Source: Pleomorphomonas sp. T1.2MG-36
GTDB lineage: Bacteria; Pseudomonadota; Alphaproteobacteria; Rhizobiales; Pleomorphomonadaceae
Direction of reading: 5' to 3'
Assembly (NCBI RefSeq): GCF_950100655.1
Contig: NZ_CATNLY010000001.1
Coordinates: 186,001-250,000 of the forward strand
DNA length: 64,000 nucleotides
Shown here: piece after piece, positions 1 through 64,000 of the stretch
How the letters are laid out: each line of letters opens with the position of its first letter
Position numbering within the stretch: the stretch's first letter is position 1
Made by a program: the position numbers and the translations under genes
The notes under the pieces: generated by a model
Databases searched by the model: none
The model's input: only the letters and a program-made list of their open reading frames with translations
Told to the model about the DNA's origin: nothing

Positions 1-162
1 GCGAACAGGTTGAATCGACGGCGACGGTCGGCGCCGTCGCGCGGGAGTTAAGTCCGACAAACCGGATGGCGCAAGGGAGAAATTCCCGCCTGGTCGGGGC
101 GGTGGTGCAGAACCGACGCGCGGCCGATCCGCAAACCGCATGCCGGTTCGATTGTCGGCGTT

Positions 163-1728
163 CTAACTGACGGCGGTGTTGTCTTCGGGGCGCGTGGGCC
201 ATGTCATCTGGAGCATGGCGGACGCCTGCTCTGCCGGCACGGCACGGCTGAAGAGGAACCCCTGTCCCTGATGGCAGCCCAGAAGTTGAAGCGTCTCGGC
301 TTGGGACGTCTCCTCGATCCCTTCAGCAATGGTCTTCATGCCCAGCCCGCGCCCGAGGCCGATCATTGCCCGAATGATCATGGCCTGTCGCGCGTCGTCC
401 AGGAAGGAGGACACGAAGCTGCGATCGATCTTGAGTTTGTCGAATCTCAGGCGCGACAGTTGCGACAGGCTGGAATAGCCGGTGCCGAAATCGTCGATGG
501 CAACGTGAACGCCGGCCCCGCGAAGCTCCTCGAGCATGGCGGATACCAGTTGGACGTCCTTCACGAACATCGATTCGGTCAGTTCGACCTCGAGCTGCTG
601 CGGCGAAAGTCCTGTCTCTGCCAGCGTTTCCAGCATTTTCCGCCCGAAGCTGCGATTGCTGAACTGGGCCGGCGAAACGTTGAAGGACAACCGGATCGTA
701 CGCGGCCACTTGGCCGCATCCAAACAGGCCTGGCGGAACAGGACGTCCGACAGCTCGCCGATCATGCCGGTTTCTTCGGCCAGCGTTATGAACTCGGACG
801 GCGGAACGAAGGTGCCGTCCGGCCGGCGCCAACGTGCGAGAGCTTCGAAGCCGACAATGCGGCCGGACGTCAGGTCGATCATGGGCTGATAGTAGGGCCT
901 CACGTCGCCCGCCTTCAGCGCCGCTCGCAACTGTTTGTCGAGCTCCGCATATTTCGCCGTCGCCTCGTCGATGGCCGGATCGAACCATTTCGGCTCGCTG
1001 GAATGCTCGCGCTTTGCCGAGGAGACCGCAGAAAGCGCGCATCGCAGAAGGTATTTGATATTCGCGGCGTCATCCGGATACCGCGCCATTCCGATATAGG
1101 CCGACACCTCGTAATGGCGTTCGTTGACCAGAATGGGAACGGAGATCTGCTTGATGGCCCTCCGGGCCAATTTCTCCCAATCCTTGGTCTGGGAGCCTTC
1201 CTGCGCCGCGTAGAACTGGTCGCCTCCAAGCCTGAACAGGAAGCACCCGACAAAGACCTCGCGCAGCCGGTCCGCGATGTTCACCAGAATTTCGTCGCTC
1301 GTCTCGTTGCCGTAGATGTCGTTGATGTAGCGAAACCCCTGGACGTCGATCACCATGGCCATATGCGGCAGTTTGGCCTTGTCGCTCCCCCTCAGGCGCT
1401 CGATTTCCTGTTTGAGGCCGACGCGATTGGGCAGGCGGGTGAGCGGGTCATGTGCCGCGATCCAGGACACATCGCGCTCGGCCCGGCTGCGATGGGCCAC
1501 CTCATCCTGCAGGTCGCGCAGTCGGCGATAGCCGAAGATGAATCCCAATAGCCCTAGGGTCAGAATCGCCGTGAGCAGTTCATCAAGTTGAATGAACTCG
1601 TGCTCTCTCAGGAAGGCGCCAAACGTCTCGTAAAAATTAAACCACTCGAAAGTAGCGAAAAGCACGATGCCGACGACAACGAGGGCTGCTGCATCTCGGG
1701 CCGCTCGTCCCGCCCTCATGAGTCGCAT
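163..1728 (-). CDS. Membrane GGDEF/EAL cyclic-di-GMP signalling protein (degenerate GGDEF)
   Basis: Likely a c-di-GMP phosphodiesterase in the inner membrane. Two membrane segments (about residues 14-32 and 48-66) are followed by a GGDEF domain and a C-terminal EAL domain. The GGDEF signature reads GGDQF, so cyclase activity is doubtful. The EAL domain keeps FEALARW, FNVSPAQF, ELTES, IDDFGTGYSSL, KIDRSF and AEGIE, all expected of an active phosphodiesterase. The frame is open further upstream, but the ATG at 1728 has an AGAGGTGAG ribosome site and starts just before the first membrane helix, so I use it. The gene is transcribed away from the neighbouring chemoreceptor gene; a degenerate GGDEF could serve as a GTP sensor. 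Confidence 0.88.
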   Translation of the reverse strand: MRLMRAGRAARDAAALVVVGIVLFATFEWFNFYETFGAFLREHEFIQLDELLTAILTLGLLGFIFGYRRLRDLQDEVAHRSRAERDVSWIAAHDPLTRLPNRVGLKQEIERLRGSDKAKLPHMAMVIDVQGFRYINDIYGNETSDEILVNIADRLREVFVGCFLFRLGGDQFYAAQEGSQTKDWEKLARRAIKQISVPILVNERHYEVSAYIGMARYPDDAANIKYLLRCALSAVSSAKREHSSEPKWFDPAIDEATAKYAELDKQLRAALKAGDVRPYYQPMIDLTSGRIVGFEALARWRRPDGTFVPPSEFITLAEETGMIGELSDVLFRQACLDAAKWPRTIRLSFNVSPAQFSNRSFGRKMLETLAETGLSPQQLEVELTESMFVKDVQLVSAMLEELRGAGVHVAIDDFGTGYSSLSQLSRLRFDKLKIDRSFVSSFLDDARQAMIIRAMIGLGRGLGMKTIAEGIEETSQAETLQLLGCHQGQGFLFSRAVPAEQASAMLQMTWPTRPEDNTAVS

Positions 1729-2242
1729 TTGCTCACCTCTTGCTACGCTTCGCGAACTGCAATGCGCCGCTTTTCGATCGATGAATACAAGAAACTGCAA
1801 CCCCAACAAGCATACTTTGTACTCAGATGCATGTTTAATTAATATTTTCCAATCCGGTTCAGTGAATTTCGCAAGGGGCAACGCCGCTAGAGTTCGTCGA
1901 GTACCACGTGGAATGAGAGCCCTTGTTATCACGACCTCTGGAACAGGGAGAGGAAGAAAAACAAGACGATCGCAAGCGCTTGATGTTCAATTTCGGAGTA
2001 AAATGATGGGGCTCTCCAGTTAGTTGGATATAGTAATTTACTACATGATATATGTAAAAATTATCAGTGATATAAATATTTATAAGTAACGATCTGCAGT
2101 TCTCTACCTATAAACGTGCGATTAACAACTTCATGCAATTAAGTATTGCGAGCGCACAGTTCGGGCAAGCAGATCGAAGATGATTTGCGGCATTTCCGAG
2201 CGACTGTGGCTTTCAATCTCCCTGCGATGAAAAGGCCATAGG
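1729..2242. other. AT-rich divergent intergenic region
   Basis: About 510 bases between the minus-strand GGDEF/EAL gene and the plus-strand chemoreceptor gene. The stretch from about 1980 to 2140 is markedly AT-rich compared with its surroundings and must hold the promoters of both genes. I see no convincing coding frame, tRNA or strong palindrome. Confidence 0.5.
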
Positions 2243-4297
2243 ATGCAAATCCGCTGGAAGCTCTATTTGACGTTTGCCGCGATGGCTGCTTTCCTGGCCA
2301 TTGAGGTAAAGGAAACGCTTGTTGCCGCCCTTGAGGCGAAGTCAAGCGCAAATGCCATCCTTCAATCGCAGTTGGTGCAAGACCAAGCGCTTGCGATCAC
2401 GACGACATTTGCACTCGACCGAGGGCAGACGAGCGGTGTTGCCAGCGGAAAGCAGCTCTCGCCGGAGGTTGCTGACAAGCTGGAAAAGTCCCGTCTTGAG
2501 GCTCGGGGGGCTCTCGACAAGCTTCTTGGCAAGGCGAGCGGAGATCAAGCCGATGGCCTGAACGCCCTCGTTTCGGCGGCGGAGGATTTGCGCCGTCAGG
2601 TTTACGCTGCGGCTTCCTCCGGTGCGAAGGCGCCTGGCGATCTCGGTGCGCGCTGGTTTTCCGCTCAATCCCGCGCCATCGAGGCGGTCGACGATCTTGC
2701 CATGCGCGTGGCGGCCGATGGAGACGGAACGACAAGCCTGGCCCTTGCCCGCGCCACGGAGGCGCGCCGCCAGATATGGGAAGCCAGCGAGTACGTTGCC
2801 CGGGAACGCGGCAAGCTCAACGGCATACTCTCGGCCGGCCGCGCAGCCAGCCCTGCGGAGTTGGCCGAGCTGGCCGAATACCGCGGTCACGTGATGTCGG
2901 CCTGGAATGCGGCCTTCTCCCGTCTCGAGATGATCGGCGGGCCTGTTCGGACTCGCGCGGAAGACGCCAACGGGGTTGTCTTCGGCCGGTTCGAGGCGAC
3001 GCGCCAGACGGTTTATTCCGCATTGACGAGCGGCGCCCCCGCCCCCCTGCCCGCGTCGGATTGGTTCTCGCAAGCGACCGAGGCGGTCAACGCGCTGGCC
3101 GGCGTGCAGTCCGCATTGGGTGAACACATCTCCTCGCAGACGGCGGAGCGACTGGCAGAAGCAGACTGGTCGCTGGCCTTGGCACTGACGGCCCTGTTCG
3201 CCACCCTCGCCGTTGTAGGCGTCACGGCTGCGGTGATCCATTTCGGCTTGGCAAAACCAATGGCCAGATTGACCGCCATCACGCGGTCGCTGGCGGGCGG
3301 CCATCTCGAAAATGAAATTGTCGTTCCGAAACGACACGATGAAATCGGCGAGCTGTTTCAGGCGACATCCGAGTTCCGGACAGCCCTTCTGGACGCCAGT
3401 CTGCTGCGCGCCGAACAGGAACAGACCAAGCGGCTGGTGGCGGAGAAGAAGACGCGCGACATGCTTCATCTGGCCGACAAGTTCGAAGCGACGATTGGCG
3501 TCGTCGTGGCGGCGCTCGGCACGGCGGGGCAGCAGTTGGAAGTGGCTGCCAACACGCTCGCGACCGGAGCGGAGGAAACGTCCAGTCAGTCGGCGGCCGT
3601 CGTTCGGGCCGCCGGATTCGCGGCTTCCGGCGTGCAATCGGCAGCTGGAGCCGCCGAAGAGCTCGCGGCCTCGGTTCGGGAGATCGGGCGACAGGTGGAA
3701 GTGTCGACGGACGCAGCGACCGCTGCGGTGGCCATGGCCGATACGACGGCAAAAGGGGTGCTTGGCCTTGCCGAATCCGCCGCCCAGATCGGAAACGTCG
3801 TCACTCTCATCAGCGATATCGCCGCCCGGACCAACTTGCTGGCTCTCAATGCGACGATCGAGGCAGCTCGGGCCGGCGAGGCCGGTCGAGGCTTCGCGGT
3901 CGTGGCGCAGGAAGTGAAGCAGCTTGCCGAGCAGACCGCCCGCGCCACATCGGAGATATCCTCTCAAGCGGCGACCATCCAGTCGGCGACCCGAACCTCT
4001 GCCGACGCAATCGGCACGATCGCCGCCCAGGTCCGCGACATCGGGCGCACCTCGACCGGCATCGCCGCCGCCGTGGCCGAGCAGGAAGCCGCTACGTCCG
4101 AGGTCGCGAGAGCTGTGGCCGTTGCCTTCCAGTCGACGCGAGAGGTCGACTCCAATATCGCCGGAGTGGCCTTGGCCGCACGGGAAACCTCGCAAGCCTC
4201 TACCGAGGTCAAGGGATCGGCGTCGAGCCTGAGCGAGCAGATCGACCAGTTGAAGATGGAAGTCTCGGAAGTTCTGGCGGGGCTGCGGGCGAGCTAG
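2243..4297 (+). CDS. Methyl-accepting chemotaxis protein
   Basis: Transmembrane chemoreceptor of 684 residues. A first membrane helix near residues 6-24 precedes a helical sensing region of about 280 residues, a second helix at about 308-332, a HAMP segment ending with [11 protein letters not shown], and the long cytoplasmic coiled coil. The signalling tip is clear: [20 protein letters not shown] followed by [20 protein letters not shown] near residues 523-560, where CheA and CheW bind. The ligand is unknown; the sensing region has no motif I can name. It is followed by a strong bidirectional terminator. No other chemotaxis genes lie nearby, but a FliN-like motor switch gene is found beyond the prophage island, which would have been only a few hundred bases away before integration. 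Confidence 0.93.
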
Positions 4298-4319
4298 CGT
4301 CTCCGCTTATCTTTGAATC

Positions 4320-4352
4320 AAAAAAGCCAGACACCGAGTGTCTGGCTTTTTT
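4320..4352. terminator. Bidirectional rho-independent terminator; probably the ancestral tRNA-Leu terminator
   Basis: A-run, then arms AGCCAGACA and TGTCTGGCT around a short loop, then a T-run, so it works on both strands. It ends the chemoreceptor gene on the plus strand. On the minus strand it lies four bases beyond the tRNA-Leu 3'-end repeat at 4356-4370, which is where the tRNA terminator would have been before the prophage integrated. Confidence 0.85.
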
Positions 4353-4355
4353 AGA

Positions 4356-4370
4356 TGGTGCGGTCGAGAA
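4356..4370. repeat. Left attachment-site repeat (tRNA-Leu 3' end copy)
   Basis: The 15 bases TGGTGCGGTCGAGAA are identical to 24461-24475, the 3' end of the intact tRNA-Leu gene including CCA on the opposite strand. There is no tRNA body here, only the 3' tip. This is the expected product of integration of a tyrosine-recombinase element into a tRNA 3' end. Confidence 0.8.
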
Positions 4371-4504
4371 TTGTGCCAAATGTATTACGGCATAAGGACT
4401 TATCTCAAAGTGCGGGGAAAAATCAGGCTTTGATTCATAAGGGAGAATTTAGACCTGCCCCTCCCCGCTTTTCCGAGTTTTTGCCATCAAAATGGACTCG
4501 CAAT

Positions 4505-4642
4505 TTAGCCGGTAATGATCAGCTGCTTTGCGTCCGTCTGCCCCTTGCTGCTCAATGAAAAGGGGAGTCCCACACGCTCCATCTCGAAGCCTGCGAACAC
4601 CTCCGGGCGGTCGTTGATGGAGAGGATAAAGTGCCTGCGAGT
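4505..4642 (-). pseudogene. Remnant of a DNA adenine methylase (C-terminal end only)
   Basis: On the minus strand an open stretch reads RHFILSINDRPEV, then FAGFEMERVGLPFS and KQLIITG before a stop at 4505-4507. The ISINDxPEVxxxFxGF pattern and the final K/R-E/Q-L-I-I-x-G tail resemble the C-terminus of D12-class N6-adenine methylases common in phages. Nothing upstream of about 4642 continues the family, so this looks like a decayed fragment. The match is by eye over about 45 residues and should be treated as tentative. Confidence 0.45.
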
Positions 4643-4704
4643 CATCTGCGGTTGGGCTGGGCAGGCCTCAGTGACAGAAGGGCCTGCGGCAGAGCGGAGT
4701 TGGC

Positions 4705-4887
4705 GTGTCCCGGTTGTTCGAGTTGCGGATGAATGTGCTCCACGTAGCCGCGGTGTCCGGGCATCACTCCAGGAACTCGCTCCGGCGCTACACGCACTTG
4801 CGCCAGCTCGGCGACCAGTGGGCGGGCTGGCAGTGGCTGGAAAGGATTGCGCCGGAGGCAGGGCAACAGGACGTTGCCACGCTGTAG
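4705..4887 (+). pseudogene. Remnant of a tyrosine recombinase (C-terminal end only)
   Basis: The open stretch contains LHVAAVSGHHSRNSLRRYTH, then LRQLGDQWAGWQWLERI, the layout of an integrase C-terminus: a GH motif, the Tyr nucleophile in LRRYTHL, and a short basic/aromatic tail. The R, K and HxxR boxes that should lie about 150 residues upstream are absent. It is therefore a second integrase relic at the left end, distinct from the larger relic near tRNA-Leu. Confidence 0.6.
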
Positions 4888-4926
4888 GTCAGATCTTGCA
4901 AGCGGCAGTTCGTTTCGCTACTTGTA

Positions 4927-4940
4927 ATAACAATCGTTAT
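4927..4940. promoter_or_regulatory. Candidate operator of the Doc toxin-antitoxin operon
   Basis: Inverted repeat ATAAC-AATC-GTTAT in an AT-rich patch 20 bases before the antitoxin start. AbrB-type antitoxins usually repress their own promoter, and this is the only palindrome here. Inference from position. Confidence 0.4.
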
Positions 4941-4959
4941 AACATGAGGCTCGAACTCT

Positions 4960-5187
4960 ATGGTTCTCGCTCTGAAGCTGACCAAGGTCGGCAACTCGGT
5001 CGGCAGCGTATTCCCCAAGGAGGTGATGACGCGGCTTCATGTCGAGCAGGGGGACACGCTCTACTTAACTGAAGCGCCAGGAGGCTTTCGGATCACGCCC
5101 TACGAGCCGGAGTTCGAGGAGCAGATGGAAGCGGCCCGGCGGGTGATGAAGAAGCGCCGCAACGTACTCCGCGAGTTGGCGAAGTGA
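4960..5187 (+). CDS. AbrB/MazE-type antitoxin
   Basis: A 75-residue protein with the N-terminal swapped-hairpin DNA-binding fold typical of AbrB/MazE antitoxins (LKLTKVGNSVGSVFPKEVM, then VEQGDTLYLTE). The charged, arginine- and lysine-rich tail (RRVMKKRRNVLRELAK) would bind the toxin. Its stop overlaps the toxin start (GTGA), a usual sign of translational coupling. It probably neutralises the Doc protein and represses the operon through the inverted repeat just upstream. The locus may stabilise the island. Confidence 0.82.
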   Translation: MVLALKLTKVGNSVGSVFPKEVMTRLHVEQGDTLYLTEAPGGFRITPYEPEFEEQMEAARRVMKKRRNVLRELAK

Positions 5188-5594
5188 CCGACGCAACCAA
5201 GTCGACAGTGATCTGGTTGAGCAAGGCCGTCGTGCTCGCGGCTCATGAAGAGCAGCTTTCCGAACATGGCGGCGCCGTGGGGCTTAGGGATGACGGGCTA
5301 CTGGAATCCGCTTTGGCGCGCCCGAAGCACCTCCTTGCCTACACAGAACCCGAGCCCGACATTCCGGCTCTAGCCGCTTCCTATGCCTTCGGCATCGCGC
5401 GAGATCATCCGTTCACCGATGGCAACAAGCGAACCTCGCTTGTCGTCGCAGAAACCTTCATGCTTCTCAACGGCATAGAGCTGGAGGTCGGCGACGCCGA
5501 GCTTCTGAGCACATGGCTGCAACTTGCCGCAGGAGAAATCAGCGAGAGCAATTTGGCAGCTTGGCTCAGGGAACGAAGCGTGTCTCTCGGCTGA
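5184..5594 (+). CDS. doc: Doc/Fic-family toxin (death-on-curing)
   Basis: A 136-residue protein with the Fic signature HPFTDGNKRT at residues 75-84, which in Doc toxins catalyses phosphorylation of elongation factor Tu, stopping translation. The preceding helix (IPALAASYAFGIAR) and N-terminal segment containing GLRDDGLLESALARP match the compact Doc type rather than long Fic AMPylators. The start is GTG at 5184, overlapping the antitoxin stop. The pair forms a two-gene plus-strand operon facing the minus-strand lysis genes. All signature residues are present. Confidence 0.88.
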   Translation: MTDATKSTVIWLSKAVVLAAHEEQLSEHGGAVGLRDDGLLESALARPKHLLAYTEPEPDIPALAASYAFGIARDHPFTDGNKRTSLVVAETFMLLNGIELEVGDAELLSTWLQLAAGEISESNLAAWLRERSVSLG

Positions 5595-5601
5595 CAGCGC
5601 C

Positions 5602-5817
5602 TCACTTGCTCGCCATCGCCCACTTGATCAGTGTTGGAGCGTAGGTCGAAACCGCTCCACCAATGAACAGCAGAAGGCCGAGCAGCAGCTTTGCCCCTTT
5701 CGCCTGATCGAGCAGGCTATTGAGGTGTTCGACTGCATCGGCGAGCCGCCGGATATCCTCCCCCATCTGTTCGACCTTCACTTCAAGCGCGATCACCTTG
5801 TCGCGGGTATCGTCCAC
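5602..5817 (-). CDS. Small coiled-coil membrane protein, holin-like
   Basis: A 71-residue protein: an N-terminal heptad-type helix (IALEVKVEQMGEDIRRLADA) and one C-terminal membrane helix (LLLGLLLFIGGAVSTYAPTL). This N-coil plus single-helix design is common among small phage proteins next to endolysins. It is the last gene of the minus-strand lysis module, after the spanin genes, so a holin or lysis-accessory role is likely but not shown by any specific motif. Confidence 0.6.
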   Translation of the reverse strand: MDDTRDKVIALEVKVEQMGEDIRRLADAVEHLNSLLDQAKGAKLLLGLLLFIGGAVSTYAPTLIKWAMASK

Positions 5818-5881
5818 GTCAGCCCCCTGCTTTGTGTGAGTGGACGGCAGGGCGCCCTGCCCCGCCGCCAGGATCGAGCGG

Positions 5882-6103
5882 TCACCGCGACCGCTTGATC
5901 ATCTCGTCATTGCCAAGGATTCGCCGTAGTGCGGCCGGGTCGGTCTCGGCGAGACAGACGGCCGCCGCCGGCTGAAGAGGCGTGACGAGCTTCAGCCCGT
6001 CACCGAGCCGGCTGGTTGCCGGATTGCAGGCTGAGACAGCCAGCGCCGCCGCCGGCACGGCGACACAGATCCTCAATCGTCGCCCGATCGAGCTTTTCAT
6101 CAA
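5882..6103 (-). CDS. Rz1-like outer-membrane spanin lipoprotein
   Basis: A 73-residue protein with a basic N-terminus, a hydrophobic stretch and the lipobox AVSAC, giving a predicted lipoprotein of about 50 residues. Its start lies inside the Rz-like gene in another reading frame, an overlap of about 100 bases typical of Rz/Rz1 pairs. It would be anchored in the outer membrane and pair with the inner-membrane spanin to fuse the membranes in the last step of lysis. Translation may start at the second Met (6100). The mature part is proline- and alanine-rich, as in other Rz1 proteins. Confidence 0.72.
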   Translation of the reverse strand: MMKSSIGRRLRICVAVPAAALAVSACNPATSRLGDGLKLVTPLQPAAAVCLAETDPAALRRILGNDEMIKRSR

Positions 6104-6284
6104 TCACCACCCTTTCCCGGTGAGCTTCGAGGGCGTTGGCATTCTGCCGGGCAACCTCGGACGCGGCGCCGGCCGCGTAGATGCGCCAAGCGGCCAAGCC
6201 GAGCCCGGCCGCCAGCGCGAGGAGGAGGAGAAGCCGCCAGTCGCTCTTGACGAAGGCGAAGGCGGCGCCGAGAAGGCCGGTCAC
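6000..6284 (-). CDS. Rz-like inner-membrane spanin
   Basis: A 94-residue protein with an N-terminal membrane anchor (WRLLLLLALAAGLGLAAWRI) followed by a helical, charged periplasmic segment (VARQNANALEAHRERVVIDE). This is the standard inner-membrane spanin plan. The start codon overlaps the endolysin stop (ATGA). Its 3' half contains the start of the Rz1-like gene in a different frame. Confidence 0.72.
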   Translation of the reverse strand: MTGLLGAAFAFVKSDWRLLLLLALAAGLGLAAWRIYAAGAASEVARQNANALEAHRERVVIDEKLDRATIEDLCRRAGGGAGCLSLQSGNQPAR

Positions 6285-7129
6285 GCCAGGGCCTCGGCGA
6301 GTTCAGCCCGGCGCCGACGCGCCCACCAGCCGTAGACGGCGCCGCCGATCGTCAGCACGGCCGAGACCACGACGATGCCGGCGACGATGTTGCCGATGGT
6401 CGCGCTGCCGGCGGCAAGCGGGGTGAGTTGCGTTTGCGCCGTCTGGAGTGCGCCGACGATGGCGCTGCCGCCGATCGCGCCGCCACCGGTCACCGCATCG
6501 GCAAGCGCCGCCGAGGGCGCCGCCTTGGCGTCGGAGGGAAGCGCCTTGGCAGCACCGGCCGCGTCATAGACAACTTCCGGACCGACCGAGCCGCGCGCCC
6601 AGGCCTGCCCCACGGCGAGCACCTGCCGGAGGCGGTTCGTCCAGCCCTTGCCGAAGGTCGACCACGTCTTGAGCGCCTTCAGGAAGGCGTCGCGAAGCTT
6701 GAGGATGCGATCGATCAGCGCGTCATGGTCATTGACGGCGGCGACTGCTTGCAGCGTCTGCGGCCCGATCAGGCCATCGACACGATCGAGGCCGAGCGCG
6801 CGCTGGAGCCACTTCACCGATTGCGCCGGGCCGGAGTTGACCGCGCCATCGAAGACGACGAAGCCGACGCCAGGCGGCAGGCTGTCGCCCTTGATGAGGT
6901 TCCAGTAGCGGCTTCGATAGATCGCCCTCACCTCGTCATCGGAGATGCAACGGACACTCTGCCGGGCGGCGCCGACCGATTTCCGATAGGTGTCATAGAC
7001 GGCTTGGGTAACGCCCTTCATGGTGGCGCGGCCGGGGTCTTTGGGGTGGTTTACGAAGCCGCCCTCAAGGATGAGTTCCTTGGCGAGTGCGCGGTCGAAT
7101 TCAGCAATAGTCACGGGCTGTCTCCTCAC
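6281..7129 (-). CDS. Phage endolysin, GH108 family, with C-terminal membrane helix
   Basis: A 282-residue peptidoglycan hydrolase. The N-terminal domain carries the GH108 (N-acetylmuramidase) pattern LEGGFVNHPKDPGRATMKGV at about residues 21-40, with the catalytic Glu in the EGG motif. A second, peptidoglycan-binding-like segment follows (VVFDGAVNSGPAQSVKWLQR, then GLIGPQTL). The C-terminus has a membrane helix near 245-268 and a basic tail (WWARRRRAEL), so the enzyme may be held in the inner membrane until lysis. It heads the lysis operon, overlapping the spanin gene. A terminator upstream isolates it from the tail genes. Confidence 0.86.
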   Translation of the reverse strand: MRRQPVTIAEFDRALAKELILEGGFVNHPKDPGRATMKGVTQAVYDTYRKSVGAARQSVRCISDDEVRAIYRSRYWNLIKGDSLPPGVGFVVFDGAVNSGPAQSVKWLQRALGLDRVDGLIGPQTLQAVAAVNDHDALIDRILKLRDAFLKALKTWSTFGKGWTNRLRQVLAVGQAWARGSVGPEVVYDAAGAAKALPSDAKAAPSAALADAVTGGGAIGGSAIVGALQTAQTQLTPLAAGSATIGNIVAGIVVVSAVLTIGGAVYGWWARRRRAELAEALA

Positions 7130-7155
7130 AAAAAAACCACCCCGAAGGGTGGTTG
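7129..7155 (-). terminator. Rho-independent terminator upstream of the lysis genes
   Basis: Read on the minus strand: ACCACCC, loop TTCG, GGGTGGT, then a run of T. It would stop transcripts coming from the tail-fibre genes just before the endolysin start, implying that the lysis operon has its own promoter or depends on antitermination. Confidence 0.75.
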
Positions 7156-7182
7156 ATGGCGAAATTCTCCCGTTAACGGGGC

Positions 7183-7422
7183 GTGTCAGAAACCTTGGTG
7201 TGGAATCATCGGCTCGTCCGCAGCTACACGGGCAGAAGGATGGTGTTTACGATGGTGATGATTGGCTACGGTCGCATTGTTCAAGGCCGCAGAACATACT
7301 TGGTCTCATTCACCGGGCAGAAGGTCGACAGCTTCAGCTCATATGGCGAAGCAGTAGAGTTCGCGGCGTCCCTATGTGACGGACTTGGCTACACGGGAAT
7401 GTATGTGGGCACGAGGAGCTGA
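7183..7422 (+). CDS. Possible small hypothetical protein in a 360-base gap
   Basis: The region 7156-7518 between the endolysin and tail-assembly genes has no clear minus-strand gene. On the plus strand a GTG-initiated frame of 79 residues contains LVWNHRLVRSYTGRR, then YGRIVQGRRTYLVSF and EAVEFAASLCDGLGYTGM. The composition is protein-like, but there is no recognisable domain, the strand is opposite to its neighbours and the ribosome site is weak. It may be a small cargo gene or chance. Confidence 0.25.
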   Translation: MSETLVWNHRLVRSYTGRRMVFTMVMIGYGRIVQGRRTYLVSFTGQKVDSFSSYGEAVEFAASLCDGLGYTGMYVGTRS

Positions 7423-7518
7423 GCCCTTTGCATCGAGCCGACGCGAGGGGGCGAACCCCATGCCCACAAAAACCACCTCAACCGGCGGGCATCGGTCATT
7501 CGGTGGTGTTGTGGCGGG

Positions 7519-8049
7519 CTATTCCGGCCAGACGATCACCGCTGCCGCGCTGATGGCTTCGGCGCTCTCCGCCGCGTCGATCGCCGCCTTGGCTTCGAGG
7601 CGAAGACGTTCGATCTCGGCACTCTTGATCTGCCAAGCCGCATGCATCTCGGTCACCACACGGGCGACGGCCTCGGCGGTCGCCCCGGTGATGCCGACCT
7701 CCGCGAAGATGTGCGGGCACTCGGCGGCCGTCAGGCTGGCGTCGGCGAGATAGGCTTTCGCCTCCGTGAGCTTCTGCTGGTAGGCCATGGCTTGCCCGGC
7801 ACCCGGCGTGATGTAGGTCAGGCGGTAAGCCTCGGCGGAGGCATCCACGGCGGCCTTCGCCGAACCGCGGAGATCTTCGAGCGGCACTGACGGACCGGCT
7901 TGCGGCGCCCAGCTCTCGCCATCGACCGTCCATCCGATGCCGACCCCTTCCGGACCGAGAACTGCTCCGAACTCGATCGGGTCGGCATCGTCATCCAGCA
8001 CGATGGCGTTGACCACCACGCCGGCCTCAATGATGTATCCGGTTTTCAT
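7519..8049 (-). CDS. Phage tail-fibre assembly / chaperone-like protein
   Basis: A 176-residue protein. The N-terminal part (GYIIEAGVVVNAIVLDDDAD) resembles the start of tail-fibre accessory proteins, and the C-terminal half is helical (AYRLTYITPGAGQAMAYQQK) with a long Ala/Glu coiled coil ending in VIVWPE. It directly follows the tail-fibre gene; the ATG at 8049 has a GGGAG ribosome site eight bases upstream and almost touches the fibre stop. I prefer it to an upstream start inside the fibre gene. Such proteins usually help fold or attach the fibre. With the fibre truncated it may no longer act. Confidence 0.6.
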   Translation of the reverse strand: MKTGYIIEAGVVVNAIVLDDDADPIEFGAVLGPEGVGIGWTVDGESWAPQAGPSVPLEDLRGSAKAAVDASAEAYRLTYITPGAGQAMAYQQKLTEAKAYLADASLTAAECPHIFAEVGITGATAEAVARVVTEMHAAWQIKSAEIERLRLEAKAAIDAAESAEAISAAAVIVWPE

Positions 8050-8051
8050 GA

Positions 8052-9022
8052 TCAGAACTCCCAGATCAGGATGCAACCAGGGCCACCAAGGACCGCAGGG
8101 GCGGTGGATGATGTGCCCGAGGCGGCGGCCTGACCACCTGCGCCGCTGCCGTAGCCAACGCCTGGATTTCCGGGTCCCGTCTGACCGCCACCATTAACCG
8201 ACCCACCGGCGCCACCGGCGCCAAGGCCGAAAGGCCCGGCACCTCCGCTACCGGACATGCCAGAGTAGGAGACCCCGGGGCTGTACGATTGCGTGCCGGG
8301 GGCCGCTGGTATGGCTACGGCTCCGTTGCTCGTGGTCTTTGAGACTCCGCCAACGCTGAGCGACGTCGCCCCGCCGCTCGCCCCGATGGTTGCGGGGTAG
8401 GATGTTCCGTCGTTCACGCTGAGGACATGGATGCCGCCTGCACCGCCGGCCGCGCCATTTCGGAGGGTCAGCATGCCCCCGGCCGCGCCCATTGCCCCCC
8501 AGCCCTGCCCACCATCGACAAAAAACGCGACCCACTTGGTCACGCCCGCCGATGGCGTCACGTTTCCGGATGCCGTGATCAGGCGGATATTTTTTACGCC
8601 CCCCGCCGAGAAGCCCGCGAGAGCCGCCGCGATGGCAGCGTGAACGCCATCCGGCGCAACCGGTTTGTTGCCGATCTCGCCGGCAATGGTCTCCGTCGGT
8701 GTAGCGAGGTCGAGCCCCACCGTGACGGTCCCGGCAAGCGTCGCGCTCTCACCTCCGTTGATCTTGACGCCGAGGCCGCTGGCGATCGTCCGCGTCTCCG
8801 GCACCCATTGGCTCAAGGCTTGATGGGTGGCCGGGTCGATCGCGGCAATCGCCACGTCGCTCGCACCGTCATAGAGGTTGAGCTGCCACTCCGAGCCGGA
8901 ATCGTCGATCCACATCATGCCCGGCTGAACGTAACCGGGTCGCGCCGGTCCTTTGTGGTTGGTCACCAGCGCCGGCACCACGCCGTTGATCCGCTCAAGC
9001 AGGGTCGATCCGCTGTCGGATG
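8052..9022 (-). pseudogene. Phage tail fibre / receptor-binding tip, N-terminally truncated
   Basis: The recognisable part begins at about STLLERINGVVPALVTNHKG and runs to the end: a base segment (PGYVQPGMMWIDDSGSEWQL), a middle region, then a glycine-rich tip (GAAGGAGGIH, then GGAGPFGLGAGGAGGSVNGG). Gly-rich tips of this kind form receptor-binding ends of phage tail fibres. Upstream of about position 9012 the same DNA belongs to the HlyD gene read in another frame, so the virion-attachment N-terminus is lost and replaced. The open frame has a start at 9056, but its first ~18 residues are nonsense with respect to the family. Confidence 0.7.
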
Positions 9023-10149
9023 AACGGGAAGGCATCGGCCTTGATGACGGCCTCATCGCCGATCGCCACGAAGCCGACGTCGGCCGAAGGCAGCAGCGCC
9101 TCCACCTGGAGCGGACCGCCCTCGGGGACCACCACCGCGATCGACTGGCCGGCCGCCACCACCTGTCCCGGCGAGGTCACCGCGAGCTGCTGGACGACGC
9201 CATCGATCGGCGCCTTGATCACGAAGTGGCTGAGGCGATCGGCCAGCCCTTCGGCCTGCTTGTCGAGTTGTTCGATCTGCCGCTCTGCCGCCTGGATGCC
9301 ACGCGTCTCCTCATCGAGGAACTGCTCGACCAGTTGCTTTTTCTCGCGCGTGATGCGCTCGACGGCAGCATCGATCTCGGCGAGCTGGGTGGCGGTGTCG
9401 ACGAGATCGGCCTCCACCCGGAATAGTTGATCGTTGATGCCGAGCACAGCTGCCCGCGACCCGACGGCGGAATCGAGCAGCTTTTCCTGCATGCCCTGCC
9501 GCTCGGTCAGCACCGCCATCAGCTTCTCGCGTACCGCCTTGACACCCTCGGCCCGGACGCGTCGCGCCGATGCCTCCTGCGTCTCGGCCGTCTTGGCGGC
9601 GGTGGCGGCGTCGAGGGCGGATAGCGACGCTCTGAGGCTCGCTCGCTCGCGTTCGGCGACGTCAGTCGGGACCGAGGGATCGAAGGTGATGTCGACCGGA
9701 CGTTTCCCGGAAACCGCCGCCTCGATGGCCGCCTTCCGCCTGATGCGCTCGGCCCGCCAGGCGGTCAGTGCCAGCATGGTGGCATCGTGCTCCGTTCGCA
9801 CCGCCTTGTCGTCGAGCACCACCAGCGTCTGCCCAGCCTTTACCCGTTGGCCGTTCTCGACGGTGATCTCCGTCACGCTGCCCGCCTCCATCGGCTGAAG
9901 CAAGGCAGCGGGCGCCGAGGTGCGCACTCGTCCCACCGCGTTGGTGAACTCGTCGAGGCGGGCGAACGCACTCCAGGCGATGGCGGCGCCGGTCGCCGCG
10001 ACAATGATGGCGATCAGCCCGACCACCGCCTTGGGCGTTGGCCGCGCCGCGATCTCTACGGCGGCCGGCAGGAACTCGACATAGCGAGCCGACACCTTGG
10101 GCAGCGCAGAGGTTGGCGCGCCCGGCGCCCCGTCTGACGGGCTGGTCAT
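8995..10149 (-). CDS. HlyD-type periplasmic adaptor of a type I secretion system, C-terminally truncated
   Basis: Membrane fusion protein linking the ABC exporter to an outer-membrane channel. It has a cytoplasmic N-tail, one membrane helix (about residues 42-60), a first lipoyl half (LLQPMEAGSVTEITVENGQR), a long coiled coil, a second lipoyl half (FVIKAPIDGVVQQLAVTSPG) and the beginning of the beta-barrel (DVGFVAIGDEAVIKADAFPF). Family members continue for roughly 60 or more residues; here the frame leaves the family right after DAFPF and stops eight residues later, exactly where phage tail-fibre sequence begins. The start overlaps the ABC gene stop (ATGA). Function is doubtful unless a full adaptor is supplied elsewhere. 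Confidence 0.8.
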   Translation of the reverse strand: MTSPSDGAPGAPTSALPKVSARYVEFLPAAVEIAARPTPKAVVGLIAIIVAATGAAIAWSAFARLDEFTNAVGRVRTSAPAALLQPMEAGSVTEITVENGQRVKAGQTLVVLDDKAVRTEHDATMLALTAWRAERIRRKAAIEAAVSGKRPVDITFDPSVPTDVAERERASLRASLSALDAATAAKTAETQEASARRVRAEGVKAVREKLMAVLTERQGMQEKLLDSAVGSRAAVLGINDQLFRVEADLVDTATQLAEIDAAVERITREKKQLVEQFLDEETRGIQAAERQIEQLDKQAEGLADRLSHFVIKAPIDGVVQQLAVTSPGQVVAAGQSIAVVVPEGGPLQVEALLPSADVGFVAIGDEAVIKADAFPFIRQRIDPA

Positions 10150-12287
10150 GACTGGAACACCTGCCGGTTCTGGTGCTGCAACATGCGGGCAAAGAAGCCC
10201 TCGCTCGTCCGGACGAGGTCCTGCGGCGCGCCGTCCTCGGCGATCTTGCCACGAGCCAGCGTGACGATGCGGTCGCAGCGCGTCACGGCAGCAAGGCGGT
10301 GGGCGATGATGATCACCGTGCGCCCCTTGGCGATCTCGCGCATGTTGGCCTGGATGGCCTCTTCGCTCTCATAGTCGAGGGCGCTGGTCGCTTCGTCGAG
10401 GATGAGAATGCGCGGATTGGTGGCAAGCGCCCGCGCGATGGCGAGCCGCTGCCTCTGGCCGCCGGAGAGGTTGGCGCCTCGCTCTTCAAGAATGGTGTCA
10501 TAGCCCGCCGACAACTCGGCGATGAAGCCGCTGGCGCCGGCCAACTCGGCGGCGCGCATCACCTGACGGCGCGTCATGGCCGGATTGGCGAGCGCGATGT
10601 TGTCGTGGATGGAGCGGTTGAACAGGAAGTTCTCTTGCAGCACCACGCCGACCTGCCGCCTCAGCCAAGTCGGGTCGACCTGGGAGATGTCGATGCCGTC
10701 CACCAGCACCTGCCCGCGCTCCGGCACGTAGAGGCGCTGGACGAGCTTGGACAGCGTCGACTTGCCCGAACCGGACGGGCCGATGATGCCGATCGACGTG
10801 CCGGCCGCGATGTCGAGGGAGAGATTCTCGATCACCGGCGCGGTGTCGGCGCGATAGCGGAAGGTGACCTCGGAGAGGCGGATGTGACCGCGCGCCGGCG
10901 GCAGGGCGCCGAGGGCGCCAAGGCGGGGCTCGGTGGGGTGCGATAGCACGTCGCCCAGCCGATCGACGGCGACGCGTACCTGCTGGAACTCCTGCCAAAG
11001 CTGGGAGAGGCGCAGCACCGGCGCCGACACCTGAGACATGATCATGTTGAAGGCGACGAGGCCGCCGACCGTCATCCGCCCTTCCATCACCTCCCAGGCG
11101 CCGAACAGCAGCACCAGCGCCGACAGGCTGCGACTGATCCACTGGATCGCCGACTGGCCGACGGTGGAGAGCAGTACGCCCCGGAAAGAGGCATGGACGA
11201 AGGCGGCGAGCCTGTCCTCCCAGTCGGCTTGGCTCTGCGGCTCGGACGCCGTTGACTTCAAAGTCTGTACGCCCAGCACCGTCTCGACGAGGTGCTGTTG
11301 GCTGAGCGCGCCCTTCTGGAAGCGCTCCTCGGTGTTGGCGTGCAGCATCGGCTGCAAGACCAGCGCGACGATGATGTAGGCGGGCACGGTCAACGTGACG
11401 ATGATGGCCAGCGTGGTCGAATAGAGATAGAGGCAGGCGATCAGAAGCAGCGCGAACACCACGTCGAGCCCTGCGGTCAACGCTTGCCCGGTGATGAACT
11501 GACGGATGCGGTCGAGCTCGCGCACCCGCGCCACCGTCTGCCCGGCTGCCCGCGTTTCGAAGTAGGAGACGGGCAGCTTGATGAGATGGCTGAATACCCC
11601 GGCGCCGAGCTCAACGTCGATGCGGCTCGCCGTGTGGGTGAGAAGATGGGTGCGGAGATATTCGGTCACCGTCTGGAAGACGACCAGCAGCACCATGGCG
11701 ACGACGACGGTCACCAGCGTCGCCCGGCTATAGTGGACCAGCACCTTGTCGATGACGATCTGGAACAGCAGCGGCGTCGCCAGCGCGAACAGTTGGATCA
11801 CCAGCGAGGCGGCCAGCACGAATGAAAGCTCCATCCGGTGCTTCTTCAGTGATGCCCACAGCCACGCGAACCCCAGCCGCTCCTCGACGCTGGCGAGGCG
11901 CCGCGTCACGAGAATCAGGCTACCGGAGGTCTCTTCCAGAAAGCGCTCCGACTCCATCTCTGTCAGGGCGCGGGTCGCCGGGTCGAACAGTTTTAGGCGG
12001 CTCGCCTCAATGGCGACCAGGATGCGATAACTGCCGTCGGCGAGGCCGACGATGGAGGGTCTCGGCGCCTTGATCAGGTCCTCACCGGTCTTGATGGTAA
12101 AACGCCGTGCCTTGAGGCCGGTCATTTTCGCCGAACGCAGCAGGTCGCGATCCCCGACCGGTTCACGGCCGAGAGCCAGCCGATGCCGCAACCCGGCTTC
12201 GTCGAATGGCAGACGGTGGTGGCTGGCCAGGGCGGCAAGCGCCGCCATGCCGCTGTCGGGGTTGAGGCGCGGTTCGGGCGCGTTCAA
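10146..12287 (-). CDS. Type I secretion ABC exporter, HlyB-like, with inactive C39-like domain
   Basis: A 713-residue exporter. Residues 1-125 form a C39-peptidase-like domain whose catalytic Cys is missing (NPDSGMAALAAL in place of the D-C-G motif), as in HlyB, where this domain binds unfolded RTX substrates instead of cutting a leader. A six-helix membrane domain follows (about 150-440). The ATPase domain has Walker A GPSGSGKST, signature LSGGQRQRLAIARAL and Walker B ILILDEATSALD. The start appears to be TTG at 12287 with GGAG upstream. It forms an operon with the HlyD gene and is divergent from the substrate operon. No TolC-like gene is present here. Confidence 0.93.
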   Translation of the reverse strand: MNAPEPRLNPDSGMAALAALASHHRLPFDEAGLRHRLALGREPVGDRDLLRSAKMTGLKARRFTIKTGEDLIKAPRPSIVGLADGSYRILVAIEASRLKLFDPATRALTEMESERFLEETSGSLILVTRRLASVEERLGFAWLWASLKKHRMELSFVLAASLVIQLFALATPLLFQIVIDKVLVHYSRATLVTVVVAMVLLVVFQTVTEYLRTHLLTHTASRIDVELGAGVFSHLIKLPVSYFETRAAGQTVARVRELDRIRQFITGQALTAGLDVVFALLLIACLYLYSTTLAIIVTLTVPAYIIVALVLQPMLHANTEERFQKGALSQQHLVETVLGVQTLKSTASEPQSQADWEDRLAAFVHASFRGVLLSTVGQSAIQWISRSLSALVLLFGAWEVMEGRMTVGGLVAFNMIMSQVSAPVLRLSQLWQEFQQVRVAVDRLGDVLSHPTEPRLGALGALPPARGHIRLSEVTFRYRADTAPVIENLSLDIAAGTSIGIIGPSGSGKSTLSKLVQRLYVPERGQVLVDGIDISQVDPTWLRRQVGVVLQENFLFNRSIHDNIALANPAMTRRQVMRAAELAGASGFIAELSAGYDTILEERGANLSGGQRQRLAIARALATNPRILILDEATSALDYESEEAIQANMREIAKGRTVIIIAHRLAAVTRCDRIVTLARGKIAEDGAPQDLVRTSEGFFARMLQHQNRQVFQS

Positions 12288-12555
12288 GATGCCGCTCCGG
12301 CACGTTTGGCGGCTAAATCGCCAAGCCTTTGCGCACTCGGAGAATTGACGCGTTGGGCCGTGCCTTCAGGTTGAGCCGCACTACTAATATGCGAATTATG
12401 CGTCACATTGGTACGTTTCTAATTGTATATGGCAACCGTTGACATACACAATTTTTACGATACCGTCCAGGCAATCGCGTGACCATGGGGATGAGAACGC
12501 CAGCGGCGTTTGCCTTCGCAGCATTATGAAATGCTCTCCGCGATAGGGGACTATT
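12288..12555. promoter_or_regulatory. Divergent promoter region between exporter and substrate operons
   Basis: About 270 AT-rich bases separating the ABC exporter (minus) and the GNAT/lipoprotein/RTX operon (plus). TTGACA at 12439-12444 is a good -35 match for plus-strand transcription; the -10 element downstream is less clear (candidate GATACC). No strong palindrome is seen. Confidence 0.4.
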
Positions 12556-13107
12556 TTGGACGACATCAACAAGGAAACGGCAGTCGGCGGGCTGCCGGTC
12601 GATGGCGATATCGCGCCGTCGGGGCCAACGCCCGACGAAGTGGGCCTCCGGGTGCGGCTGCTCGAATCGCGCGACCGCGACAGCATCGGCCGCATCCTCA
12701 AGCAGCACCACGCCACCACGGTGTTTCGCAACCAGCCCTTCTCCGACTGGAAGCTCGACCGGCATTTCCAGTTGATCCTGTCGCGCCCGCCGCGCATGGC
12801 CTGCCTTGTCGCCGTCTGGAACGACGAAGTCCTAGGCGTCGCCTGGGCCAGCGCCGATAGCTACATGCTGAGCGACGGGCCGCTGTTCTCGACCGTCGAG
12901 GTGATCGCCGTGGATCTTGAACGCCCGCCGCTGCGTAGGGCGAAAGTGTTCCTCGCGCTGGTAGCGGGATTGAAGCAATGGGCGGCGTCGATGGGGGCTA
13001 GCCACACGTTTGTGCATGTCACCACTGGATCGAATCTCAAGGCGACGGACAGGCTCATGAGAGCTTCGGGCGCGCAGTTCATTGGAGGAGCATATGTGGT
13101 TCCCTAG
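12556..13107 (+). CDS. GNAT-family acyl/acetyltransferase in the T1SS substrate operon
   Basis: A 183-residue protein. After a 35-residue leader, VRLLESRDRDSIGRILKQHH begins the GNAT fold; ACLVAVWNDEVLGVAWASAD is the central strand pair, and the end (DRLMRASGAQFIGGAYVV) is the common C-terminal GNAT motif. It is not of the HlyC type, although it occupies the place HlyC has in classical RTX operons. Start TTG at 12556 with GGGG upstream. The next gene begins inside its last codons, so the two are coupled. It is GC-rich, unlike the gene that follows. Its target is unknown; it could modify the secreted protein or be a bystander. Confidence 0.72.
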   Translation: MDDINKETAVGGLPVDGDIAPSGPTPDEVGLRVRLLESRDRDSIGRILKQHHATTVFRNQPFSDWKLDRHFQLILSRPPRMACLVAVWNDEVLGVAWASADSYMLSDGPLFSTVEVIAVDLERPPLRRAKVFLALVAGLKQWAASMGASHTFVHVTTGSNLKATDRLMRASGAQFIGGAYVVP

Positions 13108-13597
13108 AGCTAAAACGAAAGGCCTCTCAGGCTATATAGAGAAGCACGCTCCCCGACGCGCCGAAGTTTGTGAGAAATTCCCATCAAAGTTACTAATTAT
13201 ATTGGTGGTAGGCATAACTCTGTCTGCGTGCATATCGCACAAAAATATCAACTATGGAAACTGCTCATCCACCCCGACCGCAGATTCTTTGCCGTATATT
13301 TTAGATGTTGGAGACAACTATATCTCTGTAAACGGCAATCGAGTAATAAATACAGACAATAAACCGTCGTCATTCTGCAGAAGAAAAATCGGAAGTACTG
13401 ATATATACAGTATGTTTTCCGAAAAATACAGGGTTTCAATACATTATGAACCTCATATAGGAAGATCAAAACTAAATTCATACTTGTCCGATAAGAGCGG
13501 ACAGCCAGATATGGGCGAAACTCTTCTTAGTCTATTTTTTCTTAAATCTGGCGAAGATAGCTTGATTAAGGTTTATGTAGAGGAGTTTAGTCGATGA
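13094..13597 (+). CDS. AT-rich lipoprotein, candidate immunity protein
   Basis: A 167-residue protein with a hydrophobic segment and lipobox (LLIILVVGITLSACIS), giving lipid attachment at Cys46 after an unusually long basic N-region. The mature part has no domain I recognise; it has two further Cys (NCSSTP and SFCRRKIG). The ATG at 13094 follows GGAGGAG and lies inside the end of the GNAT gene; the stop overlaps the start of the giant secreted protein (ATGA). Base composition falls abruptly to about 35-40% GC here. A lipoprotein encoded directly before a peptidase-bearing toxin-like protein and sharing its composition is a plausible periplasmic immunity factor; this is inference. Confidence 0.7.
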   Translation: MWFPRAKTKGLSGYIEKHAPRRAEVCEKFPSKLLIILVVGITLSACISHKNINYGNCSSTPTADSLPYILDVGDNYISVNGNRVINTDNKPSSFCRRKIGSTDIYSMFSEKYRVSIHYEPHIGRSKLNSYLSDKSGQPDMGETLLSLFFLKSGEDSLIKVYVEEFSR

Positions 13598-16500
13598 CTG
13601 GGAAAGATAAAGTCAGTCAGATCGAATTCAAGTTTGACGATAGTGTCCCATCTTACGTCAGGGAGCAACTACAGGACCCTATTAATAGAATTAACCAACA
13701 TATAGTCGATCTTTATTCTATCTCAAATGTAATACCTAGAACTGTAGAAATAACGTCCGACCCGATGAGGGCCAACTCCCCTAGATTAGTTGAAGTCGAC
13801 AAAATAACAGGAAAGGCGCTTTATGAAAATCCACGTCTTGGTGGACTGACCGTCGGAAACAAGATATATATCGCAGTTCCTCCGCTTTATGGCGAAGTAA
13901 AACAATACCCATATTCTTTTCTTCATGAGTTTAGGCATGTGACGGTTCCCGGCACCGCAGGGCCGAATGACCCTCATTACGCATCTTGGTATGACGGCTT
14001 AATAGAGATGAAACGGATTCTTAATGTTGTTCCGCACGATACCGATGTTATGTATTCAAGTCAGCCTGACCTCCTCAAGTGCTTCACTGGTGATACATCT
14101 ATTCAACTTGAAGGCGGGAATACATGCTATATTAGAGATATTAGGCCAGGAGATATAGTTCTGGCGTATGATTCAAGAAATGAAAACAGATATAATAGTC
14201 TAGTTCCTCGTCGAGTCACTCATTTATTTAACAACATCACTACTGAATGGGTAGTCCTAACTTGGCAGGAGAACGACTCCTCCCGCGAGTTAACCTGTAC
14301 ACCCGGCCACCACTTCCTGGACGAGTTCGGCAACTTCCCCACCATCGCAGACATTCTTAAGCGCAGCGGTGGCGATGAGGCGACCATCGTGCTTGCGGAC
14401 GGTCAGCTGCAACGCGTTTCCGCCCGGCGCATCGTCTATTCCGCCGAGACCGCCCACCTATACGAGCGCGCCAGCAAGCTTGAGACGCCAGTCGTTGGCG
14501 GCCTCGCCCTGTCGCCCATCGTCGTTGAAGGCTGGGCCACCTACAACTTCGAAGTCGAGGATCTACACACCTACGTGGCTGGTGGCGTCCGCGTTCACAA
14601 CACCTCTAATCCGTGGACACATGAGTCCACCAAGGAAAAGAAGGATGTCGCCGTGACCGAAGCGGCAATTCGGCATGGCGTCCCGGAAGACTACGCCATT
14701 GCGCTTGGCAAGGGATCGCTTGGTGTTGAGGAGCTTGGCGGGTCCAGCGGCTCGGGCGTCACCAAAGGCTCAAATAGTAGCACCAGTGGCGGCGGCTTGG
14801 TCTCCTACTCGACCTCGGGCCGCGCGATCTCGCTCGATCGCCAGACCTATGACAGTTACATTTCGTCGCATGGTGGCGACAGGGCCACTGCGAATAGTCG
14901 CGTGGAAGCGGCGGTGACGGCCGCGGTTGCTGCCGGCAAGTCGTACAAAGACGCGATGGCGGCCGGCATGGGTGAGGCCCGCGCAGCAGGCCTCGGGACC
15001 TCCGATTGGTCAACGAGCCGCACGGCCGAGAATGCTTATAATGCCGCCAAAGAGGCGGCCGCCAAGCAGCAGAAAACCCAGTCGTCCTCGACCTCCGGCT
15101 CATCCGGCAAGGGTAGTGGCTCCAGTGCCAACACTGCGCCTTCCGGTCAGACCTCCGGTAGTGGCTCCTCCAGCAGCGGCTCGTCCGGTAAGGGCAGCGG
15201 CGGCTCCGGCTCCAATAGCTCCTCATCTCCAAGTTCATCTGGCAGTGGCTCATCCGGCGGCAGTTCCGGCAAGGGCCATCCCGTCTTGCTTGATCTCGAT
15301 GGCGACGGCTTTGACGTGACGCGGCTCGACCAGTCGAGCGTCTACTTCGACATCGGCGGCGATGGCTACAAGCATCGCACTGCCTGGGCTGGAGCCGGTG
15401 ACGGCGTGCTGATGGTCGACGCCGACGGCGACGGCGTCATCTCGAACCGCAAGGAAGTGATCTTTACCGACTGGGACCCCACCGCCGACAGTGACATTGA
15501 GGCGCTGAGGCAGGTGTTCGACACCGACAAGAACGGTGTGCTCGATGCCTCCGACGCCGACTGGTCGAAGTTCAAGGTGATGGTGACGCGCCCCGACGGC
15601 ACGACGGTGGCGAAGACCATGGCCGAGCTGGGCATCCGCTCGATCAAGCTGACGACCGACGAAACGCGCATCGCTCTCTCCGATGGTTCCTCGATCGACG
15701 GCGTGACGAGCTACACCAAGACGGACGGCAGCACCGGGCAGGCAGCGACGGCAACGCTGATGGTCGATAGTCGCGGCTATGCCGTCAGCACCACATCCTC
15801 GACGGACGGGGCCGGCGCGGTCACAGTGACCAGCAAGGCGCTGACCAGTGACGGTTCGCTCGCCGAGGAGATCGTGCGGACGACGACGGCCGATGGCCTC
15901 GGCGTGACGACCAGGTTTGATTCCAATGGAGATGGTGTCATCGATCGCGTGCTGACGGACGTGACGACGGTGAATGCCGACGGCTCGCGCCAGCGCGTCG
16001 AGACCAACAAGACGGCGGCCGGCGTGCTGATCGACAAGATCACCACCGCGACCAGCGCCGACCGCAAGACCATCACCATCGATCGCGACAAGCGCGGCGG
16101 CGGCTGGACCACCGAGCGCGAGACGCAGGTGACCGGCACCGACAACTCGCTGGTCGTCACGCTGGCTGCCTTGGCGCCGAGTGCCTCGACCATTGCCAAG
16201 ACCACGACGACCATGAGCGCCGACCGTCTGCTCCGGTCCGTTGCCTTCGATCTGGACGGCAACGGCACGACGGAGCGCACGACAAGCGATCAGACGGTGA
16301 TCAACAGCAATGGCAGCCGCGTCGAGACCGAAAGCGTCAACGCTGGGACGGGCGCGCTGCTGGCCAAGACGGTGACGAGCATTTCCGCCGACGGACAGTC
16401 GCGGACAGAGACGATCGACAGCGATGGCGACGGCCTTGTCGATCTCAACGTCGCATCGTCGACGGTACGGGACACGGCGGGAACGGCGACCGTGACGGAA

Positions 16501-19500
16501 ACCAGGACGGCCCGCAGCGGCGGTGCCATTGGCAAGACGGTAACGACGACCAGCCGCGATGGCCTGACGAAAACCTCCTCATCGGACCTCAACTCGGATA
16601 GCGCTTTTGACCGGACCAGTTCGGATGTCACCACGGTCGCGGCCGACGGTACGCGCACGCAGGTGTTCTCGACGAAAAGCGCCAACGGCACGCTTCTGTC
16701 GAAGACCACGACGGTGCGTAATGCGGACGGGCTGACGCGCACCACAACGACCGATGCCAACGGCGACGGGGCGACCGATCGGACGGTGACTGTGGCCAAA
16801 TCCGCTTCGAGTCAGGTCATCGAGACGACGACCGATTATGCCAGCAATGGCACGAGTGTGCTCAGGGCCGTCAAGACCACTTCGGCCGATGGGCGATCGA
16901 CGCGAACCGAAACCGGTCGATTCGTATCCGGTGCATTCGAAATCGCCGAGGTCGGCATCGACACGACTGTCAAGAACTCGGACGGCTCTTCAACCGAGAC
17001 GGTGGAACGACGCGCGCGCAACAATGCGCTTATCGACCGCACGGTCACCAACATCAGCGCCAACGGATTGACACAGTCGGTGACCCGCGACATCAACGGC
17101 GACGGCGCGGTGGATGCCTCGGCTTCCTCTGTCACGGTGGTCAACGCCGATGCGAGCCAAGTGAAGACGGTGGAAGCGCGGAGCGGCAACAATACGCTGC
17201 TCTCCAAGTCCACCACGACCATCAGCGCCGACCGCCGCAGCGTCATCACCGACATCGACGCTGACGGTGACGGCAAGCTCGATGGCAAGCAGACGACGAC
17301 GGTCGCGACCGACGGCAGCACCACTGTCGAGCAGCGTGACCTAACCGACACGGGCGTGCTCCAGAGCCGCGTGACGGCCAAAACGAGCGCCAATGGCCTC
17401 GTCGTGACCACCGAGACGGATGCCGACGGCGATGGCACCATCGATCGCAAGGTGACGGATTCGACCAGCCTGTCCACGGACGGCAGCTCCACGCGCACCG
17501 TGTCCAGTTATGCTCGCTCCGGCGCGCTGCTGGTCTCCGAAAAGACGTGGGTGGCCGGCGACGGCTTCACCACAACCGGGTCGCGAGACAGAAACGGTGA
17601 CGGTACGGCCGACGAAACGGTCACCTCCGACACGACCTTCTCCGCCGACGGTTCAACGAAGACCGTGACTTCGGCGAACAACGGCACGTCGCTGGTGTCG
17701 AAGTCGACGGTGACAGTCAGTGGCAACGGATTGTCCAAGACCATCGTTGACGACATCGATGGAAACACGACCACCGACCGGACGACGGCGGAGACCACGT
17801 CGCTGAATGCAGATGGCTCAACGGTGGTGACAAAGACCGTCAAGTCGGCCAACAACACCTTGATCGGCTCGTATGTTACGACGACGACCGCCAACGCGTT
17901 GACCGCGACCACGACAGTCGACCTCGATGGCAACGGCCAGACCGACCTGTCGAGCGTCAAGGAGATATTGGTCGACGGCTCAGCCAAGGTGACAGTCAAG
18001 GAGTTCAACGCGGCCGGTTCTCCGCAGAGCAGTGTCGTCACGCTCACATCGGCCGATGGGCTGACGGTGACGACCAGCATCGATTCCAACAACGATGGCA
18101 CGGTGGATCGAACGCGCAGTCAGGTGACGGCCATCGGCGCCGATGGGGCCAAAACAACCACATCTTCCGAATACTCGGGGACATCCACTCTGACGGAAAG
18201 GTCGACGAGCACCGTCAGCGCCAACGGGTTGACCTCGTCGATCATCTGGACGGATGGGGCTGGCGCCCGGCTCGGCAGCGTCGAGCAGGCAACGGTGATC
18301 GCCGCGAACGGCGACAAGACGGAAACCAGCACCTACCGCAAGGCCGATTCCTCGGTCGAGAGCAAGGTGACGACGACCACGTCGGGCAACGGCAACACGG
18401 TGTCGGTGGTGCGCGACGTCAACGGAGACGGTAAGACGGACCAGACGGTCGTCACCGCGCTGGCCGACGACGGGACGGCCACAGAAGTGTCCTCGCAGTT
18501 CCAGGCCAATGGCACGACGCTGGCGAGCCGCAAAACGGTGACGCTCAGCGCCAATCGCTTGGTGAAGACCACTCTGTTCGATGCCGACGGCAATGGTGCC
18601 GCCGAAAAGCAGCTCGTGGAGACGACCGTCCTCAACGCCGACGGCAGCACGACCGCGACCACGGTCGAGAGCGTCATGAACGGCTCCTGGCAGGTCAAGT
18701 CGCGGACGCAAGACGTGACGTCGGGCAACGGTCTTTCCCGGACGACATCCTTCGACGATACCGGCGGCGGTACCTATGGTCTGACGCACGAGAACAAGGT
18801 GACGCTCGACGCCGATGGCACCCGCAGGACGACTGACACCTGGAAGTCGGGTTCGGCGGTTACCAGATCGTCGACGCTCGTCGAATCGGCAAATCGCCTG
18901 ACGTCGACACTGTCGCTCGACAATAACGGCGACGGCACGACGGACCAGACCACGCAGACCACCAAGGTGCTGAATGCCGACGGTTCCACCACGGTAACCA
19001 GCATCAGCAAGGTCGGCACGGCGGCTCTTTCCAGCACCGTCACGACGACCAGCGCCGACGGACGTACCGTGACGATCGAGGACACTTCGGCCATTGCTGG
19101 CGTCGATGGCCGCAAGGCCACCCGAACGACCCGGACGCTGGCCGACGGTTCGACCATCGAGCGGAACGAGGTTCGCAACACTGCGGGCCTGCTGATCGAG
19201 GCGACGACGACCACGACGTCGGACGACAAGCGGCTTGTGAAGTATGAGCGCGATGTCAACGGCGATGGCACGTTCGATCAGGTCGAAACGCGACAGACCA
19301 CCATCGACGGGCGACTGATCACTACTACTGAGAACCGCAACTCCGCCGGTACGCTTATGTTCGATGCAGGGAATGCCATGAGGAGCCGGGCGACCTCTCG
19401 AAGCGCGGTGACCGGATCGGGCTTGGCTTCGGCAAGCGGCGCGACCTCATCGACCAACCGCGACAAGATCGATCGTTCGGCCGTCGTAAGCGCCCGGCTC

Positions 19501-19590
19501 AGCGTCGGGGTCCGGCTCGCCGCGTCTTCGGGCCTCAAGGTGCGTTCCAGCTCGACCAGCGAGGGCGGCAACGAGAACGTCGTGGGGTGA
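13594..19590 (+). CDS. Giant T1SS substrate: N-terminal HExxH peptidase, Hint/BIL domain, Ca-binding repeat region
   Basis: 1998 residues. Residues 1-162 contain HEFRH at 111-115, a zinc-metallopeptidase HExxH motif, with His128 and Glu138 as possible third ligands. Residues 163-336 are a Hint domain: it starts CFTGDTSIQL, has TCTPGHHF in block B and ends VHN followed by Thr337, so both self-cleavage residues (Cys163, Asn336) are present. A Ser/Gly linker follows (about 470-560). Residues 564-700 hold EF-hand-like loops (LDLDGDGFDV, DADGDGVIS, DTDKNGVLDASD). From about 760 to 1924 there are about 21 repeats of 54-56 residues with D-x-[DN]-G-[DN]-G loops. The last ~70 residues are read out of frame through phage DNA, so the true C-terminus and secretion signal are probably lost. 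DNA up to about 14280 is AT-rich, the rest GC-rich. Confidence 0.85.
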   Translation: MTGKDKVSQIEFKFDDSVPSYVREQLQDPINRINQHIVDLYSISNVIPRTVEITSDPMRANSPRLVEVDKITGKALYENPRLGGLTVGNKIYIAVPPLYGEVKQYPYSFLHEFRHVTVPGTAGPNDPHYASWYDGLIEMKRILNVVPHDTDVMYSSQPDLLKCFTGDTSIQLEGGNTCYIRDIRPGDIVLAYDSRNENRYNSLVPRRVTHLFNNITTEWVVLTWQENDSSRELTCTPGHHFLDEFGNFPTIADILKRSGGDEATIVLADGQLQRVSARRIVYSAETAHLYERASKLETPVVGGLALSPIVVEGWATYNFEVEDLHTYVAGGVRVHNTSNPWTHESTKEKKDVAVTEAAIRHGVPEDYAIALGKGSLGVEELGGSSGSGVTKGSNSSTSGGGLVSYSTSGRAISLDRQTYDSYISSHGGDRATANSRVEAAVTAAVAAGKSYKDAMAAGMGEARAAGLGTSDWSTSRTAENAYNAAKEAAAKQQKTQSSSTSGSSGKGSGSSANTAPSGQTSGSGSSSSGSSGKGSGGSGSNSSSSPSSSGSGSSGGSSGKGHPVLLDLDGDGFDVTRLDQSSVYFDIGGDGYKHRTAWAGAGDGVLMVDADGDGVISNRKEVIFTDWDPTADSDIEALRQVFDTDKNGVLDASDADWSKFKVMVTRPDGTTVAKTMAELGIRSIKLTTDETRIALSDGSSIDGVTSYTKTDGSTGQAATATLMVDSRGYAVSTTSSTDGAGAVTVTSKALTSDGSLAEEIVRTTTADGLGVTTRFDSNGDGVIDRVLTDVTTVNADGSRQRVETNKTAAGVLIDKITTATSADRKTITIDRDKRGGGWTTERETQVTGTDNSLVVTLAALAPSASTIAKTTTTMSADRLLRSVAFDLDGNGTTERTTSDQTVINSNGSRVETESVNAGTGALLAKTVTSISADGQSRTETIDSDGDGLVDLNVASSTVRDTAGTATVTETRTARSGGAIGKTVTTTSRDGLTKTSSSDLNSDSAFDRTSSDVTTVAADGTRTQVFSTKSANGTLLSKTTTVRNADGLTRTTTTDANGDGATDRTVTVAKSASSQVIETTTDYASNGTSVLRAVKTTSADGRSTRTETGRFVSGAFEIAEVGIDTTVKNSDGSSTETVERRARNNALIDRTVTNISANGLTQSVTRDINGDGAVDASASSVTVVNADASQVKTVEARSGNNTLLSKSTTTISADRRSVITDIDADGDGKLDGKQTTTVATDGSTTVEQRDLTDTGVLQSRVTAKTSANGLVVTTETDADGDGTIDRKVTDSTSLSTDGSSTRTVSSYARSGALLVSEKTWVAGDGFTTTGSRDRNGDGTADETVTSDTTFSADGSTKTVTSANNGTSLVSKSTVTVSGNGLSKTIVDDIDGNTTTDRTTAETTSLNADGSTVVTKTVKSANNTLIGSYVTTTTANALTATTTVDLDGNGQTDLSSVKEILVDGSAKVTVKEFNAAGSPQSSVVTLTSADGLTVTTSIDSNNDGTVDRTRSQVTAIGADGAKTTTSSEYSGTSTLTERSTSTVSANGLTSSIIWTDGAGARLGSVEQATVIAANGDKTETSTYRKADSSVESKVTTTTSGNGNTVSVVRDVNGDGKTDQTVVTALADDGTATEVSSQFQANGTTLASRKTVTLSANRLVKTTLFDADGNGAAEKQLVETTVLNADGSTTATTVESVMNGSWQVKSRTQDVTSGNGLSRTTSFDDTGGGTYGLTHENKVTLDADGTRRTTDTWKSGSAVTRSSTLVESANRLTSTLSLDNNGDGTTDQTTQTTKVLNADGSTTVTSISKVGTAALSSTVTTTSADGRTVTIEDTSAIAGVDGRKATRTTRTLADGSTIERNEVRNTAGLLIEATTTTTSDDKRLVKYERDVNGDGTFDQVETRQTTIDGRLITTTENRNSAGTLMFDAGNAMRSRATSRSAVTGSGLASASGATSSTNRDKIDRSAVVSARLSVGVRLAASSGLKVRSSSTSEGGNENVVG
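15880..19365 (+). repeat. About 21 tandem coding repeats of ~165 bases
   Basis: Each unit encodes 54-56 residues beginning S-A-[DN]-G/R-L, followed by T-rich beta segments, a loop such as DANGDGATDRT or DADGDGTIDRK, and a middle N-A-D-G-S motif. The DxDGDG-type loops suggest calcium binding after export. Units vary in sequence, so this is old divergence and not recent slippage. Confidence 0.75.
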
Positions 19591-19628
19591 AGCAGCTGCG
19601 GGGTGGGAAGTGCGGGACGGTTGGACAT
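19370..19628 (-). pseudogene. Truncated phage replication-module gene at the cassette junction
   Basis: On the minus strand an ATG at 19628 opens a frame whose later part (ALTTAERSILSRLVDEVAPL, then ALREVARLLMAFPAS) has the helical style of a small phage gene that follows O-like genes. It breaks off at about 19370, exactly where the repeat protein on the other strand stops making sense. It overlaps the end of the O-like gene in another frame by about 180 bases, so either its true start is internal or the O-like gene ends differently. Function unknown. Confidence 0.4.
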
Positions 19629-20202
19629 TGTTCGGCTCCGGCGCGGGCTTCAGGCGGTTGTCGCGGGCTTGGTAGACGGCTTCGGTGAAGTAGTTCCAGG
19701 AACGGATGCTCGACGGTCGCGCCCTGCTACATCGGGCTCGGATGGCTGGGAGAATGTCGGCCTGGAGGTCGCAGCCGTTGCGGATCCAGTTCATCGGATC
19801 GGACAGGACGAGGAGCCCCGGCGCCGCGGCTGGATTGACCAGCGCCCTACCCCCGGCATTTGCCAGTTCCCGACCGAGCGTTTCGTAATCCGGTTCCGAG
19901 ATCGGCTCAGGCTCGGGCGCCGCGTCGCGCGTCTCGTCCGGTGTAGTCTGGGGGGATATAGGGGGGGTGTTAGGGGGTGTGGGGGAAAGCGGGGGGGAAT
20001 GGGGGGTGTCGCGTGACTGTCCTGTGACTGTCGCGTGACTGTCACGCCTACGGTCACGCTCCCGGCGCTTGCGTTCGGCCGCTTTGGCGCGGCGCTCGGC
20101 GTCGACCGCGTCTCTTTCCTCGATCTCGCGAACGGCCATGACGATGGCACTGATGGGAGCACCAGCGGCGGCCATGTCTTCGATCAGGCGGGCGATGCTC
20201 AT
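19447..20202 (-). CDS. Phage replication-type (O-like) protein
   Basis: A 251-residue protein. An N-terminal helical segment (MSIARLIEDMAAAGAPISAI, then REIEERDAVDAERRAKAAER) leads to a basic KRRERDRRR stretch, a proline-rich linker and a C-terminal domain (GCDLQADILPAIRARCSRAR, then SIRSWNYFTEAVYQARDNRL) seen in hypothetical prophage proteins of alphaproteobacteria. Its position next to the Cro/CII-like genes corresponds to the replication module of lambdoid phages. The start overlaps the preceding gene's stop (ATGA). The linker DNA contains G-runs and three 9-bp repeats that could be a replication origin. A precise biochemical role is not visible. Confidence 0.6.
   Translation of the reverse strand: MSIARLIEDMAAAGAPISAIVMAVREIEERDAVDAERRAKAAERKRRERDRRRDSHATVTGQSRDTPHSPPLSPTPPNTPPISPQTTPDETRDAAPEPEPISEPDYETLGRELANAGGRALVNPAAAPGLLVLSDPMNWIRNGCDLQADILPAIRARCSRARPSSIRSWNYFTEAVYQARDNRLKPAPEPNNVQPSRTSHPAAASPHDVLVAALAGRAGTHLEARRRGEPDPDAEPGAYDGRTIDLVAVGR
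19950..20043. other. Candidate phage replication origin: G-runs plus three 9-bp iteron-like repeats
   Basis: Six runs of five to seven G lie between 19950 and 20006. Directly after them GTGACTGTC occurs three times at 20013, 20024 and 20035 with an 11-base period, one helical turn. Both lie inside the O-like gene, where lambda-type phages keep their origin. The repeats also encode a Thr/Ser-rich linker, so a coding explanation is possible. Confidence 0.4.
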
Positions 20203-20447
20203 TGGTCGCCCTCGCTTGGCCGCGTCTTCACATCCGCCTCCAGTTCCGAAAGGAATTTGCCCAGGCTCGCCAGTGCTTCGAGCCGGTGTTCTTTGACCGA
20301 GATCGTTCCGAGGCTTGCCCGCGCTGCCCTCACCTCAAGGCTGTTGCCGTGTCGGGCAGCGGCCGAGCGGATGTTCTGGATGTGATCGCGCTCCTCGATG
20401 TAGAGGAGCCGAACCAGATCCATGTGGGCGGCGACCGAGGAGATCAC
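20199..20447 (-). CDS. Small helical prophage protein of unknown function
   Basis: An 82-residue, mostly helical, charged protein (MDLVRLLYIEERDHIQNIRS, then KEHRLEALASLGKFLSELEA). The frame opens with GTG at 20447; an ATG at 20423 is an alternative start. It overlaps the O-like gene by four bases (ATGA), showing that they are translated as one operon. I recognise no family. Confidence 0.5.
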   Translation of the reverse strand: MISSVAAHMDLVRLLYIEERDHIQNIRSAAARHGNSLEVRAARASLGTISVKEHRLEALASLGKFLSELEADVKTRPSEGDQ

Positions 20448-20509
20448 CGGGTCAATCTCGGCTCTATTGCGGCTGCGATGGCCTTGCCCTGCCCTCGTCG
20501 GGTCGCATT

Positions 20510-20578
20510 CCCCGAAACGACAGCGTTACCGTTTGCCCTAAGCGACGTGGTCGCGTTGGTAGTGCCGTCGTTTCGGGG
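20510..20578. repeat. 12-bp perfect inverted repeat, 45-base spacer
   Basis: CCCCGAAACGAC at 20510-20521 and GTCGTTTCGGGG at 20567-20578 lie in the 163-base gap between the CII-like gene and the next small gene. The spacing suggests two halves of a regulatory or attachment site, or a long hairpin; there is no T-run, so it is not a simple terminator. Confidence 0.5.
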
Positions 20579-20610
20579 AGCGATTACGGGCATGGCTAGC
20601 CACGCGTGTT

Positions 20611-21054
20611 TCATCCGGTCCGCCTTCCCTGCAACGCTTTGAGCAGCTCGGAATTGCGGGCCTGCAGGTCGATGAGCATCTTGGTGAGCAGCACGACCTC
20701 GTTGTCGGAAATGATGCCGTCCTCAAGTGCCTCACTCACTGCGGAGCCGAGCTCGGCCGTCTTGATAATCAAGGTGTTCGCATCACGGCGAAGGTTGGTT
20801 CCGCGTTCGTCGGTCGCCAATGCGTCGAGTCTGTAACCAAGCGCGGCGGCGACCACGCGAAGGATCACCGGATCGCCTGCAATCTCATCGATCTTGGCGG
20901 CATCAGCGAGTGTGACGCGATCGCGAGCGTTGATGTCGGCGAGGCGCTGAATATGGCTCTTGCTGATGCCTGTCAGCTCGGCGGCGGCTTCCAGTCCCCC
21001 GAGAGCCGCGATCTGGCGTTTGAGGGCTGACTTGATCGGGATGTCGTTCATCAT
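20611..21054 (-). CDS. CII-like phage transcriptional regulator
   Basis: A 147-residue helix-turn-helix protein. LKRQIAALGGLEAAAELTGI and SKSHIQRLADINARDRVTLA form the DNA-binding part, and a C-terminal helix (NEVVLLTKMLIDLQARNSEL) may oligomerise. The open frame extends upstream to 21192, but the extra 46 residues overlap a region of different character; ATG 21054 (or 21051) begins the sensible protein MNDIPIKSALKRQ. Its place between Cro-like and replication genes fits CII. Only general family features are visible. Confidence 0.6.
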   Translation of the reverse strand: MMNDIPIKSALKRQIAALGGLEAAAELTGISKSHIQRLADINARDRVTLADAAKIDEIAGDPVILRVVAAALGYRLDALATDERGTNLRRDANTLIIKTAELGSAVSEALEDGIISDNEVVLLTKMLIDLQARNSELLKALQGRRTG

Positions 21055-21192
21055 GATTCCGTGGCAGAAAGAGGGGTGTATGTGTGTCGCCGCAACTTTT
21101 GATGGGTGCTCTAGGAAAGCGCTGGCACCGAAATCAGGTGAGCGACGCCGACGTGGAACCAGATCGGCGGAGAGCAGAAAGGGGGGGCCCAA

Positions 21193-21738
21193 GTGACTCT
21201 AGATCTCACCACAGTTACGGCGGGAGCCGGTCTTGTATTTGGATTGATCGGCACTGCTCTCGGGGTGTGGAGTCGTGTCGATAGAATTCTTGATAAGAGA
21301 GAAAATGAACGCGCCACGCGGCCAAGAATGATTGTCGAAGCCACAGGCCAATCGAACGGCTGGACCGCCTTGACTATTCGCTTCATGCCATCCGGCATGG
21401 AAGGCTTTTGGATACAGGATATCCGGGTTGATAGAAAAGAAAGCGCATTAACAACAAGCATTTATGCCCCCTCTGAGCGAAGTGAGGTTGTTGTGCTTGT
21501 GGGCGGCATAGCCATGCCGGATGAGGTTGGGGCCGCCTCTTCTCTACCTGTCGGAGTAATGTGTGGCCCCATAGGCACAAATGCTTCACAGTTTGAGTGT
21601 TGGCTGCGTACAACAGCCAGTTCTGCGCAAATCACAGCAGTGTGCGTGAGAACAACATCGACCAACTCGGCCAAGGCCCTTAAGCGAAGAGAGGTTTCGA
21701 TAGCTGCTATTGTCCCGATGACGAGCACGGCCAAGTGA
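21193..21738 (+). CDS. Hypothetical membrane-anchored protein
   Basis: A 181-residue frame from GTG 21193. Residues 8-27 form a membrane helix (GAGLVFGLIGTALGVWSRVD), followed by a charged juxtamembrane segment and a beta-rich region (TALTIRFMPSGMEGFWIQDI). This anchor plus beta-domain design is common in small phage proteins. A competing minus-strand frame starting at 21776 overlaps it and is linked by ATGA to the Cro-like gene; its first 55 residues also look like a membrane protein. I favour the plus-strand gene on overall composition, but with limited certainty. Confidence 0.4.
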   Translation: MTLDLTTVTAGAGLVFGLIGTALGVWSRVDRILDKRENERATRPRMIVEATGQSNGWTALTIRFMPSGMEGFWIQDIRVDRKESALTTSIYAPSERSEVVVLVGGIAMPDEVGAASSLPVGVMCGPIGTNASQFECWLRTTASSAQITAVCVRTTSTNSAKALKRREVSIAAIVPMTSTAK

Positions 21739-21772
21739 AAGGCACCAAAGATCATCAGGACTTGGATGTCGT

Positions 21773-22096
21773 TCATGATGGTTCCGATGCATGTGGGAAA
21801 TCGGACGCGGCTTTCCTGTTTCCGCGCACTAACACTTCGGGCATGTTCTCGTCAGAAGGTGCTGCCGCGCGAGGCGCTAGATTGGCAGTTCGTGCTGTGC
21901 GTTCGTGGCTTCTCCGCAGCTCCATAAAGGCGCGAACCTTGGCCTCGTTTTCTGGCCACATTCGCCCGCCTCTCCGGAGTCGCTTGACCAACTCCGAGGA
22001 CCCCATCGAGGCCTTGCCAAAGTAGGAGGCGCCCATGTTCGTTTCGGACAGGAATTCCTCAATGTCCGAGAGGATGTCGGTTCGTTCTTGGGACAT
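21773..22096 (-). CDS. Cro-like prophage regulator
   Basis: A 107-residue protein with a compact HTH-like core (ILSDIEEFLSETNMGASYFG, then SSELVKRLRRGGRMWPENEA) found in small prophage regulators of alphaproteobacteria, and a disordered tail. It is divergent from the CI-like repressor gene with an 87-base gap that contains a palindromic operator, the classical lysis-lysogeny switch arrangement. Confidence 0.6.
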   Translation of the reverse strand: MSQERTDILSDIEEFLSETNMGASYFGKASMGSSELVKRLRRGGRMWPENEAKVRAFMELRRSHERTARTANLAPRAAAPSDENMPEVLVRGNRKAASDFPHASEPS

Positions 22097-22105
22097 AAGA
22101 TCGGA

Positions 22106-22125
22106 ATATCCTTTATCAAGGATAT
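22106..22125. promoter_or_regulatory. Palindromic operator in the Cro/CI intergenic region
   Basis: ATATCCTT-TATC-AAGGATAT, with perfect 8-base arms, in the 87-base gap between the divergent Cro-like and CI-like genes. The same AAGGATAT half-site recurs twice upstream of the bet remnant, which suggests a shared repressor. Confidence 0.65.
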
Positions 22126-22183
22126 AATCAACGTCCTTTTTTGCAGCCGTGCATATCCTCTGAGTTTAGCCCATATTGCCAAC

Positions 22184-22492
22184 ATGAACGAAACGGATTG
22201 GCGAGACCGACTCGCCCAGGTGATCAAAGACAAGGATCGAACCAAGCGGGACGTTTCTCTGAAGGCGGGAAACGGCCCCGGATATGTTCACTCCATTTTA
22301 TCGGAAGGGCGCGACCCAACGATCGACAACCTCATTGGCATCTGCCAAGAGCTGGGGGTTAGCGTGTCTTATATCCTGTATGGCTTTGATATTTCTGCCG
22401 AACAGGAGGAGATTCTGAAGCTTCTGGAAAACGCGTCGCCGGAAGCGCGTGCGGGAATGATCTCTCTTCTGCGCGGATTGCAGCGGCCTTGA
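22184..22492 (+). CDS. CI-like XRE-family repressor
   Basis: A 102-residue protein. An XRE helix-turn-helix occupies residues 5-62 (DRTKRDVSLKAGNGPGYVHS, then GRDPTIDNLIGICQELGVSV) and a short C-terminal region (QEEILKLLENASPEARAGMI) would dimerise. There is no LexA-type peptidase domain, so induction by RecA-mediated self-cleavage is unlikely. The ATG at 22184 starts the family-like sequence; the upstream open stretch is the promoter/operator. It most likely binds the AAGGATAT palindromes on both sides and keeps the prophage silent. Confidence 0.72.
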   Translation: MNETDWRDRLAQVIKDKDRTKRDVSLKAGNGPGYVHSILSEGRDPTIDNLIGICQELGVSVSYILYGFDISAEQEEILKLLENASPEARAGMISLLRGLQRP

Positions 22493-22798
22493 GGGCCTCA
22501 GCCAACGCTAGAAGCTCGTTTCTAGAGAGACTCCTCAAGACAAAAACAACCTCTCTAGCGAGCATTCCGTCCTCATTTCGTGTATGTGGATATGGAACGT
22601 AACGCGAACATACCTGCTGTACAAGCAGTACGCTCAATGGAACCAGCCGGAGCGCCCATCATTCCTGTGCAGATTCCCAAGCGGTAGGCATACCATCTAG
22701 GGATCAGAAATTATCTCCAAAAAAGGATATTTGGTATTGCTATATCCCGTAAAAAGGATATAACTCCTTCTCATGAACTGAGGCGCCCGTTTTCGAGG
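22493..22798. promoter_or_regulatory. Intergenic region with a second operator cluster (22721-22762)
   Basis: This 306-base region ends in an AT-rich patch: AAAAGGATAT at 22721-22730, ATATCC at 22742-22747 and AAAAAGGATATA at 22751-22762. These match the half-sites of the palindrome at 22106-22125, so the CI-like repressor probably also controls the early rightward genes. No convincing gene lies in the region. Confidence 0.5.
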
Positions 22799-23203
22799 AT
22801 GGCCGAGTGCGTACGGAACACCGATACGTGGCGCCAGTGGCCCCGGCGCATGCTCCGCCACAAGGCGATGATCCAGGCGGCCCGCTACGCCTTCGGCTTC
22901 GCCGGCATCATCGATCCTGACGAATGGGACCGCTCCCCCGAGAAAGCCGACGAGACGGCCATCAAGGCCCCGCCGGCACCACCCGCGCCGGTCATCGATG
23001 CCAAGCCCGAGCCGACACCTGAAGCGCCGCGTCCGCCGGTCACATGGTTCGAGCTGCTTGAAGCCGCGATGCAAGACGGCGAAGTCGCCCAAGTGTGGGC
23101 CGACTTCGATGTAGATCGCATTTGCGCCGACACCGAGGACCGGGCTGTCGCGCTCGCCATCGCCCGCCGGTTCGATGCGAACTGGCTGACCGAGGAGGCG
23201 TGA
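22799..23203 (+). pseudogene. bet: Remnant of a Bet/RecT-type phage recombinase (N-terminus lost)
   Basis: The first 40 residues (VRNTDTWRQWPRRMLRHKAM, then IQAARYAFGFAGI) correspond to the end of the conserved Bet/RecT core, where the WPxRMLRHKAxIQAARYAFG block is typical. The roughly 200 residues that should precede it are absent; the DNA just upstream is an AT-rich operator region. The rest is a proline-rich tail. A single-strand annealing function is therefore improbable. The stop overlaps the ninB start (TGATG). Confidence 0.7.
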
Positions 23204-23592
23204 TGTCGCGCGCCCTCCTCGTCCTGGCTAACGACGTGATCCGCCTCAGGGCAATCGAGTGGATCAAGAAGGCCCCGCCGGAAACCCGCGTGGAGTTCAA
23301 GGCGCCTCAACGGACGCTCGACCAGAACGCCCGCATGTGGGCCATGCTCACCGATGTTGCCCAACAGCTCCCCTGGCACGGCCAGAAGCTTTCGCCCGAC
23401 GACTGGAAGCTTCTCTTCCTCGACGCCCTGAACTCCGAAATCCGCTTCGTCCCGAACATCGAAGGCAAAGGGTTCGTCAACCTCGGCCGTTCCTCGTCGG
23501 ACCTCTCGAAAGGTGAGATGGGCGACTTCATGGCGCTCATCGAAGCGTTCGGCTCCAACCACGGCGTTACCTTCCACGGGAGGGAGCCATGA
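23203..23592 (+). CDS. ninB: NinB-like phage recombination mediator
   Basis: A 129-residue protein with the NinB pattern: KAPQRTLDQNARMWAMLTDV, then SPDDWKLLFLDALNSEIRFV and SKGEMGDFMALIEAFGSNHG. In lambda this protein (Orf) binds single-stranded DNA/SSB and replaces RecFOR functions in phage recombination. The ATG at 23203 overlaps the bet stop and is preceded by GAGGAGG, which I prefer to the longer upstream frame. It looks complete. Confidence 0.82.
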   Translation: MSRALLVLANDVIRLRAIEWIKKAPPETRVEFKAPQRTLDQNARMWAMLTDVAQQLPWHGQKLSPDDWKLLFLDALNSEIRFVPNIEGKGFVNLGRSSSDLSKGEMGDFMALIEAFGSNHGVTFHGREP

Positions 23593-24374
23593 GTATCGCA
23601 TCCGTTGTGTCCGTCTCCGGCGGTAGGGACTCAACAGCGACCTATCTTTTGGCGTTGGAGCGCGGTTTTCCCTTCCAAGCCGTGTTCGCGGATACTGGCC
23701 ATGAACACCCTTGGACATCCCAGGCAAGAAACTTCCTGGACGCTATGCGCGGGCTGTTCCGTTGGGCCGTAGACATCGGTCTATTGGAAAACGATCCGAC
23801 CGCCGGGATCAGCTATCCGAAGCGCCCCAAGGGGCAAGGATTCGCTGTCTGGGATGAGGACGACGTCGCCCGATATCAGGCCAAGTGGCCGATCGGCACC
23901 AAGGAGCGCGTTTGGCTCGATGTCCTGCTCTACACCGGCTTGCGCCGAGGCGACGCCGTGCGACTCGGCAGGCAGCATGTGAGAGATGGGGTCGCCAGTC
24001 TGAGGACCGAAAAGAGCCGCTACAACACCGAGGTCACAATCCCGATTCTGCCGGTGTTGCAAACGACGCTCGACGCCGGACCCTGCGGCGAGCTCACGTT
24101 CATCTGCGGCGACAGAGGCAACCCGCTTACCAAGGAGAGCTTCGGCAACATGTTCCGCGAGGCCTGCAATGCGGCCAAGGTGTCCAAATCGGCCCACGGG
24201 GTGCGGAAGATCGGGGCCACCAGGGCGGCTAACGCAGGGGCTACTGTGGCGGAGCTGGAAGCCCTTTTCGGCTGGCAGGGAGGCGCTATGGCGTCCCTCT
24301 ATACGAGGTCGGCAGATAGGCGCAGGCTGGCCAAAGGAGCCATCGACAAACTCACGGGAACGGATCGGGAATAG
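23589..24374 (+). pseudogene. In-frame chimera: PAPS-reductase-like start joined to integrase catalytic domain
   Basis: Residues 1-41 carry a PP-loop start (VVSVSGGRDSTATYLLALER, then FADTGHEHP) of a PAPS-reductase-type phage protein. From about residue 42 the sequence is a tyrosine recombinase: the end of the core-binding domain (RNFLDAMRGLFRWAVDIGLL) and a complete catalytic domain with TGLRRGD, HGVRK, the GWQGG box and the Tyr in SLYTRSAD. A deletion near 23705 has fused the two genes in frame. The integrase has lost its arm-binding domain, so excision is unlikely. It ends 87 bases from the tRNA-Leu repeat, the usual place for the integrase. Confidence 0.78.
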
Positions 24375-24422
24375 TCTATCCCCGCACCCTCTCGGAAGTG
24401 CCCCGCACCTTGAAGAAAGATA

Positions 24423-24456
24423 CAAAAAAACCAGGCACTTACGAGCCTGGCTTATT
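24423..24456 (-). terminator. tRNA-Leu terminator (probably brought by the phage)
   Basis: On the minus strand: GCCAGGC, a loop, GCCTGGT and seven T, just beyond the tRNA 3' end. It differs from the terminator at the left junction (4320-4352), which likely served the tRNA before integration. Confidence 0.75.
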
Positions 24457-24460
24457 TGTT

Positions 24461-24475
24461 TGGTGCGGTCGAGAA
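24461..24475. repeat. Right attachment-site repeat inside tRNA-Leu
   Basis: TGGTGCGGTCGAGAA, identical to 4356-4370; here it is the 3' end of the intact tRNA-Leu gene, including CCA. The island thus restores a complete tRNA. Confidence 0.8.
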
Positions 24476-24545
24476 GACTCGAACTTCCACGTCTTGCGAC
24501 ACAGCGACCTCAACGCTGCGCGTCTACCAATTCCGCCACGACCGC
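24461..24545 (-). tRNA. tRNA-Leu (anticodon GAG)
   Basis: Read on the minus strand: acceptor GCGGTCG pairs with CGACCGC followed by encoded ACCA; D-arm GGCGGAATTGGTAGACGC; anticodon stem CAGCG/CGCTG with loop TTGAGGT, anticodon GAG; a long class II variable arm; T-loop TTCGAGT. The class II arm and anticodon define leucine. It is the integration site of the island. Confidence 0.93.
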
Positions 24546-24672
24546 ATCTTGGTAGTTGCCACCCCTTCCGGGCCGGCGCCGGGTATCTAGCAAGAGATTC
24601 TCCGGGGCACAAGAGGGAGGCAAGAAGAATTTTGCCAGCATCGGAAAAACCGCGAGATTCCGGGAAAAATAC

Positions 24673-24939
24673 TCAGATCTTCACGACGTCGTCGAGGCGG
24701 CGATAGGAGGCGGGGCGCGCCAGCACCTCCGTGATCGAAACAGTCACGCGGTCGCCCTTCAGTACCACCTGCCCCTTCGCAACCGGTAGATTGTTGGCGA
24801 GGATATCGACGTCGTCGTCGGCGGAATGGTCCAGCTCGATCACCGCGCCGCGCCCCATGCGCAACAGCTGGTGAATCGGCATGGTCTGCCCACCAAGCAC
24901 GACAGAGATCTCGACTTTGATCTTCTCCAAACTGGCCAT
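24673..24939 (-). CDS. fliN: FliN-like flagellar motor switch protein
   Basis: An 88-residue protein consisting of the conserved FliN/YscQ C-terminal domain: IKVEISVVLGGQTMPIHQLL, then GRGAVIELDHSADDDVDILA and NNLPVAKGQVVLKGDRVTVS. In the motor it forms the C-ring base with FliM and binds CheY or export chaperones. It stands alone next to tRNA-Leu; no other flagellar genes are in the window. Short stand-alone FliN forms of this size are common in alphaproteobacteria. A T3SS homologue is possible but there is no T3SS context. Confidence 0.82.
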   Translation of the reverse strand: MASLEKIKVEISVVLGGQTMPIHQLLRMGRGAVIELDHSADDDVDILANNLPVAKGQVVLKGDRVTVSITEVLARPASYRRLDDVVKI

Positions 24940-25061
24940 CGGTCCTATCTTCCGTCTCGCCGTCGGCGGGTGCTTCGACGACCACCGGCGTCACCTCGAG
25001 CACGAAGCGGCAAACCGACGTATCATCCGTCAAGTGAGTGTTTGCGGCATAAGGTTACCGA

Positions 25062-25772
25062 ATGGTTAACGAACGATCCGAAATCAGGACGGACATGCGC
25101 TCCGCCCCCGGTTCCCCCTCAGTCGAGTGGCGTATCGAGCCTGGGCTCGTCGATTACGAGGCCGGCGTCGCCTTCATGGAAGAGCGTGTCGCCGCCATTG
25201 CCGAGGGACGGGCCGCCGAACTCGTCTGGCTGGTCGAACACCCTCCCCTCTACACCGCCGGAACCAGCGCCGACCCGAGCGACCTTGTCGAGCCCGACCT
25301 GTTTCCGGTCCATCAGACCGGGCGCGGCGGACAGTACACCTATCATGGCCCAGGTCAGCGGGTGGCCTACGTGATGCTCGACCTCGATCGTCGCGGCAAG
25401 GATGTGAGGGCCTTCGTCGCGGCGCTGGAACGCTGGATCATCGGCGCGTTGGCCGCGTTCAACGTTCGGGGCGAAACGCGCGAGGACCGGGTCGGGGTCT
25501 GGGTTCGCCGCCCGGACAAGGGAGACGGCGCGGAGGACAAGATCGCCGCCATCGGCATCCGCGTCCGTCGCTGGGTCACCTTCCACGGGATAAGCCTCAA
25601 CGTCGAACCGGACCTCAGCCATTTCGCCGGAATCGTACCTTGCGGCATCCGGGGGCATGGCGTGACGAGCCTTGTCGATCTGGGGCTTCCAGTGACCATG
25701 GAAGATGCGGACACGGCATTGAAGGCCGGCTTCATCGAGGTGTTCGGGGCTTGCGGGCCATGGGCGGGCTGA
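25062..25772 (+). CDS. lipB: Octanoyltransferase LipB
   Basis: A 236-residue enzyme that transfers octanoyl from acyl carrier protein to lipoyl domains, the first step of lipoate synthesis, in the cytoplasm. It shows [14 protein letters not shown], the [12 protein letters not shown] substrate-binding block, Lys160 ([17 protein letters not shown]) and the acyl-carrying Cys194 ([15 protein letters not shown]). Length and motifs are normal. The gene is plus-strand and monocistronic. Confidence 0.95.
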
Positions 25773-26336
25773 GCGCCGAGCGACGACGGCTCATCCGGTC
25801 GGACGACATGGACGGAAACCTTGGCCGAAAGGCGCAAGGCCTCGCCTGCGGGAACCAAATCCATCGACAGTGCCCGTTTCCACAAGACGGCATCATATGC
25901 GGTGAGAATATGGGGTCGTCTCGTCTGTCGGACCGCGAAGAATCGAATCTGAGATCGGGCGCCGCTTGCTCCCTGATGGCAATGCCCCAGACTTTTCAAG
26001 ACAATTGGTCGTATCTCGATTTATTTGTCATACTTAAGAAATCGATTCAACATCAAAAGTTGAAAAGCGGAACAAGTCGATCATCATTGGATTGGACGAT
26101 CATATCGCCGGTATTTTGCCAGAAGAGCCCTTAAAAACCCAAATCCAGACCCGGATATTATACCTTAGTATAGGTCTCAAATTCATGCGGATCAGCAGAA
26201 TCTTCCATGAAGGAGACTGATTTGTCTCTTTTGCTAAAATGCCCACTGGGTTAACTTGTCCCTAGCCGGTGTGGAGGCCGGCGTCCGGGGAGTGATAAGG
26301 CCTTCGGCCGCTCCCGGATAAAATGTGGAGGAGAGA
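25773..26336. promoter_or_regulatory. Intergenic region and structured leader of the sugar transporter operon
   Basis: This 560-base region has no coding frame I believe. Its middle (about 25980-26200) is AT-rich and probably contains the promoter of the YtfQ-type operon. Just before the gene, at about 26284-26318, TCCGGGGAG and CTCCCGGA flank an inner GGCC-TTC-GGCC hairpin, ending shortly before the GGAGGAG ribosome site. This leader structure may stabilise the mRNA or modulate translation. Confidence 0.45.
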
Positions 26337-27293
26337 ATGCGCACTCTTAACTTGCTCGCCGCGACCGCCTTTGCGACGGCTCTTTCCGTTTCGTCTGCCT
26401 TTGCGCTGACCGTTGGCTTCTCGCAGATCGGTTCGGAATCCGGCTGGCGCGCTGCCGAGACGAGCGTTACCAAGCTCGAAGCTCAGAAGCGCGGCATCGA
26501 CCTGAAGTTCGCCGACGCCCAGCAGAAGCAGGAAAACCAGATCAAGGCCGTTCGTTCGTTCATCGCCCAGGGCGTTGACGCGATCCTGATCGCTCCGGTG
26601 GTCGCCACCGGTTGGGATGCCGTCCTCAAGGAAGCCAAGGAAGCCAATATTCCGGTGATCCTGCTCGACCGTACCGTCGATGCTCCCCAGGACCTCTATC
26701 TCACCGCCGTCACGTCCGACACGGTCTTCGAAGGCAAGGTTGCCGGCGATTGGCTCGTGAAGGAAGTCGGCGACAAGCCGTGCAACATCGTCGAGCTCCA
26801 GGGCACGACGGGCTCGTCGCCGGCCATCAACCGCAAGAAGGGCTTTGACGAGGCTATCGCCAGCCACGCCAACCTGAAGATCATCCGCAGCCAGACCGGT
26901 GACTTCACCCGCACCAAGGGTAAGGAAGTCATGGAAAGCTTCATCAAGGCTGAAGGCGGCGGCAAGAACATCTGCGCTCTTTACGCCCACAATGACGACA
27001 TGGCCGTCGGCGCCATCCAGGCGATCAAGGAAGCTGGCCTGAAGCCGGGCAAAGACATCCTCGTCGTCTCCGTCGACGCCGTTCCGGATATCTTCCAGGC
27101 CTTCGTCGCCGGTGAAGCCAACGCCACCGTCGAACTGACCCCGAACATGGCCGGCCCGGCCTTCGATGCCCTTGACGCCTATCTCAAGGACAAGAAGGAG
27201 CCCGCCAAGTGGATCCAGACCGAGTCCAAGCTCTACACGCCGGCTGATGACCCGCAGAAGGTCTACGACGAGAAGAAGGGCCTCGGTTACTGA
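26337..27293 (+). CDS. ytfQ: Galactofuranose-type sugar-binding periplasmic protein (YtfQ-like)
   Basis: A 318-residue substrate-binding protein with a signal peptide (LLAATAFATALSVSSAFA). The mature sequence follows E. coli YtfQ closely: VGFSQIGSESGWRAAETSVT, then QQKQENQIKAVRSFIAQGVD, KGKEVMESFIKAEGGGKNIC and ELTPNMAGPAFDALDAY. YtfQ binds galactofuranose and, more weakly, other galactose/arabinose-type sugars. The ATG at 26337 with GGAGGAG upstream begins the signal peptide; the frame is open four codons further. First gene of a four-gene importer operon; the stem-loop after it should favour high expression of the binding protein. Confidence 0.92.
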   Translation: MRTLNLLAATAFATALSVSSAFALTVGFSQIGSESGWRAAETSVTKLEAQKRGIDLKFADAQQKQENQIKAVRSFIAQGVDAILIAPVVATGWDAVLKEAKEANIPVILLDRTVDAPQDLYLTAVTSDTVFEGKVAGDWLVKEVGDKPCNIVELQGTTGSSPAINRKKGFDEAIASHANLKIIRSQTGDFTRTKGKEVMESFIKAEGGGKNICALYAHNDDMAVGAIQAIKEAGLKPGKDILVVSVDAVPDIFQAFVAGEANATVELTPNMAGPAFDALDAYLKDKKEPAKWIQTESKLYTPADDPQKVYDEKKGLGY

Positions 27294-27306
27294 TACCGTC
27301 CCGGAG

Positions 27307-27333
27307 CGCCGCCCCTTTTCGTAATGGGCGGCG
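27307..27333 (+). other. Stem-loop after the binding-protein gene
   Basis: CGCCGCCC and GGGCGGCG flank an 11-base loop, followed by a second GC hairpin near 27346-27363. There is no T-run. Such structures between binding-protein and ATPase genes commonly protect the upstream mRNA and lower downstream expression. Confidence 0.6.
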
Positions 27334-27450
27334 TTCCCCTTTATTGCCGGGCCGCTTTTTCCGGCTGTCGGCGGGCTTGTCCCTCGGGGTGAGGCCGTCG
27401 CATCGGAGGGCGGCCCGTTTCTTTGATCGGCAATAGTTGGACCAGCTATC

Positions 27451-28971
27451 ATGGCGAACGCTCAGCCCCTGCTATCCGTGCGCGGAGTCAGCAAGGCCTT
27501 TCTTGGCGTATCCGCGCTCGAAAATGTCGACTTCACGCTTCAGGCCGGTGAAGTGCACGCTCTTCTCGGCGAGAACGGCGCGGGCAAATCGACGCTTATC
27601 AAGATCATCACGGGTGCCTACCGCCGCGACGAGGGCGAGGTCCTGCTCGAAGGAACGCCCATCTATCCGCGCGACGTCGTCGACGCCCAGAAGCTTGGCA
27701 TCGGCACCGTCTATCAGGAGGTCAACCTTCTGACCAACCTCACGGTGGCCGAGAACCTTTTCCTTGGACGCGAGCCCAAGCGTTTCGGCCTGACCGATGT
27801 GCGTGAGATGAACCGCCGCTCGCGCGCCATCCTCGACACCTATGGCCTCGGTATCGACGTCACAGCACCGCTCGCCAACTTCTCGGTCGCCATCCAGCAG
27901 GTTGTCGCCATCGCCCGCGCGGTCGACATTTCCGGCAAGGTGCTCGTGCTGGACGAACCGACCGCCAGCCTCGACGCCCACGAAGTGGAAATGCTGTTCG
28001 CCGTGGTCCGCCAGCTTCGTGCGCGCGGCATGGGCATCATCTTCATCAGCCATTTCCTCGATCAGGTCTACGAGATCGCTGACACCATTACGGTGCTGCG
28101 CAACGGCCGGCTGATCGATACCGTGCCTGTAGCCGGTCTCGATCGCTTGAAGCTGGTCTCCATGATGCTGGGCCGCCAGCTCGAAGCCGACATCAAGCGT
28201 ACGATCGACCCCAACACGGCCAAGACCGAACCGCTGGTCTCGCTACGCGGGCTTGGCAAGCGCGGAAACGTCGATCCGATCGACCTCGACATCCGCCAGG
28301 GCGAAGTGGTCGGCATCGCCGGTCTCCTCGGCTCCGGCCGCACGGAAACGGCACAGCTCGTGTTCGGCATCGAGCGCGCCGACAGCGGCACCATCAGCGT
28401 CGCCGGCACGCCGGTCAACATGTCCTCGCCGCGCAAGGCAATCGCTCAGGGCTTCGCCTTCTGTCCGGAGGACCGCAAGACCGACGGCATCGTCGGCGAC
28501 CTGTCGGTGCGCGAGAACATCATCTTCGCGCTTCAGGCTCAGCGCGGCTGGATGCGTCCCCTCTCCCGCTCCGAGCAGGAGGCGCTTGCCGATCGCTACA
28601 TCGCCGCCCTGGACATCCGCACGTCCGACCGCGAGAAGCCGATCAAGTTCCTGTCCGGCGGCAATCAGCAAAAGGTCCTGCTGGCCCGCTGGCTCGCAAC
28701 CAATCCGCGCTTCCTCATCCTCGATGAGCCGACCCGCGGCATCGACGTCGGCGCCCATGCCGAGATCATTCGCCTGATCATCGATCTCTGCGAGCGCGGG
28801 ATGGCCCTTCTGGTCATCTCGTCGGAACTCGGCGAACTCGTCGGCTATTCCTCCCGCATCATCGTGCTGAGAGACCGCAAGATGGTCAGCGAGCTGACCG
28901 GCGAGGAGATTTCCACCGACCAAATCATGAAGGCCATCGCTTCGCATGGCGCGACCGGGGAGGCAGCGTAA
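27451..28971 (+). CDS. ytfR: Sugar ABC transporter ATPase (YtfR-like, duplicated cassette)
   Basis: A 506-residue protein with two ATPase halves, the design of the CUT2 sugar importers. The first half has Walker A GENGAGKST and Walker B VLVLDEPTASLD; the second has a degenerate P-loop (GLLGSGRTETA) but intact LSGGNQQKVLLARWLATNPR and LILDEPTRGIDVG. It energises the YtfT/YjfF permease. Its TAA overlaps the next start by one base (TAATG). Confidence 0.92.
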   Translation: MANAQPLLSVRGVSKAFLGVSALENVDFTLQAGEVHALLGENGAGKSTLIKIITGAYRRDEGEVLLEGTPIYPRDVVDAQKLGIGTVYQEVNLLTNLTVAENLFLGREPKRFGLTDVREMNRRSRAILDTYGLGIDVTAPLANFSVAIQQVVAIARAVDISGKVLVLDEPTASLDAHEVEMLFAVVRQLRARGMGIIFISHFLDQVYEIADTITVLRNGRLIDTVPVAGLDRLKLVSMMLGRQLEADIKRTIDPNTAKTEPLVSLRGLGKRGNVDPIDLDIRQGEVVGIAGLLGSGRTETAQLVFGIERADSGTISVAGTPVNMSSPRKAIAQGFAFCPEDRKTDGIVGDLSVRENIIFALQAQRGWMRPLSRSEQEALADRYIAALDIRTSDREKPIKFLSGGNQQKVLLARWLATNPRFLILDEPTRGIDVGAHAEIIRLIIDLCERGMALLVISSELGELVGYSSRIIVLRDRKMVSELTGEEISTDQIMKAIASHGATGEAA

Positions 28972-30005
28972 TGGCCGTTCCTACCATCGTCCGTGAGCGG
29001 ACACCCCAGATTATCGTCCTGGCGGTGATCCTTGCGCTCAACGCGATCATTTCGCCGGGCTTCTTTTCCATCGAGATCCAGAACGGCCGCCTCTACGGTT
29101 CGCTGATCGACGTGCTCAACCGCGGCGCGCCGGTCACCCTTCTGGCCATCGGCATGACGCTGGTGATCGCGACCAAGGGCATCGATCTTTCCGTCGGTGC
29201 CGTAATGGCCATCGTCGGCGCCGTCGCGGCGTCGCTGATCACCTCCGGCTACTCGCTTCCTGCGACGCTCGCCGGAGCGCTGTTCGTCGGCCTCGTCTGC
29301 GGCATCTGGAACGGCGCTCTGGTCGCCCTGCTGGACATTCAGCCGATCATCGCCACGCTGATCCTGATGGTGGCCGGCCGAGGCATCGCCCAGCTCATCA
29401 CCGAAGGCGTCATTCTGACTTTCAACGACAAGCCCGAACTGATCTTCGTCGGTTCCGGCTCGTTCCTGAACCTGCCGATGCCGGTCATCATCTGGATCGT
29501 CATTGCGATCCTGGCGATCCTGGTCATTCGGCGCTCGGCGCTCGGGCTGCTGATCGAGGCGATCGGCGTCAACCGGCGCGCCTCCACGCTGTCGGGTGTC
29601 AATTCCCGCGTCATCCTACTCGCCGTCTACGCGGTGTCCGGGCTCTGCGCGGCCGTCGCCGGCGTTATCGCCGCCGCCGATATCAAGGGCGCCGACGCCA
29701 ACAACGCCGGTCTCTGGCTTGAGATGGATGCCATCCTGGCGGTGGTGATCGGCGGAACGTCGCTGCTCGGTGGTCGCTTCTCGCTTGTCGGCTCGCTGAT
29801 GGGCGCCATGATCATCCAGTCGCTCAATACCGGCATTCTCCTGGCGGGCTTCCCGCCGGAGTTCAACCTCATCATCAAGGCGGCGATCATCCTGATCATT
29901 CTGATCGTCCAATCGCCTGCCAGCCAGGCGGCCATCGCCAACTTCCGGGCCAACCGGCAGCCGGTGGCGGTCAAGACCGAAAGCAGGGAGCACGCGGCGC
30001 GATGA
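28971..30005 (+). CDS. ytfT: Sugar ABC transporter permease (YtfT-like)
   Basis: A 344-residue membrane protein with about nine to ten helices and the RbsC-family signature GMTLVIATKGIDLSVGAVMA near residues 62-82 and GGTSLLGGRFSLVGSLMGAM near 263-282. It forms the pore with YjfF. Overlaps both neighbours by a few bases, so the three genes are translationally linked. Confidence 0.92.
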   Translation: MAVPTIVRERTPQIIVLAVILALNAIISPGFFSIEIQNGRLYGSLIDVLNRGAPVTLLAIGMTLVIATKGIDLSVGAVMAIVGAVAASLITSGYSLPATLAGALFVGLVCGIWNGALVALLDIQPIIATLILMVAGRGIAQLITEGVILTFNDKPELIFVGSGSFLNLPMPVIIWIVIAILAILVIRRSALGLLIEAIGVNRRASTLSGVNSRVILLAVYAVSGLCAAVAGVIAAADIKGADANNAGLWLEMDAILAVVIGGTSLLGGRFSLVGSLMGAMIIQSLNTGILLAGFPPEFNLIIKAAIILIILIVQSPASQAAIANFRANRQPVAVKTESREHAAR

Positions 30006-31006
30006 AAAACTCCAAGTACCTGCCGCTGATGGCCACCTTTGTGGTCTTCGTGCTGGCCTACGTCATTTGCATCTCGGTGTTTCCGAACATGCTCTCGACG
30101 CGCGTCGCCGGCAACCTGCTGACCGACAACGCCTTTCTCGGCATCACTGCGGTCGGCATGACCTTCGTGATCCTGTCCGGCGGCATCGACCTGTCGGTTG
30201 GATCGGTGATCGCCTTCACCGGCGTGTTCCTGTCGGTGGTCCTGCGGGATACCTCCATCCATCCGCTGGCGGCCTTTGCCATCGTGCTGGTGCTGACCAC
30301 CGCCTTCGGGGCGGCGATGGGGGGCGTCATCTTCTTCCTGGACATGCCGCCGTTCATCGTGACGCTGGCCGGCATGTTCCTCGCCCGCGGCATTTCCTAT
30401 CTGCTGACGACGGAATCGGTGCCCATCACCCATCCGTTCTATTCGACCCTGCAGGACATCTACATCAGGATGCCCGGCGGTGGACGGTTGACGCTGATCG
30501 CCATGGTCATGCTGGCCGTATTCGCCCTCGGCATCATCATCGCCCAGCGCACCCGCTTCGGCACCTATGTCTACGCCCTGGGCGGCAACCTCACGTCCGC
30601 CCAGCTCATGGGCGTGCCTGTGGCAAAGACGACGATCGGCATCTACGCCCTTTCGGGCTTCCTTGCCGGCCTCTCGGGCATCGTCTTCTCGCTCTACACC
30701 TCGGCCGGCTATTCGCTGGCGGCCGTCGGTGTCGAGCTCGACGCCATCGCCGCCGTGGTGATCGGCGGTACGCTGCTGACCGGCGGCTACGGCTTTGTCG
30801 CCGGTACTTTCCTGGGCATCTGCATCCAGGGGCTGATCCAGACCTACATCGTGTTCGATGGTACGCTGTCGAGCTGGTGGACCAAGATCGTCATCGGTCT
30901 TCTGCTGTTCGGCTTCATCGCTCTCCAGCGCGGCCTGATGTGGATGTCCGAGCGCAGCGCCCGCAACATGCGCCACGCCTCGGCCGCCCAGCCGACAAGC
31001 GCCTGA
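30002..31006 (+). CDS. yjfF: Second sugar ABC transporter permease (YjfF-like)
   Basis: A 334-residue RbsC-family permease with GMTFVILSGGIDLSVGSVIA and GGTLLTGGYGFVAGTFLGIC. The presence of two different permeases, rather than one that homodimerises, is the hallmark of the YtfQRT-YjfF system and supports the galactofuranose-type assignment. Starts inside the stop of the previous gene (ATGA). Followed by a strong terminator shared with the convergent galT gene. Confidence 0.92.
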   Translation: MKNSKYLPLMATFVVFVLAYVICISVFPNMLSTRVAGNLLTDNAFLGITAVGMTFVILSGGIDLSVGSVIAFTGVFLSVVLRDTSIHPLAAFAIVLVLTTAFGAAMGGVIFFLDMPPFIVTLAGMFLARGISYLLTTESVPITHPFYSTLQDIYIRMPGGGRLTLIAMVMLAVFALGIIIAQRTRFGTYVYALGGNLTSAQLMGVPVAKTTIGIYALSGFLAGLSGIVFSLYTSAGYSLAAVGVELDAIAAVVIGGTLLTGGYGFVAGTFLGICIQGLIQTYIVFDGTLSSWWTKIVIGLLLFGFIALQRGLMWMSERSARNMRHASAAQPTSA

Positions 31007-31026
31007 TCGAACGGCCCTAGCCAAAG

Positions 31027-31062
31027 TGGAACCGCCGCCGGAGCGATCCGGCGGCGGTTCCA
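31027..31062. terminator. Perfect 16-bp stem between convergent operons
   Basis: TGGAACCGCCGCCGGA, loop GCGA, TCCGGCGGCGGTTCCA. The hairpin is very stable but has no long T-run; it lies between yjfF (plus) and galT (minus) and probably terminates both. Confidence 0.75.
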
Positions 31063-31089
31063 TTTCGGGCAGGCATTGAAGCGGATCGA

Positions 31090-32130
31090 TTACCGATCGA
31101 GGTAATGGATGGTGGGCAGATCGCGCAGTCGCTGCGCGGCCGTCTCCGGCGTCAGGTCGCGCTGAGGCGAACCGAGCATCTCGAAGCCGACCATGAACTT
31201 CTTCACCGTCGCCGAGCGCAGGAGCGGCGGGTAGAAGTGGGCGTGGAACATCCACTCCTCATGCGCCTCTCCATCGGTCGGCTTCTGATGGAACCCCATC
31301 GAGTAGGGGAAGGACGTCTCGAACAGGTTGTCGTAGCGGATGGCGATATTGGACAGCGCGTCGGCCAGCGAGGCGCGCTCGCCGGTCGTGAACTCGTCGA
31401 AACCGCCCATGCGGCGCTTGGGCAGCACCATGGTCTCGAACGGCCAGATCGCCCAGTAAGGCATCAGGACGACGAAGTGGTCGTTCTGATGGATGATGCG
31501 CTCGCCGAGCTTCAGCTCCTTTTCGACGTAGTCGAGGAGCATCGCCCTTCCCTTTTCCTTGAAATAGGCGAGCTGACGATCGGTTTCCTTGGCGGTCTCG
31601 TTGGGCATATGTCGGCTCGACCAGATCTGCCCATGCGGATGCGGTTGCGAGCATCCCATCGCCTCGCCGCGATTCTCGAAGATCAGCACCGAACCGATGT
31701 CGGGTTTCGAGCCGAGGTCGACGAACTGCTCGATCCAGGCATCGACGACATAGGTGATCTCTTCGACCGACATGCGCGACAGCGTCTGGTCGTGGCGCGG
31801 TGAGAAGCACAGCACCCGGCAAAGACCGGATTCGCCTTCGGCGATCATCAGCCCATCGTCGTTCTGATAATCGGAGGGCGCATCCGGCGTCAGCGCTGCG
31901 AAGTCGTTGGTGAAAACGAAGGTATGCTTGTAGTCAGGGTTGCGCTCGCCGTTCATGCGCAGATTGCCGGTGCAGAGATTGCATTTCGGGTCGTGCGCGA
32001 TACCCGCGACGGGCGGCAACTTCTCCACCTGCCCCTGCCACGGACGCTTGGCCCGGTGCGGCGATACCAACACCCACTCCCCCGTAAGTGGGTTGAACCG
32101 GCGGTGAGGATGATCGGCGAATGCGTTCAT
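31090..32130 (-). CDS. galT: Galactose-1-phosphate uridylyltransferase
   Basis: A 346-residue Leloir-pathway enzyme converting galactose-1-phosphate and UDP-glucose into UDP-galactose and glucose-1-phosphate. The uridylylated His lies in SQPHPHGQIWSSRHMPNE. The N-terminus reads RRFNPLTGEWVLVSPHRAKR, and CNLCTGNLRMNGERNPDY contains the zinc-binding Cys pair. I choose ATG 32130 (MNAFADHPHRRFNPL), preceded by AGGACGGA, over a longer open frame. It follows galK by 106 bases in the same operon. Confidence 0.94.
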   Translation of the reverse strand: MNAFADHPHRRFNPLTGEWVLVSPHRAKRPWQGQVEKLPPVAGIAHDPKCNLCTGNLRMNGERNPDYKHTFVFTNDFAALTPDAPSDYQNDDGLMIAEGESGLCRVLCFSPRHDQTLSRMSVEEITYVVDAWIEQFVDLGSKPDIGSVLIFENRGEAMGCSQPHPHGQIWSSRHMPNETAKETDRQLAYFKEKGRAMLLDYVEKELKLGERIIHQNDHFVVLMPYWAIWPFETMVLPKRRMGGFDEFTTGERASLADALSNIAIRYDNLFETSFPYSMGFHQKPTDGEAHEEWMFHAHFYPPLLRSATVKKFMVGFEMLGSPQRDLTPETAAQRLRDLPTIHYLDR

Positions 32131-32236
32131 GATTGTTCCGTCCTGGCCGATGGATCGGTCGGCAACCGGCTGGAACGCCTGCGCGTCCCGGAAAGGGAAC
32201 GGAGCGGACCGTCCGGCTACCGCTCCGCCGGTGCAC

Positions 32237-33394
32237 TCAGCCCGCGAGCGGGCCCACTCCCTGCTGCGGCGAACAGGCAAAGATGGTCGACTTGAGACCG
32301 GTCGCCTTCTCGTAGGCCGCCTTCACGTTTTCCATGAAAGCATCGGCGGCGCCGGCTTCGACAAGGCTCACCGTGCAACCGCCGAAGCCGCCGCCGGTCA
32401 TGCGAGAGCCGAACACACCGGGCTGCTTCTGGGCGATGTCGACCAGCACGTCGACCTCTTCGCATGAGATCTCGTAGTCGTCGCGCATCGAGGCGTGCGA
32501 CTGGTTCATCAACGCGCCGCAACGGGCCAGATTTCCCGCGGCCAGCGCATCGGCCGCTTCAAGCACTCGCTCGTTCTCCGTGACGATGTGGCGGGCACGA
32601 CGATAGGTGACGTCCGAGACCAGCGCCTTGTTCGCTTCGAGGTCGGCGGGCGTCACATCGCGCAGCGCCTTGATCGGTCCGAGCACCGGGGAGAGAAGGC
32701 GGACCGCCTCCTCGCAGGACGCGCGGCGCTTGTTGTATTCGCCCGAGGCCAGTTCATGGTGGACCATCGAGTTGGCGACGACGATGCGGGCCCGCGGATC
32801 GATCGGCACAGGCCGCTTTTCAAGGCTGCGACAGTCGATCATCAACGCATGATCGTGCTGGCCGTTGCAGGAAATGAACTGGTCCATGATGCCGCAGCGC
32901 ATGCCGACGAACTCGTTCTCGGCCTTCTGGCAGAGCTTGGCGAGTTCGACCGTGTCGATAGGCAGCCCGGCAACGGTCAGAAGGCTATAGCCGATCGACA
33001 CCTCGAGCGCTGCCGAGGACGACAGGCCGGAACCGACCGGAACCGACGAGGCGACCAGGATGTCGGCACCCTTGAGCGCCTTTCCGGCGCCAGCCAGCGC
33101 CACGGCCACACCGAACACGTAATCTGTCCAGTCGCGCTTCGGCTGGGGAGCAGGATCGTCCAGATCGAACTCCCGAGTCTCACCAATCTTGGCCGAGTGG
33201 ACACGGAGGATTCTGTCCGGACGAGGCGCAACGGCGGCACGGGTCTCGTATTCCAGCGCCGCCGGCATGATGAAGCCGTCATTGTAGTCGGTATGCTCGC
33301 CGATCAGGTTGACGCGCCCGGGGGCCCTGATGAGAAACGGCTCGCTTCCGAAGATATCCCTGAATCCTGCCTTGAGCTCGTCGACGCTGAACAT
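32237..33394 (-). CDS. galK: Galactokinase
   Basis: A 385-residue GHMP kinase phosphorylating galactose at C1. The galactokinase signature APGRVNLIGEHTDYNDGFIM is near residue 24, the ATP-binding GSGLSSSAALEVSIGY near residue 120, and SRMTGGGFGGCTVSLV near the C-terminus. ATG 33394 with GGGAGG upstream starts the protein; the open frame continues much further but without family sequence. With galT it processes galactose brought in by the adjacent importer. No epimerase (galE) gene is in the window. Confidence 0.95.
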   Translation of the reverse strand: MFSVDELKAGFRDIFGSEPFLIRAPGRVNLIGEHTDYNDGFIMPAALEYETRAAVAPRPDRILRVHSAKIGETREFDLDDPAPQPKRDWTDYVFGVAVALAGAGKALKGADILVASSVPVGSGLSSSAALEVSIGYSLLTVAGLPIDTVELAKLCQKAENEFVGMRCGIMDQFISCNGQHDHALMIDCRSLEKRPVPIDPRARIVVANSMVHHELASGEYNKRRASCEEAVRLLSPVLGPIKALRDVTPADLEANKALVSDVTYRRARHIVTENERVLEAADALAAGNLARCGALMNQSHASMRDDYEISCEEVDVLVDIAQKQPGVFGSRMTGGGFGGCTVSLVEAGAADAFMENVKAAYEKATGLKSTIFACSPQQGVGPLAG

Positions 33395-33630
33395 GTTGGC
33401 TTCTCGCCTCCCGAAGATCACGACCGGCGCCCCTCCGAAACGGTTGCCGGCATGGATGAATGCGCTGTATCGATCGCGCCGCTTCGGGCTCACGCAGCGA
33501 GGCGACACTCCTTTATAGACAGCATAAAACAACCCGGCAAGCACTGGCCGCTTGCGCGCCTTTGCGTACACCCCCGCGATTCCGCTCTCCATGGGGAAAG
33601 CGGACCGGGTGACGGCGAGCTCGATTTTAC

Positions 33631-34587
33631 TTACGGCAAGCCTTGGGTGCGGCCATGTTCGGCCCGGAAGGCCTTGGGGCTGCACCCGGTGTAGCGGCGG
33701 AAGACGCGACTGAAATAGAGCGGGTCTTCGTAGCCGACCTGGGCGGCGATCTGCTTCACCGGGCTCGGCGTCACCAGAAGCAGATGACAGGCGAACTGGA
33801 TCACCTGCTCTTCGCGCCATTTCAGGATCGACCGGCCGAGGGTCTGCGTGAACAGATGGGCCAGGCGCGACGGCGACAGGCAAACCGCCTGGGCGATTTC
33901 CGCCACCGAAAGTGGCCTGTGCAGATTGTCGGTGACGAACTTGCAGGCCATCAGCAGACGCTGATCGAAGTGCCCCGGCGGTGCCGTCGCCCGATCATTC
34001 TTGGCGCAGAGCAGTATCACCCGCTCCAGGAGGTTCATGGCGAGTTCCATGGAAAGCAGATCGGTGTTGGCCGACCAGCTTGCCACTTCCCCGAACAGCG
34101 CTTCCAGCGTTGCCACCAGCGACTTGTCGTCCACCCGCTGCACGAAGAATGCGCCGCGCGCTCCCCGCCAGGACAGCCAGCCGCTCCAGAAGGCGCGGGG
34201 CTGGAAATAGATCCAGCGGTGCCACCATTCCGATGCCCCCGGCGCGCGCCCGTAGTCGTGAATGGCCCCCGGCGGAAACAGCACGAGATCACCCGGCTCC
34301 ACCGTGAAGCGGTTCTCTCCGTCGAAGACTTCGCCGCTGCCCTTGACCGTCAGGTTGATGATCCAGCCGCGCATGCCGTCCGGCCGCTCGATGCGGAAAT
34401 CGAGCGGACCACCCCGTTCGATCGGCGTGATGCCGGCGACGAGACGTGTATCGAAGTGGAAACCGGGGAACAGCGGAGCGACGAAGGGGTCGGCCGTCGT
34501 CTCCCCTCCTGCCTGCAAGAGCGACAAACGGCGAATGACGCTCTCGACCTGAGCCGGTGCGGAAAGGGGGGCGGCAGTATCGTCCAT
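33631..34587 (-). CDS. araC: Arabinose-operon regulator AraC
   Basis: A 318-residue regulator strikingly like enteric AraC along its length: GFHFDTRLVAGITPIERGGP, then NLTVKGSGEVFDGENRFTVE, GDLVLFPPGAIHDYGRAPGA and a C-terminal two-HTH domain (VAEIAQAVCLSPSRLAHLFT, then VGYEDPLYFSRVFRRYTGCS). The N-terminal cupin should bind arabinose. It is divergent from araD-araA and upstream of galK on the same strand, so it may control both sides. An N-terminal extension of about 35 residues precedes the part that aligns with AraC. Confidence 0.88.
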   Translation of the reverse strand: MDDTAAPLSAPAQVESVIRRLSLLQAGGETTADPFVAPLFPGFHFDTRLVAGITPIERGGPLDFRIERPDGMRGWIINLTVKGSGEVFDGENRFTVEPGDLVLFPPGAIHDYGRAPGASEWWHRWIYFQPRAFWSGWLSWRGARGAFFVQRVDDKSLVATLEALFGEVASWSANTDLLSMELAMNLLERVILLCAKNDRATAPPGHFDQRLLMACKFVTDNLHRPLSVAEIAQAVCLSPSRLAHLFTQTLGRSILKWREEQVIQFACHLLLVTPSPVKQIAAQVGYEDPLYFSRVFRRYTGCSPKAFRAEHGRTQGLP

Positions 34588-34950
34588 GTAAAAAGCTGGA
34601 TTAGCCCTTTGGGAAGCAGATGGGGCGCACTATAATCCTCTCAATCAAAATGAGCAATAACAGCGGCTTGAATTCGATCGCCGACAAGGAGGAAGAGGCT
34701 GGACGTTTCGCTTGGAGGGCGAAATTCGTCCGCATCACGGCTGACGCATAAGCGAAACCACGTGGCGTTTCTCGGCGCGTCGTTCGTTCAGTTTTGCCGG
34801 CAAGATGCGAAGCGATAGGATCAGACGCGAACGCAACGGTCCTGCGGCTCGGCGCTTCTGTCGAGACCCGCGCCCATCGTTGGGTTATCTAGCGCTGTTG
34901 GTCGTTACGAGTCGCGGCCGGCAAGTAAATCATGCTGAAGGCAGCCATCC
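34588..34950. promoter_or_regulatory. araC-araD divergent control region
   Basis: A 363-base region without genes that must carry both promoters. The part near araC is AT-richer (34610-34670) with a TATAATCC patch at about 34632. I looked for the AraC half-site pattern TAGCA-N6-TCCATA and saw only weak matches (TAGCCCTTTGGG near 34603), so operators are not assigned. Confidence 0.4.
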
Positions 34951-35652
34951 ATGAAACTCAAGGAACTCCGCGAACAGGTCTGCGAGGCCAATCTGGAACT
35001 CGACCGTCGCAAGATTGTCGTTCACACCTGGGGCAATGTCTCGGGCGTGGACCGCGAGAAGGGCTACATCGTCATCAAGCCGTCGGGCGTCTCCTACGAC
35101 AAGCTGACGCCTGACAAGCTGGTGGTTGTGAACCTTGCCGACGGCAAGGTGCTGGAGGGCGATCTCAATCCCTCCACCGATACCAAGACGCATCTGGTGC
35201 TCTACCGCGCCTTCCCGACCATCGGTGGCGTCACCCACACGCATTCCCCTTACGCCGTTGCCTGGGCGCAGGCGCGCAAGGAAATCCCCTGCTTCGGCAC
35301 CACGCATGCGGACTACTGCCACGGCGCCGTTCCGCTGACGGCTCCGCTTACGGCGGAAGAAGTGACGGCAGACTACGAAGCCAACACCGGCGAGGCCATC
35401 GTCCGCCGTCTCGGCAACGAGAACCCGCTTGCCAAGCCCATGGTGCTCGTGGCCGGCCACGGTCCGTTCACCTGGGGCAAGAATGCTCCCGACTCGGTGC
35501 TCAACGCCGTGTTCCTTGAAGAGATCGCCCGCATCGCCACCACCACCGTGATGCTCGCGCCCAATGCCGCCCCGGTCGAGGAATACGTCTCGGAATACCA
35601 CTACCAGCGCAAGCATGGCCCTGGAGCATGGTACGGCCAGAAGAAGGCCTGA
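34951..35652 (+). CDS. araD: L-ribulose-5-phosphate 4-epimerase
   Basis: A 233-residue class II aldolase-fold enzyme converting L-ribulose-5-phosphate to D-xylulose-5-phosphate, the last step of arabinose catabolism. Zinc and substrate motifs are present: HTWGNVSGVDREKGYIVIKP, then GGVTHTHSPYAVAWAQA (metal His pair), THADYCHGAVPLT and the final YHYQRKHGPGAWYGQ. First gene of the operon controlled by the divergent AraC. Confidence 0.93.
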   Translation: MKLKELREQVCEANLELDRRKIVVHTWGNVSGVDREKGYIVIKPSGVSYDKLTPDKLVVVNLADGKVLEGDLNPSTDTKTHLVLYRAFPTIGGVTHTHSPYAVAWAQARKEIPCFGTTHADYCHGAVPLTAPLTAEEVTADYEANTGEAIVRRLGNENPLAKPMVLVAGHGPFTWGKNAPDSVLNAVFLEEIARIATTTVMLAPNAAPVEEYVSEYHYQRKHGPGAWYGQKKA

Positions 35653-35717
35653 TCATTCCCCCTGTTTCCGGGCACCGGAAACGAGGCAAGGACAACAATT
35701 TTCTAGGAGGCAAGGAA

Positions 35718-37124
35718 ATGTCGCTCAAGGATATCACGCGGAAGCCCAAGATCGGCTTTCTCGGCATCATGCAGGAACTCTACGACAACACGCTGCCGAA
35801 CATCACCAAGCGGCAGGAAGGCTATGCCCGCGAGGTTTCGGCCCGGCTCACCGGCGTTGCCGACGTGCTGTTCCCCAAGGCTGCTCGTTGCCGTGAAGAC
35901 ATTGAGGAAGTGCTGAAGATCTTCGCCGCCGAAGACGTCGACGGCATCATGATCGTCAACCTGACCTATGGTCCGGGCCTGCGCCTCGTCAACGCTTTCC
36001 GTGACGTGTCGCTGCCGCTGTTCCTTGCCAACATTCAGCCCGAGCCGCGCGTCACCAAGGCGTGGAACATGGACGACCTGACCTACAATCAGGGTGTCCA
36101 TGGCGTGCAGGACACGGCCAACTCGCTGATCCACCTCGGCAAGCAGTTCTCTGTCTGGTCGGGCGACTGGAAGGACGACGAGTTCGTCAAGGCCTTCGAC
36201 GTGTTCGCCTCCGCGGCCCACGCCGTCGCCGTGATGAAGGAGACCAAGGTCGCCGTCTTCGGCCGCATGCCTGGCATGGGCGACATCCTGACCGACCCGC
36301 ACACCTTCATGCGCGTCATCGGCCCGCAGGTCGACCATATCGGCATGGGCTCGATCGCCGCCGAGATGGACAAGGTCAACACTCAGGACATCCAGGCCGT
36401 TATCGCCTACTGCAAGGCGAACTTCGACATGGATCCGAAGCTGACCCAGCCGCAGCTTGAGGAAGCCGCCAAGATTCAGGTCGCGATCACCAAGGTGCTC
36501 GAGGCCGGCGGTTATGACGCCTTCTCGCTCTACTTCAACGAGATCGGTCTCGACGGTCGCTTCAAGCAGACCCACATGATGGCCGCCTCGAACCTGATGG
36601 CCGACGGCTACGGCTATGCCGCCGAGGGCGACACCAACTGCGCCTCGCTGATGGTCGCCGCCCGCGCGCTTCAGGCCGATCCCCAGTTCACCGAAATGTA
36701 CGCCATGGACTTCGAGCTCGATGCGGCTCTCCAGAGCCACATGGGTGAAGGCAACTGGAAGGTCGCCCGCAAGGACAAGAAGCCGCGCCTCATCGACCGT
36801 CCGCTCGGCATCGGTGGCCTCGACAATCCGCCGACCGTCCTGTTCCAGGGCGAGCCCGGCCCGGCCACGCTGGTCAGCCTCGTCTCGCTCGGCGCCGACA
36901 AGTACCGCCTCGTCGTGTCGCAGGGTGAAATCCTCGACACCGAGGAACTGCCCACCGTCGAGATGCCCTACTTCTTCTTCAAGCCGGCCACCGGCGTGAA
37001 GGAGTGCCTCAACGGCTGGCTGAAGAACGGCGGCACGCACCACCAGGTCCTGCATCTCGGCGACACCCGCGCCAAGTGGAAGGCCTATTGCGATCTCGTC
37101 GGCATTCAGTACGTCGAGGTCTGA
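35718..37124 (+). CDS. araA: L-arabinose isomerase-family enzyme
   Basis: A 468-residue sugar isomerase converting arabinose to ribulose. The start (KPKIGFLGIMQELYDNTLPN), DVDGIMIVNLTYGPGLRLVN, QEPRVTKAWNMDDLTYNQGV-like block and the C-terminal GGTHHQVLHLGDTRAKWKAY fit the fucose/arabinose isomerase superfamily. It is closer to the divergent isomerase class of non-enteric bacteria than to classical E. coli AraA, by my reading. ATG 35718 with GGAGGCAAGG upstream is the start. A strong terminator follows. No ribulokinase (araB) is in this operon. Confidence 0.8.
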   Translation: MSLKDITRKPKIGFLGIMQELYDNTLPNITKRQEGYAREVSARLTGVADVLFPKAARCREDIEEVLKIFAAEDVDGIMIVNLTYGPGLRLVNAFRDVSLPLFLANIQPEPRVTKAWNMDDLTYNQGVHGVQDTANSLIHLGKQFSVWSGDWKDDEFVKAFDVFASAAHAVAVMKETKVAVFGRMPGMGDILTDPHTFMRVIGPQVDHIGMGSIAAEMDKVNTQDIQAVIAYCKANFDMDPKLTQPQLEEAAKIQVAITKVLEAGGYDAFSLYFNEIGLDGRFKQTHMMAASNLMADGYGYAAEGDTNCASLMVAARALQADPQFTEMYAMDFELDAALQSHMGEGNWKVARKDKKPRLIDRPLGIGGLDNPPTVLFQGEPGPATLVSLVSLGADKYRLVVSQGEILDTEELPTVEMPYFFFKPATGVKECLNGWLKNGGTHHQVLHLGDTRAKWKAYCDLVGIQYVEV

Positions 37125-37152
37125 TCCCCGCTCCTCCCAAGCAAGCGGAACT

Positions 37153-37178
37153 GGGCCGGCGAAAGCCGGCCCTTTTGT
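37153..37178 (+). terminator. Rho-independent terminator after araA
   Basis: GGGCCGGC, loop GAAA, GCCGGCCC, then TTTTGTTT: a canonical terminator closing the araD-araA operon. Confidence 0.88.
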
Positions 37179-37315
37179 TTGGCCCAAAGGCTAGCCGGTG
37201 ATCTCCGTCACCGATGCCGGCCATCGCCAGAATCCATTTGCGCTCGCGTGTCCGAACGGCATTAATCTCCCCCTGAAATTAAAGCCGAAAGGCCAATTAC
37301 TCGGGGAGAGAAGTC

Positions 37316-38302
37316 ATGCAGTACCGCACGTTCGGACGTCTGCCGGTCGAGGTATCCGACATCGGCTTTGGCGCTTGGCAGATCGGCGGCGCCTGGGGCG
37401 AGGTGACGGAGGCCGACGGACGGGCGGCCCTTGAGGCCGCCCTTGAAGCTGGTGTCACCTTCATAGATACGGCCGACGTCTATGGCGACGGCCGATCCGA
37501 GCGCATCATCGCCTCGGTGCTGAAGGAGTGGACGGGCAAGCGCCCCTATGTGGCCACCAAGGCCGGCCGCCGCCTCAATCCACACGTCGCCTCCGGCTAC
37601 ACGCCGGAGAATATCGAGGCCTTCATCGATCGCAGCCTGGTCAATCTCGGCGTCGAGACGCTCGACCTCGTGCAGCTCCACTGTCCGCCGACCGAGGTGC
37701 TCTACACCCCCGCCCTGTTCCACGGGCTGGAGGCAATCAAGGCCAAGGGCAAGATTCGAAACTACGGCGTATCGGTCGAGAAAGTCGAGGAAGCGCTGAA
37801 GGCGATCGAGTACCCCGGCGTCGTCTCGATCCAGATCATCTACAACATCTTCCGCCAGCGGCCGGATCGCCTGTTCTTCGAGGAAGCCAAGAAGCGCGGC
37901 GTCGCCGTCATCGTGCGCGTGCCCCTCGCGTCCGGTCTGCTCTCGGGCAAGATCACGGCCGACACGAAGTTCGCCGCCGACGATCATCGCCTGTTCAACC
38001 GGCATGGCGAAGCTTTCGACGTCGGCGAAACCTTTGGCGGCGTGCCCTTCGAGGTCGGGCTGCAGGCCGTCGAGGAGATTCGGCAGCTGGTTCCGGTTGG
38101 CCAGAGCATGGCCGCCTTTGCGCTGCGCTGGATCCTGATGTCCGACGCCGTCAGCGTCGTCATCCCCGGCGCCCGCAACGCCGCCCAGGCCCGTGGCAAC
38201 GCTGCCGCTTCCGACCTTCGCGCCATACCTGCCGACGTCATGGCGGCGACGCGGGACATCTATGCCCGGCTCGTTGCTCCCCACGTTCACCAGCGTTGGT
38301 AA
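37316..38302 (+). CDS. Aldo/keto reductase
   Basis: A 328-residue NADPH-dependent oxidoreductase barrel. The catalytic tetrad is visible: Asp and Tyr in FIDTADVYGDGRSE, Lys in VATKAGRRLN, His in DLVQLHCPP. The cofactor loop near the C-terminus reads VSVVIPGARNAAQARGN. It lies after the arabinose operon but beyond the terminator with its own start, so it may reduce a sugar aldehyde or be unrelated. The substrate cannot be read from sequence. Confidence 0.87.
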   Translation: MQYRTFGRLPVEVSDIGFGAWQIGGAWGEVTEADGRAALEAALEAGVTFIDTADVYGDGRSERIIASVLKEWTGKRPYVATKAGRRLNPHVASGYTPENIEAFIDRSLVNLGVETLDLVQLHCPPTEVLYTPALFHGLEAIKAKGKIRNYGVSVEKVEEALKAIEYPGVVSIQIIYNIFRQRPDRLFFEEAKKRGVAVIVRVPLASGLLSGKITADTKFAADDHRLFNRHGEAFDVGETFGGVPFEVGLQAVEEIRQLVPVGQSMAAFALRWILMSDAVSVVIPGARNAAQARGNAAASDLRAIPADVMAATRDIYARLVAPHVHQRW

Positions 38303-38480
38303 CGGCTTCGGCGACACTTTGGCTTGCGGCGGAAAGACACGCGATTTCCGCCGCTTGCCTTTGGGTTCCATCGGTTTGGCGATGCCGCACTTAAACGGGC
38401 GATCCTGCACAGAACATCGACCGGACAGGCACCGCCGGGGCTTGACCCAGTGCCGCAGAATCTCTAGACAACTTCGCAAC

Positions 38481-38574
38481 GGAGCTGTGGCCGAGAGGCT
38501 GAAGGCACTGGTTTGCTAAACCGGCGTACGGGCTTAAACCCGTACCGAGGGTTCGAATCCCTCCGGCTCCGCCA
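38481..38574 (+). tRNA. tRNA-Ser (anticodon GCT)
   Basis: Acceptor GGAGCTG (with one G-T pair against CGGCTCC), D-arm GGCCGAGAGGCTGAAGGC, anticodon stem CTGGT/ACCGG with loop TTGCTAA (anticodon GCT), long class II variable arm GTACGGGCTTAAACCCGTAC, T-loop TTCGAAT, and encoded GCCA end. Confidence 0.93.
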
Positions 38575-38746
38575 TAAACACCTGATTTATCGATATTATC
38601 TCGTTCAACTTCGCTCCGGATGCGACTGTTTCCGGCGTTTCTCGGTGTCACGATCGCTTTACGATGCGACGGGCCGAAGCTTTCAGCTTGCTGCTCATTT
38701 GCAATTCGGATGTATTGGCAACAGCGCCCATCGTTCATGAGGTCGA

Positions 38747-39796
38747 TTGTTGACAGCGCCCGCACTTGAGATCGAGTCACTCAGCCGCCGTTTCGGCGAG
38801 ACGGCTGCTGTGTGGAATGTCAGTCTTTCGATCGAGCGAGGAACGCTGGTTTGTCTTGCCGGGCATTCCGGCTGCGGCAAGTCGTCGCTTCTGCGCCTCG
38901 TTGCCGGCGTCGACGTGCCCGACGCGGGCATCATCCGAATCGACGGCGAGGAAGTGGCGGGAGCCAGGCGGTTCGTCGAGCCGGAACGGCGGCGCGTCGG
39001 GTTCGTGTTCCAGGACTACGCGCTGTTTCCTCACCTGACCGTTCAGGAAAACGTCCGGTTCGGCCTGAGGGGCATGACGAAAAACGAAGGCAACCGCCGG
39101 GTGGGAGATATGCTCGACCGCGTCGGGCTTGGTGGCCATGCCGATCGCTACCCGCACGAGCTGTCCGGTGGAGAACAGCAACGGGTAGCCTTGGCGCGGG
39201 CATTGGCACCCTCCCCTCGCCTGATTCTGATGGACGAGCCGTTCTCCAACCTCGATCGCGCGCTTAGGGAAGGCGTCCGGAGCGACACGTTGTCGCTGAT
39301 CCGCGAGCTCGGCATCACCGCGATCATCGTCAGCCATGATCCGGAAGAAGCCTTGTCCTTGGGCGACAGGGTCGTGCTGATGCGGGCCGGCGAGATCGTC
39401 CAAACCGGAACCGCCTACGATCTTTACGATCGGCCGAATGGAACATATGCGGCCAGCTTTTTCGCGGCCTGCAACAACCTGCCCGGTCTCGTCCGCAATG
39501 GAACGATCGAAACGGCGATCGGCGTCCTCCCCCTCCGGGACCGCCTTCCCGATGGCGACCGCGTCGCCGTGCTGGTGCGTCCGTCGGCCATCGAAGTCGT
39601 TCCAGCCTGCGAGGGCGAGCGTCAGGCCTGCGAAGTGATGGCGCGCCAGATGCGGGGCGAGACGGAAGCCCTTTGGATCTCCGTGCCGGGTCTCGAGGCG
39701 CCGCTGGAGATCCGCTCCACGCGCCGACTGCCGGCCGGCGTGCGCCACGTTGCCATTCAGATGGTGCCGGAACAGGCCATGATCTTCAGGGCGTGA
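38747..39796 (+). CDS. fbpC: Ferric iron ABC transporter ATPase (FbpC-like)
   Basis: A 349-residue ABC ATPase with Walker A GHSGCGKSS, Q-loop VFQDYALFPHLT, signature LSGGEQQRVALARALAPS, Walker B LILMDEPFSNLDRALREG, and a C-terminal regulatory beta domain (VAVLVRPSAIEVV). The start is TTG (38747 or 38750) after GAGG. FbpC-type Fe(III) import is inferred from the binding protein and two-domain permease downstream. It is separated from them by 368 bases holding an iron-box-like palindrome, an unusual split of the operon. Confidence 0.8.
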   Translation: MLTAPALEIESLSRRFGETAAVWNVSLSIERGTLVCLAGHSGCGKSSLLRLVAGVDVPDAGIIRIDGEEVAGARRFVEPERRRVGFVFQDYALFPHLTVQENVRFGLRGMTKNEGNRRVGDMLDRVGLGGHADRYPHELSGGEQQRVALARALAPSPRLILMDEPFSNLDRALREGVRSDTLSLIRELGITAIIVSHDPEEALSLGDRVVLMRAGEIVQTGTAYDLYDRPNGTYAASFFAACNNLPGLVRNGTIETAIGVLPLRDRLPDGDRVAVLVRPSAIEVVPACEGERQACEVMARQMRGETEALWISVPGLEAPLEIRSTRRLPAGVRHVAIQMVPEQAMIFRA

Positions 39797-40164
39797 GACG
39801 CGCCGCGATGCCGAATCCGGCAGCACCCGGACGACGCTCCCAGCGGTCCCCGGGCGGTCTTCGCCGATTGGCGAGCTGCCACGCATTCACTCGATATGCC
39901 AATAAAAGCCGCTCTTTGTAATAAGAATAATTCTAATAATATGAGCTGTTTTCTCCTTCTCTCCCTGTCGAGTGAGCTTCAGGCCTAGGTGAGAAGGTTC
40001 CGTTGGCGCGGAAACCCCAGGAAAGGCTCTCATCGTCTGACGATTTGCCCCGTTTGTGAGCGACAGTTCTTGGGTGAATTCGAAAGGGTAGCCTGGATTC
40101 TGAATTTGACTATCATTTGCAAGTATGATTGCCTCCCGGTCGTCTGATATTGGGAGAACCAAAC
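39797..40164. promoter_or_regulatory. Control region with an iron-box-like palindrome at 39921-39940
   Basis: ATAAGAATAATTCTAATAAT contains the palindrome AGAATAATTCT in an AT-rich island and resembles the iron-control elements bound by Irr in Rhizobiales (AT-rich, TTAGAA/TTCTAA arms). It lies about 225 bases upstream of the ferric-binding protein. The remaining bases show no gene. Confidence 0.5.
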
Positions 40165-41175
40165 ATGCGACAGATGCTCCTCGGCCTGACGGCGCTCGCC
40201 ACCTTCGCAGCAGCCGGTCAAGCTGCCGCCGACGTCAACATTTACACGACGCGCGAACCGGGGTTGATCCAGCCGCTCATCGACAGCTTCAGCAAGACCA
40301 CGGGCGTCACCGTCAACACCGTCTTTCTGAAGGACGGCCTCGCCGAACGCGTCGCCACCGAAGGCGAGAGTTCGCCGGCAGACATCCTGATGGCCGTCGA
40401 TGCCGGCAATCTTGTCGACCTCGTCGACAAGGGCGTAACCCAGCCGATCGATTCTCAGGTCCTCAAGGACGCGGTGCCGGCCCAGCTCCGCGACGAGAAC
40501 GATCACTGGTTCGGCCTCTCCTACCGCGCTCGCGTCATTTACGCGGCCAAGGATATCGACATCTCGACCTTCAATTACGAGGACCTGTCCGACCCCAAGT
40601 GGAAGGGCAAGGTGTGCATCCGGTCTGGCCAGCACCCCTACAACACCGCCCTGTTTGCCAGCCATATCGTCCATTACGGCGCCGAGGCCACCGAAACCTG
40701 GCTCACCGGTCTCAAGGCCAATCTCGCCCGCAAGGCGGCTGGTGGCGACCGCGACGGCGCCCGTGATATCCTCGGCGGCATCTGCGACATCGCCGTTGCC
40801 AACTCCTACTACGTCGGCCTGATGCGGTCGGGCAAAGGCGGGGAAGAGCAGGTGCAGTGGGGCGAGGCGATCAAGGTGATCCTGCCGACCTTCCGTGACG
40901 GTGGCACGCAGGTGAACATCTCGGGCGCCGCCGTCGCCAAGCATGCTCCCAACAAGGAAGAGGCCGTGAAGTTCCTGGAGTATCTCGTCTCCGACGAAGC
41001 ACAGGAAATCTATGCCAAGGCCAACTACGAGTACCCCGTGAAGGCCGGCGTGGCGGCCGACCCGATCGTCGCCTCCTTCGGCGAGCTGGTTGTCGACAAG
41101 ACGCCGCTGAGCGAGATCGTCAAGCATCGCAAGACGGCCAGTGAGCTGGTCGACAAGGTCGGCTTCGACAGCTGA
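40165..41175 (+). CDS. fbpA: Ferric iron-binding periplasmic protein (FbpA/FutA-like)
   Basis: A 336-residue protein with a signal peptide (LLGLTALATFAAAGQAAA). The mature start DVNIYTTREPGLIQPLIDSF, KDGLAERVATEGESSPADIL, and the paired tyrosines in IAVANSYYVGLM (iron ligands in this class) define the family, together with WGEAIKVILPTF. It delivers Fe(III) to the permease. The ATG at 40165 has TGGGAG upstream. Confidence 0.88.
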   Translation: MRQMLLGLTALATFAAAGQAAADVNIYTTREPGLIQPLIDSFSKTTGVTVNTVFLKDGLAERVATEGESSPADILMAVDAGNLVDLVDKGVTQPIDSQVLKDAVPAQLRDENDHWFGLSYRARVIYAAKDIDISTFNYEDLSDPKWKGKVCIRSGQHPYNTALFASHIVHYGAEATETWLTGLKANLARKAAGGDRDGARDILGGICDIAVANSYYVGLMRSGKGGEEQVQWGEAIKVILPTFRDGGTQVNISGAAVAKHAPNKEEAVKFLEYLVSDEAQEIYAKANYEYPVKAGVAADPIVASFGELVVDKTPLSEIVKHRKTASELVDKVGFDS

Positions 41176-41218
41176 TTGGAGCGGGCGGGACGCATATGCG
41201 TTCCGCCCTTCCCCGCAA

Positions 41219-42883
41219 ATGAGCGCTCTCGCAGAAACGTCCCTATCCGAGGCTATCCCGCGCCGTGCGTGGACGGGCTGGCATGTCACGGCCGGACTGA
41301 CGTCCTTTCTTGCCCTGCTGCCGGTACTGGCGCTTGGCGCCGAAGCGGCACGAGGTTCGGCCGGGCTATGGTCGCATCTGGCCGGCACGGTCCTTCTCTC
41401 GGCACTCGCCGATACCATGGTGTTGCTCACCGGCGTCGCTCTGATTGCAGGTTGCCTGGGCGTGGCCCTCGCCTGGCTTGTCACGGCTTACGATTTTCCC
41501 GGCCGTCGCCTGCTTGAATGGGCGCTTCTGCTGCCGCTGGCCGTGCCGACCTACATCGTCGCCTACACTTATCTCGACATCCTGCATCCGATCGGAGCGG
41601 TTCAGGGCGCGATCCGCTGGTTCCTCGGCTACGCCGGGCCGCGCGAGTTTCGACTGCCCGATATCCGCTCGCTCACCGGCTGCGTGCTGCTGTTGTCGCT
41701 GGTGCTCTATCCTTACGTCTATCTGACCACGCGGGCGATGTTTCTCACGCAGTCGGCCAATCTCTGCGACGCCGCGCGCACCCTCGGCGTGCCGCGCCAT
41801 CAATTGTTCCGGCGCGTGGCGCTACCGCTCGCCCGTCCGGCCATCGCCATCGGCGTCAGTCTGGCGTTGATGGAAGCGCTCAATGACGTTGGCGCCTCGG
41901 AGTTCCTCGGCGTCCGGACGCTGACGGTGTCGATCTACACGACCTGGGTCACCCGCAATGACCTCGCCGGGGCCGCGCAGATCGCCCTTCTGCTTCTTGT
42001 CATCGTCGTTGCGCTCGTCTCGTTCGAGCGCTGGGCGCGACGTCGGCAAGGCTATGCGGCGAGCGCGCGCAGTCGGCCGATGGCGCCCGTCGAGTATCGA
42101 GGCGTTCGGGGGGCTGGGCTTCTCGTGTTGGGCTCGCTGCCGGTGTGTCTCGGGTTCGCGGTACCCGCCGGTTACCTCGCCCTGGAGGCCTTCAAGCGCT
42201 GGCAATTTGCCGGTCTGTCGCCGCGCCTCGTCTATGAAGCGCTGAACACCGTTCTTTACGCGGGCGGAGCAACGGTGCTGACCCTCATCGCTGGTGTTAC
42301 GGCCGCTTTCGCATTGCGCCTGTCGTCGGGGCGGCTATCTCCCCTGCTCTACCGTCTGTCGACGATCGGCTATGCCATGCCGGGCACGGTGGTCGCCATC
42401 GGCGTGCTGCTCGTCGTGGCTCCGGTCGACCGCTTTATCGACGGCACATCGAAGCAATGGTTCGGCATGTCCACCGGGCTGCTCTTCATCGGATCGGGCG
42501 CGGCGCTGGTCTATGCCTACGCCGTTCGCTTCCTGGCCATCACCGCCGGCAGTGCCGATGCCGGCCTTGCCCGCGTACCGCGATCTCTCGATGACGCGGC
42601 GCGCACGCTCGGCTGCACGGCAGGCGGCGCGTTGCGCGCCGTGCATCTGCCGTTGACGCGCGCCTCCCTCTCTGCCGGCGCGCTCCTGGTCTTCGTCGAC
42701 TGCGTCAAGGAGCTGCCGGCGACCTTGCTGCTGCGCCCGCTCAACTTCGAGACGTTCGCCACTCATCTTTACGGCGAAGCGGCACGCGGCACCTACGAAG
42801 AAGCCTCGATCGCGGCGCTGGCCATCGTCGCCGTCGGCATATTGCCTGTCGTCGTGCTGTCGAGGATTGGGCGAAGGGCATAA
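41219..42883 (+). CDS. fbpB: Ferric iron ABC transporter permease (FbpB-like, fused double domain)
   Basis: A 554-residue membrane protein made of two consecutive permease domains, each with an EAA-type loop (CDAARTLGVPRHQLFRRVAL in the first; DDAARTLGCTAGGALRAVHL in the second), as in FbpB/SfuB iron permeases. About twelve helices. The start at 41219 begins MSALAETSLSEAIPRR; the open frame continues 26 codons upstream into the previous gene. Ends 22 bases before the convergent pdxY stop. Confidence 0.88.
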   Translation: MSALAETSLSEAIPRRAWTGWHVTAGLTSFLALLPVLALGAEAARGSAGLWSHLAGTVLLSALADTMVLLTGVALIAGCLGVALAWLVTAYDFPGRRLLEWALLLPLAVPTYIVAYTYLDILHPIGAVQGAIRWFLGYAGPREFRLPDIRSLTGCVLLLSLVLYPYVYLTTRAMFLTQSANLCDAARTLGVPRHQLFRRVALPLARPAIAIGVSLALMEALNDVGASEFLGVRTLTVSIYTTWVTRNDLAGAAQIALLLLVIVVALVSFERWARRRQGYAASARSRPMAPVEYRGVRGAGLLVLGSLPVCLGFAVPAGYLALEAFKRWQFAGLSPRLVYEALNTVLYAGGATVLTLIAGVTAAFALRLSSGRLSPLLYRLSTIGYAMPGTVVAIGVLLVVAPVDRFIDGTSKQWFGMSTGLLFIGSGAALVYAYAVRFLAITAGSADAGLARVPRSLDDAARTLGCTAGGALRAVHLPLTRASLSAGALLVFVDCVKELPATLLLRPLNFETFATHLYGEAARGTYEEASIAALAIVAVGILPVVVLSRIGRRA

Positions 42884-42904
42884 CGTTCGTTGTGCGAGAT
42901 GAGC

Positions 42905-43753
42905 TCAGATCTGAATCGCGGGAATGACGGTCGACGGACGAACGATCTCGTCCTGGGCGGCAATCAGCACGATCTCGCGGCTGCCGGCCTCGACGGTCCG
43001 GCTGAGCAGCCCAAACACCGAGGATACCGAGCGGGACAATGCCTCCGGTACCGAGCGCGTCGCCAGCCAGTGCACGTAGAACAACGCCGCGATGGCATCT
43101 CCTGCGCCATTGATCGAGAGCGGCAGTCGCTGCGAGCGGGCAAGCCATAAGTTGCTGCCGTCGGACGCCACGATATCGAGCGCATCATCCGGCGTGCTGT
43201 CGACGATCAGCGACGTGACCAGCGCCACCTTGGGGCCGAGCGCATGCAGGTTGGCGACCGATGCCTTCACCGCGTCCATGGTCGTCGATGGCCGGCCGAC
43301 CAGAAACTCCAGTTCGAAGTGGTTGGGAGTGACGAGGTCCGCCGCGGGGACCGCTTGGTCGCGGAAAAACTCGGGGACGCCGGGACGCACGAAAACGCCT
43401 CGCCCGACGTCGCCGATCACCGGATCGCAAGCGTAGGCCGCCCTTGGATTGGCGTCTCGCACCAGTTTGACGGCCCTCAGGATCGAGTCGCCGATGCCGG
43501 GTGCGCCGACATAGCCCGACAGGACGCCGTCGCAGTTGCCCAGCACGCCGCGCTCGGAAATGCCGTCGACGCAATCGTCGATCAGCGAACTGTCGAACAC
43601 CTGCCCTTTCCACGAACCGTAACCGGTATGGTTGGAAAACTGGACGGTATGGATCGGCCAAACCTCATGTCCGAGACGCTGCATGGCGAACGCTGCCGAA
43701 GCATTGCCGACATGGCCATAGGCGACGTGGGACTGGATGGACAGAATGTTCAT
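42905..43753 (-). CDS. pdxY: Pyridoxal kinase PdxY
   Basis: A 282-residue ribokinase-fold enzyme of vitamin B6 salvage. MNILSIQSHVAYGHVGNASA and FSNHTGYGSWKGQVFD are typical, YACDPVIGDVGRGVFV forms the active site, and LSINGAGDAIAALFYVHWLA carries the GxGD catalytic Asp (with Ala instead of the common Thr). An in-frame start three codons earlier (43762) is possible. Convergent with the iron transporter operon; no clear functional link to its neighbours. Confidence 0.92.
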   Translation of the reverse strand: MNILSIQSHVAYGHVGNASAAFAMQRLGHEVWPIHTVQFSNHTGYGSWKGQVFDSSLIDDCVDGISERGVLGNCDGVLSGYVGAPGIGDSILRAVKLVRDANPRAAYACDPVIGDVGRGVFVRPGVPEFFRDQAVPAADLVTPNHFELEFLVGRPSTTMDAVKASVANLHALGPKVALVTSLIVDSTPDDALDIVASDGSNLWLARSQRLPLSINGAGDAIAALFYVHWLATRSVPEALSRSVSSVFGLLSRTVEAGSREIVLIAAQDEIVRPSTVIPAIQI

Positions 43754-43895
43754 GGCTGGCACTTCGAAAGGGCGTTGCTGACCTGCGCCATCGGCGCAAG
43801 CGTCCCGCTCACGGCGGAACGGTTCCGGCCACTTTCAGGCAACGAGCGGAGTCGCGCAAGCCGATCGCGGATGCCACCGACCAGGATAGGTCAGG

Positions 43896-45104
43896 TCATT
43901 TCAGGCGGCTGCTGTGGCGCAGGACAAGACCCGCCGCGCCGAGGCAGTTGTCGTTGTCGAGGAACCTGCCAGCCTTGAACACCGGATAGTGGATCTCGTC
44001 CACGTCGTCGCGCTTGACGAAGGAGTGCTTCTCGTAGCTGGCGCGCAGCGGCGCCAGCAGCAGTTCGCCGGCGCTGGCCAGGATGCCCGATATGATGAAC
44101 AGTGGCGGATTGATCATGGCGCCGACCATGCTGAGCCCCCGGCCGGCCGCCTCGCCGGCATCGGCGAGGAGGCGCCGGAACCCCGTATCCCCCTGTACGG
44201 CTCGTGCGACGATCTCAGTGACCGGTATGGATCGGCCAAGCCAATCGGCGGCCATTTTCGAAACGAAACCGGCCCCACAGTAAAGCTCGAGGCATCCCCG
44301 GTTGCCGCACCGACAAAGCGGCCCATGGGGATCGACGACGATGTGCCCCATTTCGCCAGCCGAACCGGAGGCGCCGACGAGCCCCTTACCGTCGATGACG
44401 ACAGCGCCGCTGACGGCCTGGTTCAGCTTCAGCAACACGAAGTCGCTACACCCGCTGGCGGCGCCCCACATCATCTCGGCCAACGCCGCACAGTTGCTCT
44501 CGCTGTCGGCGAAGATCGGCTTTTCCAGAACCGGCTGAAAGGCGTCTCGAAAATCGGTGCCTTGCCAACCGGGCAAAGCAGAAGAGCGCATGACGCGGCC
44601 ATCGGGGGCCAGCGGTGCCGAAAGGGCGAACCCGATGCCGATCAGGCTGGCATAGGCAAGGCTGTGCTCCTTGTAGAGCGTGTCGACGGCGTGCTTGACG
44701 ACGCGGGCGGCCTTGGTGGGCGAATACTCCCGCTCGACCGGCATGGCGAGGTCGGCCACCACGTTGTGCGCCACGTCCGCCACGATCACCCTGATCTCGT
44801 CCACGTCCAGCAAGGCGCCGACACAGGTACCCGCTTCGGGGTTGAGGGAGTGGGCGACGGCCGGCCGGCCGGGACCGGGGTTGCGAACCTCCATTTCCAC
44901 CACGAGATTCGACCGCTTCAGGTCGGCAAGAATGGTGGACACGGTCGATCGGGCAAGGCCCGTGTTGCGGGCGATCTGCGAGGTGCTCACTGCCCCATGT
45001 CCGCTTAGGGCTCTCACCACTTTCACAACCGGCGAGTCCAGCTCGCGGCCATAGAGCAGCCCCTCGAGTTCGCTGGTGAGCATGTTGGCCAATTTCGTCT
45101 CCAC
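43896..45104 (-). CDS. ROK-family transcriptional repressor
   Basis: A 402-residue regulator: an N-terminal winged HTH (STSQIARNTGLARSTVSTIL), then a sugar-kinase-like ROK domain with the zinc motif CRCGNRGCLELYCG and DPHGPL. Such proteins sense a sugar and leave the operator. It is divergent from the oligosaccharide ABC operon and almost certainly controls it. The first codon is GTG at 45104; an ATG at 45080 is an alternative. Confidence 0.88.
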   Translation of the reverse strand: METKLANMLTSELEGLLYGRELDSPVVKVVRALSGHGAVSTSQIARNTGLARSTVSTILADLKRSNLVVEMEVRNPGPGRPAVAHSLNPEAGTCVGALLDVDEIRVIVADVAHNVVADLAMPVEREYSPTKAARVVKHAVDTLYKEHSLAYASLIGIGFALSAPLAPDGRVMRSSALPGWQGTDFRDAFQPVLEKPIFADSESNCAALAEMMWGAASGCSDFVLLKLNQAVSGAVVIDGKGLVGASGSAGEMGHIVVDPHGPLCRCGNRGCLELYCGAGFVSKMAADWLGRSIPVTEIVARAVQGDTGFRRLLADAGEAAGRGLSMVGAMINPPLFIISGILASAGELLLAPLRASYEKHSFVKRDDVDEIHYPVFKAGRFLDNDNCLGAAGLVLRHSSRLK

Positions 45105-45390
45105 CGAACTTAAGGGATACTGTTCGCCGACGATTTAACGTCCTCTGTGACAAAACGGTAGTGCCGTGCCTTTTTGCCGTCAATCACATAATAGGGGCAT
45201 TCCGAGTCCGAAAAATCTTATTTCCCACGGGCATATGGGTGAACTCAATCATATGACCCCTAAATTCGGCGTAAATGCCGCCCTGAATGACTGCTAATTA
45301 TGTCATAAACGACAAAATGATCCTTGACAGAGGGTAAAGGCGAGCCATACTCCGTAATCAGTCGCGTTAGAAACGACTGGGAGGAATGCC
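45105..45390. promoter_or_regulatory. Divergent promoter region of the ROK-controlled ABC operon
   Basis: For the plus strand, TTGACA at 45324-45329 and CATACT at 45346-45351, 16 bases apart, form a good sigma-70-type promoter. GACAAAA occurs at 45149-45155 and 45311-45317; TTTTGTC/GACAAAA is similar to half-sites used by NagC-type ROK repressors, and the second copy directly precedes the promoter. Confidence 0.55.
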
Positions 45391-46635
45391 ATGACAATGA
45401 AATCTGCTGCCGCGCGCGCCGCACTGGTCGGCGGGCTGCTGCTGACCGGGACCAGCCTGGCCTCGGCTGAGACCCTCACGTTCTGGATGCTGAACTATAG
45501 CTCTCAAGCTTCAGCCGATATCTGGGCCAAGCTCGTATCCGACTTCGAGGCTGCCAACCCTGGCACCAAGGTCACTATCGTCAACCGCGGCACCGACGAC
45601 CACAAGACGGCCATCCGCGTCGCTGCCGGTACCGACAAGGGCCCGGATATCTATTTCATGTGGGCCGGTCTGGGCCTCGGAGGCGAGTATGTGAAGGCTG
45701 GCCTCAGCCTGCCGCTCGACAAGTACTACGAGAAGTACAAGTGGGACGATGAGCTGATGCCGGCGGCACTTTCGTTCTCGCGCATGTACGCCGGCGGCCG
45801 CCACGGAGTACCGTCGACCTTCCGCGGTGAGGCGCTCTATTACAACAAGGCGCTGTTCGAGAAGGCCGGCATCACCTCGCTCCCGGCGAACTATGATGAG
45901 ATGGTCGCCAGCGCCGAGAAGCTGAAAGCGGCAGGCATCCCGGCAATTACTTTTGGCGGCACCGTCAACTGGCACGTCATGCGCCTGATGGACGTCATAC
46001 TCGAATCGAAATGCGGCGCCGAAAAGCACGACGCGCTGAAGGAAATGACTGCCAAATGGTCCGAAGAGGCCTGCGCGGCGGCCTCCTTCACGGAACTCGA
46101 GAAGTGGGGCGAGAACTACATCCTGTCGCCGTTCATGGGCATCGACGACTCTCAGGCGTTCAACCTGTTCGTTGCCGATCGCGCCGCGATGGTTCTTGAA
46201 GGCGACTGGCTGGTGGGCATGCTGGACGAGGCCGGCAAGCTTGACGATATCGACTTCTTCCCCTTCCCGACCGGAACCAACCGCCTCTATGGCTTCGCCG
46301 ACTACAACTACGTGAGTTCGAAGAGCAAGAATCCTGACCTTGCCGCGAAGTTCCTCGACTACCTCGCTTCGACGCCGGTCCAGCAGGAAGCGCTGGGCTC
46401 GTTCGGCACGACGTCGGTGAACAAGAATGTCGTCTACGGCGAAATGCGGCCGCTCGACAAGAAGTGGCTCGACGTCTTCAACACCTACAGTGAGGTCTAC
46501 CTCAACGGCGACCAGGCCTTCCCGCTCGATGTGACGACGGAGTATTTCCGCGTCATCAACGAGGTGGTGAGCGGCAACATGACGCCCGCCGATGCCGTCA
46601 AGGCGATGCAGACGTTCATCGACAACAAGGGCTGA
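45391..46635 (+). CDS. Oligosaccharide ABC transporter substrate-binding protein
   Basis: A 414-residue CUT1 binding protein with a signal peptide (ALVGGLLLTGTSLASA). The mature start is ETLTFWMLNYSSQASADIWA, with GPDIYFMWAGLGLGGEYVKA, RGEALYYNKALFEKAGI and DYLASTPVQQEALGSF, all standard for the family. The glycosidase in the same operon suggests a plant-type oligosaccharide as ligand. First gene of the operon; ribosome site GGAGGAA. Confidence 0.9.
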   Translation: MTMKSAAARAALVGGLLLTGTSLASAETLTFWMLNYSSQASADIWAKLVSDFEAANPGTKVTIVNRGTDDHKTAIRVAAGTDKGPDIYFMWAGLGLGGEYVKAGLSLPLDKYYEKYKWDDELMPAALSFSRMYAGGRHGVPSTFRGEALYYNKALFEKAGITSLPANYDEMVASAEKLKAAGIPAITFGGTVNWHVMRLMDVILESKCGAEKHDALKEMTAKWSEEACAAASFTELEKWGENYILSPFMGIDDSQAFNLFVADRAAMVLEGDWLVGMLDEAGKLDDIDFFPFPTGTNRLYGFADYNYVSSKSKNPDLAAKFLDYLASTPVQQEALGSFGTTSVNKNVVYGEMRPLDKKWLDVFNTYSEVYLNGDQAFPLDVTTEYFRVINEVVSGNMTPADAVKAMQTFIDNKG

Positions 46636-46714
46636 TCCTCCCTCCACAGCCCGATGCGGCCGGCCCCAGTTGTGCCGGCCGCTCTTCGTTCACGACGCGG
46701 CGAGGAGGTGTGCC

Positions 46715-47614
46715 GTGGCCAATAGAGCCATCCTGTCAGATACCCGCATCCATACCGCGCTTCTCCTGGGGCCGGCCCTGATCATCTATGTCGTCTTCGC
46801 CGTTTTTCCGATGCTTGACGTCATCTGGCTGAGCGCCTTCAAGTGGAACGGCCTCGACCCGGTGAAGGAGTATGTCGGCGCGACCAATTACGTCGACATC
46901 TTCACCAAGGATCCGGTGTTCTGGGTGGCCTTCAGGAACACCGTCATCTGGACCGTCCTGTCGGTTTCCATTCCGCCGATGGTCGGGCTCGCGCTGGCGC
47001 TGGGCCTCAACCAGCCGATCTTCGGCCGCAATTCGCTTCGCGCCGTCTACTATCTCCCGGTCATCATCGCCCCGATCGCCGTCGCGACCATGTGACGTTG
47101 GATGTACAATCCATTCTTCGGCCTGTTCGGCCAGATCATGACCTTGCTCGGCCTTGGCGCCTATGTGCCGGACTGGCTCGGCAGCCGCGACGTGGCGCTC
47201 TACTCGGCCTTTGCCGCCCACGTCTGGCAGTCGGTCGGCTTCTCGATGGTGCTTTTCCTCGCCGGCCTGCAAGAGGTCAACAGGTCGCTGGTCGAAGCTG
47301 CGCGCATCGACGGTGCCGGCCGTTGGGCCGTGTTCCGCTACGTGACGCTGCCTGCGCTGCGTACGACGCTGACCATCGTGCTGGTGCTCGCCATCATCTC
47401 TTCGCTCAAGGCCTTCGATATCGTCTATGGCCTTACCGGCGGCGGCCCCGCGCAGTCGACGCAGATGCTGGCACTCTGGGCTTTCACCCAGTCGATGCAG
47501 ATCTTCGATTTCGGTCGCGGCAGTGCCATCTCCGTCGTCCTGCTCGCCGTAACGCTCGCCGTCGTCATTCCATACATGCGCTGGAGCCAGAAGCGCGAGG
47601 AGGCCGCGCAATGA
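46715..47614 (+). pseudogene. ABC sugar permease interrupted by an in-frame TGA
   Basis: A CUT1 permease of 299 codons from GTG 46715 (ribosome site GAGGAGG). The protein is continuous except that codon 127 (47093-47095) is TGA where family members have Trp: ...IAPIAVATM-stop-RWMYNPFFGLFGQ. The rest, with the EAA loop NRSLVEAARIDGAGRWAVFR, remains in the same frame to 47614. A single G-to-A change in TGG explains it. Unless read through or a sequencing error, the transporter lacks one permease half; the fragment from ATG 47102 could be made separately but would be missing the first helices. No SECIS-like or selenocysteine context is seen. Confidence 0.85.
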
Positions 47615-48483
47615 CGTCCAACCCGGCCCCCTTCGCCGACGAGACCATCATCAAGCCGCCGCGCGACTGGGTGCTGGTCGGCCTGTGGATCTCGCTGGTC
47701 GTCGTCGCGGCGATCTGGATCGCCCCCTTCGTCTTCATCGTCTTCACTTCGCTCAAATCGACGGCGCAGGTGACGACGACCAGCGCCTTCGCGCCGCCGG
47801 CGGACCCGCAGTTTGTCAACTACGCCAAGGCCTGGGCGCGTGGTCGCTTCGATATCACCTTCGTCAACTCGGCGATCATCACCGCCATCAAGGTACCGCT
47901 CGGTCTCTTTCTGTCGGCCATGGCTGCCTATGCACTGGCCAAGATACCGATGCGTTTCGGAAAACTGATCCTGCTGCTGATCCTGTTCGGAACCATGATC
48001 CCGTTCCAGGTAATGCTGGCGCCGATCTTCACGCTGGTGAACGGCCTGGGGCTGATCGATACCTATCCCGGCGTCATCCTGCCCTATCTGGCCTTCGGCA
48101 TACCCTACCAGGTGTTCATCCTGCACGGCTTTTTCCGGAACATCCCGCAGGAACTCAGCGAAGCGGCTCGCATCGACGGCGCCTCTCACTTCGTGACCTT
48201 CCGGCGCGTGTTCCTGCCGGTATCCCTGCCGGTAATGGCGGCTCTGTTCATCCTCGACTTCGTTGCTACCTGGAACGAGTTCGCCATGGCGCTCGTCCTG
48301 CTGCAGGATCGGGAGATGTGGACCTTGCCGCTCGGCCTTTCCGCCTTCCAGGGGCAGTTCTCGCGCGACTACGGCCAGCTCAACGCGGCGATCGTCATGA
48401 CCGTGCTGCCCGCCACCATCGTCTACCTGATCTTCCAGCGCTATTTCGTGTCCGGCCTGACGTCCGGCGCCGTCAAGGGCTGA
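47611..48483 (+). CDS. ABC sugar permease, second subunit
   Basis: A 290-residue CUT1 permease (MalG type) with six helices and the EAA loop FFRNIPQELSEAARIDGASH. The start overlaps the preceding stop (ATGA). It would heterodimerise with the interrupted permease before it. Complete and unremarkable in sequence. Confidence 0.9.
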   Translation: MTSNPAPFADETIIKPPRDWVLVGLWISLVVVAAIWIAPFVFIVFTSLKSTAQVTTTSAFAPPADPQFVNYAKAWARGRFDITFVNSAIITAIKVPLGLFLSAMAAYALAKIPMRFGKLILLLILFGTMIPFQVMLAPIFTLVNGLGLIDTYPGVILPYLAFGIPYQVFILHGFFRNIPQELSEAARIDGASHFVTFRRVFLPVSLPVMAALFILDFVATWNEFAMALVLLQDREMWTLPLGLSAFQGQFSRDYGQLNAAIVMTVLPATIVYLIFQRYFVSGLTSGAVKG

Positions 48484-48507
48484 AGCCTCAACCGGGAAAA
48501 CAAGAGT

Positions 48508-50022
48508 ATGTCCAAGCAGAACGTGTCCAAGTGGGATCTCTTTGAGGCCAGCTTCAGCGGCCCCGAGGCCGGGAACCCTTACCTCGGCGTCAGCTTCGAG
48601 GCGTTTTTCAAACAGAACAGCCGCGTCGTGCGGGTGCCTGGCTTCTACGACGGGGCTGGCACCTACAAGGTGCGCTTCATGCCCGACAACGAAGGCGAAT
48701 GGACCTACACCACCATTTCCAACGTTGCCGCACTCGACGGGCAGACTGGCGCCTTCAGCGTCAAGGCGCCGGCGGCGGGGTGTCACGGTCCCGTCCATGT
48801 CGCCAATCAGTTTCATTTCGCCTACGTCGACGGCACGCCTTATCTCCCGTTCGGCACGACGAGCTACGCCTGGACGCATCAGCCTCTGGAATTGCAGGCC
48901 GAAACGTTGAAAACGCTGGCCGGCACGCGGTTCAACAAGATGCGCATGACCGTCTTCCCGAAGGACTATCCGTTCAACGTCAACGAACCGCTGTTCGACA
49001 TTTTCGAGCGCGACGAAGAGGGCGAACTCGATTTCGATCGGCCGAACCCGCTCGCCTTCCGTCATTTCGAAACGCAGGTAGCCGCCCTTTGTGATCTCGG
49101 CATTGAAGCCGATATCATCATCTTCCACCCCTACGATCGTTGGGGGTATTGCGAGATGTCGGCCGAACAGGATTATCGCTTCGTCGCCTACCTCACCGCA
49201 CGCCTTGCCGCCTACCGGAACGTCTGGTGGTCGCTCGCCAACGAATACGACTTCCTGCTCAACTCGAAGCCGATGTCGCAGTGGGACCGCTATTTCCAGA
49301 TTATCGAGGAAAACGACCCCTACCGGCATCTCAAGTCGATCCACAACGGCGACGTCAAGGCCAACTACGACCATCGCAAGCCCTGGGTGAGCCATGTCTG
49401 CATCCAGAACTGGGACGTCAAGCGCACCCAGGAGTGGCGCGATGCCTATGGCAAGCCGGTGGTCAATGACGAGCCGGAGTACGAGGGCAACATCCTTCTG
49501 TCCTGGGGCAACATTTCGGCAGAGGAGCTCGTCCACCGCTACTGGATCACGCTGTTGCGCGGCGGTTACGCGGGCCACGGCGAAACCTTCATGCACCCGG
49601 AGGACATCCTGTGGTGGGCCAAGGGCGGCGTGCTGCACGGGGAGGCCTGGACGCGGATCGGCTTCCTGCGCGATCTTCTGGAGCAGGACGTGAAGAAAGG
49701 CCTCACGCCTCTCGCCCCATCCGACAACTGGCCGTGGAGCCGCGTTTCCGGCGCCAGCGACGGCGACGTCGTCTACATCTATCTCGGCGAGCATCAGCCG
49801 GTCATCTGGGCGCCGGGGCTGCCGACCGAGCCCGGCGACTACGAGGTGGATGTGATCGACACCTGGAACATGACGGTCATTCCGGCCAAGATCGTCGATG
49901 CGCCGGCCAACCATCCCACCCGGCATGGTGCGCAGACGCGGCCGAGGCGGCCGGACGCGGTGTTTGCCGTCGAACTGCCCGGCAAGCCGCATCTCGCCAT
50001 CCGCGTTCGTCGACGCCGTTGA
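48508..50022 (+). CDS. Cytoplasmic glycoside hydrolase (DUF5060/DUF4038/DUF5605 architecture)
   Basis: A 504-residue protein without a signal peptide. The N-terminal beta domain (NPYLGVSFEAFFKQNSRVVR, then YKVRFMPDNEGEWTYTTIS) matches the DUF5060 type. The central barrel of the apiosidase-like DUF4038 class has the likely acid/base in WWSLANEYDFL and the likely nucleophile in VNDEPEYEGN. The C-terminal part (GDVVYIYLGEHQPVIWA) resembles DUF5605. Located between the permease and ATPase genes, it should cleave the imported oligosaccharide in the cytoplasm. The precise linkage is unknown. Confidence 0.8.
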   Translation: MSKQNVSKWDLFEASFSGPEAGNPYLGVSFEAFFKQNSRVVRVPGFYDGAGTYKVRFMPDNEGEWTYTTISNVAALDGQTGAFSVKAPAAGCHGPVHVANQFHFAYVDGTPYLPFGTTSYAWTHQPLELQAETLKTLAGTRFNKMRMTVFPKDYPFNVNEPLFDIFERDEEGELDFDRPNPLAFRHFETQVAALCDLGIEADIIIFHPYDRWGYCEMSAEQDYRFVAYLTARLAAYRNVWWSLANEYDFLLNSKPMSQWDRYFQIIEENDPYRHLKSIHNGDVKANYDHRKPWVSHVCIQNWDVKRTQEWRDAYGKPVVNDEPEYEGNILLSWGNISAEELVHRYWITLLRGGYAGHGETFMHPEDILWWAKGGVLHGEAWTRIGFLRDLLEQDVKKGLTPLAPSDNWPWSRVSGASDGDVVYIYLGEHQPVIWAPGLPTEPGDYEVDVIDTWNMTVIPAKIVDAPANHPTRHGAQTRPRRPDAVFAVELPGKPHLAIRVRRRR

Positions 50023-50032
50023 GGAGAAAGCA

Positions 50033-51115
<1,083 letters not shown>

Positions 51116-51288
51116 GCGAGAGCCGCCTTGCCGGCGGATGTCGGTTTGGACCCAAAACGAAGGCGCCGGAAACTTTCGCCCCGGCGCCAGGAAGTAAAAC
51201 GACAGACCTCGTCCCGGAGCATCCTGGCCGCGTCGATCTCAAGACGGAGACAATGTCGGCGCGGACGCAAAATGCCGGACGCGTGGGC

Positions 51289-51519
51289 TCAGTGCAACTC
51301 GCCGATCACGGCCTCCGCGTTCGGTGCCATGATGGACGTGTCGAGACCGGCCTTTTCCATCTCGTCGATGACGGCGGCCAGAGCGAGGTCGAGGCAATAG
51401 GAGGTGAACTCCGCGTTCAAACTCTTCGACGTCTGCCGGGCATAGATGATCAGGCGCGCAAGGGCGGCAAATTCTTCTGTATCGGCCAAGATGGCCTTGT
51501 CGGCGGTTCTATCCAGCAT
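51289..51519 (-). CDS. Small protein of unknown function at the end of the RiPP operon
   Basis: A 76-residue, mostly helical acidic protein (EEFAALARLIIYARQTSKSL, then YCLDLALAAVIDEMEKAGLD). No signal peptide or metal motif, one Cys. It follows tfuA by 93 bases on the same strand and is probably cotranscribed. It could be an accessory, immunity or unrelated protein; I do not recognise a family. Confidence 0.55.
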   Translation of the reverse strand: MLDRTADKAILADTEEFAALARLIIYARQTSKSLNAEFTSYCLDLALAAVIDEMEKAGLDTSIMAPNAEAVIGELH

Positions 51520-51612
51520 CTCAGTACCCTTCCTTGCCCACGAAACTGCGACAACGGAGGGGACATAACCAAGCCGACCGTGACAGGGCCGTTACAGGCG
51601 AGATACATGGGG

Positions 51613-52323
51613 CTACCTCTGGGTAGCAAGCATGTCGAAATATGACGTATGCGAGAACTCCCACGTCGGCGCCCCAACAGAGCGCACGTCATCGGCCTTT
51701 TCCACTGCCTTCACAAGCGCCGCCGCGTCGATGGCTTTCTGGTCGACACGAAAGCGCCGCACCAGGACGCCGATGTCAACGCGCTCGTCCGGAGAGAGCA
51801 TCGCCGTGGCGAGGATCGCTCTCCAGGTCCGTTCCTTGTAGAAAATGGAAGACGCCGCTTCCAACAGCGCCTCTCGTTGGTGGTCACCGATCTGACCGGC
51901 TCCAAGCAGGCGGTCGAGCGTCGCCCGGATGTTGACCAAGGGTTCCGACAGCGGCGCATAGCCGAGCTCCCGCGGCGCGTGCAGAAGCGCCACCTCCGCG
52001 TCGTCCTCGACCAGACCTGCGGCATATGCTTCATAGATCGCACCAATGCCCGTCATGCCGAAAGCGGCGCATTCGGCGGCGCGTAGCGCGCCGATGCTCG
52101 CAGCTCCGAACAGACGCACACCACAAGACAGGGCGTGCAAGATTTCTTTGTGCCAGACCGCCGCCGTCGTTTCGAAATAGCCGTCGACAAGCCCGATGAC
52201 GTTGGCGCCCTCCTCCACGGCCAGAAGGATGTCTCCTTTCGCCGCGGGAGGACGCAGTTGCGTACCCTGGGACATGCGGACATCGGCGCCATGGAACGAG
52301 GGACCAGCGAATATCAGCTTCAT
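51613..52323 (-). CDS. tfuA: TfuA-like protein, YcaO partner
   Basis: A 236-residue protein with the TfuA core: MKLIFAGPSFHGADVRM, then GDILLAVEEGANVIGLVDGY and WHKEILHALSCGVRLFGAAS-IGALRAAE. TfuA proteins accompany YcaO enzymes in trifolitoxin production and in thioamide formation on methyl-coenzyme M reductase, where they are thought to provide sulfur. The start overlaps the ycaO stop (ATGA). The conserved Cys in HALSCGV could be functional. Together with the adjacent precursor this indicates thioamidation. Confidence 0.88.
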   Translation of the reverse strand: MKLIFAGPSFHGADVRMSQGTQLRPPAAKGDILLAVEEGANVIGLVDGYFETTAAVWHKEILHALSCGVRLFGAASIGALRAAECAAFGMTGIGAIYEAYAAGLVEDDAEVALLHAPRELGYAPLSEPLVNIRATLDRLLGAGQIGDHQREALLEAASSIFYKERTWRAILATAMLSPDERVDIGVLVRRFRVDQKAIDAAALVKAVEKADDVRSVGAPTWEFSHTSYFDMLATQR

Positions 52324-53516
52324 CGAAACACCAGAAGACGCGAGAGAGCCCTTGCACCGAACCGGCGCTGCCGCCGGCCCTCGGGATGTTCGAGACCCGA
52401 CACGATCATCTTCACCACCGCGAAACGATCTTCCTCGGGGTTCATGCGAACGGCAATGACGCGGCCTATCCGCCTGTCCCGCAGCCGGTCGAGAACGTAC
52501 GCCAGCATCGTCTCCACGTCGTCGCCGGGAGGACACAAGTTGCTGGAAATGCGCCCACGAGGACCGAGGCGCAGCTTCTGGCGGAGATAGTCCGACGCCT
52601 GGCTCAGGTAGACGTCATCCTCGACATCATCGCGCGTGCCGGTGATCAGGGTCAGGCGCGACTGGACGGCTTCCGTGATGGCGCGGAGCGCAGCGCGATA
52701 GGCAACGGGATGAGTTCCGCTGCCCATCGTCACATCGATATAGCGCAGGGATCGGCGCTCCAGCGCCTCGGCCGGCGACATCAGGACCGAAAAGGTCGGC
52801 ACGCCCAGATCGCTGGTCATGTCGAAGAGCTGGAGTCGAAATCCGGCGCGCTCTATCCGGTCGGTGAGCGCGCTAACGACAGTGTCGCCGAAATCGTTGG
52901 CGGATACGCAGGTCTCGGCTTGCTGCTCCACGCGCCCCAGCGACCAGAGAGTGTCGGCATCGCGCTCTATGCGTTCCAGCAAGCCATGGAAGATCGCCTC
53001 GGTCTCCGTGTTGCCGGATGCGAGCCCGTCGGACGACTGCCAGAAATGCGAGGGGCGAGTGAAGTCGAGCAGAACGGCATCGAACGGAACCCAGACGACC
53101 GCGCCGTCCATCAGGTCTCGTCCTGCGACCCAGTTCAACCGGCAAGCACGATCCATCGGCTGATGGCCGATCGCGATGAGGTCATCGAGCGGATCGCAGT
53201 GCTCGCCGGCCCTGAGAAGCTCATCGGCTGAAGCCGCCCGAGCCGGCAGGCGCGGCCGCTCCGCGCAAGCCCGCTCGAGGGCTTCCATGACGGCCGAAGC
53301 CTTGGCGTCGATGTCGGTGATGCCCTTGCCCTGATGAACGGAAAGCGCACGGGCATTCGGGCGCAAGGCGTTCCAGACCGGAACGCCGATCCGGTCCAGG
53401 CCGGTCACCTTGGCGATACGCGTGACTCCATGCTCGGCAAGAGCGGGCGTCACGCGTGCCAAGGTTTCTTCCGGACGGCACATGCGGTCCGAATAGGTAT
53501 GTCCGTTGGATGTCAC
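52320..53516 (-). CDS. ycaO: YcaO-family peptide-modifying enzyme
   Basis: A 398-residue ATP-dependent YcaO protein. The ATP/Mg motifs are complete: QGKGITDIDAKASAVMEALE (S-x3-E-x3-E type), ASGNTETEAIFHGLLERIER-DA, and AITEAVQSRLTLITGTRDD. YcaO enzymes activate backbone amides with ATP to form azolines or thioamides. The protein is not fused to a leader-binding or dehydrogenase domain, and the TfuA neighbour argues for thioamide chemistry. Start GTG 53516 (an ATG at 53486 is an alternative), 22 bases after the precursor peptide gene. Confidence 0.9.
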   Translation of the reverse strand: MTSNGHTYSDRMCRPEETLARVTPALAEHGVTRIAKVTGLDRIGVPVWNALRPNARALSVHQGKGITDIDAKASAVMEALERACAERPRLPARAASADELLRAGEHCDPLDDLIAIGHQPMDRACRLNWVAGRDLMDGAVVWVPFDAVLLDFTRPSHFWQSSDGLASGNTETEAIFHGLLERIERDADTLWSLGRVEQQAETCVSANDFGDTVVSALTDRIERAGFRLQLFDMTSDLGVPTFSVLMSPAEALERRSLRYIDVTMGSGTHPVAYRAALRAITEAVQSRLTLITGTRDDVEDDVYLSQASDYLRQKLRLGPRGRISSNLCPPGDDVETMLAYVLDRLRDRRIGRVIAVRMNPEEDRFAVVKMIVSGLEHPEGRRQRRFGARALSRLLVFR

Positions 53517-53538
53517 TTAGGTCGGACCGCAGGCGCGT

Positions 53539-53799
53539 TTAGCCGTTGAGACGGCCCGAATAGGCACTGAGACGACCGGAGAACGCCTCGCCGTTTCCTG
53601 CGAATGCCTCATCGCCGCTGTCGAGCGCCACGGCCAGATCGACGCCGGCCACGAGCTTTGCGCCCTTGTCACGGGCGGTCTTGGAAAAATCGAACGGCTC
53701 CTTGGCGGTATCCGGCAGAGCGGACACCGTTCCGTTCTCGAAATCGACAAGCCAATAGCCGGACTCACCAGAGATACCCAGAACTGCCAACTTAGCCAT
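53539..53799 (-). CDS. Candidate RiPP precursor peptide (Cys-free, repeat-bearing core)
   Basis: An 86-residue peptide with a strong ribosome site (GAGGAGA) directly before ycaO. The N-terminal part (MAKLAVLGISGESGYWLVDF, then ENGTVSALPDTAKEPFDF) looks like a folded or helical leader. The C-terminal segment is Gly/Ser-rich and repetitive: AFAGNGEAFSGRL then SAYSGRLNG, three aromatic-small-Gly units (FAG, FSG, YSG), two within a [FY]SGRL repeat. There is no Cys in the whole peptide, so thiazoles are excluded; Ser-derived oxazolines or thioamides remain. The core boundary (perhaps after the DSGDE segment) is a guess. It is the most likely substrate of YcaO/TfuA. Confidence 0.75.
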   Translation of the reverse strand: MAKLAVLGISGESGYWLVDFENGTVSALPDTAKEPFDFSKTARDKGAKLVAGVDLAVALDSGDEAFAGNGEAFSGRLSAYSGRLNG

Positions 53800-53824
53800 G
53801 TTCGTCTCTCCTCAAAAACGGGCG

Positions 53825-55785
53825 TCACCTGAAGCCCGATCTGCGCAGGCCGTCTCGAAACATGTCCATCTTCCACTTTTCGCGGATGGGCACCTTCTTC
53901 AGCCAATCGTCGACGGTAAAGTCGGGATAGATAGCGAGCGTCCGGCGCATTTCCCTCTTGGCATTGCGCTGATCGCCGAGCATGGCGTAGGCCGCAGCCG
54001 CCAGCCGCCCCGCTTTCGCCTGATCCGCCATGCGGCCGATGCAGGCGATGGCCTCTCCAAACTCTTCCAGGAAAAAGTTCGCTCCGGCCGCCGTCCACCA
54101 ATAGAGATCCGGGCACAGCGGATTGAGCTCGATCGCCCGCTTGATCTTGTCGAGGGCAAGGATGGGATCGGCCGCGTGGACCAGCGTGTCGGCGTGGTCG
54201 GCCATCAGGTCGGCGTGCGATGGCGCGCGGCTTTCCGCCTCCAGAAAGGCTTCCATGCTTTCGAAGAACTGCCCTTGATAAAGCTTGGCGACGCCGAGCT
54301 GGTGATAGCCGCCGGCATCGTCGGCGCCGATCCGGATCGCGTCCCGCGCATGAGCTTCCGCCGACAGAAGCAGTTCCTCATCGCCACGTGCCGTCAGGAG
54401 CCATTCGAGATGCTCGGTCCGCGCAAGTCCGGCGATGGCGGAGGCGTATTCCGACGTGTCGTGAAGGGCGGCGCGGAAGAACTTCCTGGCGCGGCGAATG
54501 CCGGGCAGATCGGCGACGGAAAGGCTGTGCTGGCCGAGAAGATAGTTCTGGTAGGCGGTCGGCTTCGACACCGTATGGATCTTGGCCAGTTCCTTCCTTT
54601 CGATCGAACCGGCGGTCTCCAGCACGATGCGGGCGACCAGCTCGCCATAGGTGTTGGGGAAATCGTCCGGGTGGCCGCGAAACTCTCCGACCAGAGAACC
54701 TCGTCGCCTGCAACATGGACGAGGGTCGCGTAGAGCGCCGCCTCGCCGGTCCGCTCCTGAAAGCGCGTCTCCAGAACGTAGGAAACATCGTACTGTCTCA
54801 GAAGGTCGATCTCCTCCGCCGCCATGGCGGCGATCCGCCTCGCGGTATAGGGAGCCACGATGGCCATCGTGCGGATTCGGCAGAGACCGATTGTTACGTC
54901 TTCGATCAGGCTGGATATGAGTGCCCAGTTGCGCTGTTCGTCGGGTCGCCTCGGCGGCAGCAGCAAGAGGCGCGGCAGATGCGGCCGCGATGTCGCCGGC
55001 TCCGGTTCGCGCTGGTCCGTTCGCTCCGGCGCCACGCTGACGGTGGCGACCCTCTTTTCCTCGTCGTTGAAAAGCAGACGGGCGAACCGAAGCATGTCTT
55101 CCGAAGGCTGGGTGTTGAGCTCGGACCACAGTTGCTGCCGATAGCGATCGTAGATGAGGCGAGCCTGCGACAATCTCCGGTCCTTGGCGTAAACCCGCAT
55201 CAGAACCTGATGGGCGACATCGCTATAGGGATCGAGCTCGATGAGCCGCGCGGCGGCGGCCTTGATCGACGCTGCGTTCTGACGCGACAGCACGCCCGCC
55301 GCCTCTTCCAGAGCGGAAGCGAACTCGGCCAGCCAGAAATCGCGCCGTTCGAGAAGCCAGAGCTGGCCCGTTTCCGAAGGGATATCGAAGTCGGCGAGGA
55401 ACTGGCCCGACATGTTGCGCAGAAAGGTCTCGAGGCGCGCGACCGAATCCGGGACAGGCTTCGGCTGCAACTCCTCGAAATCGAATCTGATGTCATCTCG
55501 GCAGAGCACGATGTCGGCGGACTCGATGTCGAGAAAGGTTGCCCCCAACTCGCGCTGGCGGATCCTGACCCGCGACAGAAGCTGGCGGAGGTTGCCAAGC
55601 GCCTTGGCTCCGCCGTCTTCGCCTTCCCCCCAAAGGAACGAGGCCAGTTCGGCTCGGGAAACCCGACCGGATGGACGGAATCCGAGAAAGACGCTTGCAA
55701 TGAGTCCTTTGTCAGGGAACGTGGCCGGCTGACCGTCGCTCCCCGTCAACCGCAGTTCGCCGAAGGTTTTCAGTCCGAACGGCAC
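53825..55785 (-). pseudogene. SARP/BTAD-TolB-TPR transcriptional regulator with a frameshift
   Basis: Read on the minus strand: an OmpR-like DNA-binding domain (residues 1-95), a bacterial transcriptional activation domain (FWLAEFASALEEAAGVLSRQ, then DPYSDVAHQVLMRVYAKDRR), a TolB-type domain (ISSLIEDVTIGLCRIRTMAI, then YDVSYVLETRF) and TPR helices (AGGYHQLGVAKLYQGQFFES). Continuity breaks at about 54679: one frame ends sensibly with EVLWSESF, the next resumes with RGHPDDFPNTYGELVARIV. One missing base in TTC-CGC-GGC would explain it. The full protein would have about 650 residues. It lies just upstream of the precursor and probably activates the RiPP operon; as sequenced it would lack the TPR half. 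A sequencing error is possible. Confidence 0.82.
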
Positions 55786-55821
55786 GCCGGCCCTCTCCTT
55801 GGCTTGAAAACGCTTCGAGGC

Positions 55822-56268
55822 TCAGTTGGAGCGCAATCCACGGAAATCCGCATCGATCGAACGGCTCGCGAATGATGTCTCGCCATCATCGGCGAGCAGC
55901 TTCACGAGTTCGACGATGGACCGCCTGACTTTTGCGCTCCTGATGCGAACGAAAGCTTTGTTGAGCGCTACACCGTCCTGCGTCAGCAGCGACGCGTCGA
56001 GGACATCCGACAGGGGATCGGTCTCCTGGTGGGCATGATCGACGATAGCCTCGAAGAAGAAGCCCACGGGAACGCCCAAGACGTTGGCGATCGCCTGAAG
56101 GCGGGACGCGCTGATCCGGCTCATCCCCTTTTCGTACTTCTGCACCTGCTGGAACGTAACCCCCAACTGCTCTGCCAGCTTGCTCTGGCTCATTCCCAAG
56201 AGAAACCGGCGCATCCGTACGCGCGCACCAACGTGGATGTCGATCGGATTAGGCGACTTGACGGTCAT
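55822..56268 (-). CDS. XRE-family regulator, first gene of the RiPP locus
   Basis: A 148-residue protein with an N-terminal XRE domain: VRMRRFLLGMSQSKLAEQLG, then VTFQQVQKYEKGMSRISASR and LQAIANVLGVPVGFFFEA. The C-terminal part (RIRSAKVRRSIVELVKLLAD) is the helical tail common in Rhizobiales regulators of this kind. It ends 36 bases before the SARP start and has the same orientation, so both may form one transcript. Confidence 0.85.
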   Translation of the reverse strand: MTVKSPNPIDIHVGARVRMRRFLLGMSQSKLAEQLGVTFQQVQKYEKGMSRISASRLQAIANVLGVPVGFFFEAIVDHAHQETDPLSDVLDASLLTQDGVALNKAFVRIRSAKVRRSIVELVKLLADDGETSFASRSIDADFRGLRSN

Positions 56269-56609
56269 TGGGGCCTCCAGCTTGGCGATGGTCGACGGGA
56301 CTCGCGGCGATCAAGGGAGCTTGGGAAACAGGCCGAGTGAGCCACACCACAAATTAGTGTATTTGATGAGGCGCACAAAATAAAGTAGCAAGAACGCACT
56401 GATATTCGATGTTGAGGCAGGCTTGTAATTTGTACCGAGTCAGAAAAAGGAACGTGGAACCAAATTTTAGCTTTGCCAATCGCCCAATTGTTTGAATCCC
56501 TTCATTGCCCCGACGCGACGGAATGGACTACTATCACTGGACTTGAGGCAGGCGGGCGCAAGAATCCCGTCGCCGTAGGGAAGAAGCGAAAAAGGAGGCC
56601 TGGTACGAA
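56269..56609. promoter_or_regulatory. Divergent intergenic region between RiPP locus and sugar kinase
   Basis: A 341-base gap, AT-rich from about 56340 to 56480, with room for promoters in both directions. Close to the kinase an AAGGAGG ribosome site lies 11 bases before the ATG. I see no convincing long palindrome. Confidence 0.4.
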
Positions 56610-58169
56610 ATGACCGGGGCCGATTGCGTATTGGGCGTGGACTTGGGCACGTCATCGGTGAAGGCCGTGCTTGTCGACCGGGACGGTCGCATTCTCAGCC
56701 AGGGCCGAGCCGAGTATGGTTTCGTCAGCCTTCATAGCCTTTGGGCTGAACAGTCGTCGGACGTCTGGCTGCACGCCTTTACGGAAGCGGTGCGGGAGAC
56801 GCTTCTCCGCTCCGGCGTATCTGCGCAAAATGTAAAGGGCATGGCGGTGTCGGCGATCGGCGGCGGCACCGGCATACCTGTCGACGTCGGCATGCAGCCG
56901 ATCCGTCCCTGCCTGCTCTGGCTCGATCGCCGCGCCAAGATCGAGAGCGAGCGCGTCCGCCAGATGATCAGCGAGGAGGATCTCTACGCCATCACCGGCA
57001 ACGGCGCCGACTCCTATTTCGGCTTCACCAAGATCCTCTGGATCAAGAACCACGAGCCCGAGGTCTGGTCGCGCATCAACTATTTCCTGCCGCCAAATGC
57101 CGACATCATTTACCGCCTGACCGGTGAAATCGCCATCGACCACTCGCAGGCCTGTAATATTGGCGGGGTCTATGATCTCGGCAAACGAGCCTGGTCCGAG
57201 GAAATGGCCGATATCCTGGACATCCCACCCTATTTCTTTCCGGAGCGGCTTGTCGGATCGCAGGAAGTCGTCGGGCGGCTACACAAGGCCGGAGCCCGCA
57301 TGCTGGGGCTGGTGGAGGGGATGCCGGTCTGCGCCGGCGGCGTCGATGCCGCAGTCGCCACGCTCAGGGCCGGCGTCGTGCGGGAAGGCCAGCACGCCGC
57401 CATGCTGAGTTCGTCGACCTGTTGGGGGTTCATCCATTCCAGCGCCGGCCGCCTCCCCGGCCTTGTCTCGATGCCCTACGTGATCGACAGCGAGACGCTC
57501 ACCTATTCCTACGGCGGTTCGGCGACATCGGGCTCGGTCGTCCAGTGGTTCCGCGACAATTTTGCCGACAACGAGCGCTTGGTGGAGTCTCTCACCAGCG
57601 GCGGCAAGCGGCGCATCTCGGCGTTCGATCTTTTGGACGAACATGCCTCGACCATTCAGCCCGGTTCCAATGGCTTGATGGTACTGCCCTATTTCATGGG
57701 CGAGCGCAGTCCGATCTGGGACGTCGACGCGCGCGGCACTATCACCGGGTTGACGCTCAACCATACCAAGTCGCACCTTTATCGGGCGATGCTGGAAAGC
57801 GTGGCCTATGCGCTCAAGAACAACATCGACTACGGCAGCGCCGCCTTTCGAGGCCTGGAGGATCAGCTGACCGTCGTCGGAGACGTTTCGAAATCCGATC
57901 TCTGGGTGGAAATCATCACCAACGTCACCGGCCGGCCGGTGCGCGTTCTGCCCAACAGCGGCAAGGCGGCCTATGGCGCAGCGGTGATCGCCGCCTACGG
58001 CATCGGCATGATCGACCGGCAACAGATGGGCGACTGGCTCACCGTCCAGCCGGCGCGGGTGCTGACGCCCGATGCCGCCGCGAACGTCGTCTACGAGCGC
58101 AGCTTCGAGAACTTCAAGCGGCTCTACGAGCACATGAAGTCCTACTTCCCGACGGCAACCGAGACCTGA
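56610..58169 (+). CDS. FGGY-family carbohydrate kinase (xylulokinase-like)
   Basis: A 519-residue sugar kinase. CVLGVDLGTSSVKAVLVDRD is the phosphate-1 motif; PCLLWLDRRAKIESERVRQM, AGGVDAAVATLRAGVVREGQ and the FGGY signature region LPYFMGERSPIWDVDARGTI follow, with VVGDVSKSDLWVEIITNVTG near the end. The sequence is closest in style to xylulokinase-type FGGY enzymes, but the substrate cannot be fixed; it could supply the ribulokinase step missing from the arabinose operon. It converges with an AraC-type regulator. Confidence 0.87.
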   Translation: MTGADCVLGVDLGTSSVKAVLVDRDGRILSQGRAEYGFVSLHSLWAEQSSDVWLHAFTEAVRETLLRSGVSAQNVKGMAVSAIGGGTGIPVDVGMQPIRPCLLWLDRRAKIESERVRQMISEEDLYAITGNGADSYFGFTKILWIKNHEPEVWSRINYFLPPNADIIYRLTGEIAIDHSQACNIGGVYDLGKRAWSEEMADILDIPPYFFPERLVGSQEVVGRLHKAGARMLGLVEGMPVCAGGVDAAVATLRAGVVREGQHAAMLSSSTCWGFIHSSAGRLPGLVSMPYVIDSETLTYSYGGSATSGSVVQWFRDNFADNERLVESLTSGGKRRISAFDLLDEHASTIQPGSNGLMVLPYFMGERSPIWDVDARGTITGLTLNHTKSHLYRAMLESVAYALKNNIDYGSAAFRGLEDQLTVVGDVSKSDLWVEIITNVTGRPVRVLPNSGKAAYGAAVIAAYGIGMIDRQQMGDWLTVQPARVLTPDAAANVVYERSFENFKRLYEHMKSYFPTATET

Positions 58170-58176
58170 CGCCGCC

Positions 58177-59085
58177 TCAGGCGGCGGCGAAGCCTTCGAG
58201 CGGAAACTCGTATTCCTGCGCTTCCTGCGACTTGTGGCGGAACTCGCTGGGCGTGACGCCAATGACCTGACGGAACAGCCGGTTGTAGTTGGACACGTTG
58301 TTGAAGCCCACGAGGTAGCAGATCTCCTGGATGGAGCGAGACGTTGAGAACAGGTACTCGCAGGACTTGTTGATTCTCGTCTTGATCACGTAGCGGCGGA
58401 ATCCGATGCCCGTGCATTCGATGAACCAGCGCGAGAACATCTTGTAGCTCATGCCGACGAGGTCGGCCGCCGTCTCCATCGACACGTCCTCCTCGATGTG
58501 CTCGCGGATATAGTCGACTACTTTGTTGAAGCGCCTCAGTGACGCGGTGCGCATGTCGATGAAGTAGCGCGACGTGCCGAGCACCGTCTTGCGGCGGCAT
58601 TGTTTCAACTGGTCGATGATGCGCATGAACGAGATCAATCGCTCCAACGGCTCCTGCGTGTCGATGGTGTTCATCAGCCCGTAGACCGCCCGCTGCGTCT
58701 CTCCTCCATACTCGACGCCGAACACCGCCTCATCGAAGGCGGGGCGAAGAAGGCGCATCTCCGTCAGCACGTTGGCGCTGGCCTCGATCCACTCCTTTCG
58801 GAACTGCAGGATCAGGTCGCGTTCGGGAACCATGGTTCCGCTGCGGGCGTCGCTGACGAAGTTGTGCGGCGTGTAGGGCCCGATCAGGAACAGACTGCCG
58901 GGGCGGAAGCTCAGCACGTTGTCGCCGATGAACAGCTTGCCGCTGGTTCTGACGATCTGATGCAGTTCGTATTCGGGATGAAAGTGCCACCTGTCGCTGT
59001 CGTTCGGCCATCCGCAGCGCTCGAAGCGGAAGGAGTTCCCGAGGTTGTTGTCGTTCACCACGAGCGACGGCTTCATCTCCGGCAT
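58177..59085 (-). CDS. AraC-family regulator of the Rbs-type operon
   Basis: A 302-residue regulator: an N-terminal cupin (WHFHPEYELHQIVRTSGKLF, then FLIGPYTPHNFVSD) and a C-terminal double HTH (METAADLVGMSYKMFSRWFI, then ICYLVGFNNVSNYNRLFRQV and GVTPSEFR). ATG 59085 (MPEMKPSLVVNDNN) with GGTGAAGGA upstream is preferred over an open frame 15 codons longer. It is divergent from the ABC importer genes that start at 59341 and probably controls them and the kinase. Confidence 0.87.
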   Translation of the reverse strand: MPEMKPSLVVNDNNLGNSFRFERCGWPNDSDRWHFHPEYELHQIVRTSGKLFIGDNVLSFRPGSLFLIGPYTPHNFVSDARSGTMVPERDLILQFRKEWIEASANVLTEMRLLRPAFDEAVFGVEYGGETQRAVYGLMNTIDTQEPLERLISFMRIIDQLKQCRRKTVLGTSRYFIDMRTASLRRFNKVVDYIREHIEEDVSMETAADLVGMSYKMFSRWFIECTGIGFRRYVIKTRINKSCEYLFSTSRSIQEICYLVGFNNVSNYNRLFRQVIGVTPSEFRHKSQEAQEYEFPLEGFAAA

Positions 59086-59340
59086 GGTCTGTCCTTCACC
59101 TTCGGCCGGTCCCGGCTCGTCCGACGCCAATGATCGGAAGCCACCGGCGCGGCTGTCAAGACGACCGCATCACTGCCGGCATCCACTGAGACCAAAGGCT
59201 AATCGGCGGAGCGGATTTCGTAGATGACTCAAGGGATGGGTGGAAAAAGTACAAGACAAATCAGGAAAATCGTCTAGGGGGCGACGTCGCGCTCAGCTAG
59301 AACGAATTCGCCGAAAGGCAATAATTACGGAGGAGACGTT

Positions 59341-60258
59341 ATGAATATCAATGCAAAAGCGGTGCTACTCGCCGCTTCGGCGACGCTTGCCCTGTCGGCA
59401 GGCGCAGCTCTCGCCAAGGACGCTCCCAAGATTGGTGTTTCCTTTCAGGAAATGAACAACCCTTACTTCATCGTCATGAACGAGGAAGTCACGGCCTTCG
59501 CCAAGCTGCTCGGCGATAATACTGAAGTTTACGTTGCCGACGCTCGTCATGACGTTTCCAAGCAGCTCAGCGATATCGAGGACATGGTCTCCAAGGGTGT
59601 CAACATCCTCGTGGTGAACCCGACTGACTCCGAGGGCGTGCGCAGCGCCGTCGAAGCCGCCAAGGCCAAGGGCGTGACGGTGGTGTCCGTCGACGCGCAG
59701 GCCGCCGGCGTCGACGCTTTCGTCGGCTCCAAGAACTACGACGCCGGCGTGCTCGCCTGCGACGCGATGATCAAGGAAATCGGCGGCAAGGGAGAAGTCG
59801 CCATTCTCGACGGCATCGCCGTGGTTCCTATCCTGGAACGCGTACGCGGCTGCAAGGACGCCCTCGCCAAGGCGCCGGACGTCAAGCTGGTCGACATCCA
59901 GAACGGCCGTCAGGAGCGCGACATCTCCGTCGGCGTCGCCGAGAACATGATGCAGTCGCATCCGAACCTGAAGGGCATCTTCTCGGTCAACGACGGTGGC
60001 GCCATGGGCGTTCTCGCCGCCATCGAGGGTTCGGGCAAGGACGTGATCCTGACGTCGGTCGACGGCGCTCCGGAGGCCGTCAAGGCCATCGCCGCCGGTT
60101 CCGCCTTCAAGGCGACGGCCGCCCAGTTCCCGCGCGACCAGATGCGCATCGGTCTCTCCATCGCGCTTGCCAAGTACATGGGCGCCCATGTTCCGGCCGT
60201 GATCCCGATCGACGTCGAGCTCGTCGACAAGTCCAACGCGGAAACCTTCGCCTGGTAA
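59341..60258 (+). CDS. Sugar ABC transporter periplasmic binding protein (RbsB-like)
   Basis: A 305-residue binding protein with a signal peptide (KAVLLAASATLALSAGAALA). The mature part is of the ribose type: IGVSFQEMNNPYFIVMNEEV, then DIEDMVSKGVNILVVNPTDS and GIFSVNDGGAMGVLAAIEGS. Ribosome site GGAGGAG. First gene of an importer whose kinases suggest a pentose or pentulose. A stem-loop follows. Confidence 0.9.
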   Translation: MNINAKAVLLAASATLALSAGAALAKDAPKIGVSFQEMNNPYFIVMNEEVTAFAKLLGDNTEVYVADARHDVSKQLSDIEDMVSKGVNILVVNPTDSEGVRSAVEAAKAKGVTVVSVDAQAAGVDAFVGSKNYDAGVLACDAMIKEIGGKGEVAILDGIAVVPILERVRGCKDALAKAPDVKLVDIQNGRQERDISVGVAENMMQSHPNLKGIFSVNDGGAMGVLAAIEGSGKDVILTSVDGAPEAVKAIAAGSAFKATAAQFPRDQMRIGLSIALAKYMGAHVPAVIPIDVELVDKSNAETFAW

Positions 60259-60264
60259 TCGATC

Positions 60265-60298
60265 CGCCGCGGGGAAGGTCAGTGCCCTCCCCGCGGCG
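60265..60298 (+). other. Stem-loop after the binding-protein gene
   Basis: CGCCGCGGGG and CCCCGCGGCG with a 14-base loop, no T-run. It probably stabilises the binding-protein message, as with the YtfQ-type operon. Confidence 0.6.
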
Positions 60299-60363
60299 AA
60301 CCCGCTTCCCGGACAGTCCGATCAGCACCGCCGTCCCGGACGGCGCGTTCCGAGGGTTTCGCC

Positions 60364-61857
60364 ATGCTCGAAATGAAACACATCACCAAGAGGTTCCCCG
60401 GCATCGTCGCCCTCAACGATGTCTCCCTCTCGCTGAAACGCGGCGAAGTTCATGCGCTGGTCGGCGAGAACGGTGCCGGCAAGTCGACACTGATGAAGAT
60501 CCTGTCGGGCGTCTACCAGGCCGACGAGGGCGAGCTGCTGATCGACGGGGCGGCGGTACATCCGACACGGACGAGGGAGTCGGAAAAGCTCGGCATCAAC
60601 ATCATCTTCCAGGAATTCAGCCTGGTTCCCGATCTCAACGCCTTCGAGAACATCTTTCTCGGCCGTGAGATCCGCACGAAGCTCGGCACGCTTGACCGTC
60701 GCACAATGCGCCGCATGGCCCGCGAGGCTCTCGGCCGGCTCGACATGCATTTCCCGCTCGACTGCCCAGTGGCCGAGCTGACGGTTGCCGAGCAGCAATC
60801 GGTGGAAATCGTCAAGGCAACCATCTTCAAGTGCAACTTCCTTGTGCTCGACGAGCCGACGGCGACCCTGACACCGCGCGAAGTCAAAAAGCTGTTCGAG
60901 GTGATCGAGCGTCTCAAGGCGCTGGGCGTCGGCTGCTTCTTCATCTCGCACCATCTCGAGGAAATTTTCGAGATCGCCGACACCGTGTCGGTGCTGCGTG
61001 ACGGCTGCCACGTCTACACCGGTCCCGTCGACGGATGCACCCAGGACGAGCTGATCTCCAAGATGGTCGGCCGCGAGGTGACGCAGGCCTTCCCGGCCAA
61101 GCGCGGCGTAGCCGACGCCGCCGAGCCGCCGATCATGGAAGTGCGCAAGTTGCGCTTCCCGGGCTCGGAGACCATCTCGTTCGAGGTGCGTCGTGGCGAA
61201 ATTCTCGGCGTGGCGGGCTTGGTGGGTGCCAAGCGCACCGAGAGCTTCCTGGCCCTGATCGGCCGCGACGCCTCCATCGAGAAAGAGGTGCTGTTCCAGG
61301 GGCAACCGATCGATCTGCGTTCACCGCACGAGGCGCTGAGCCATGGCATCGGCTACCTGCCCGAGGATCGCAAGCGGACGGGCCTGTTCCTGCCGTTCTC
61401 CATTCGCTCTAATATCGTCATTAGCACGCTGACCCGGCTCACCAACAAGCTCGGCATGGTGCTGCCGCGCGAGGAGAAGGCGCTCAGCGATCGCTTCATC
61501 GAACGCATGCGCATCCGCACCACCTCCGATCTGAAGACGGTATCGGAGCTGTCCGGCGGCAACCAGCAGAAGGTCATCATCGCCCGCTGGCTGGCGAGCA
61601 ACTGCAAACTTCTGATCTTCGACGAACCGACCCGTGGCATCGACGTGGGCGCGAAGGCTGAGATCTACATCATGCTGCAGGAGCTGGCAGCTCAAGGCCT
61701 TGGCGTCGTCGTGATTTCGTCAGACCTGCCGGAAGTGATCGGTCTTTGCGATCGCGTGCTCGTCATGCGCTACGGCTCAATCCGCGCCACGCTGACCGGC
61801 GCCGACATCAACTCAGAAAAAATAATGACTTACGCCTCGGGAGGTGAAAATGGGTGA
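60364..61857 (+). CDS. Sugar ABC transporter ATPase (RbsA-like, duplicated cassette)
   Basis: A 497-residue CUT2 ATPase. First half: GENGAGKSTLMKILSGVYQA and LVLDEPTATLTPREVKKLFE. Second half: degenerate P-loop GLVGAKRTES, then LSGGNQQKVIIARWLASNCK and LIFDEPTRGIDVGAK. It overlaps the permease gene at its end. The Gly-to-Ala/Lys change in the second P-loop is common in this family. Confidence 0.92.
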   Translation: MLEMKHITKRFPGIVALNDVSLSLKRGEVHALVGENGAGKSTLMKILSGVYQADEGELLIDGAAVHPTRTRESEKLGINIIFQEFSLVPDLNAFENIFLGREIRTKLGTLDRRTMRRMAREALGRLDMHFPLDCPVAELTVAEQQSVEIVKATIFKCNFLVLDEPTATLTPREVKKLFEVIERLKALGVGCFFISHHLEEIFEIADTVSVLRDGCHVYTGPVDGCTQDELISKMVGREVTQAFPAKRGVADAAEPPIMEVRKLRFPGSETISFEVRRGEILGVAGLVGAKRTESFLALIGRDASIEKEVLFQGQPIDLRSPHEALSHGIGYLPEDRKRTGLFLPFSIRSNIVISTLTRLTNKLGMVLPREEKALSDRFIERMRIRTTSDLKTVSELSGGNQQKVIIARWLASNCKLLIFDEPTRGIDVGAKAEIYIMLQELAAQGLGVVVISSDLPEVIGLCDRVLVMRYGSIRATLTGADINSEKIMTYASGGENG

Positions 61858-62848
61858 AGCTGCTGCCACCGGCGCAACGCCGCGCGAAGAGCCCGCCGGA
61901 CTGGTCGGCCTCGCCAAGACCGTCGTCGGCCGGCCGGAGTTCGTGTCCTTCGTGGCGCTGATCGTCCTGATGGTTCTGACCGCGACGATGAACGAGAACT
62001 TCTTCACGGTCGACAACCTGATGAACATCACGCGTCAGGTCTCCACCACCGGCATCATCGCCGTCGGCATGACTTTCGTCATCCTGACGGGCGGCATCGA
62101 CCTCTCCGTCGGCGCCATCGTGGCGCTTGCCTCGACGCTGATGGCCGGCATGATCGCCAACATGGGATTTCCCTTCTGGGCGGCGGCCCTGGTGGCCATC
62201 TTCGGCGGCGCGCTGACGGGAGCCGTGTCGGGCTTCTTCATTGCCCGCTTTGCCCTGCCCCCGATCATCGTCACGCTGGCGATGATGGAAATCCCGCGTG
62301 GCCTCGGCCTCATCTACACCAACGGCTACCCGCTGCCGATCGACCGCGAGTTTGGCTTCCTGGGCCGGGAGTACGTCCTTGGCCTGCCGATCCCGACGCT
62401 GATCATGCTGATCGTCTTCGCGGCTGCCTATTTCGTGCTGAACCGCCTGCCGATCGGCCGCTACGTCTACGCCGTCGGCGGCAATGAAGACGCGGCCATC
62501 CTGTCGGGTATCCGCACCGCCCGCATCAAGCTGATGGTCTACGCCATCTCCGGCTTCACCGCCGCCATCGCCGGCATGATCCAGACCTCGCGTCTCCTGT
62601 CCGGCCAGCCCAACTCGGCTATCGGCGTGGAACTCGATGCCATCGCCGCCGTCGTGCTCGGCGGAACGGCGATCACCGGCGGTCGCGGACACATCGTCGG
62701 CACCCTGATCGGCGCCCTGTTGCTCGGCGTGCTCAACAACAGCCTCAACATGATCGGCCTGTCGCCTTACAGCCAGCGCGTCGTCAAGGGCGTGATCCTG
62801 CTGGTCGCCGTCCTCATCGGCTATCTCCGCAAGCAGAACTCGCGCTGA
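61850..62848 (+). CDS. Sugar ABC transporter permease (RbsC-like)
   Basis: A 332-residue membrane protein with GMTFVILTGGIDLSVGAIVA and GGTAITGGRGHIVGTLIGAL, and about ten helices. ATG 61850 has GGGAGGTG directly upstream and overlaps the ATPase stop; a GTG two codons earlier is possible. A single permease gene implies a homodimeric pore, in contrast to the YtfT/YjfF pair. Confidence 0.92.
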   Translation: MGEAAATGATPREEPAGLVGLAKTVVGRPEFVSFVALIVLMVLTATMNENFFTVDNLMNITRQVSTTGIIAVGMTFVILTGGIDLSVGAIVALASTLMAGMIANMGFPFWAAALVAIFGGALTGAVSGFFIARFALPPIIVTLAMMEIPRGLGLIYTNGYPLPIDREFGFLGREYVLGLPIPTLIMLIVFAAAYFVLNRLPIGRYVYAVGGNEDAAILSGIRTARIKLMVYAISGFTAAIAGMIQTSRLLSGQPNSAIGVELDAIAAVVLGGTAITGGRGHIVGTLIGALLLGVLNNSLNMIGLSPYSQRVVKGVILLVAVLIGYLRKQNSR

Positions 62849-62866
62849 TCCGGCATTCACGACCAC

Positions 62867-62890
62867 CCGACCGGGCTCCGGCCCGGTCGG
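62867..62890 (+). terminator. Stem-loop after the permease gene
   Basis: CCGACCGGGC, loop TCCG, GCCCGGTCGG. No T-run, so it may attenuate rather than fully stop transcription into the downstream kinase. Confidence 0.55.
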
Positions 62891-63064
62891 ACAAAGCGGC
62901 CAGTCAGTCGCGCGTCCCAGCCCCATCTGACGTCGGCTGACCGCCAACCAAGCCGCCTGAACCGAACGAAAACACCCCAGCGCCGGACCGCCTGTCCGGT
63001 GAACGCCCTCTCCTTGCCCGGCGCCAGCCGGACCAGTCTCGCGTTTCTCCAGAGGACCAAGAGC

Positions 63065-64000
63065 CGTGACCTACTTTCTCGGAATCGACATCGGCGGAAC
63101 CGTCATCAAGAGCGGCCTCTATGACGCCGAGGGACACGAAAAGGCCGTAGCCTCCGAGGTCGACAACGGCGTTGCCGCCCACCTTGGCTGGTCCGAGCGC
63201 GACATGAACGCCATGTGGCGGATCGTCGTCGGAACCATTCGCCGTGTCATCGCCGAGTCCGGAGTTTCCGCCGACGAGGTCGCCGGCGTCAGCTTCTCCG
63301 CCCATGGCAAGGGACTTTACGCGCTCGACGCCGATGGCGAGCCGGTGCGCAACGGCATCATTTCCTCGGACAACCGTTCGCTGTCGATCGTCAAGGACTG
63401 GAAGGCAAAGGGGCTCGACGCGGCGAGCTACCCCTTCGGCTATCAGCAGCTCTGGACAGGCCATCCGGTGTCCCTGCTCGCCTGGATGAAGGCGAACGAA
63501 CCGGACAACTACAGCCGGACGCGCCACGTGCTGATGGCGCATGACTTCATCCGCTACAAGCTGACGGGCGTTTTCGCCGCCGAGGTCACCAACATCTCCG
63601 GCAGCAACCTCTACAACGTCGAGAAGGGCGCCTATGACTCCGCCCTGTTCAAGATGTTCGGCATCGACGAGATGGAAGGCTGCCTGCCGCCGGTCGTCGG
63701 GTCCGAGGAGTGCGTTGCCGGCTTGAATGCCAAGGCGGCCGAGGAAACCGGTCTCAAGACTGGCACGCCGGTGTTCGGCGGTTTCTTCGACGTCGTGTCG
63801 GCGGCGGTCTGCGCCGGTCTCGCCGATCCAAGCTTCGTCAACGTGGTAATGGGCACTTGGACCATCGTCACCTGGACGACCGATCGCATCCTGAAGCCGG
63901 AAGGCGACGCCTGGCCCTACATCTGGGGCCGCTATTGCATGCCCGATCGCTACTTCGTCCACGAAGGCAGCCCGACCTCGGCCGGCAATCTCGAGTGGTT
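63065..64000 (+). CDS. L-xylulokinase-like FGGY kinase, cut by the window end
   Basis: The first 312 codons of a sugar kinase, from GTG 63065. FLGIDIGGTVIKSGLYDAEG is the phosphate-1 motif; HLGWSERDMNAMWRIVVGTI, SAHGKGLYALDADGEPV, QLWTGHPVSLLAWMKANEPD, GTPVFGGFFDVVSAAVCAGL and FVHEGSPTSAGNLEW closely resemble E. coli LyxK, which phosphorylates L-xylulose. The frame is open to the last base. It follows the Rbs-type importer on the same strand, so the imported sugar may be a pentulose or its precursor. Confidence 0.82.

Follow-up and report, generated by a model that had tools for sequence, protein, structure and literature searches.

What does a YcaO-TfuA pair make when the peptide encoded in front of it has no Cys? 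The question is raised by a minus-strand cassette at 51289-56268 of the window, the whole 64,000-nucleotide stretch of Pleomorphomonas sp. T1.2MG-36 DNA that was analysed. The cassette consists of a HTH gene, a BTAD/TPR regulator, a precursor peptide gene, ycaO, tfuA and a gene for a 76-aa helical protein. The first-pass annotation had described a Cys-free small peptide gene with a ribosome site before ycaO and tfuA, and this is confirmed at 53799-53539 (53539..53799), where the gene encodes 86 aa and its ATG is preceded by a ribosome site (GAGGAGAG) rated good. A precursor gene also lies before ycaO in all eight of the related loci L002-L009. The ycaO gene (52320..53516, 398 aa, GTG start; Pfam YcaO, E 1.2e-65) overlaps tfuA (51613..52323, 236 aa; Pfam TfuA, E 1.5e-45), and no exporter or protease gene is seen in the cassette, in agreement with the earlier description. 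Two members lie beyond those named at that stage, the regulator, which occupies two frames, and the 76-aa gene at 51519-51289. As read from the ORFs, the flanks hold genes for an ABC-type sugar importer, accompanied by a hydrolase-like gene, and for a sugar kinase. The locus is best read, with a probability of about 0.7, as a YcaO-TfuA thioamide-forming RiPP cassette that yields a short C-terminal peptide and has no dedicated exporter or protease.

The precursor is a member of an extensive, unannotated family in the Hyphomicrobiales with the leader consensus MAKxxVxGxxGExGxWxxDxxxGTV...GVDLAV and 165 matches to the leader profile. In the window the conserved leader motif covers residues 1-30 (MAKLAVLGISGESGYWLVDFENGTVSALPD, 53710..53799) and is predicted, with moderate confidence, to form a beta hairpin, while the core is modelled as disordered (mean pLDDT 50.9, poor). 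With this profile a precursor is found directly 5' of ycaO in 15/43 loci of the order outside the genus, in 7/10 plasmid loci retrieved, and in 0/20 loci from other orders; all of these loci were retrieved via TfuA or YcaO, and free-standing precursors fall outside such counts. The leader profile A2, run over 385 class genomes, returned only the own genome (1/385), a weak negative with at most 16 candidates scored per genome; a TfuA search was then used instead, and 20 of the 23 places other than the own one were retrieved. L002, L003 and L007 share one and the same precursor protein although dS is 0.48-0.64. Judged by sequence, the family defines precursors whose shared leader marks one YcaO-TfuA clade. 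No description of the leader family was found in the main texts of the openly licensed literature, as far as these were seen.

In the YcaO tree that clade (100/97) comprises 28 leader-type loci, one contig-cut locus and one decayed locus. tfuA is present in 29 of the 30; the sole exception, L119 on S. meliloti pSymB, has the precursor, ycaO and the small gene. The regulator is found in 28/30, missing from L068, which is cut by a contig end, and from L082, which has lost the precursor too. A BTAD/TPR regulator ends at most 2 kb 5' of ycaO on the same strand in 27/30 clade loci vs 10/49 others, and relatives of it occur somewhere in 19/50 other YcaO-TfuA loci. In the window the regulator is split over two frames, with the N-terminal (BTAD) part at 55785-54679 (54679..55785) and the C-terminal (TPR-like) part at 54685-53828 (53828..54685), the frame being broken near 54.68 kb in the window's genome. 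Both parts match in one frame in 8/8 related loci, and undivided ORFs of 654-687 aa are present in L003, L004, L006, L007 and L008. The domain matches are BTAD and TPR (the latter weak in L003), which differs from an RRNPP-type HTH-TPR receptor. The cassette is headed by an HTH_3 regulator gene (55822..56268, just beyond the 51289..55785 span), with a relative in 19/30 clade loci.

The small protein (51289..51519) is a conserved cassette member with a helical hairpin, present in 26/30 clade loci as counted with a profile built in part from the same loci that were then scanned. A fold search of the PDB gave nothing at E 0.001 or below, and the list consists of helical bundles of many kinds. Within the genus, conservation is higher in the precursor and the small protein than in either enzyme. 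Of the five genes in the comparison, those for the precursor and the small protein also show the smallest median dN/dS (small protein 0.037, precursor 0.10, ycaO 0.124, tfuA 0.158); the values are simple pairwise counts, and the ranking alone is used. Precursor and ycaO differ little in this value. Median dS is about 1.1-1.2 for ycaO, tfuA and the HTH gene vs 0.67 for the short precursor gene, whose lower dS may account for some of its higher protein identity. TfuA is absent from 3/14 genus genomes (the own genome being among the 14, and one of the three 86% complete), so the system is dispensable.

The core region of the window precursor (residues 65-86, AFAGNGEAFSGRLSAYSGRLNG, 53542..53607) ends in YSGRLNG, so that its final six residues, SGRLNG, make up the last unit, which stands at the conserved place. 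Among the matches listed, the last [SAGN]-G-x-hydrophobic unit starts exactly six residues from the C-terminus in 102/121 precursors, and at least one unit is present in 120/121; the outcome that would have refuted the earlier proposal, a C-terminal motif not conserved in homologues, is therefore not what is seen. The copy number of the strict motif ranges from 1 to 5 among the matches listed, and 120 of these 121 precursors, including that of the window, are free of Cys. The 121 sequences are P0002-P0122 minus P0016, which is apparently chimeric, plus the window; left out are P0001, which nearly duplicates the window, and P0123, which lacks an SG core. The sequences are relatives of one another and not independent cases. 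They draw on 120 of the 165 leader-profile matches, and the statistics describe the SG type (SG-x-[FLYM]-[DEN]), since the length limit omits the longest SH-type precursors.

Three aromatic-small-Gly units had been proposed for the window peptide, and they are present; when the peptide is shuffled, 32 of 20,000 versions attain three. The [FY]SGRL repeat stood in part. Its two copies in the window are reached in 0/20,000 shuffles, but the two-fold repeat is not strictly conserved in homologues: in the genus just one unit is fixed, the final AYSGR[LF] (12/12), and the first [FY]SGRL unit is retained in 8/12. From genus to genus the core sequence and the repeat number differ widely. Eight clade members lack an SG unit and have a core of the SH/AH or another type (L047, L048, L049, L070, L072, L075, L086 and L092), so Gly cannot be the target in every member. 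For cores of the SGGF type the register is ambiguous by one residue, and the motif uses the second Gly.

The best curated relatives of both enzymes are the archaeal pair of McrA-glycine thioamidation proteins, with scores below the curated equivalog cut-offs of those families (YcaO 226.5 vs 365, TfuA 186.8 vs 235.2). Among solved structures the best relatives are MJ1094 (6pe3) for YcaO and a TfuA structure (6xp8) for TfuA. Near-invariant residues of both families are present, namely E78, E81, E181, E184, Q285 and R287 in YcaO and S76 and K196 in TfuA. No cyclodehydratase partner, recognition domain or dehydrogenase was matched among the window proteins scanned. YcaO relatives were absent from phage records at E 1e-5. 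PADLOC at E 0.01 gave no match for the precursor, YcaO, TfuA, the small protein, the N-terminal regulator part of the window or the intact L003 regulator, and the HTH gene matches HTH-containing models only.

Thioamitides carry Cys-derived rings and dehydrated residues. The cassette has YcaO and TfuA in common with the thioviridamide type, but thioamitides have Cys in the core, whereas the window precursor has none and no further tailoring gene is seen in the cassette. In McrA, Gly465 is thioamidated within LGFFGFD (PMC5589413, as far as that text was available), and the order of a Gly followed by aromatic and acidic residues in FFG465FD resembles many cassette cores such as GGFMD and SGVFD. 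The McrA substrate is a large enzyme and that of the cassette a small precursor. The thiovarsolins (VarA/VarY/VarT) resemble the cassette in having a leader, core repeats that vary in number, a YcaO, a TfuA and a core without Cys (APR in thiovarsolin); according to the part of PMC6511847 that was seen, the core is repeating, precursor, YcaO and TfuA suffice for the simplest products, and there is no specific protease gene. They are actinobacterial with an APR/GPR core, whereas the cassette has SG-x-[FLYM]-[DEN], which is not of the APR/GPR form. The cassette also has a BTAD/TPR regulator and a small helical protein, neither of which is mentioned in that same portion of the thiovarsolin text (PMC6511847). 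The assignment to a YcaO-TfuA RiPP-type locus holds, with enzymes nearest the McrA-glycine pair, and the earlier remark that the type could not be assigned to a known class needs qualifying, since thiovarsolin is a precedent.

We infer a thioamide, its site, release by peptidases and a regulatory role along the following lines. The N-terminal leader would be recognised by the enzymes or a partner, and the C-terminal core would be unstructured. By analogy, TfuA may deliver sulfide from a thiocarboxylated ThiS-type carrier. YcaO would then use ATP to swap a backbone carbonyl oxygen for sulfur; placing this change at the Gly of the S-G-x-[LF] units, or beside it, is a guess. General cell peptidases could trim the modified protein until a short C-terminal piece bearing the thioamide is left, approximately AYSGRLNG, and the adjacent HTH and BTAD/TPR regulators may control expression. 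The sequences themselves show which genes are present and that their order is conserved, and they establish the leader family, the fixed place of the C-terminal unit and the kinship of the enzymes.

RRNPP regulators are HTH-TPR proteins of Gram-positive bacteria that bind short C-terminal peptides. In a bolder and rather improbable reading, by analogy with them, the modified C-terminal peptide would be an intracellular signal for the co-encoded BTAD/TPR regulator, made and sensed inside the cell or taken up via a general oligopeptide importer. The likeness lies in the short C-terminal peptide and the TPR regulator, while the phylum and the regulator architecture differ and the cassette peptide is putatively modified. 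The close placement of the regulator in the clade, the position of the core fixed relative to the C-terminus, the purifying selection on the precursor and the lack of a recurring exporter family in the 22 most widespread ORF groups of 25 loci compared are all consistent with a signal. However, regulators beside biosynthetic operons are common and do not imply binding of the product, regulator relatives also occur at other YcaO-TfuA loci, RRNPP proteins are of the Gram-positive HTH-TPR kind, transporters lie near by at single loci, and the window's regulator is frame-broken yet its precursor and enzymes are intact. A fuller version, which we regard as unlikely, is a Gram-negative signalling module in which a peptidase-resistant thioamide hexapeptide is read by the BTAD/TPR regulator, the small protein is a dedicated partner (a chaperone, a metal or sulfur handler, or a counter-signal), and the core denotes the strain group under an unvarying leader. 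It is similarly doubtful that the product is a narrow-spectrum antibacterial against related bacteria with the small helical protein as immunity protein. The available part of PMC8120280 credits thioamidated RiPPs with antibiotic, antiproliferative and cytotoxic activity, the small protein is a usual partner (26/30), and in two Rhizobium records the names 'peptide antibiotic resistance protein' or 'toxin' are given to proteins related to the regulator or TfuA. These annotations are transferred names, though, no exporter is recurrent, and the precursor and small protein have the lowest dN/dS, unlike an arms race, with the small gap to ycaO noted above.

Two further readings concern the chemistry and the substrate. 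The 'precursor' could be a small protein that stays uncut and receives its thioamide in full-length form, as McrA or ribosomal protein uL16 does. Its whole length is conserved within the genus, leader included, and YcaO enzymes do modify intact proteins (PMC13063428, PMC5589413, both seen in part), but the predicted fold is poor with a disordered C-terminal part, and the core sequence and repeat number vary highly between genera, which makes this improbable. Least probable is that YcaO turns the Ser residues of the SG units into oxazolines, giving a linear azoline peptide, with TfuA incidental. Among the matches listed, 103/121 have a Ser, Thr or Cys at the first or second position preceding the Gly of the final unit, and the clade includes L119 without tfuA; against this, the other 18/121 of the matches listed have no such residue at either place (e.g. 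SAAGGFMDG), tfuA is otherwise kept throughout the clade, and the window proteins scanned lack a match to a cyclodehydratase partner or recognition domain.

As of 2021 every known YcaO-TfuA product was actinobacterial, yet Rhizobium and the bacteria related to it are rich in YcaO-TfuA clusters (PMC8120280, available in part). The survey of TfuA-related Rhizobium and Agrobacterium clusters by Malit et al. 2021 probably covers the leader-type family, because Rhizobium clusters dominate it, and the portion of its main text that was seen (PMC8120280) describes none of the leader, the C-terminal unit, the small protein and the regulator. The leader-type precursor family provides a concrete candidate substrate for each such cluster, and its clade points to two partner genes, the regulator and the small protein. 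By gene content, cassettes with the same leader and different tails occur in many rhizobial relatives, mostly beside a regulator gene whose product could sense a peptide, and they allow one to ask whether thioamidated peptides signal in plant-associated bacteria. The tfuA gene owes its name to Rhizobium anhuiense T24, and trifolitoxin, which is made from a separate tfx cluster, is described as an azol(in)e-modified product (PMC9670871, in the part seen). The small proteins often end in His or Cys, His being the C-terminal residue in the window. Rhizobial cassettes of the present type and of a 46-47-aa sister type both carry TfuA.

The cassette consists of six closely spaced genes on the minus strand of the window. 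An HTH_3 regulator (56268-55822) is followed by a BTAD/TPR regulator that lies in two reading frames (55785 to about 53825, with parts spanning 53828-55785), the precursor gene (53799-53539), ycaO (53516-52320), tfuA (52323-51613), which overlaps ycaO, and a gene for a 76-aa small protein (51519-51289). The precursor ATG is preceded by GAGGAGAG, and the peptide lacks Cys and ends in AFAGNGEAFSGRLSAYSGRLNG. Shuffled versions of this peptide had three aromatic-small-Gly units in 32 of 20,000 cases and two [FY]SGRL units in 0 of 20,000, and no Pfam or NCBIfam model matched it at E 1. A genome search found a single YcaO and a single TfuA in this organism, which belongs to Pleomorphomonas or stands very close to it; the closest YcaO among the fetched loci, at 86% identity, is that of the MAG Pleomorphomonas sp. 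CSMAG_1210.

The HTH gene, regulator, precursor, ycaO, tfuA and small gene lie beside the same kinase in all eight loci from the genus or close MAGs (L002-L009). The side with this sugar kinase (56610-58169 in the window) is common to 8/8 of them, and the other side, with sugar ABC importer genes and a hydrolase-like gene (46592-51115), to 5/8. Within the genus, 11 of 14 genomes, the window's own included, have TfuA, as do 14 of 20 in the family sample. The precursor protein is identical in the window, L002, L003 and L007 despite dS values of 0.48-0.64. Among pairs of ten loci the median dN/dS is 0.10 for the precursor and 0.037 for the small protein; ycaO, tfuA and the HTH gene have 0.124, 0.158 and 0.124 (mean protein identities of the five 89, 94, 80, 75 and 78%, respectively). 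The C-terminal AYSGR[LF] is kept in 12/12 genus-level relatives and the first [FY]SGRL in 8/12. The regulator frame is broken near 54.68 kb in the window, while L002-L009 have both parts matching in a single frame; the break is either genuine or due to faulty assembly.

The precursor family extends beyond the genus through its leader, with the consensus MAKxxVxGxxGExGxWxxDxxxGTV, then GVDLAV. TfuA occurs in 44 of 297 genomes of the order, and 43 of the 48 non-genus TfuA places there were fetched (3 + 40), of which 15 have a precursor that shares this leader. At class level TfuA occurs in 20 of 372 genomes, own genome counted, and the leader profile found the leader in none of the 20 loci fetched from the 23 non-own places. 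With YcaO, 247 plasmid records gave a match at E ≤ 1e-30, and the leader is present in seven of the ten plasmid loci fetched, twice in one of them. A search with the 64-position leader profile gave 165 proteins with E ≤ 0.1. Among the 120 of these that were listed, the product names given are 'hypothetical protein' or 'Uncharacterized protein', and the genera include Rhizobium, Neorhizobium, Pararhizobium, Agrobacterium, Shinella, Ensifer, Phyllobacterium, Mesorhizobium, Hoeflea and Pleomorphomonas; we take the organisms among these listed matches to be Hyphomicrobiales.

The YcaO tree places 28 leader-type rows in a single clade (100/97) together with L068, a locus cut by a contig end, and L082, and L050, which has one of the weakest leader matches, is placed outside it. 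In L082 (order family f23) the precursor is mostly lost, leaving a remnant at about 5690-5800, and the regulator is lost, with ycaO, tfuA and the small gene kept. The clade loci carry tfuA in 29 of 30 cases and a BTAD/TPR regulator, in any place, in 28 of 30, against 19 of 50 other loci. A regulator that shares the strand of ycaO and ends less than 2 kb upstream of it is found in 27/30 clade loci versus 10/49 others, and these ten lie in the neighboring branch of the tree. In the plasmid locus L118 a single regulator stands ahead of two precursor-ycaO pairs.

The small protein is found in 26/30 clade loci against 4/50 others, the four all being of a sister type with a 46-47-aa precursor. Among the clade exceptions, L049 has a weak match (E 0.013), the contig ends in L047, and L070 and L072 have none. 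L086 and L092 carry the gene, but at another place in the locus. The protein is predicted to form a helical hairpin (mean pLDDT 80.8), and a search of solved structures with it gave no match. A C-terminal His or Cys is found in 45 of 55 database matches and 18 of 23 rows of the small-protein alignment, these being related sequences; weak members (e.g. L049, L075, L086, L092) have another last residue. Cys-ended proteins come from Cohaesibacter, Peteryoungia, Shinella (L120) and one Rhizobium (L124), and His-ended ones from Pleomorphomonas and other Rhizobium.

The core was compared in 121 mutually related precursors, window included. The unit [SAGN]-G-x-[FYLMVH]-[DEMSNQRAV] occurs at least once in 120/121, and Cys is likewise absent from 120/121. 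With this strict motif 75 precursors have one unit, 33 two, eight three, two four, two five and one none. The last unit, taken without the fifth place of the motif, begins exactly six residues before the C-terminus in 102/121. The residue before its Gly is S in 72 precursors, G in 45 and A in 4, and the third residue after this Gly is D in 87 and E in 16. Deeper in the clade the leader is constant and the core wholly different (SDAASHHYFPNRG in L070, SEAASHYYYPSR in L072, RSDAASHIFYG in L086, RSEPAAHILYG in L092, SAASSHNWGEP in L049), so it is the leader that defines the family, with the core swapped. Two tandem precursor-ycaO pairs in L118 (2296-7898, Rhizobium rhizogenes plasmid pC5.7c) have the cores VSGGFMDG and FSSHMF/FSGHYY, and the first pair has only a weak and partial TfuA match (31%). 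A very different cassette, of SAH type, occurs in L047, a contig of 3 kb whose genome was assigned to the window's genus; this reflects either horizontal transfer or contamination.

YcaO enzymes use ATP to activate a backbone amide, which sulfide then attacks to give a thioamide. Among curated families, the window's YcaO comes closest to the McrA-glycine thioamidation protein (226.5 bits, below the cut-off of 365), and TfuA to the partner of this protein (186.8, below the cut-off of 235.2). Among solved structures, the two enzymes come closest to MJ1094 (6pe3, E 7.9e-34) and to a TfuA (6xp8, E 4.7e-34), respectively. Many residues are near-invariant across 79 YcaO and 80 TfuA rows, with S76 and K196 of TfuA each present in 79/80. 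A Ser-Lys pair of TfuA is reported to hydrolyse ThiS-COSH (PMC13185837, citing Liu 2021), and we infer that S76 and K196 are this pair. The YcaO here would activate a backbone amide of the precursor with ATP, and sulfide attack would then yield the thioamide. McrA is thioamidated at Gly465 within LGFFGFD (PMC5589413), and the core Gly here also precedes hydrophobic and usually acidic residues.

Given that TfuA is adjacent, that the enzymes are close to the McrA pair and that the core is of this Gly-hydrophobic-usually acidic kind, thioamidation at or beside the core Gly is the most likely outcome. The SH-type cores count against a uniform Gly target. L119 (5750-7534, Sinorhizobium meliloti Ak57 pSymB) counts against a strict need for tfuA, since it keeps the precursor (ending VFSGHFDG), ycaO and the small gene with no tfuA within the locus. 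YcaO might instead make an azoline; the Ser near Gly in most cores raises the odds of this, which we still consider very low. For thioamidation, the thiovarsolin work shows that precursor, YcaO and TfuA can suffice, and its authors regard release of a stable thioamidated piece by endogenous peptidases as plausible (PMC6511847). The fixed distance of the core unit from the C-terminus suggests that the free C-terminal peptide is what matters.

Over 25 loci, the 22 most widespread ORF groups included no recognised exporter or protease; sugar-importer genes recur among these groups, and other transporters lie near single loci. The constrained precursor and small protein, the near-constant TPR regulator, the loss of regulator and precursor together in L082 and the fact that no exporter recurs favor, without proving it, an intracellular or signaling role rather than a weapon. 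In the window's own genome the regulator is broken. Rhizobial YcaO-TfuA clusters are already known from a survey whose dominant groups include Rhizobium and Agrobacterium, and the leader family is probably among them; the leader, C-terminal unit, small protein and regulator are not described in the accessible survey text (PMC8120280).

Rhizobium sister cassettes (L122, L125, L087 and L091) have the regulator, ycaO, tfuA and small gene with an unrelated-looking precursor of 43-47 aa that ends in ALRFR or ALKFR. L122 and L125 adjoin NAD-synthesis genes, and one sister-cassette record names both the regulator and TfuA 'toxin'. These cassettes are possibly the setting of the founding tfuA. In neighboring YcaO branches, L066, L071 and L078 have precursor-like proteins with other long repeats (AGVQSQ many times or QQAQQG type) after an IGxRGAGxxLxK leader that looks like a distant cousin. 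In L113, L115 and L116 a 136-aa protein is encoded between a BTAD/TPR regulator and ycaO; its leader is likewise cousin-like (LYIIGDRESGVLFVK or a close variant), and it shows no obvious repeats.
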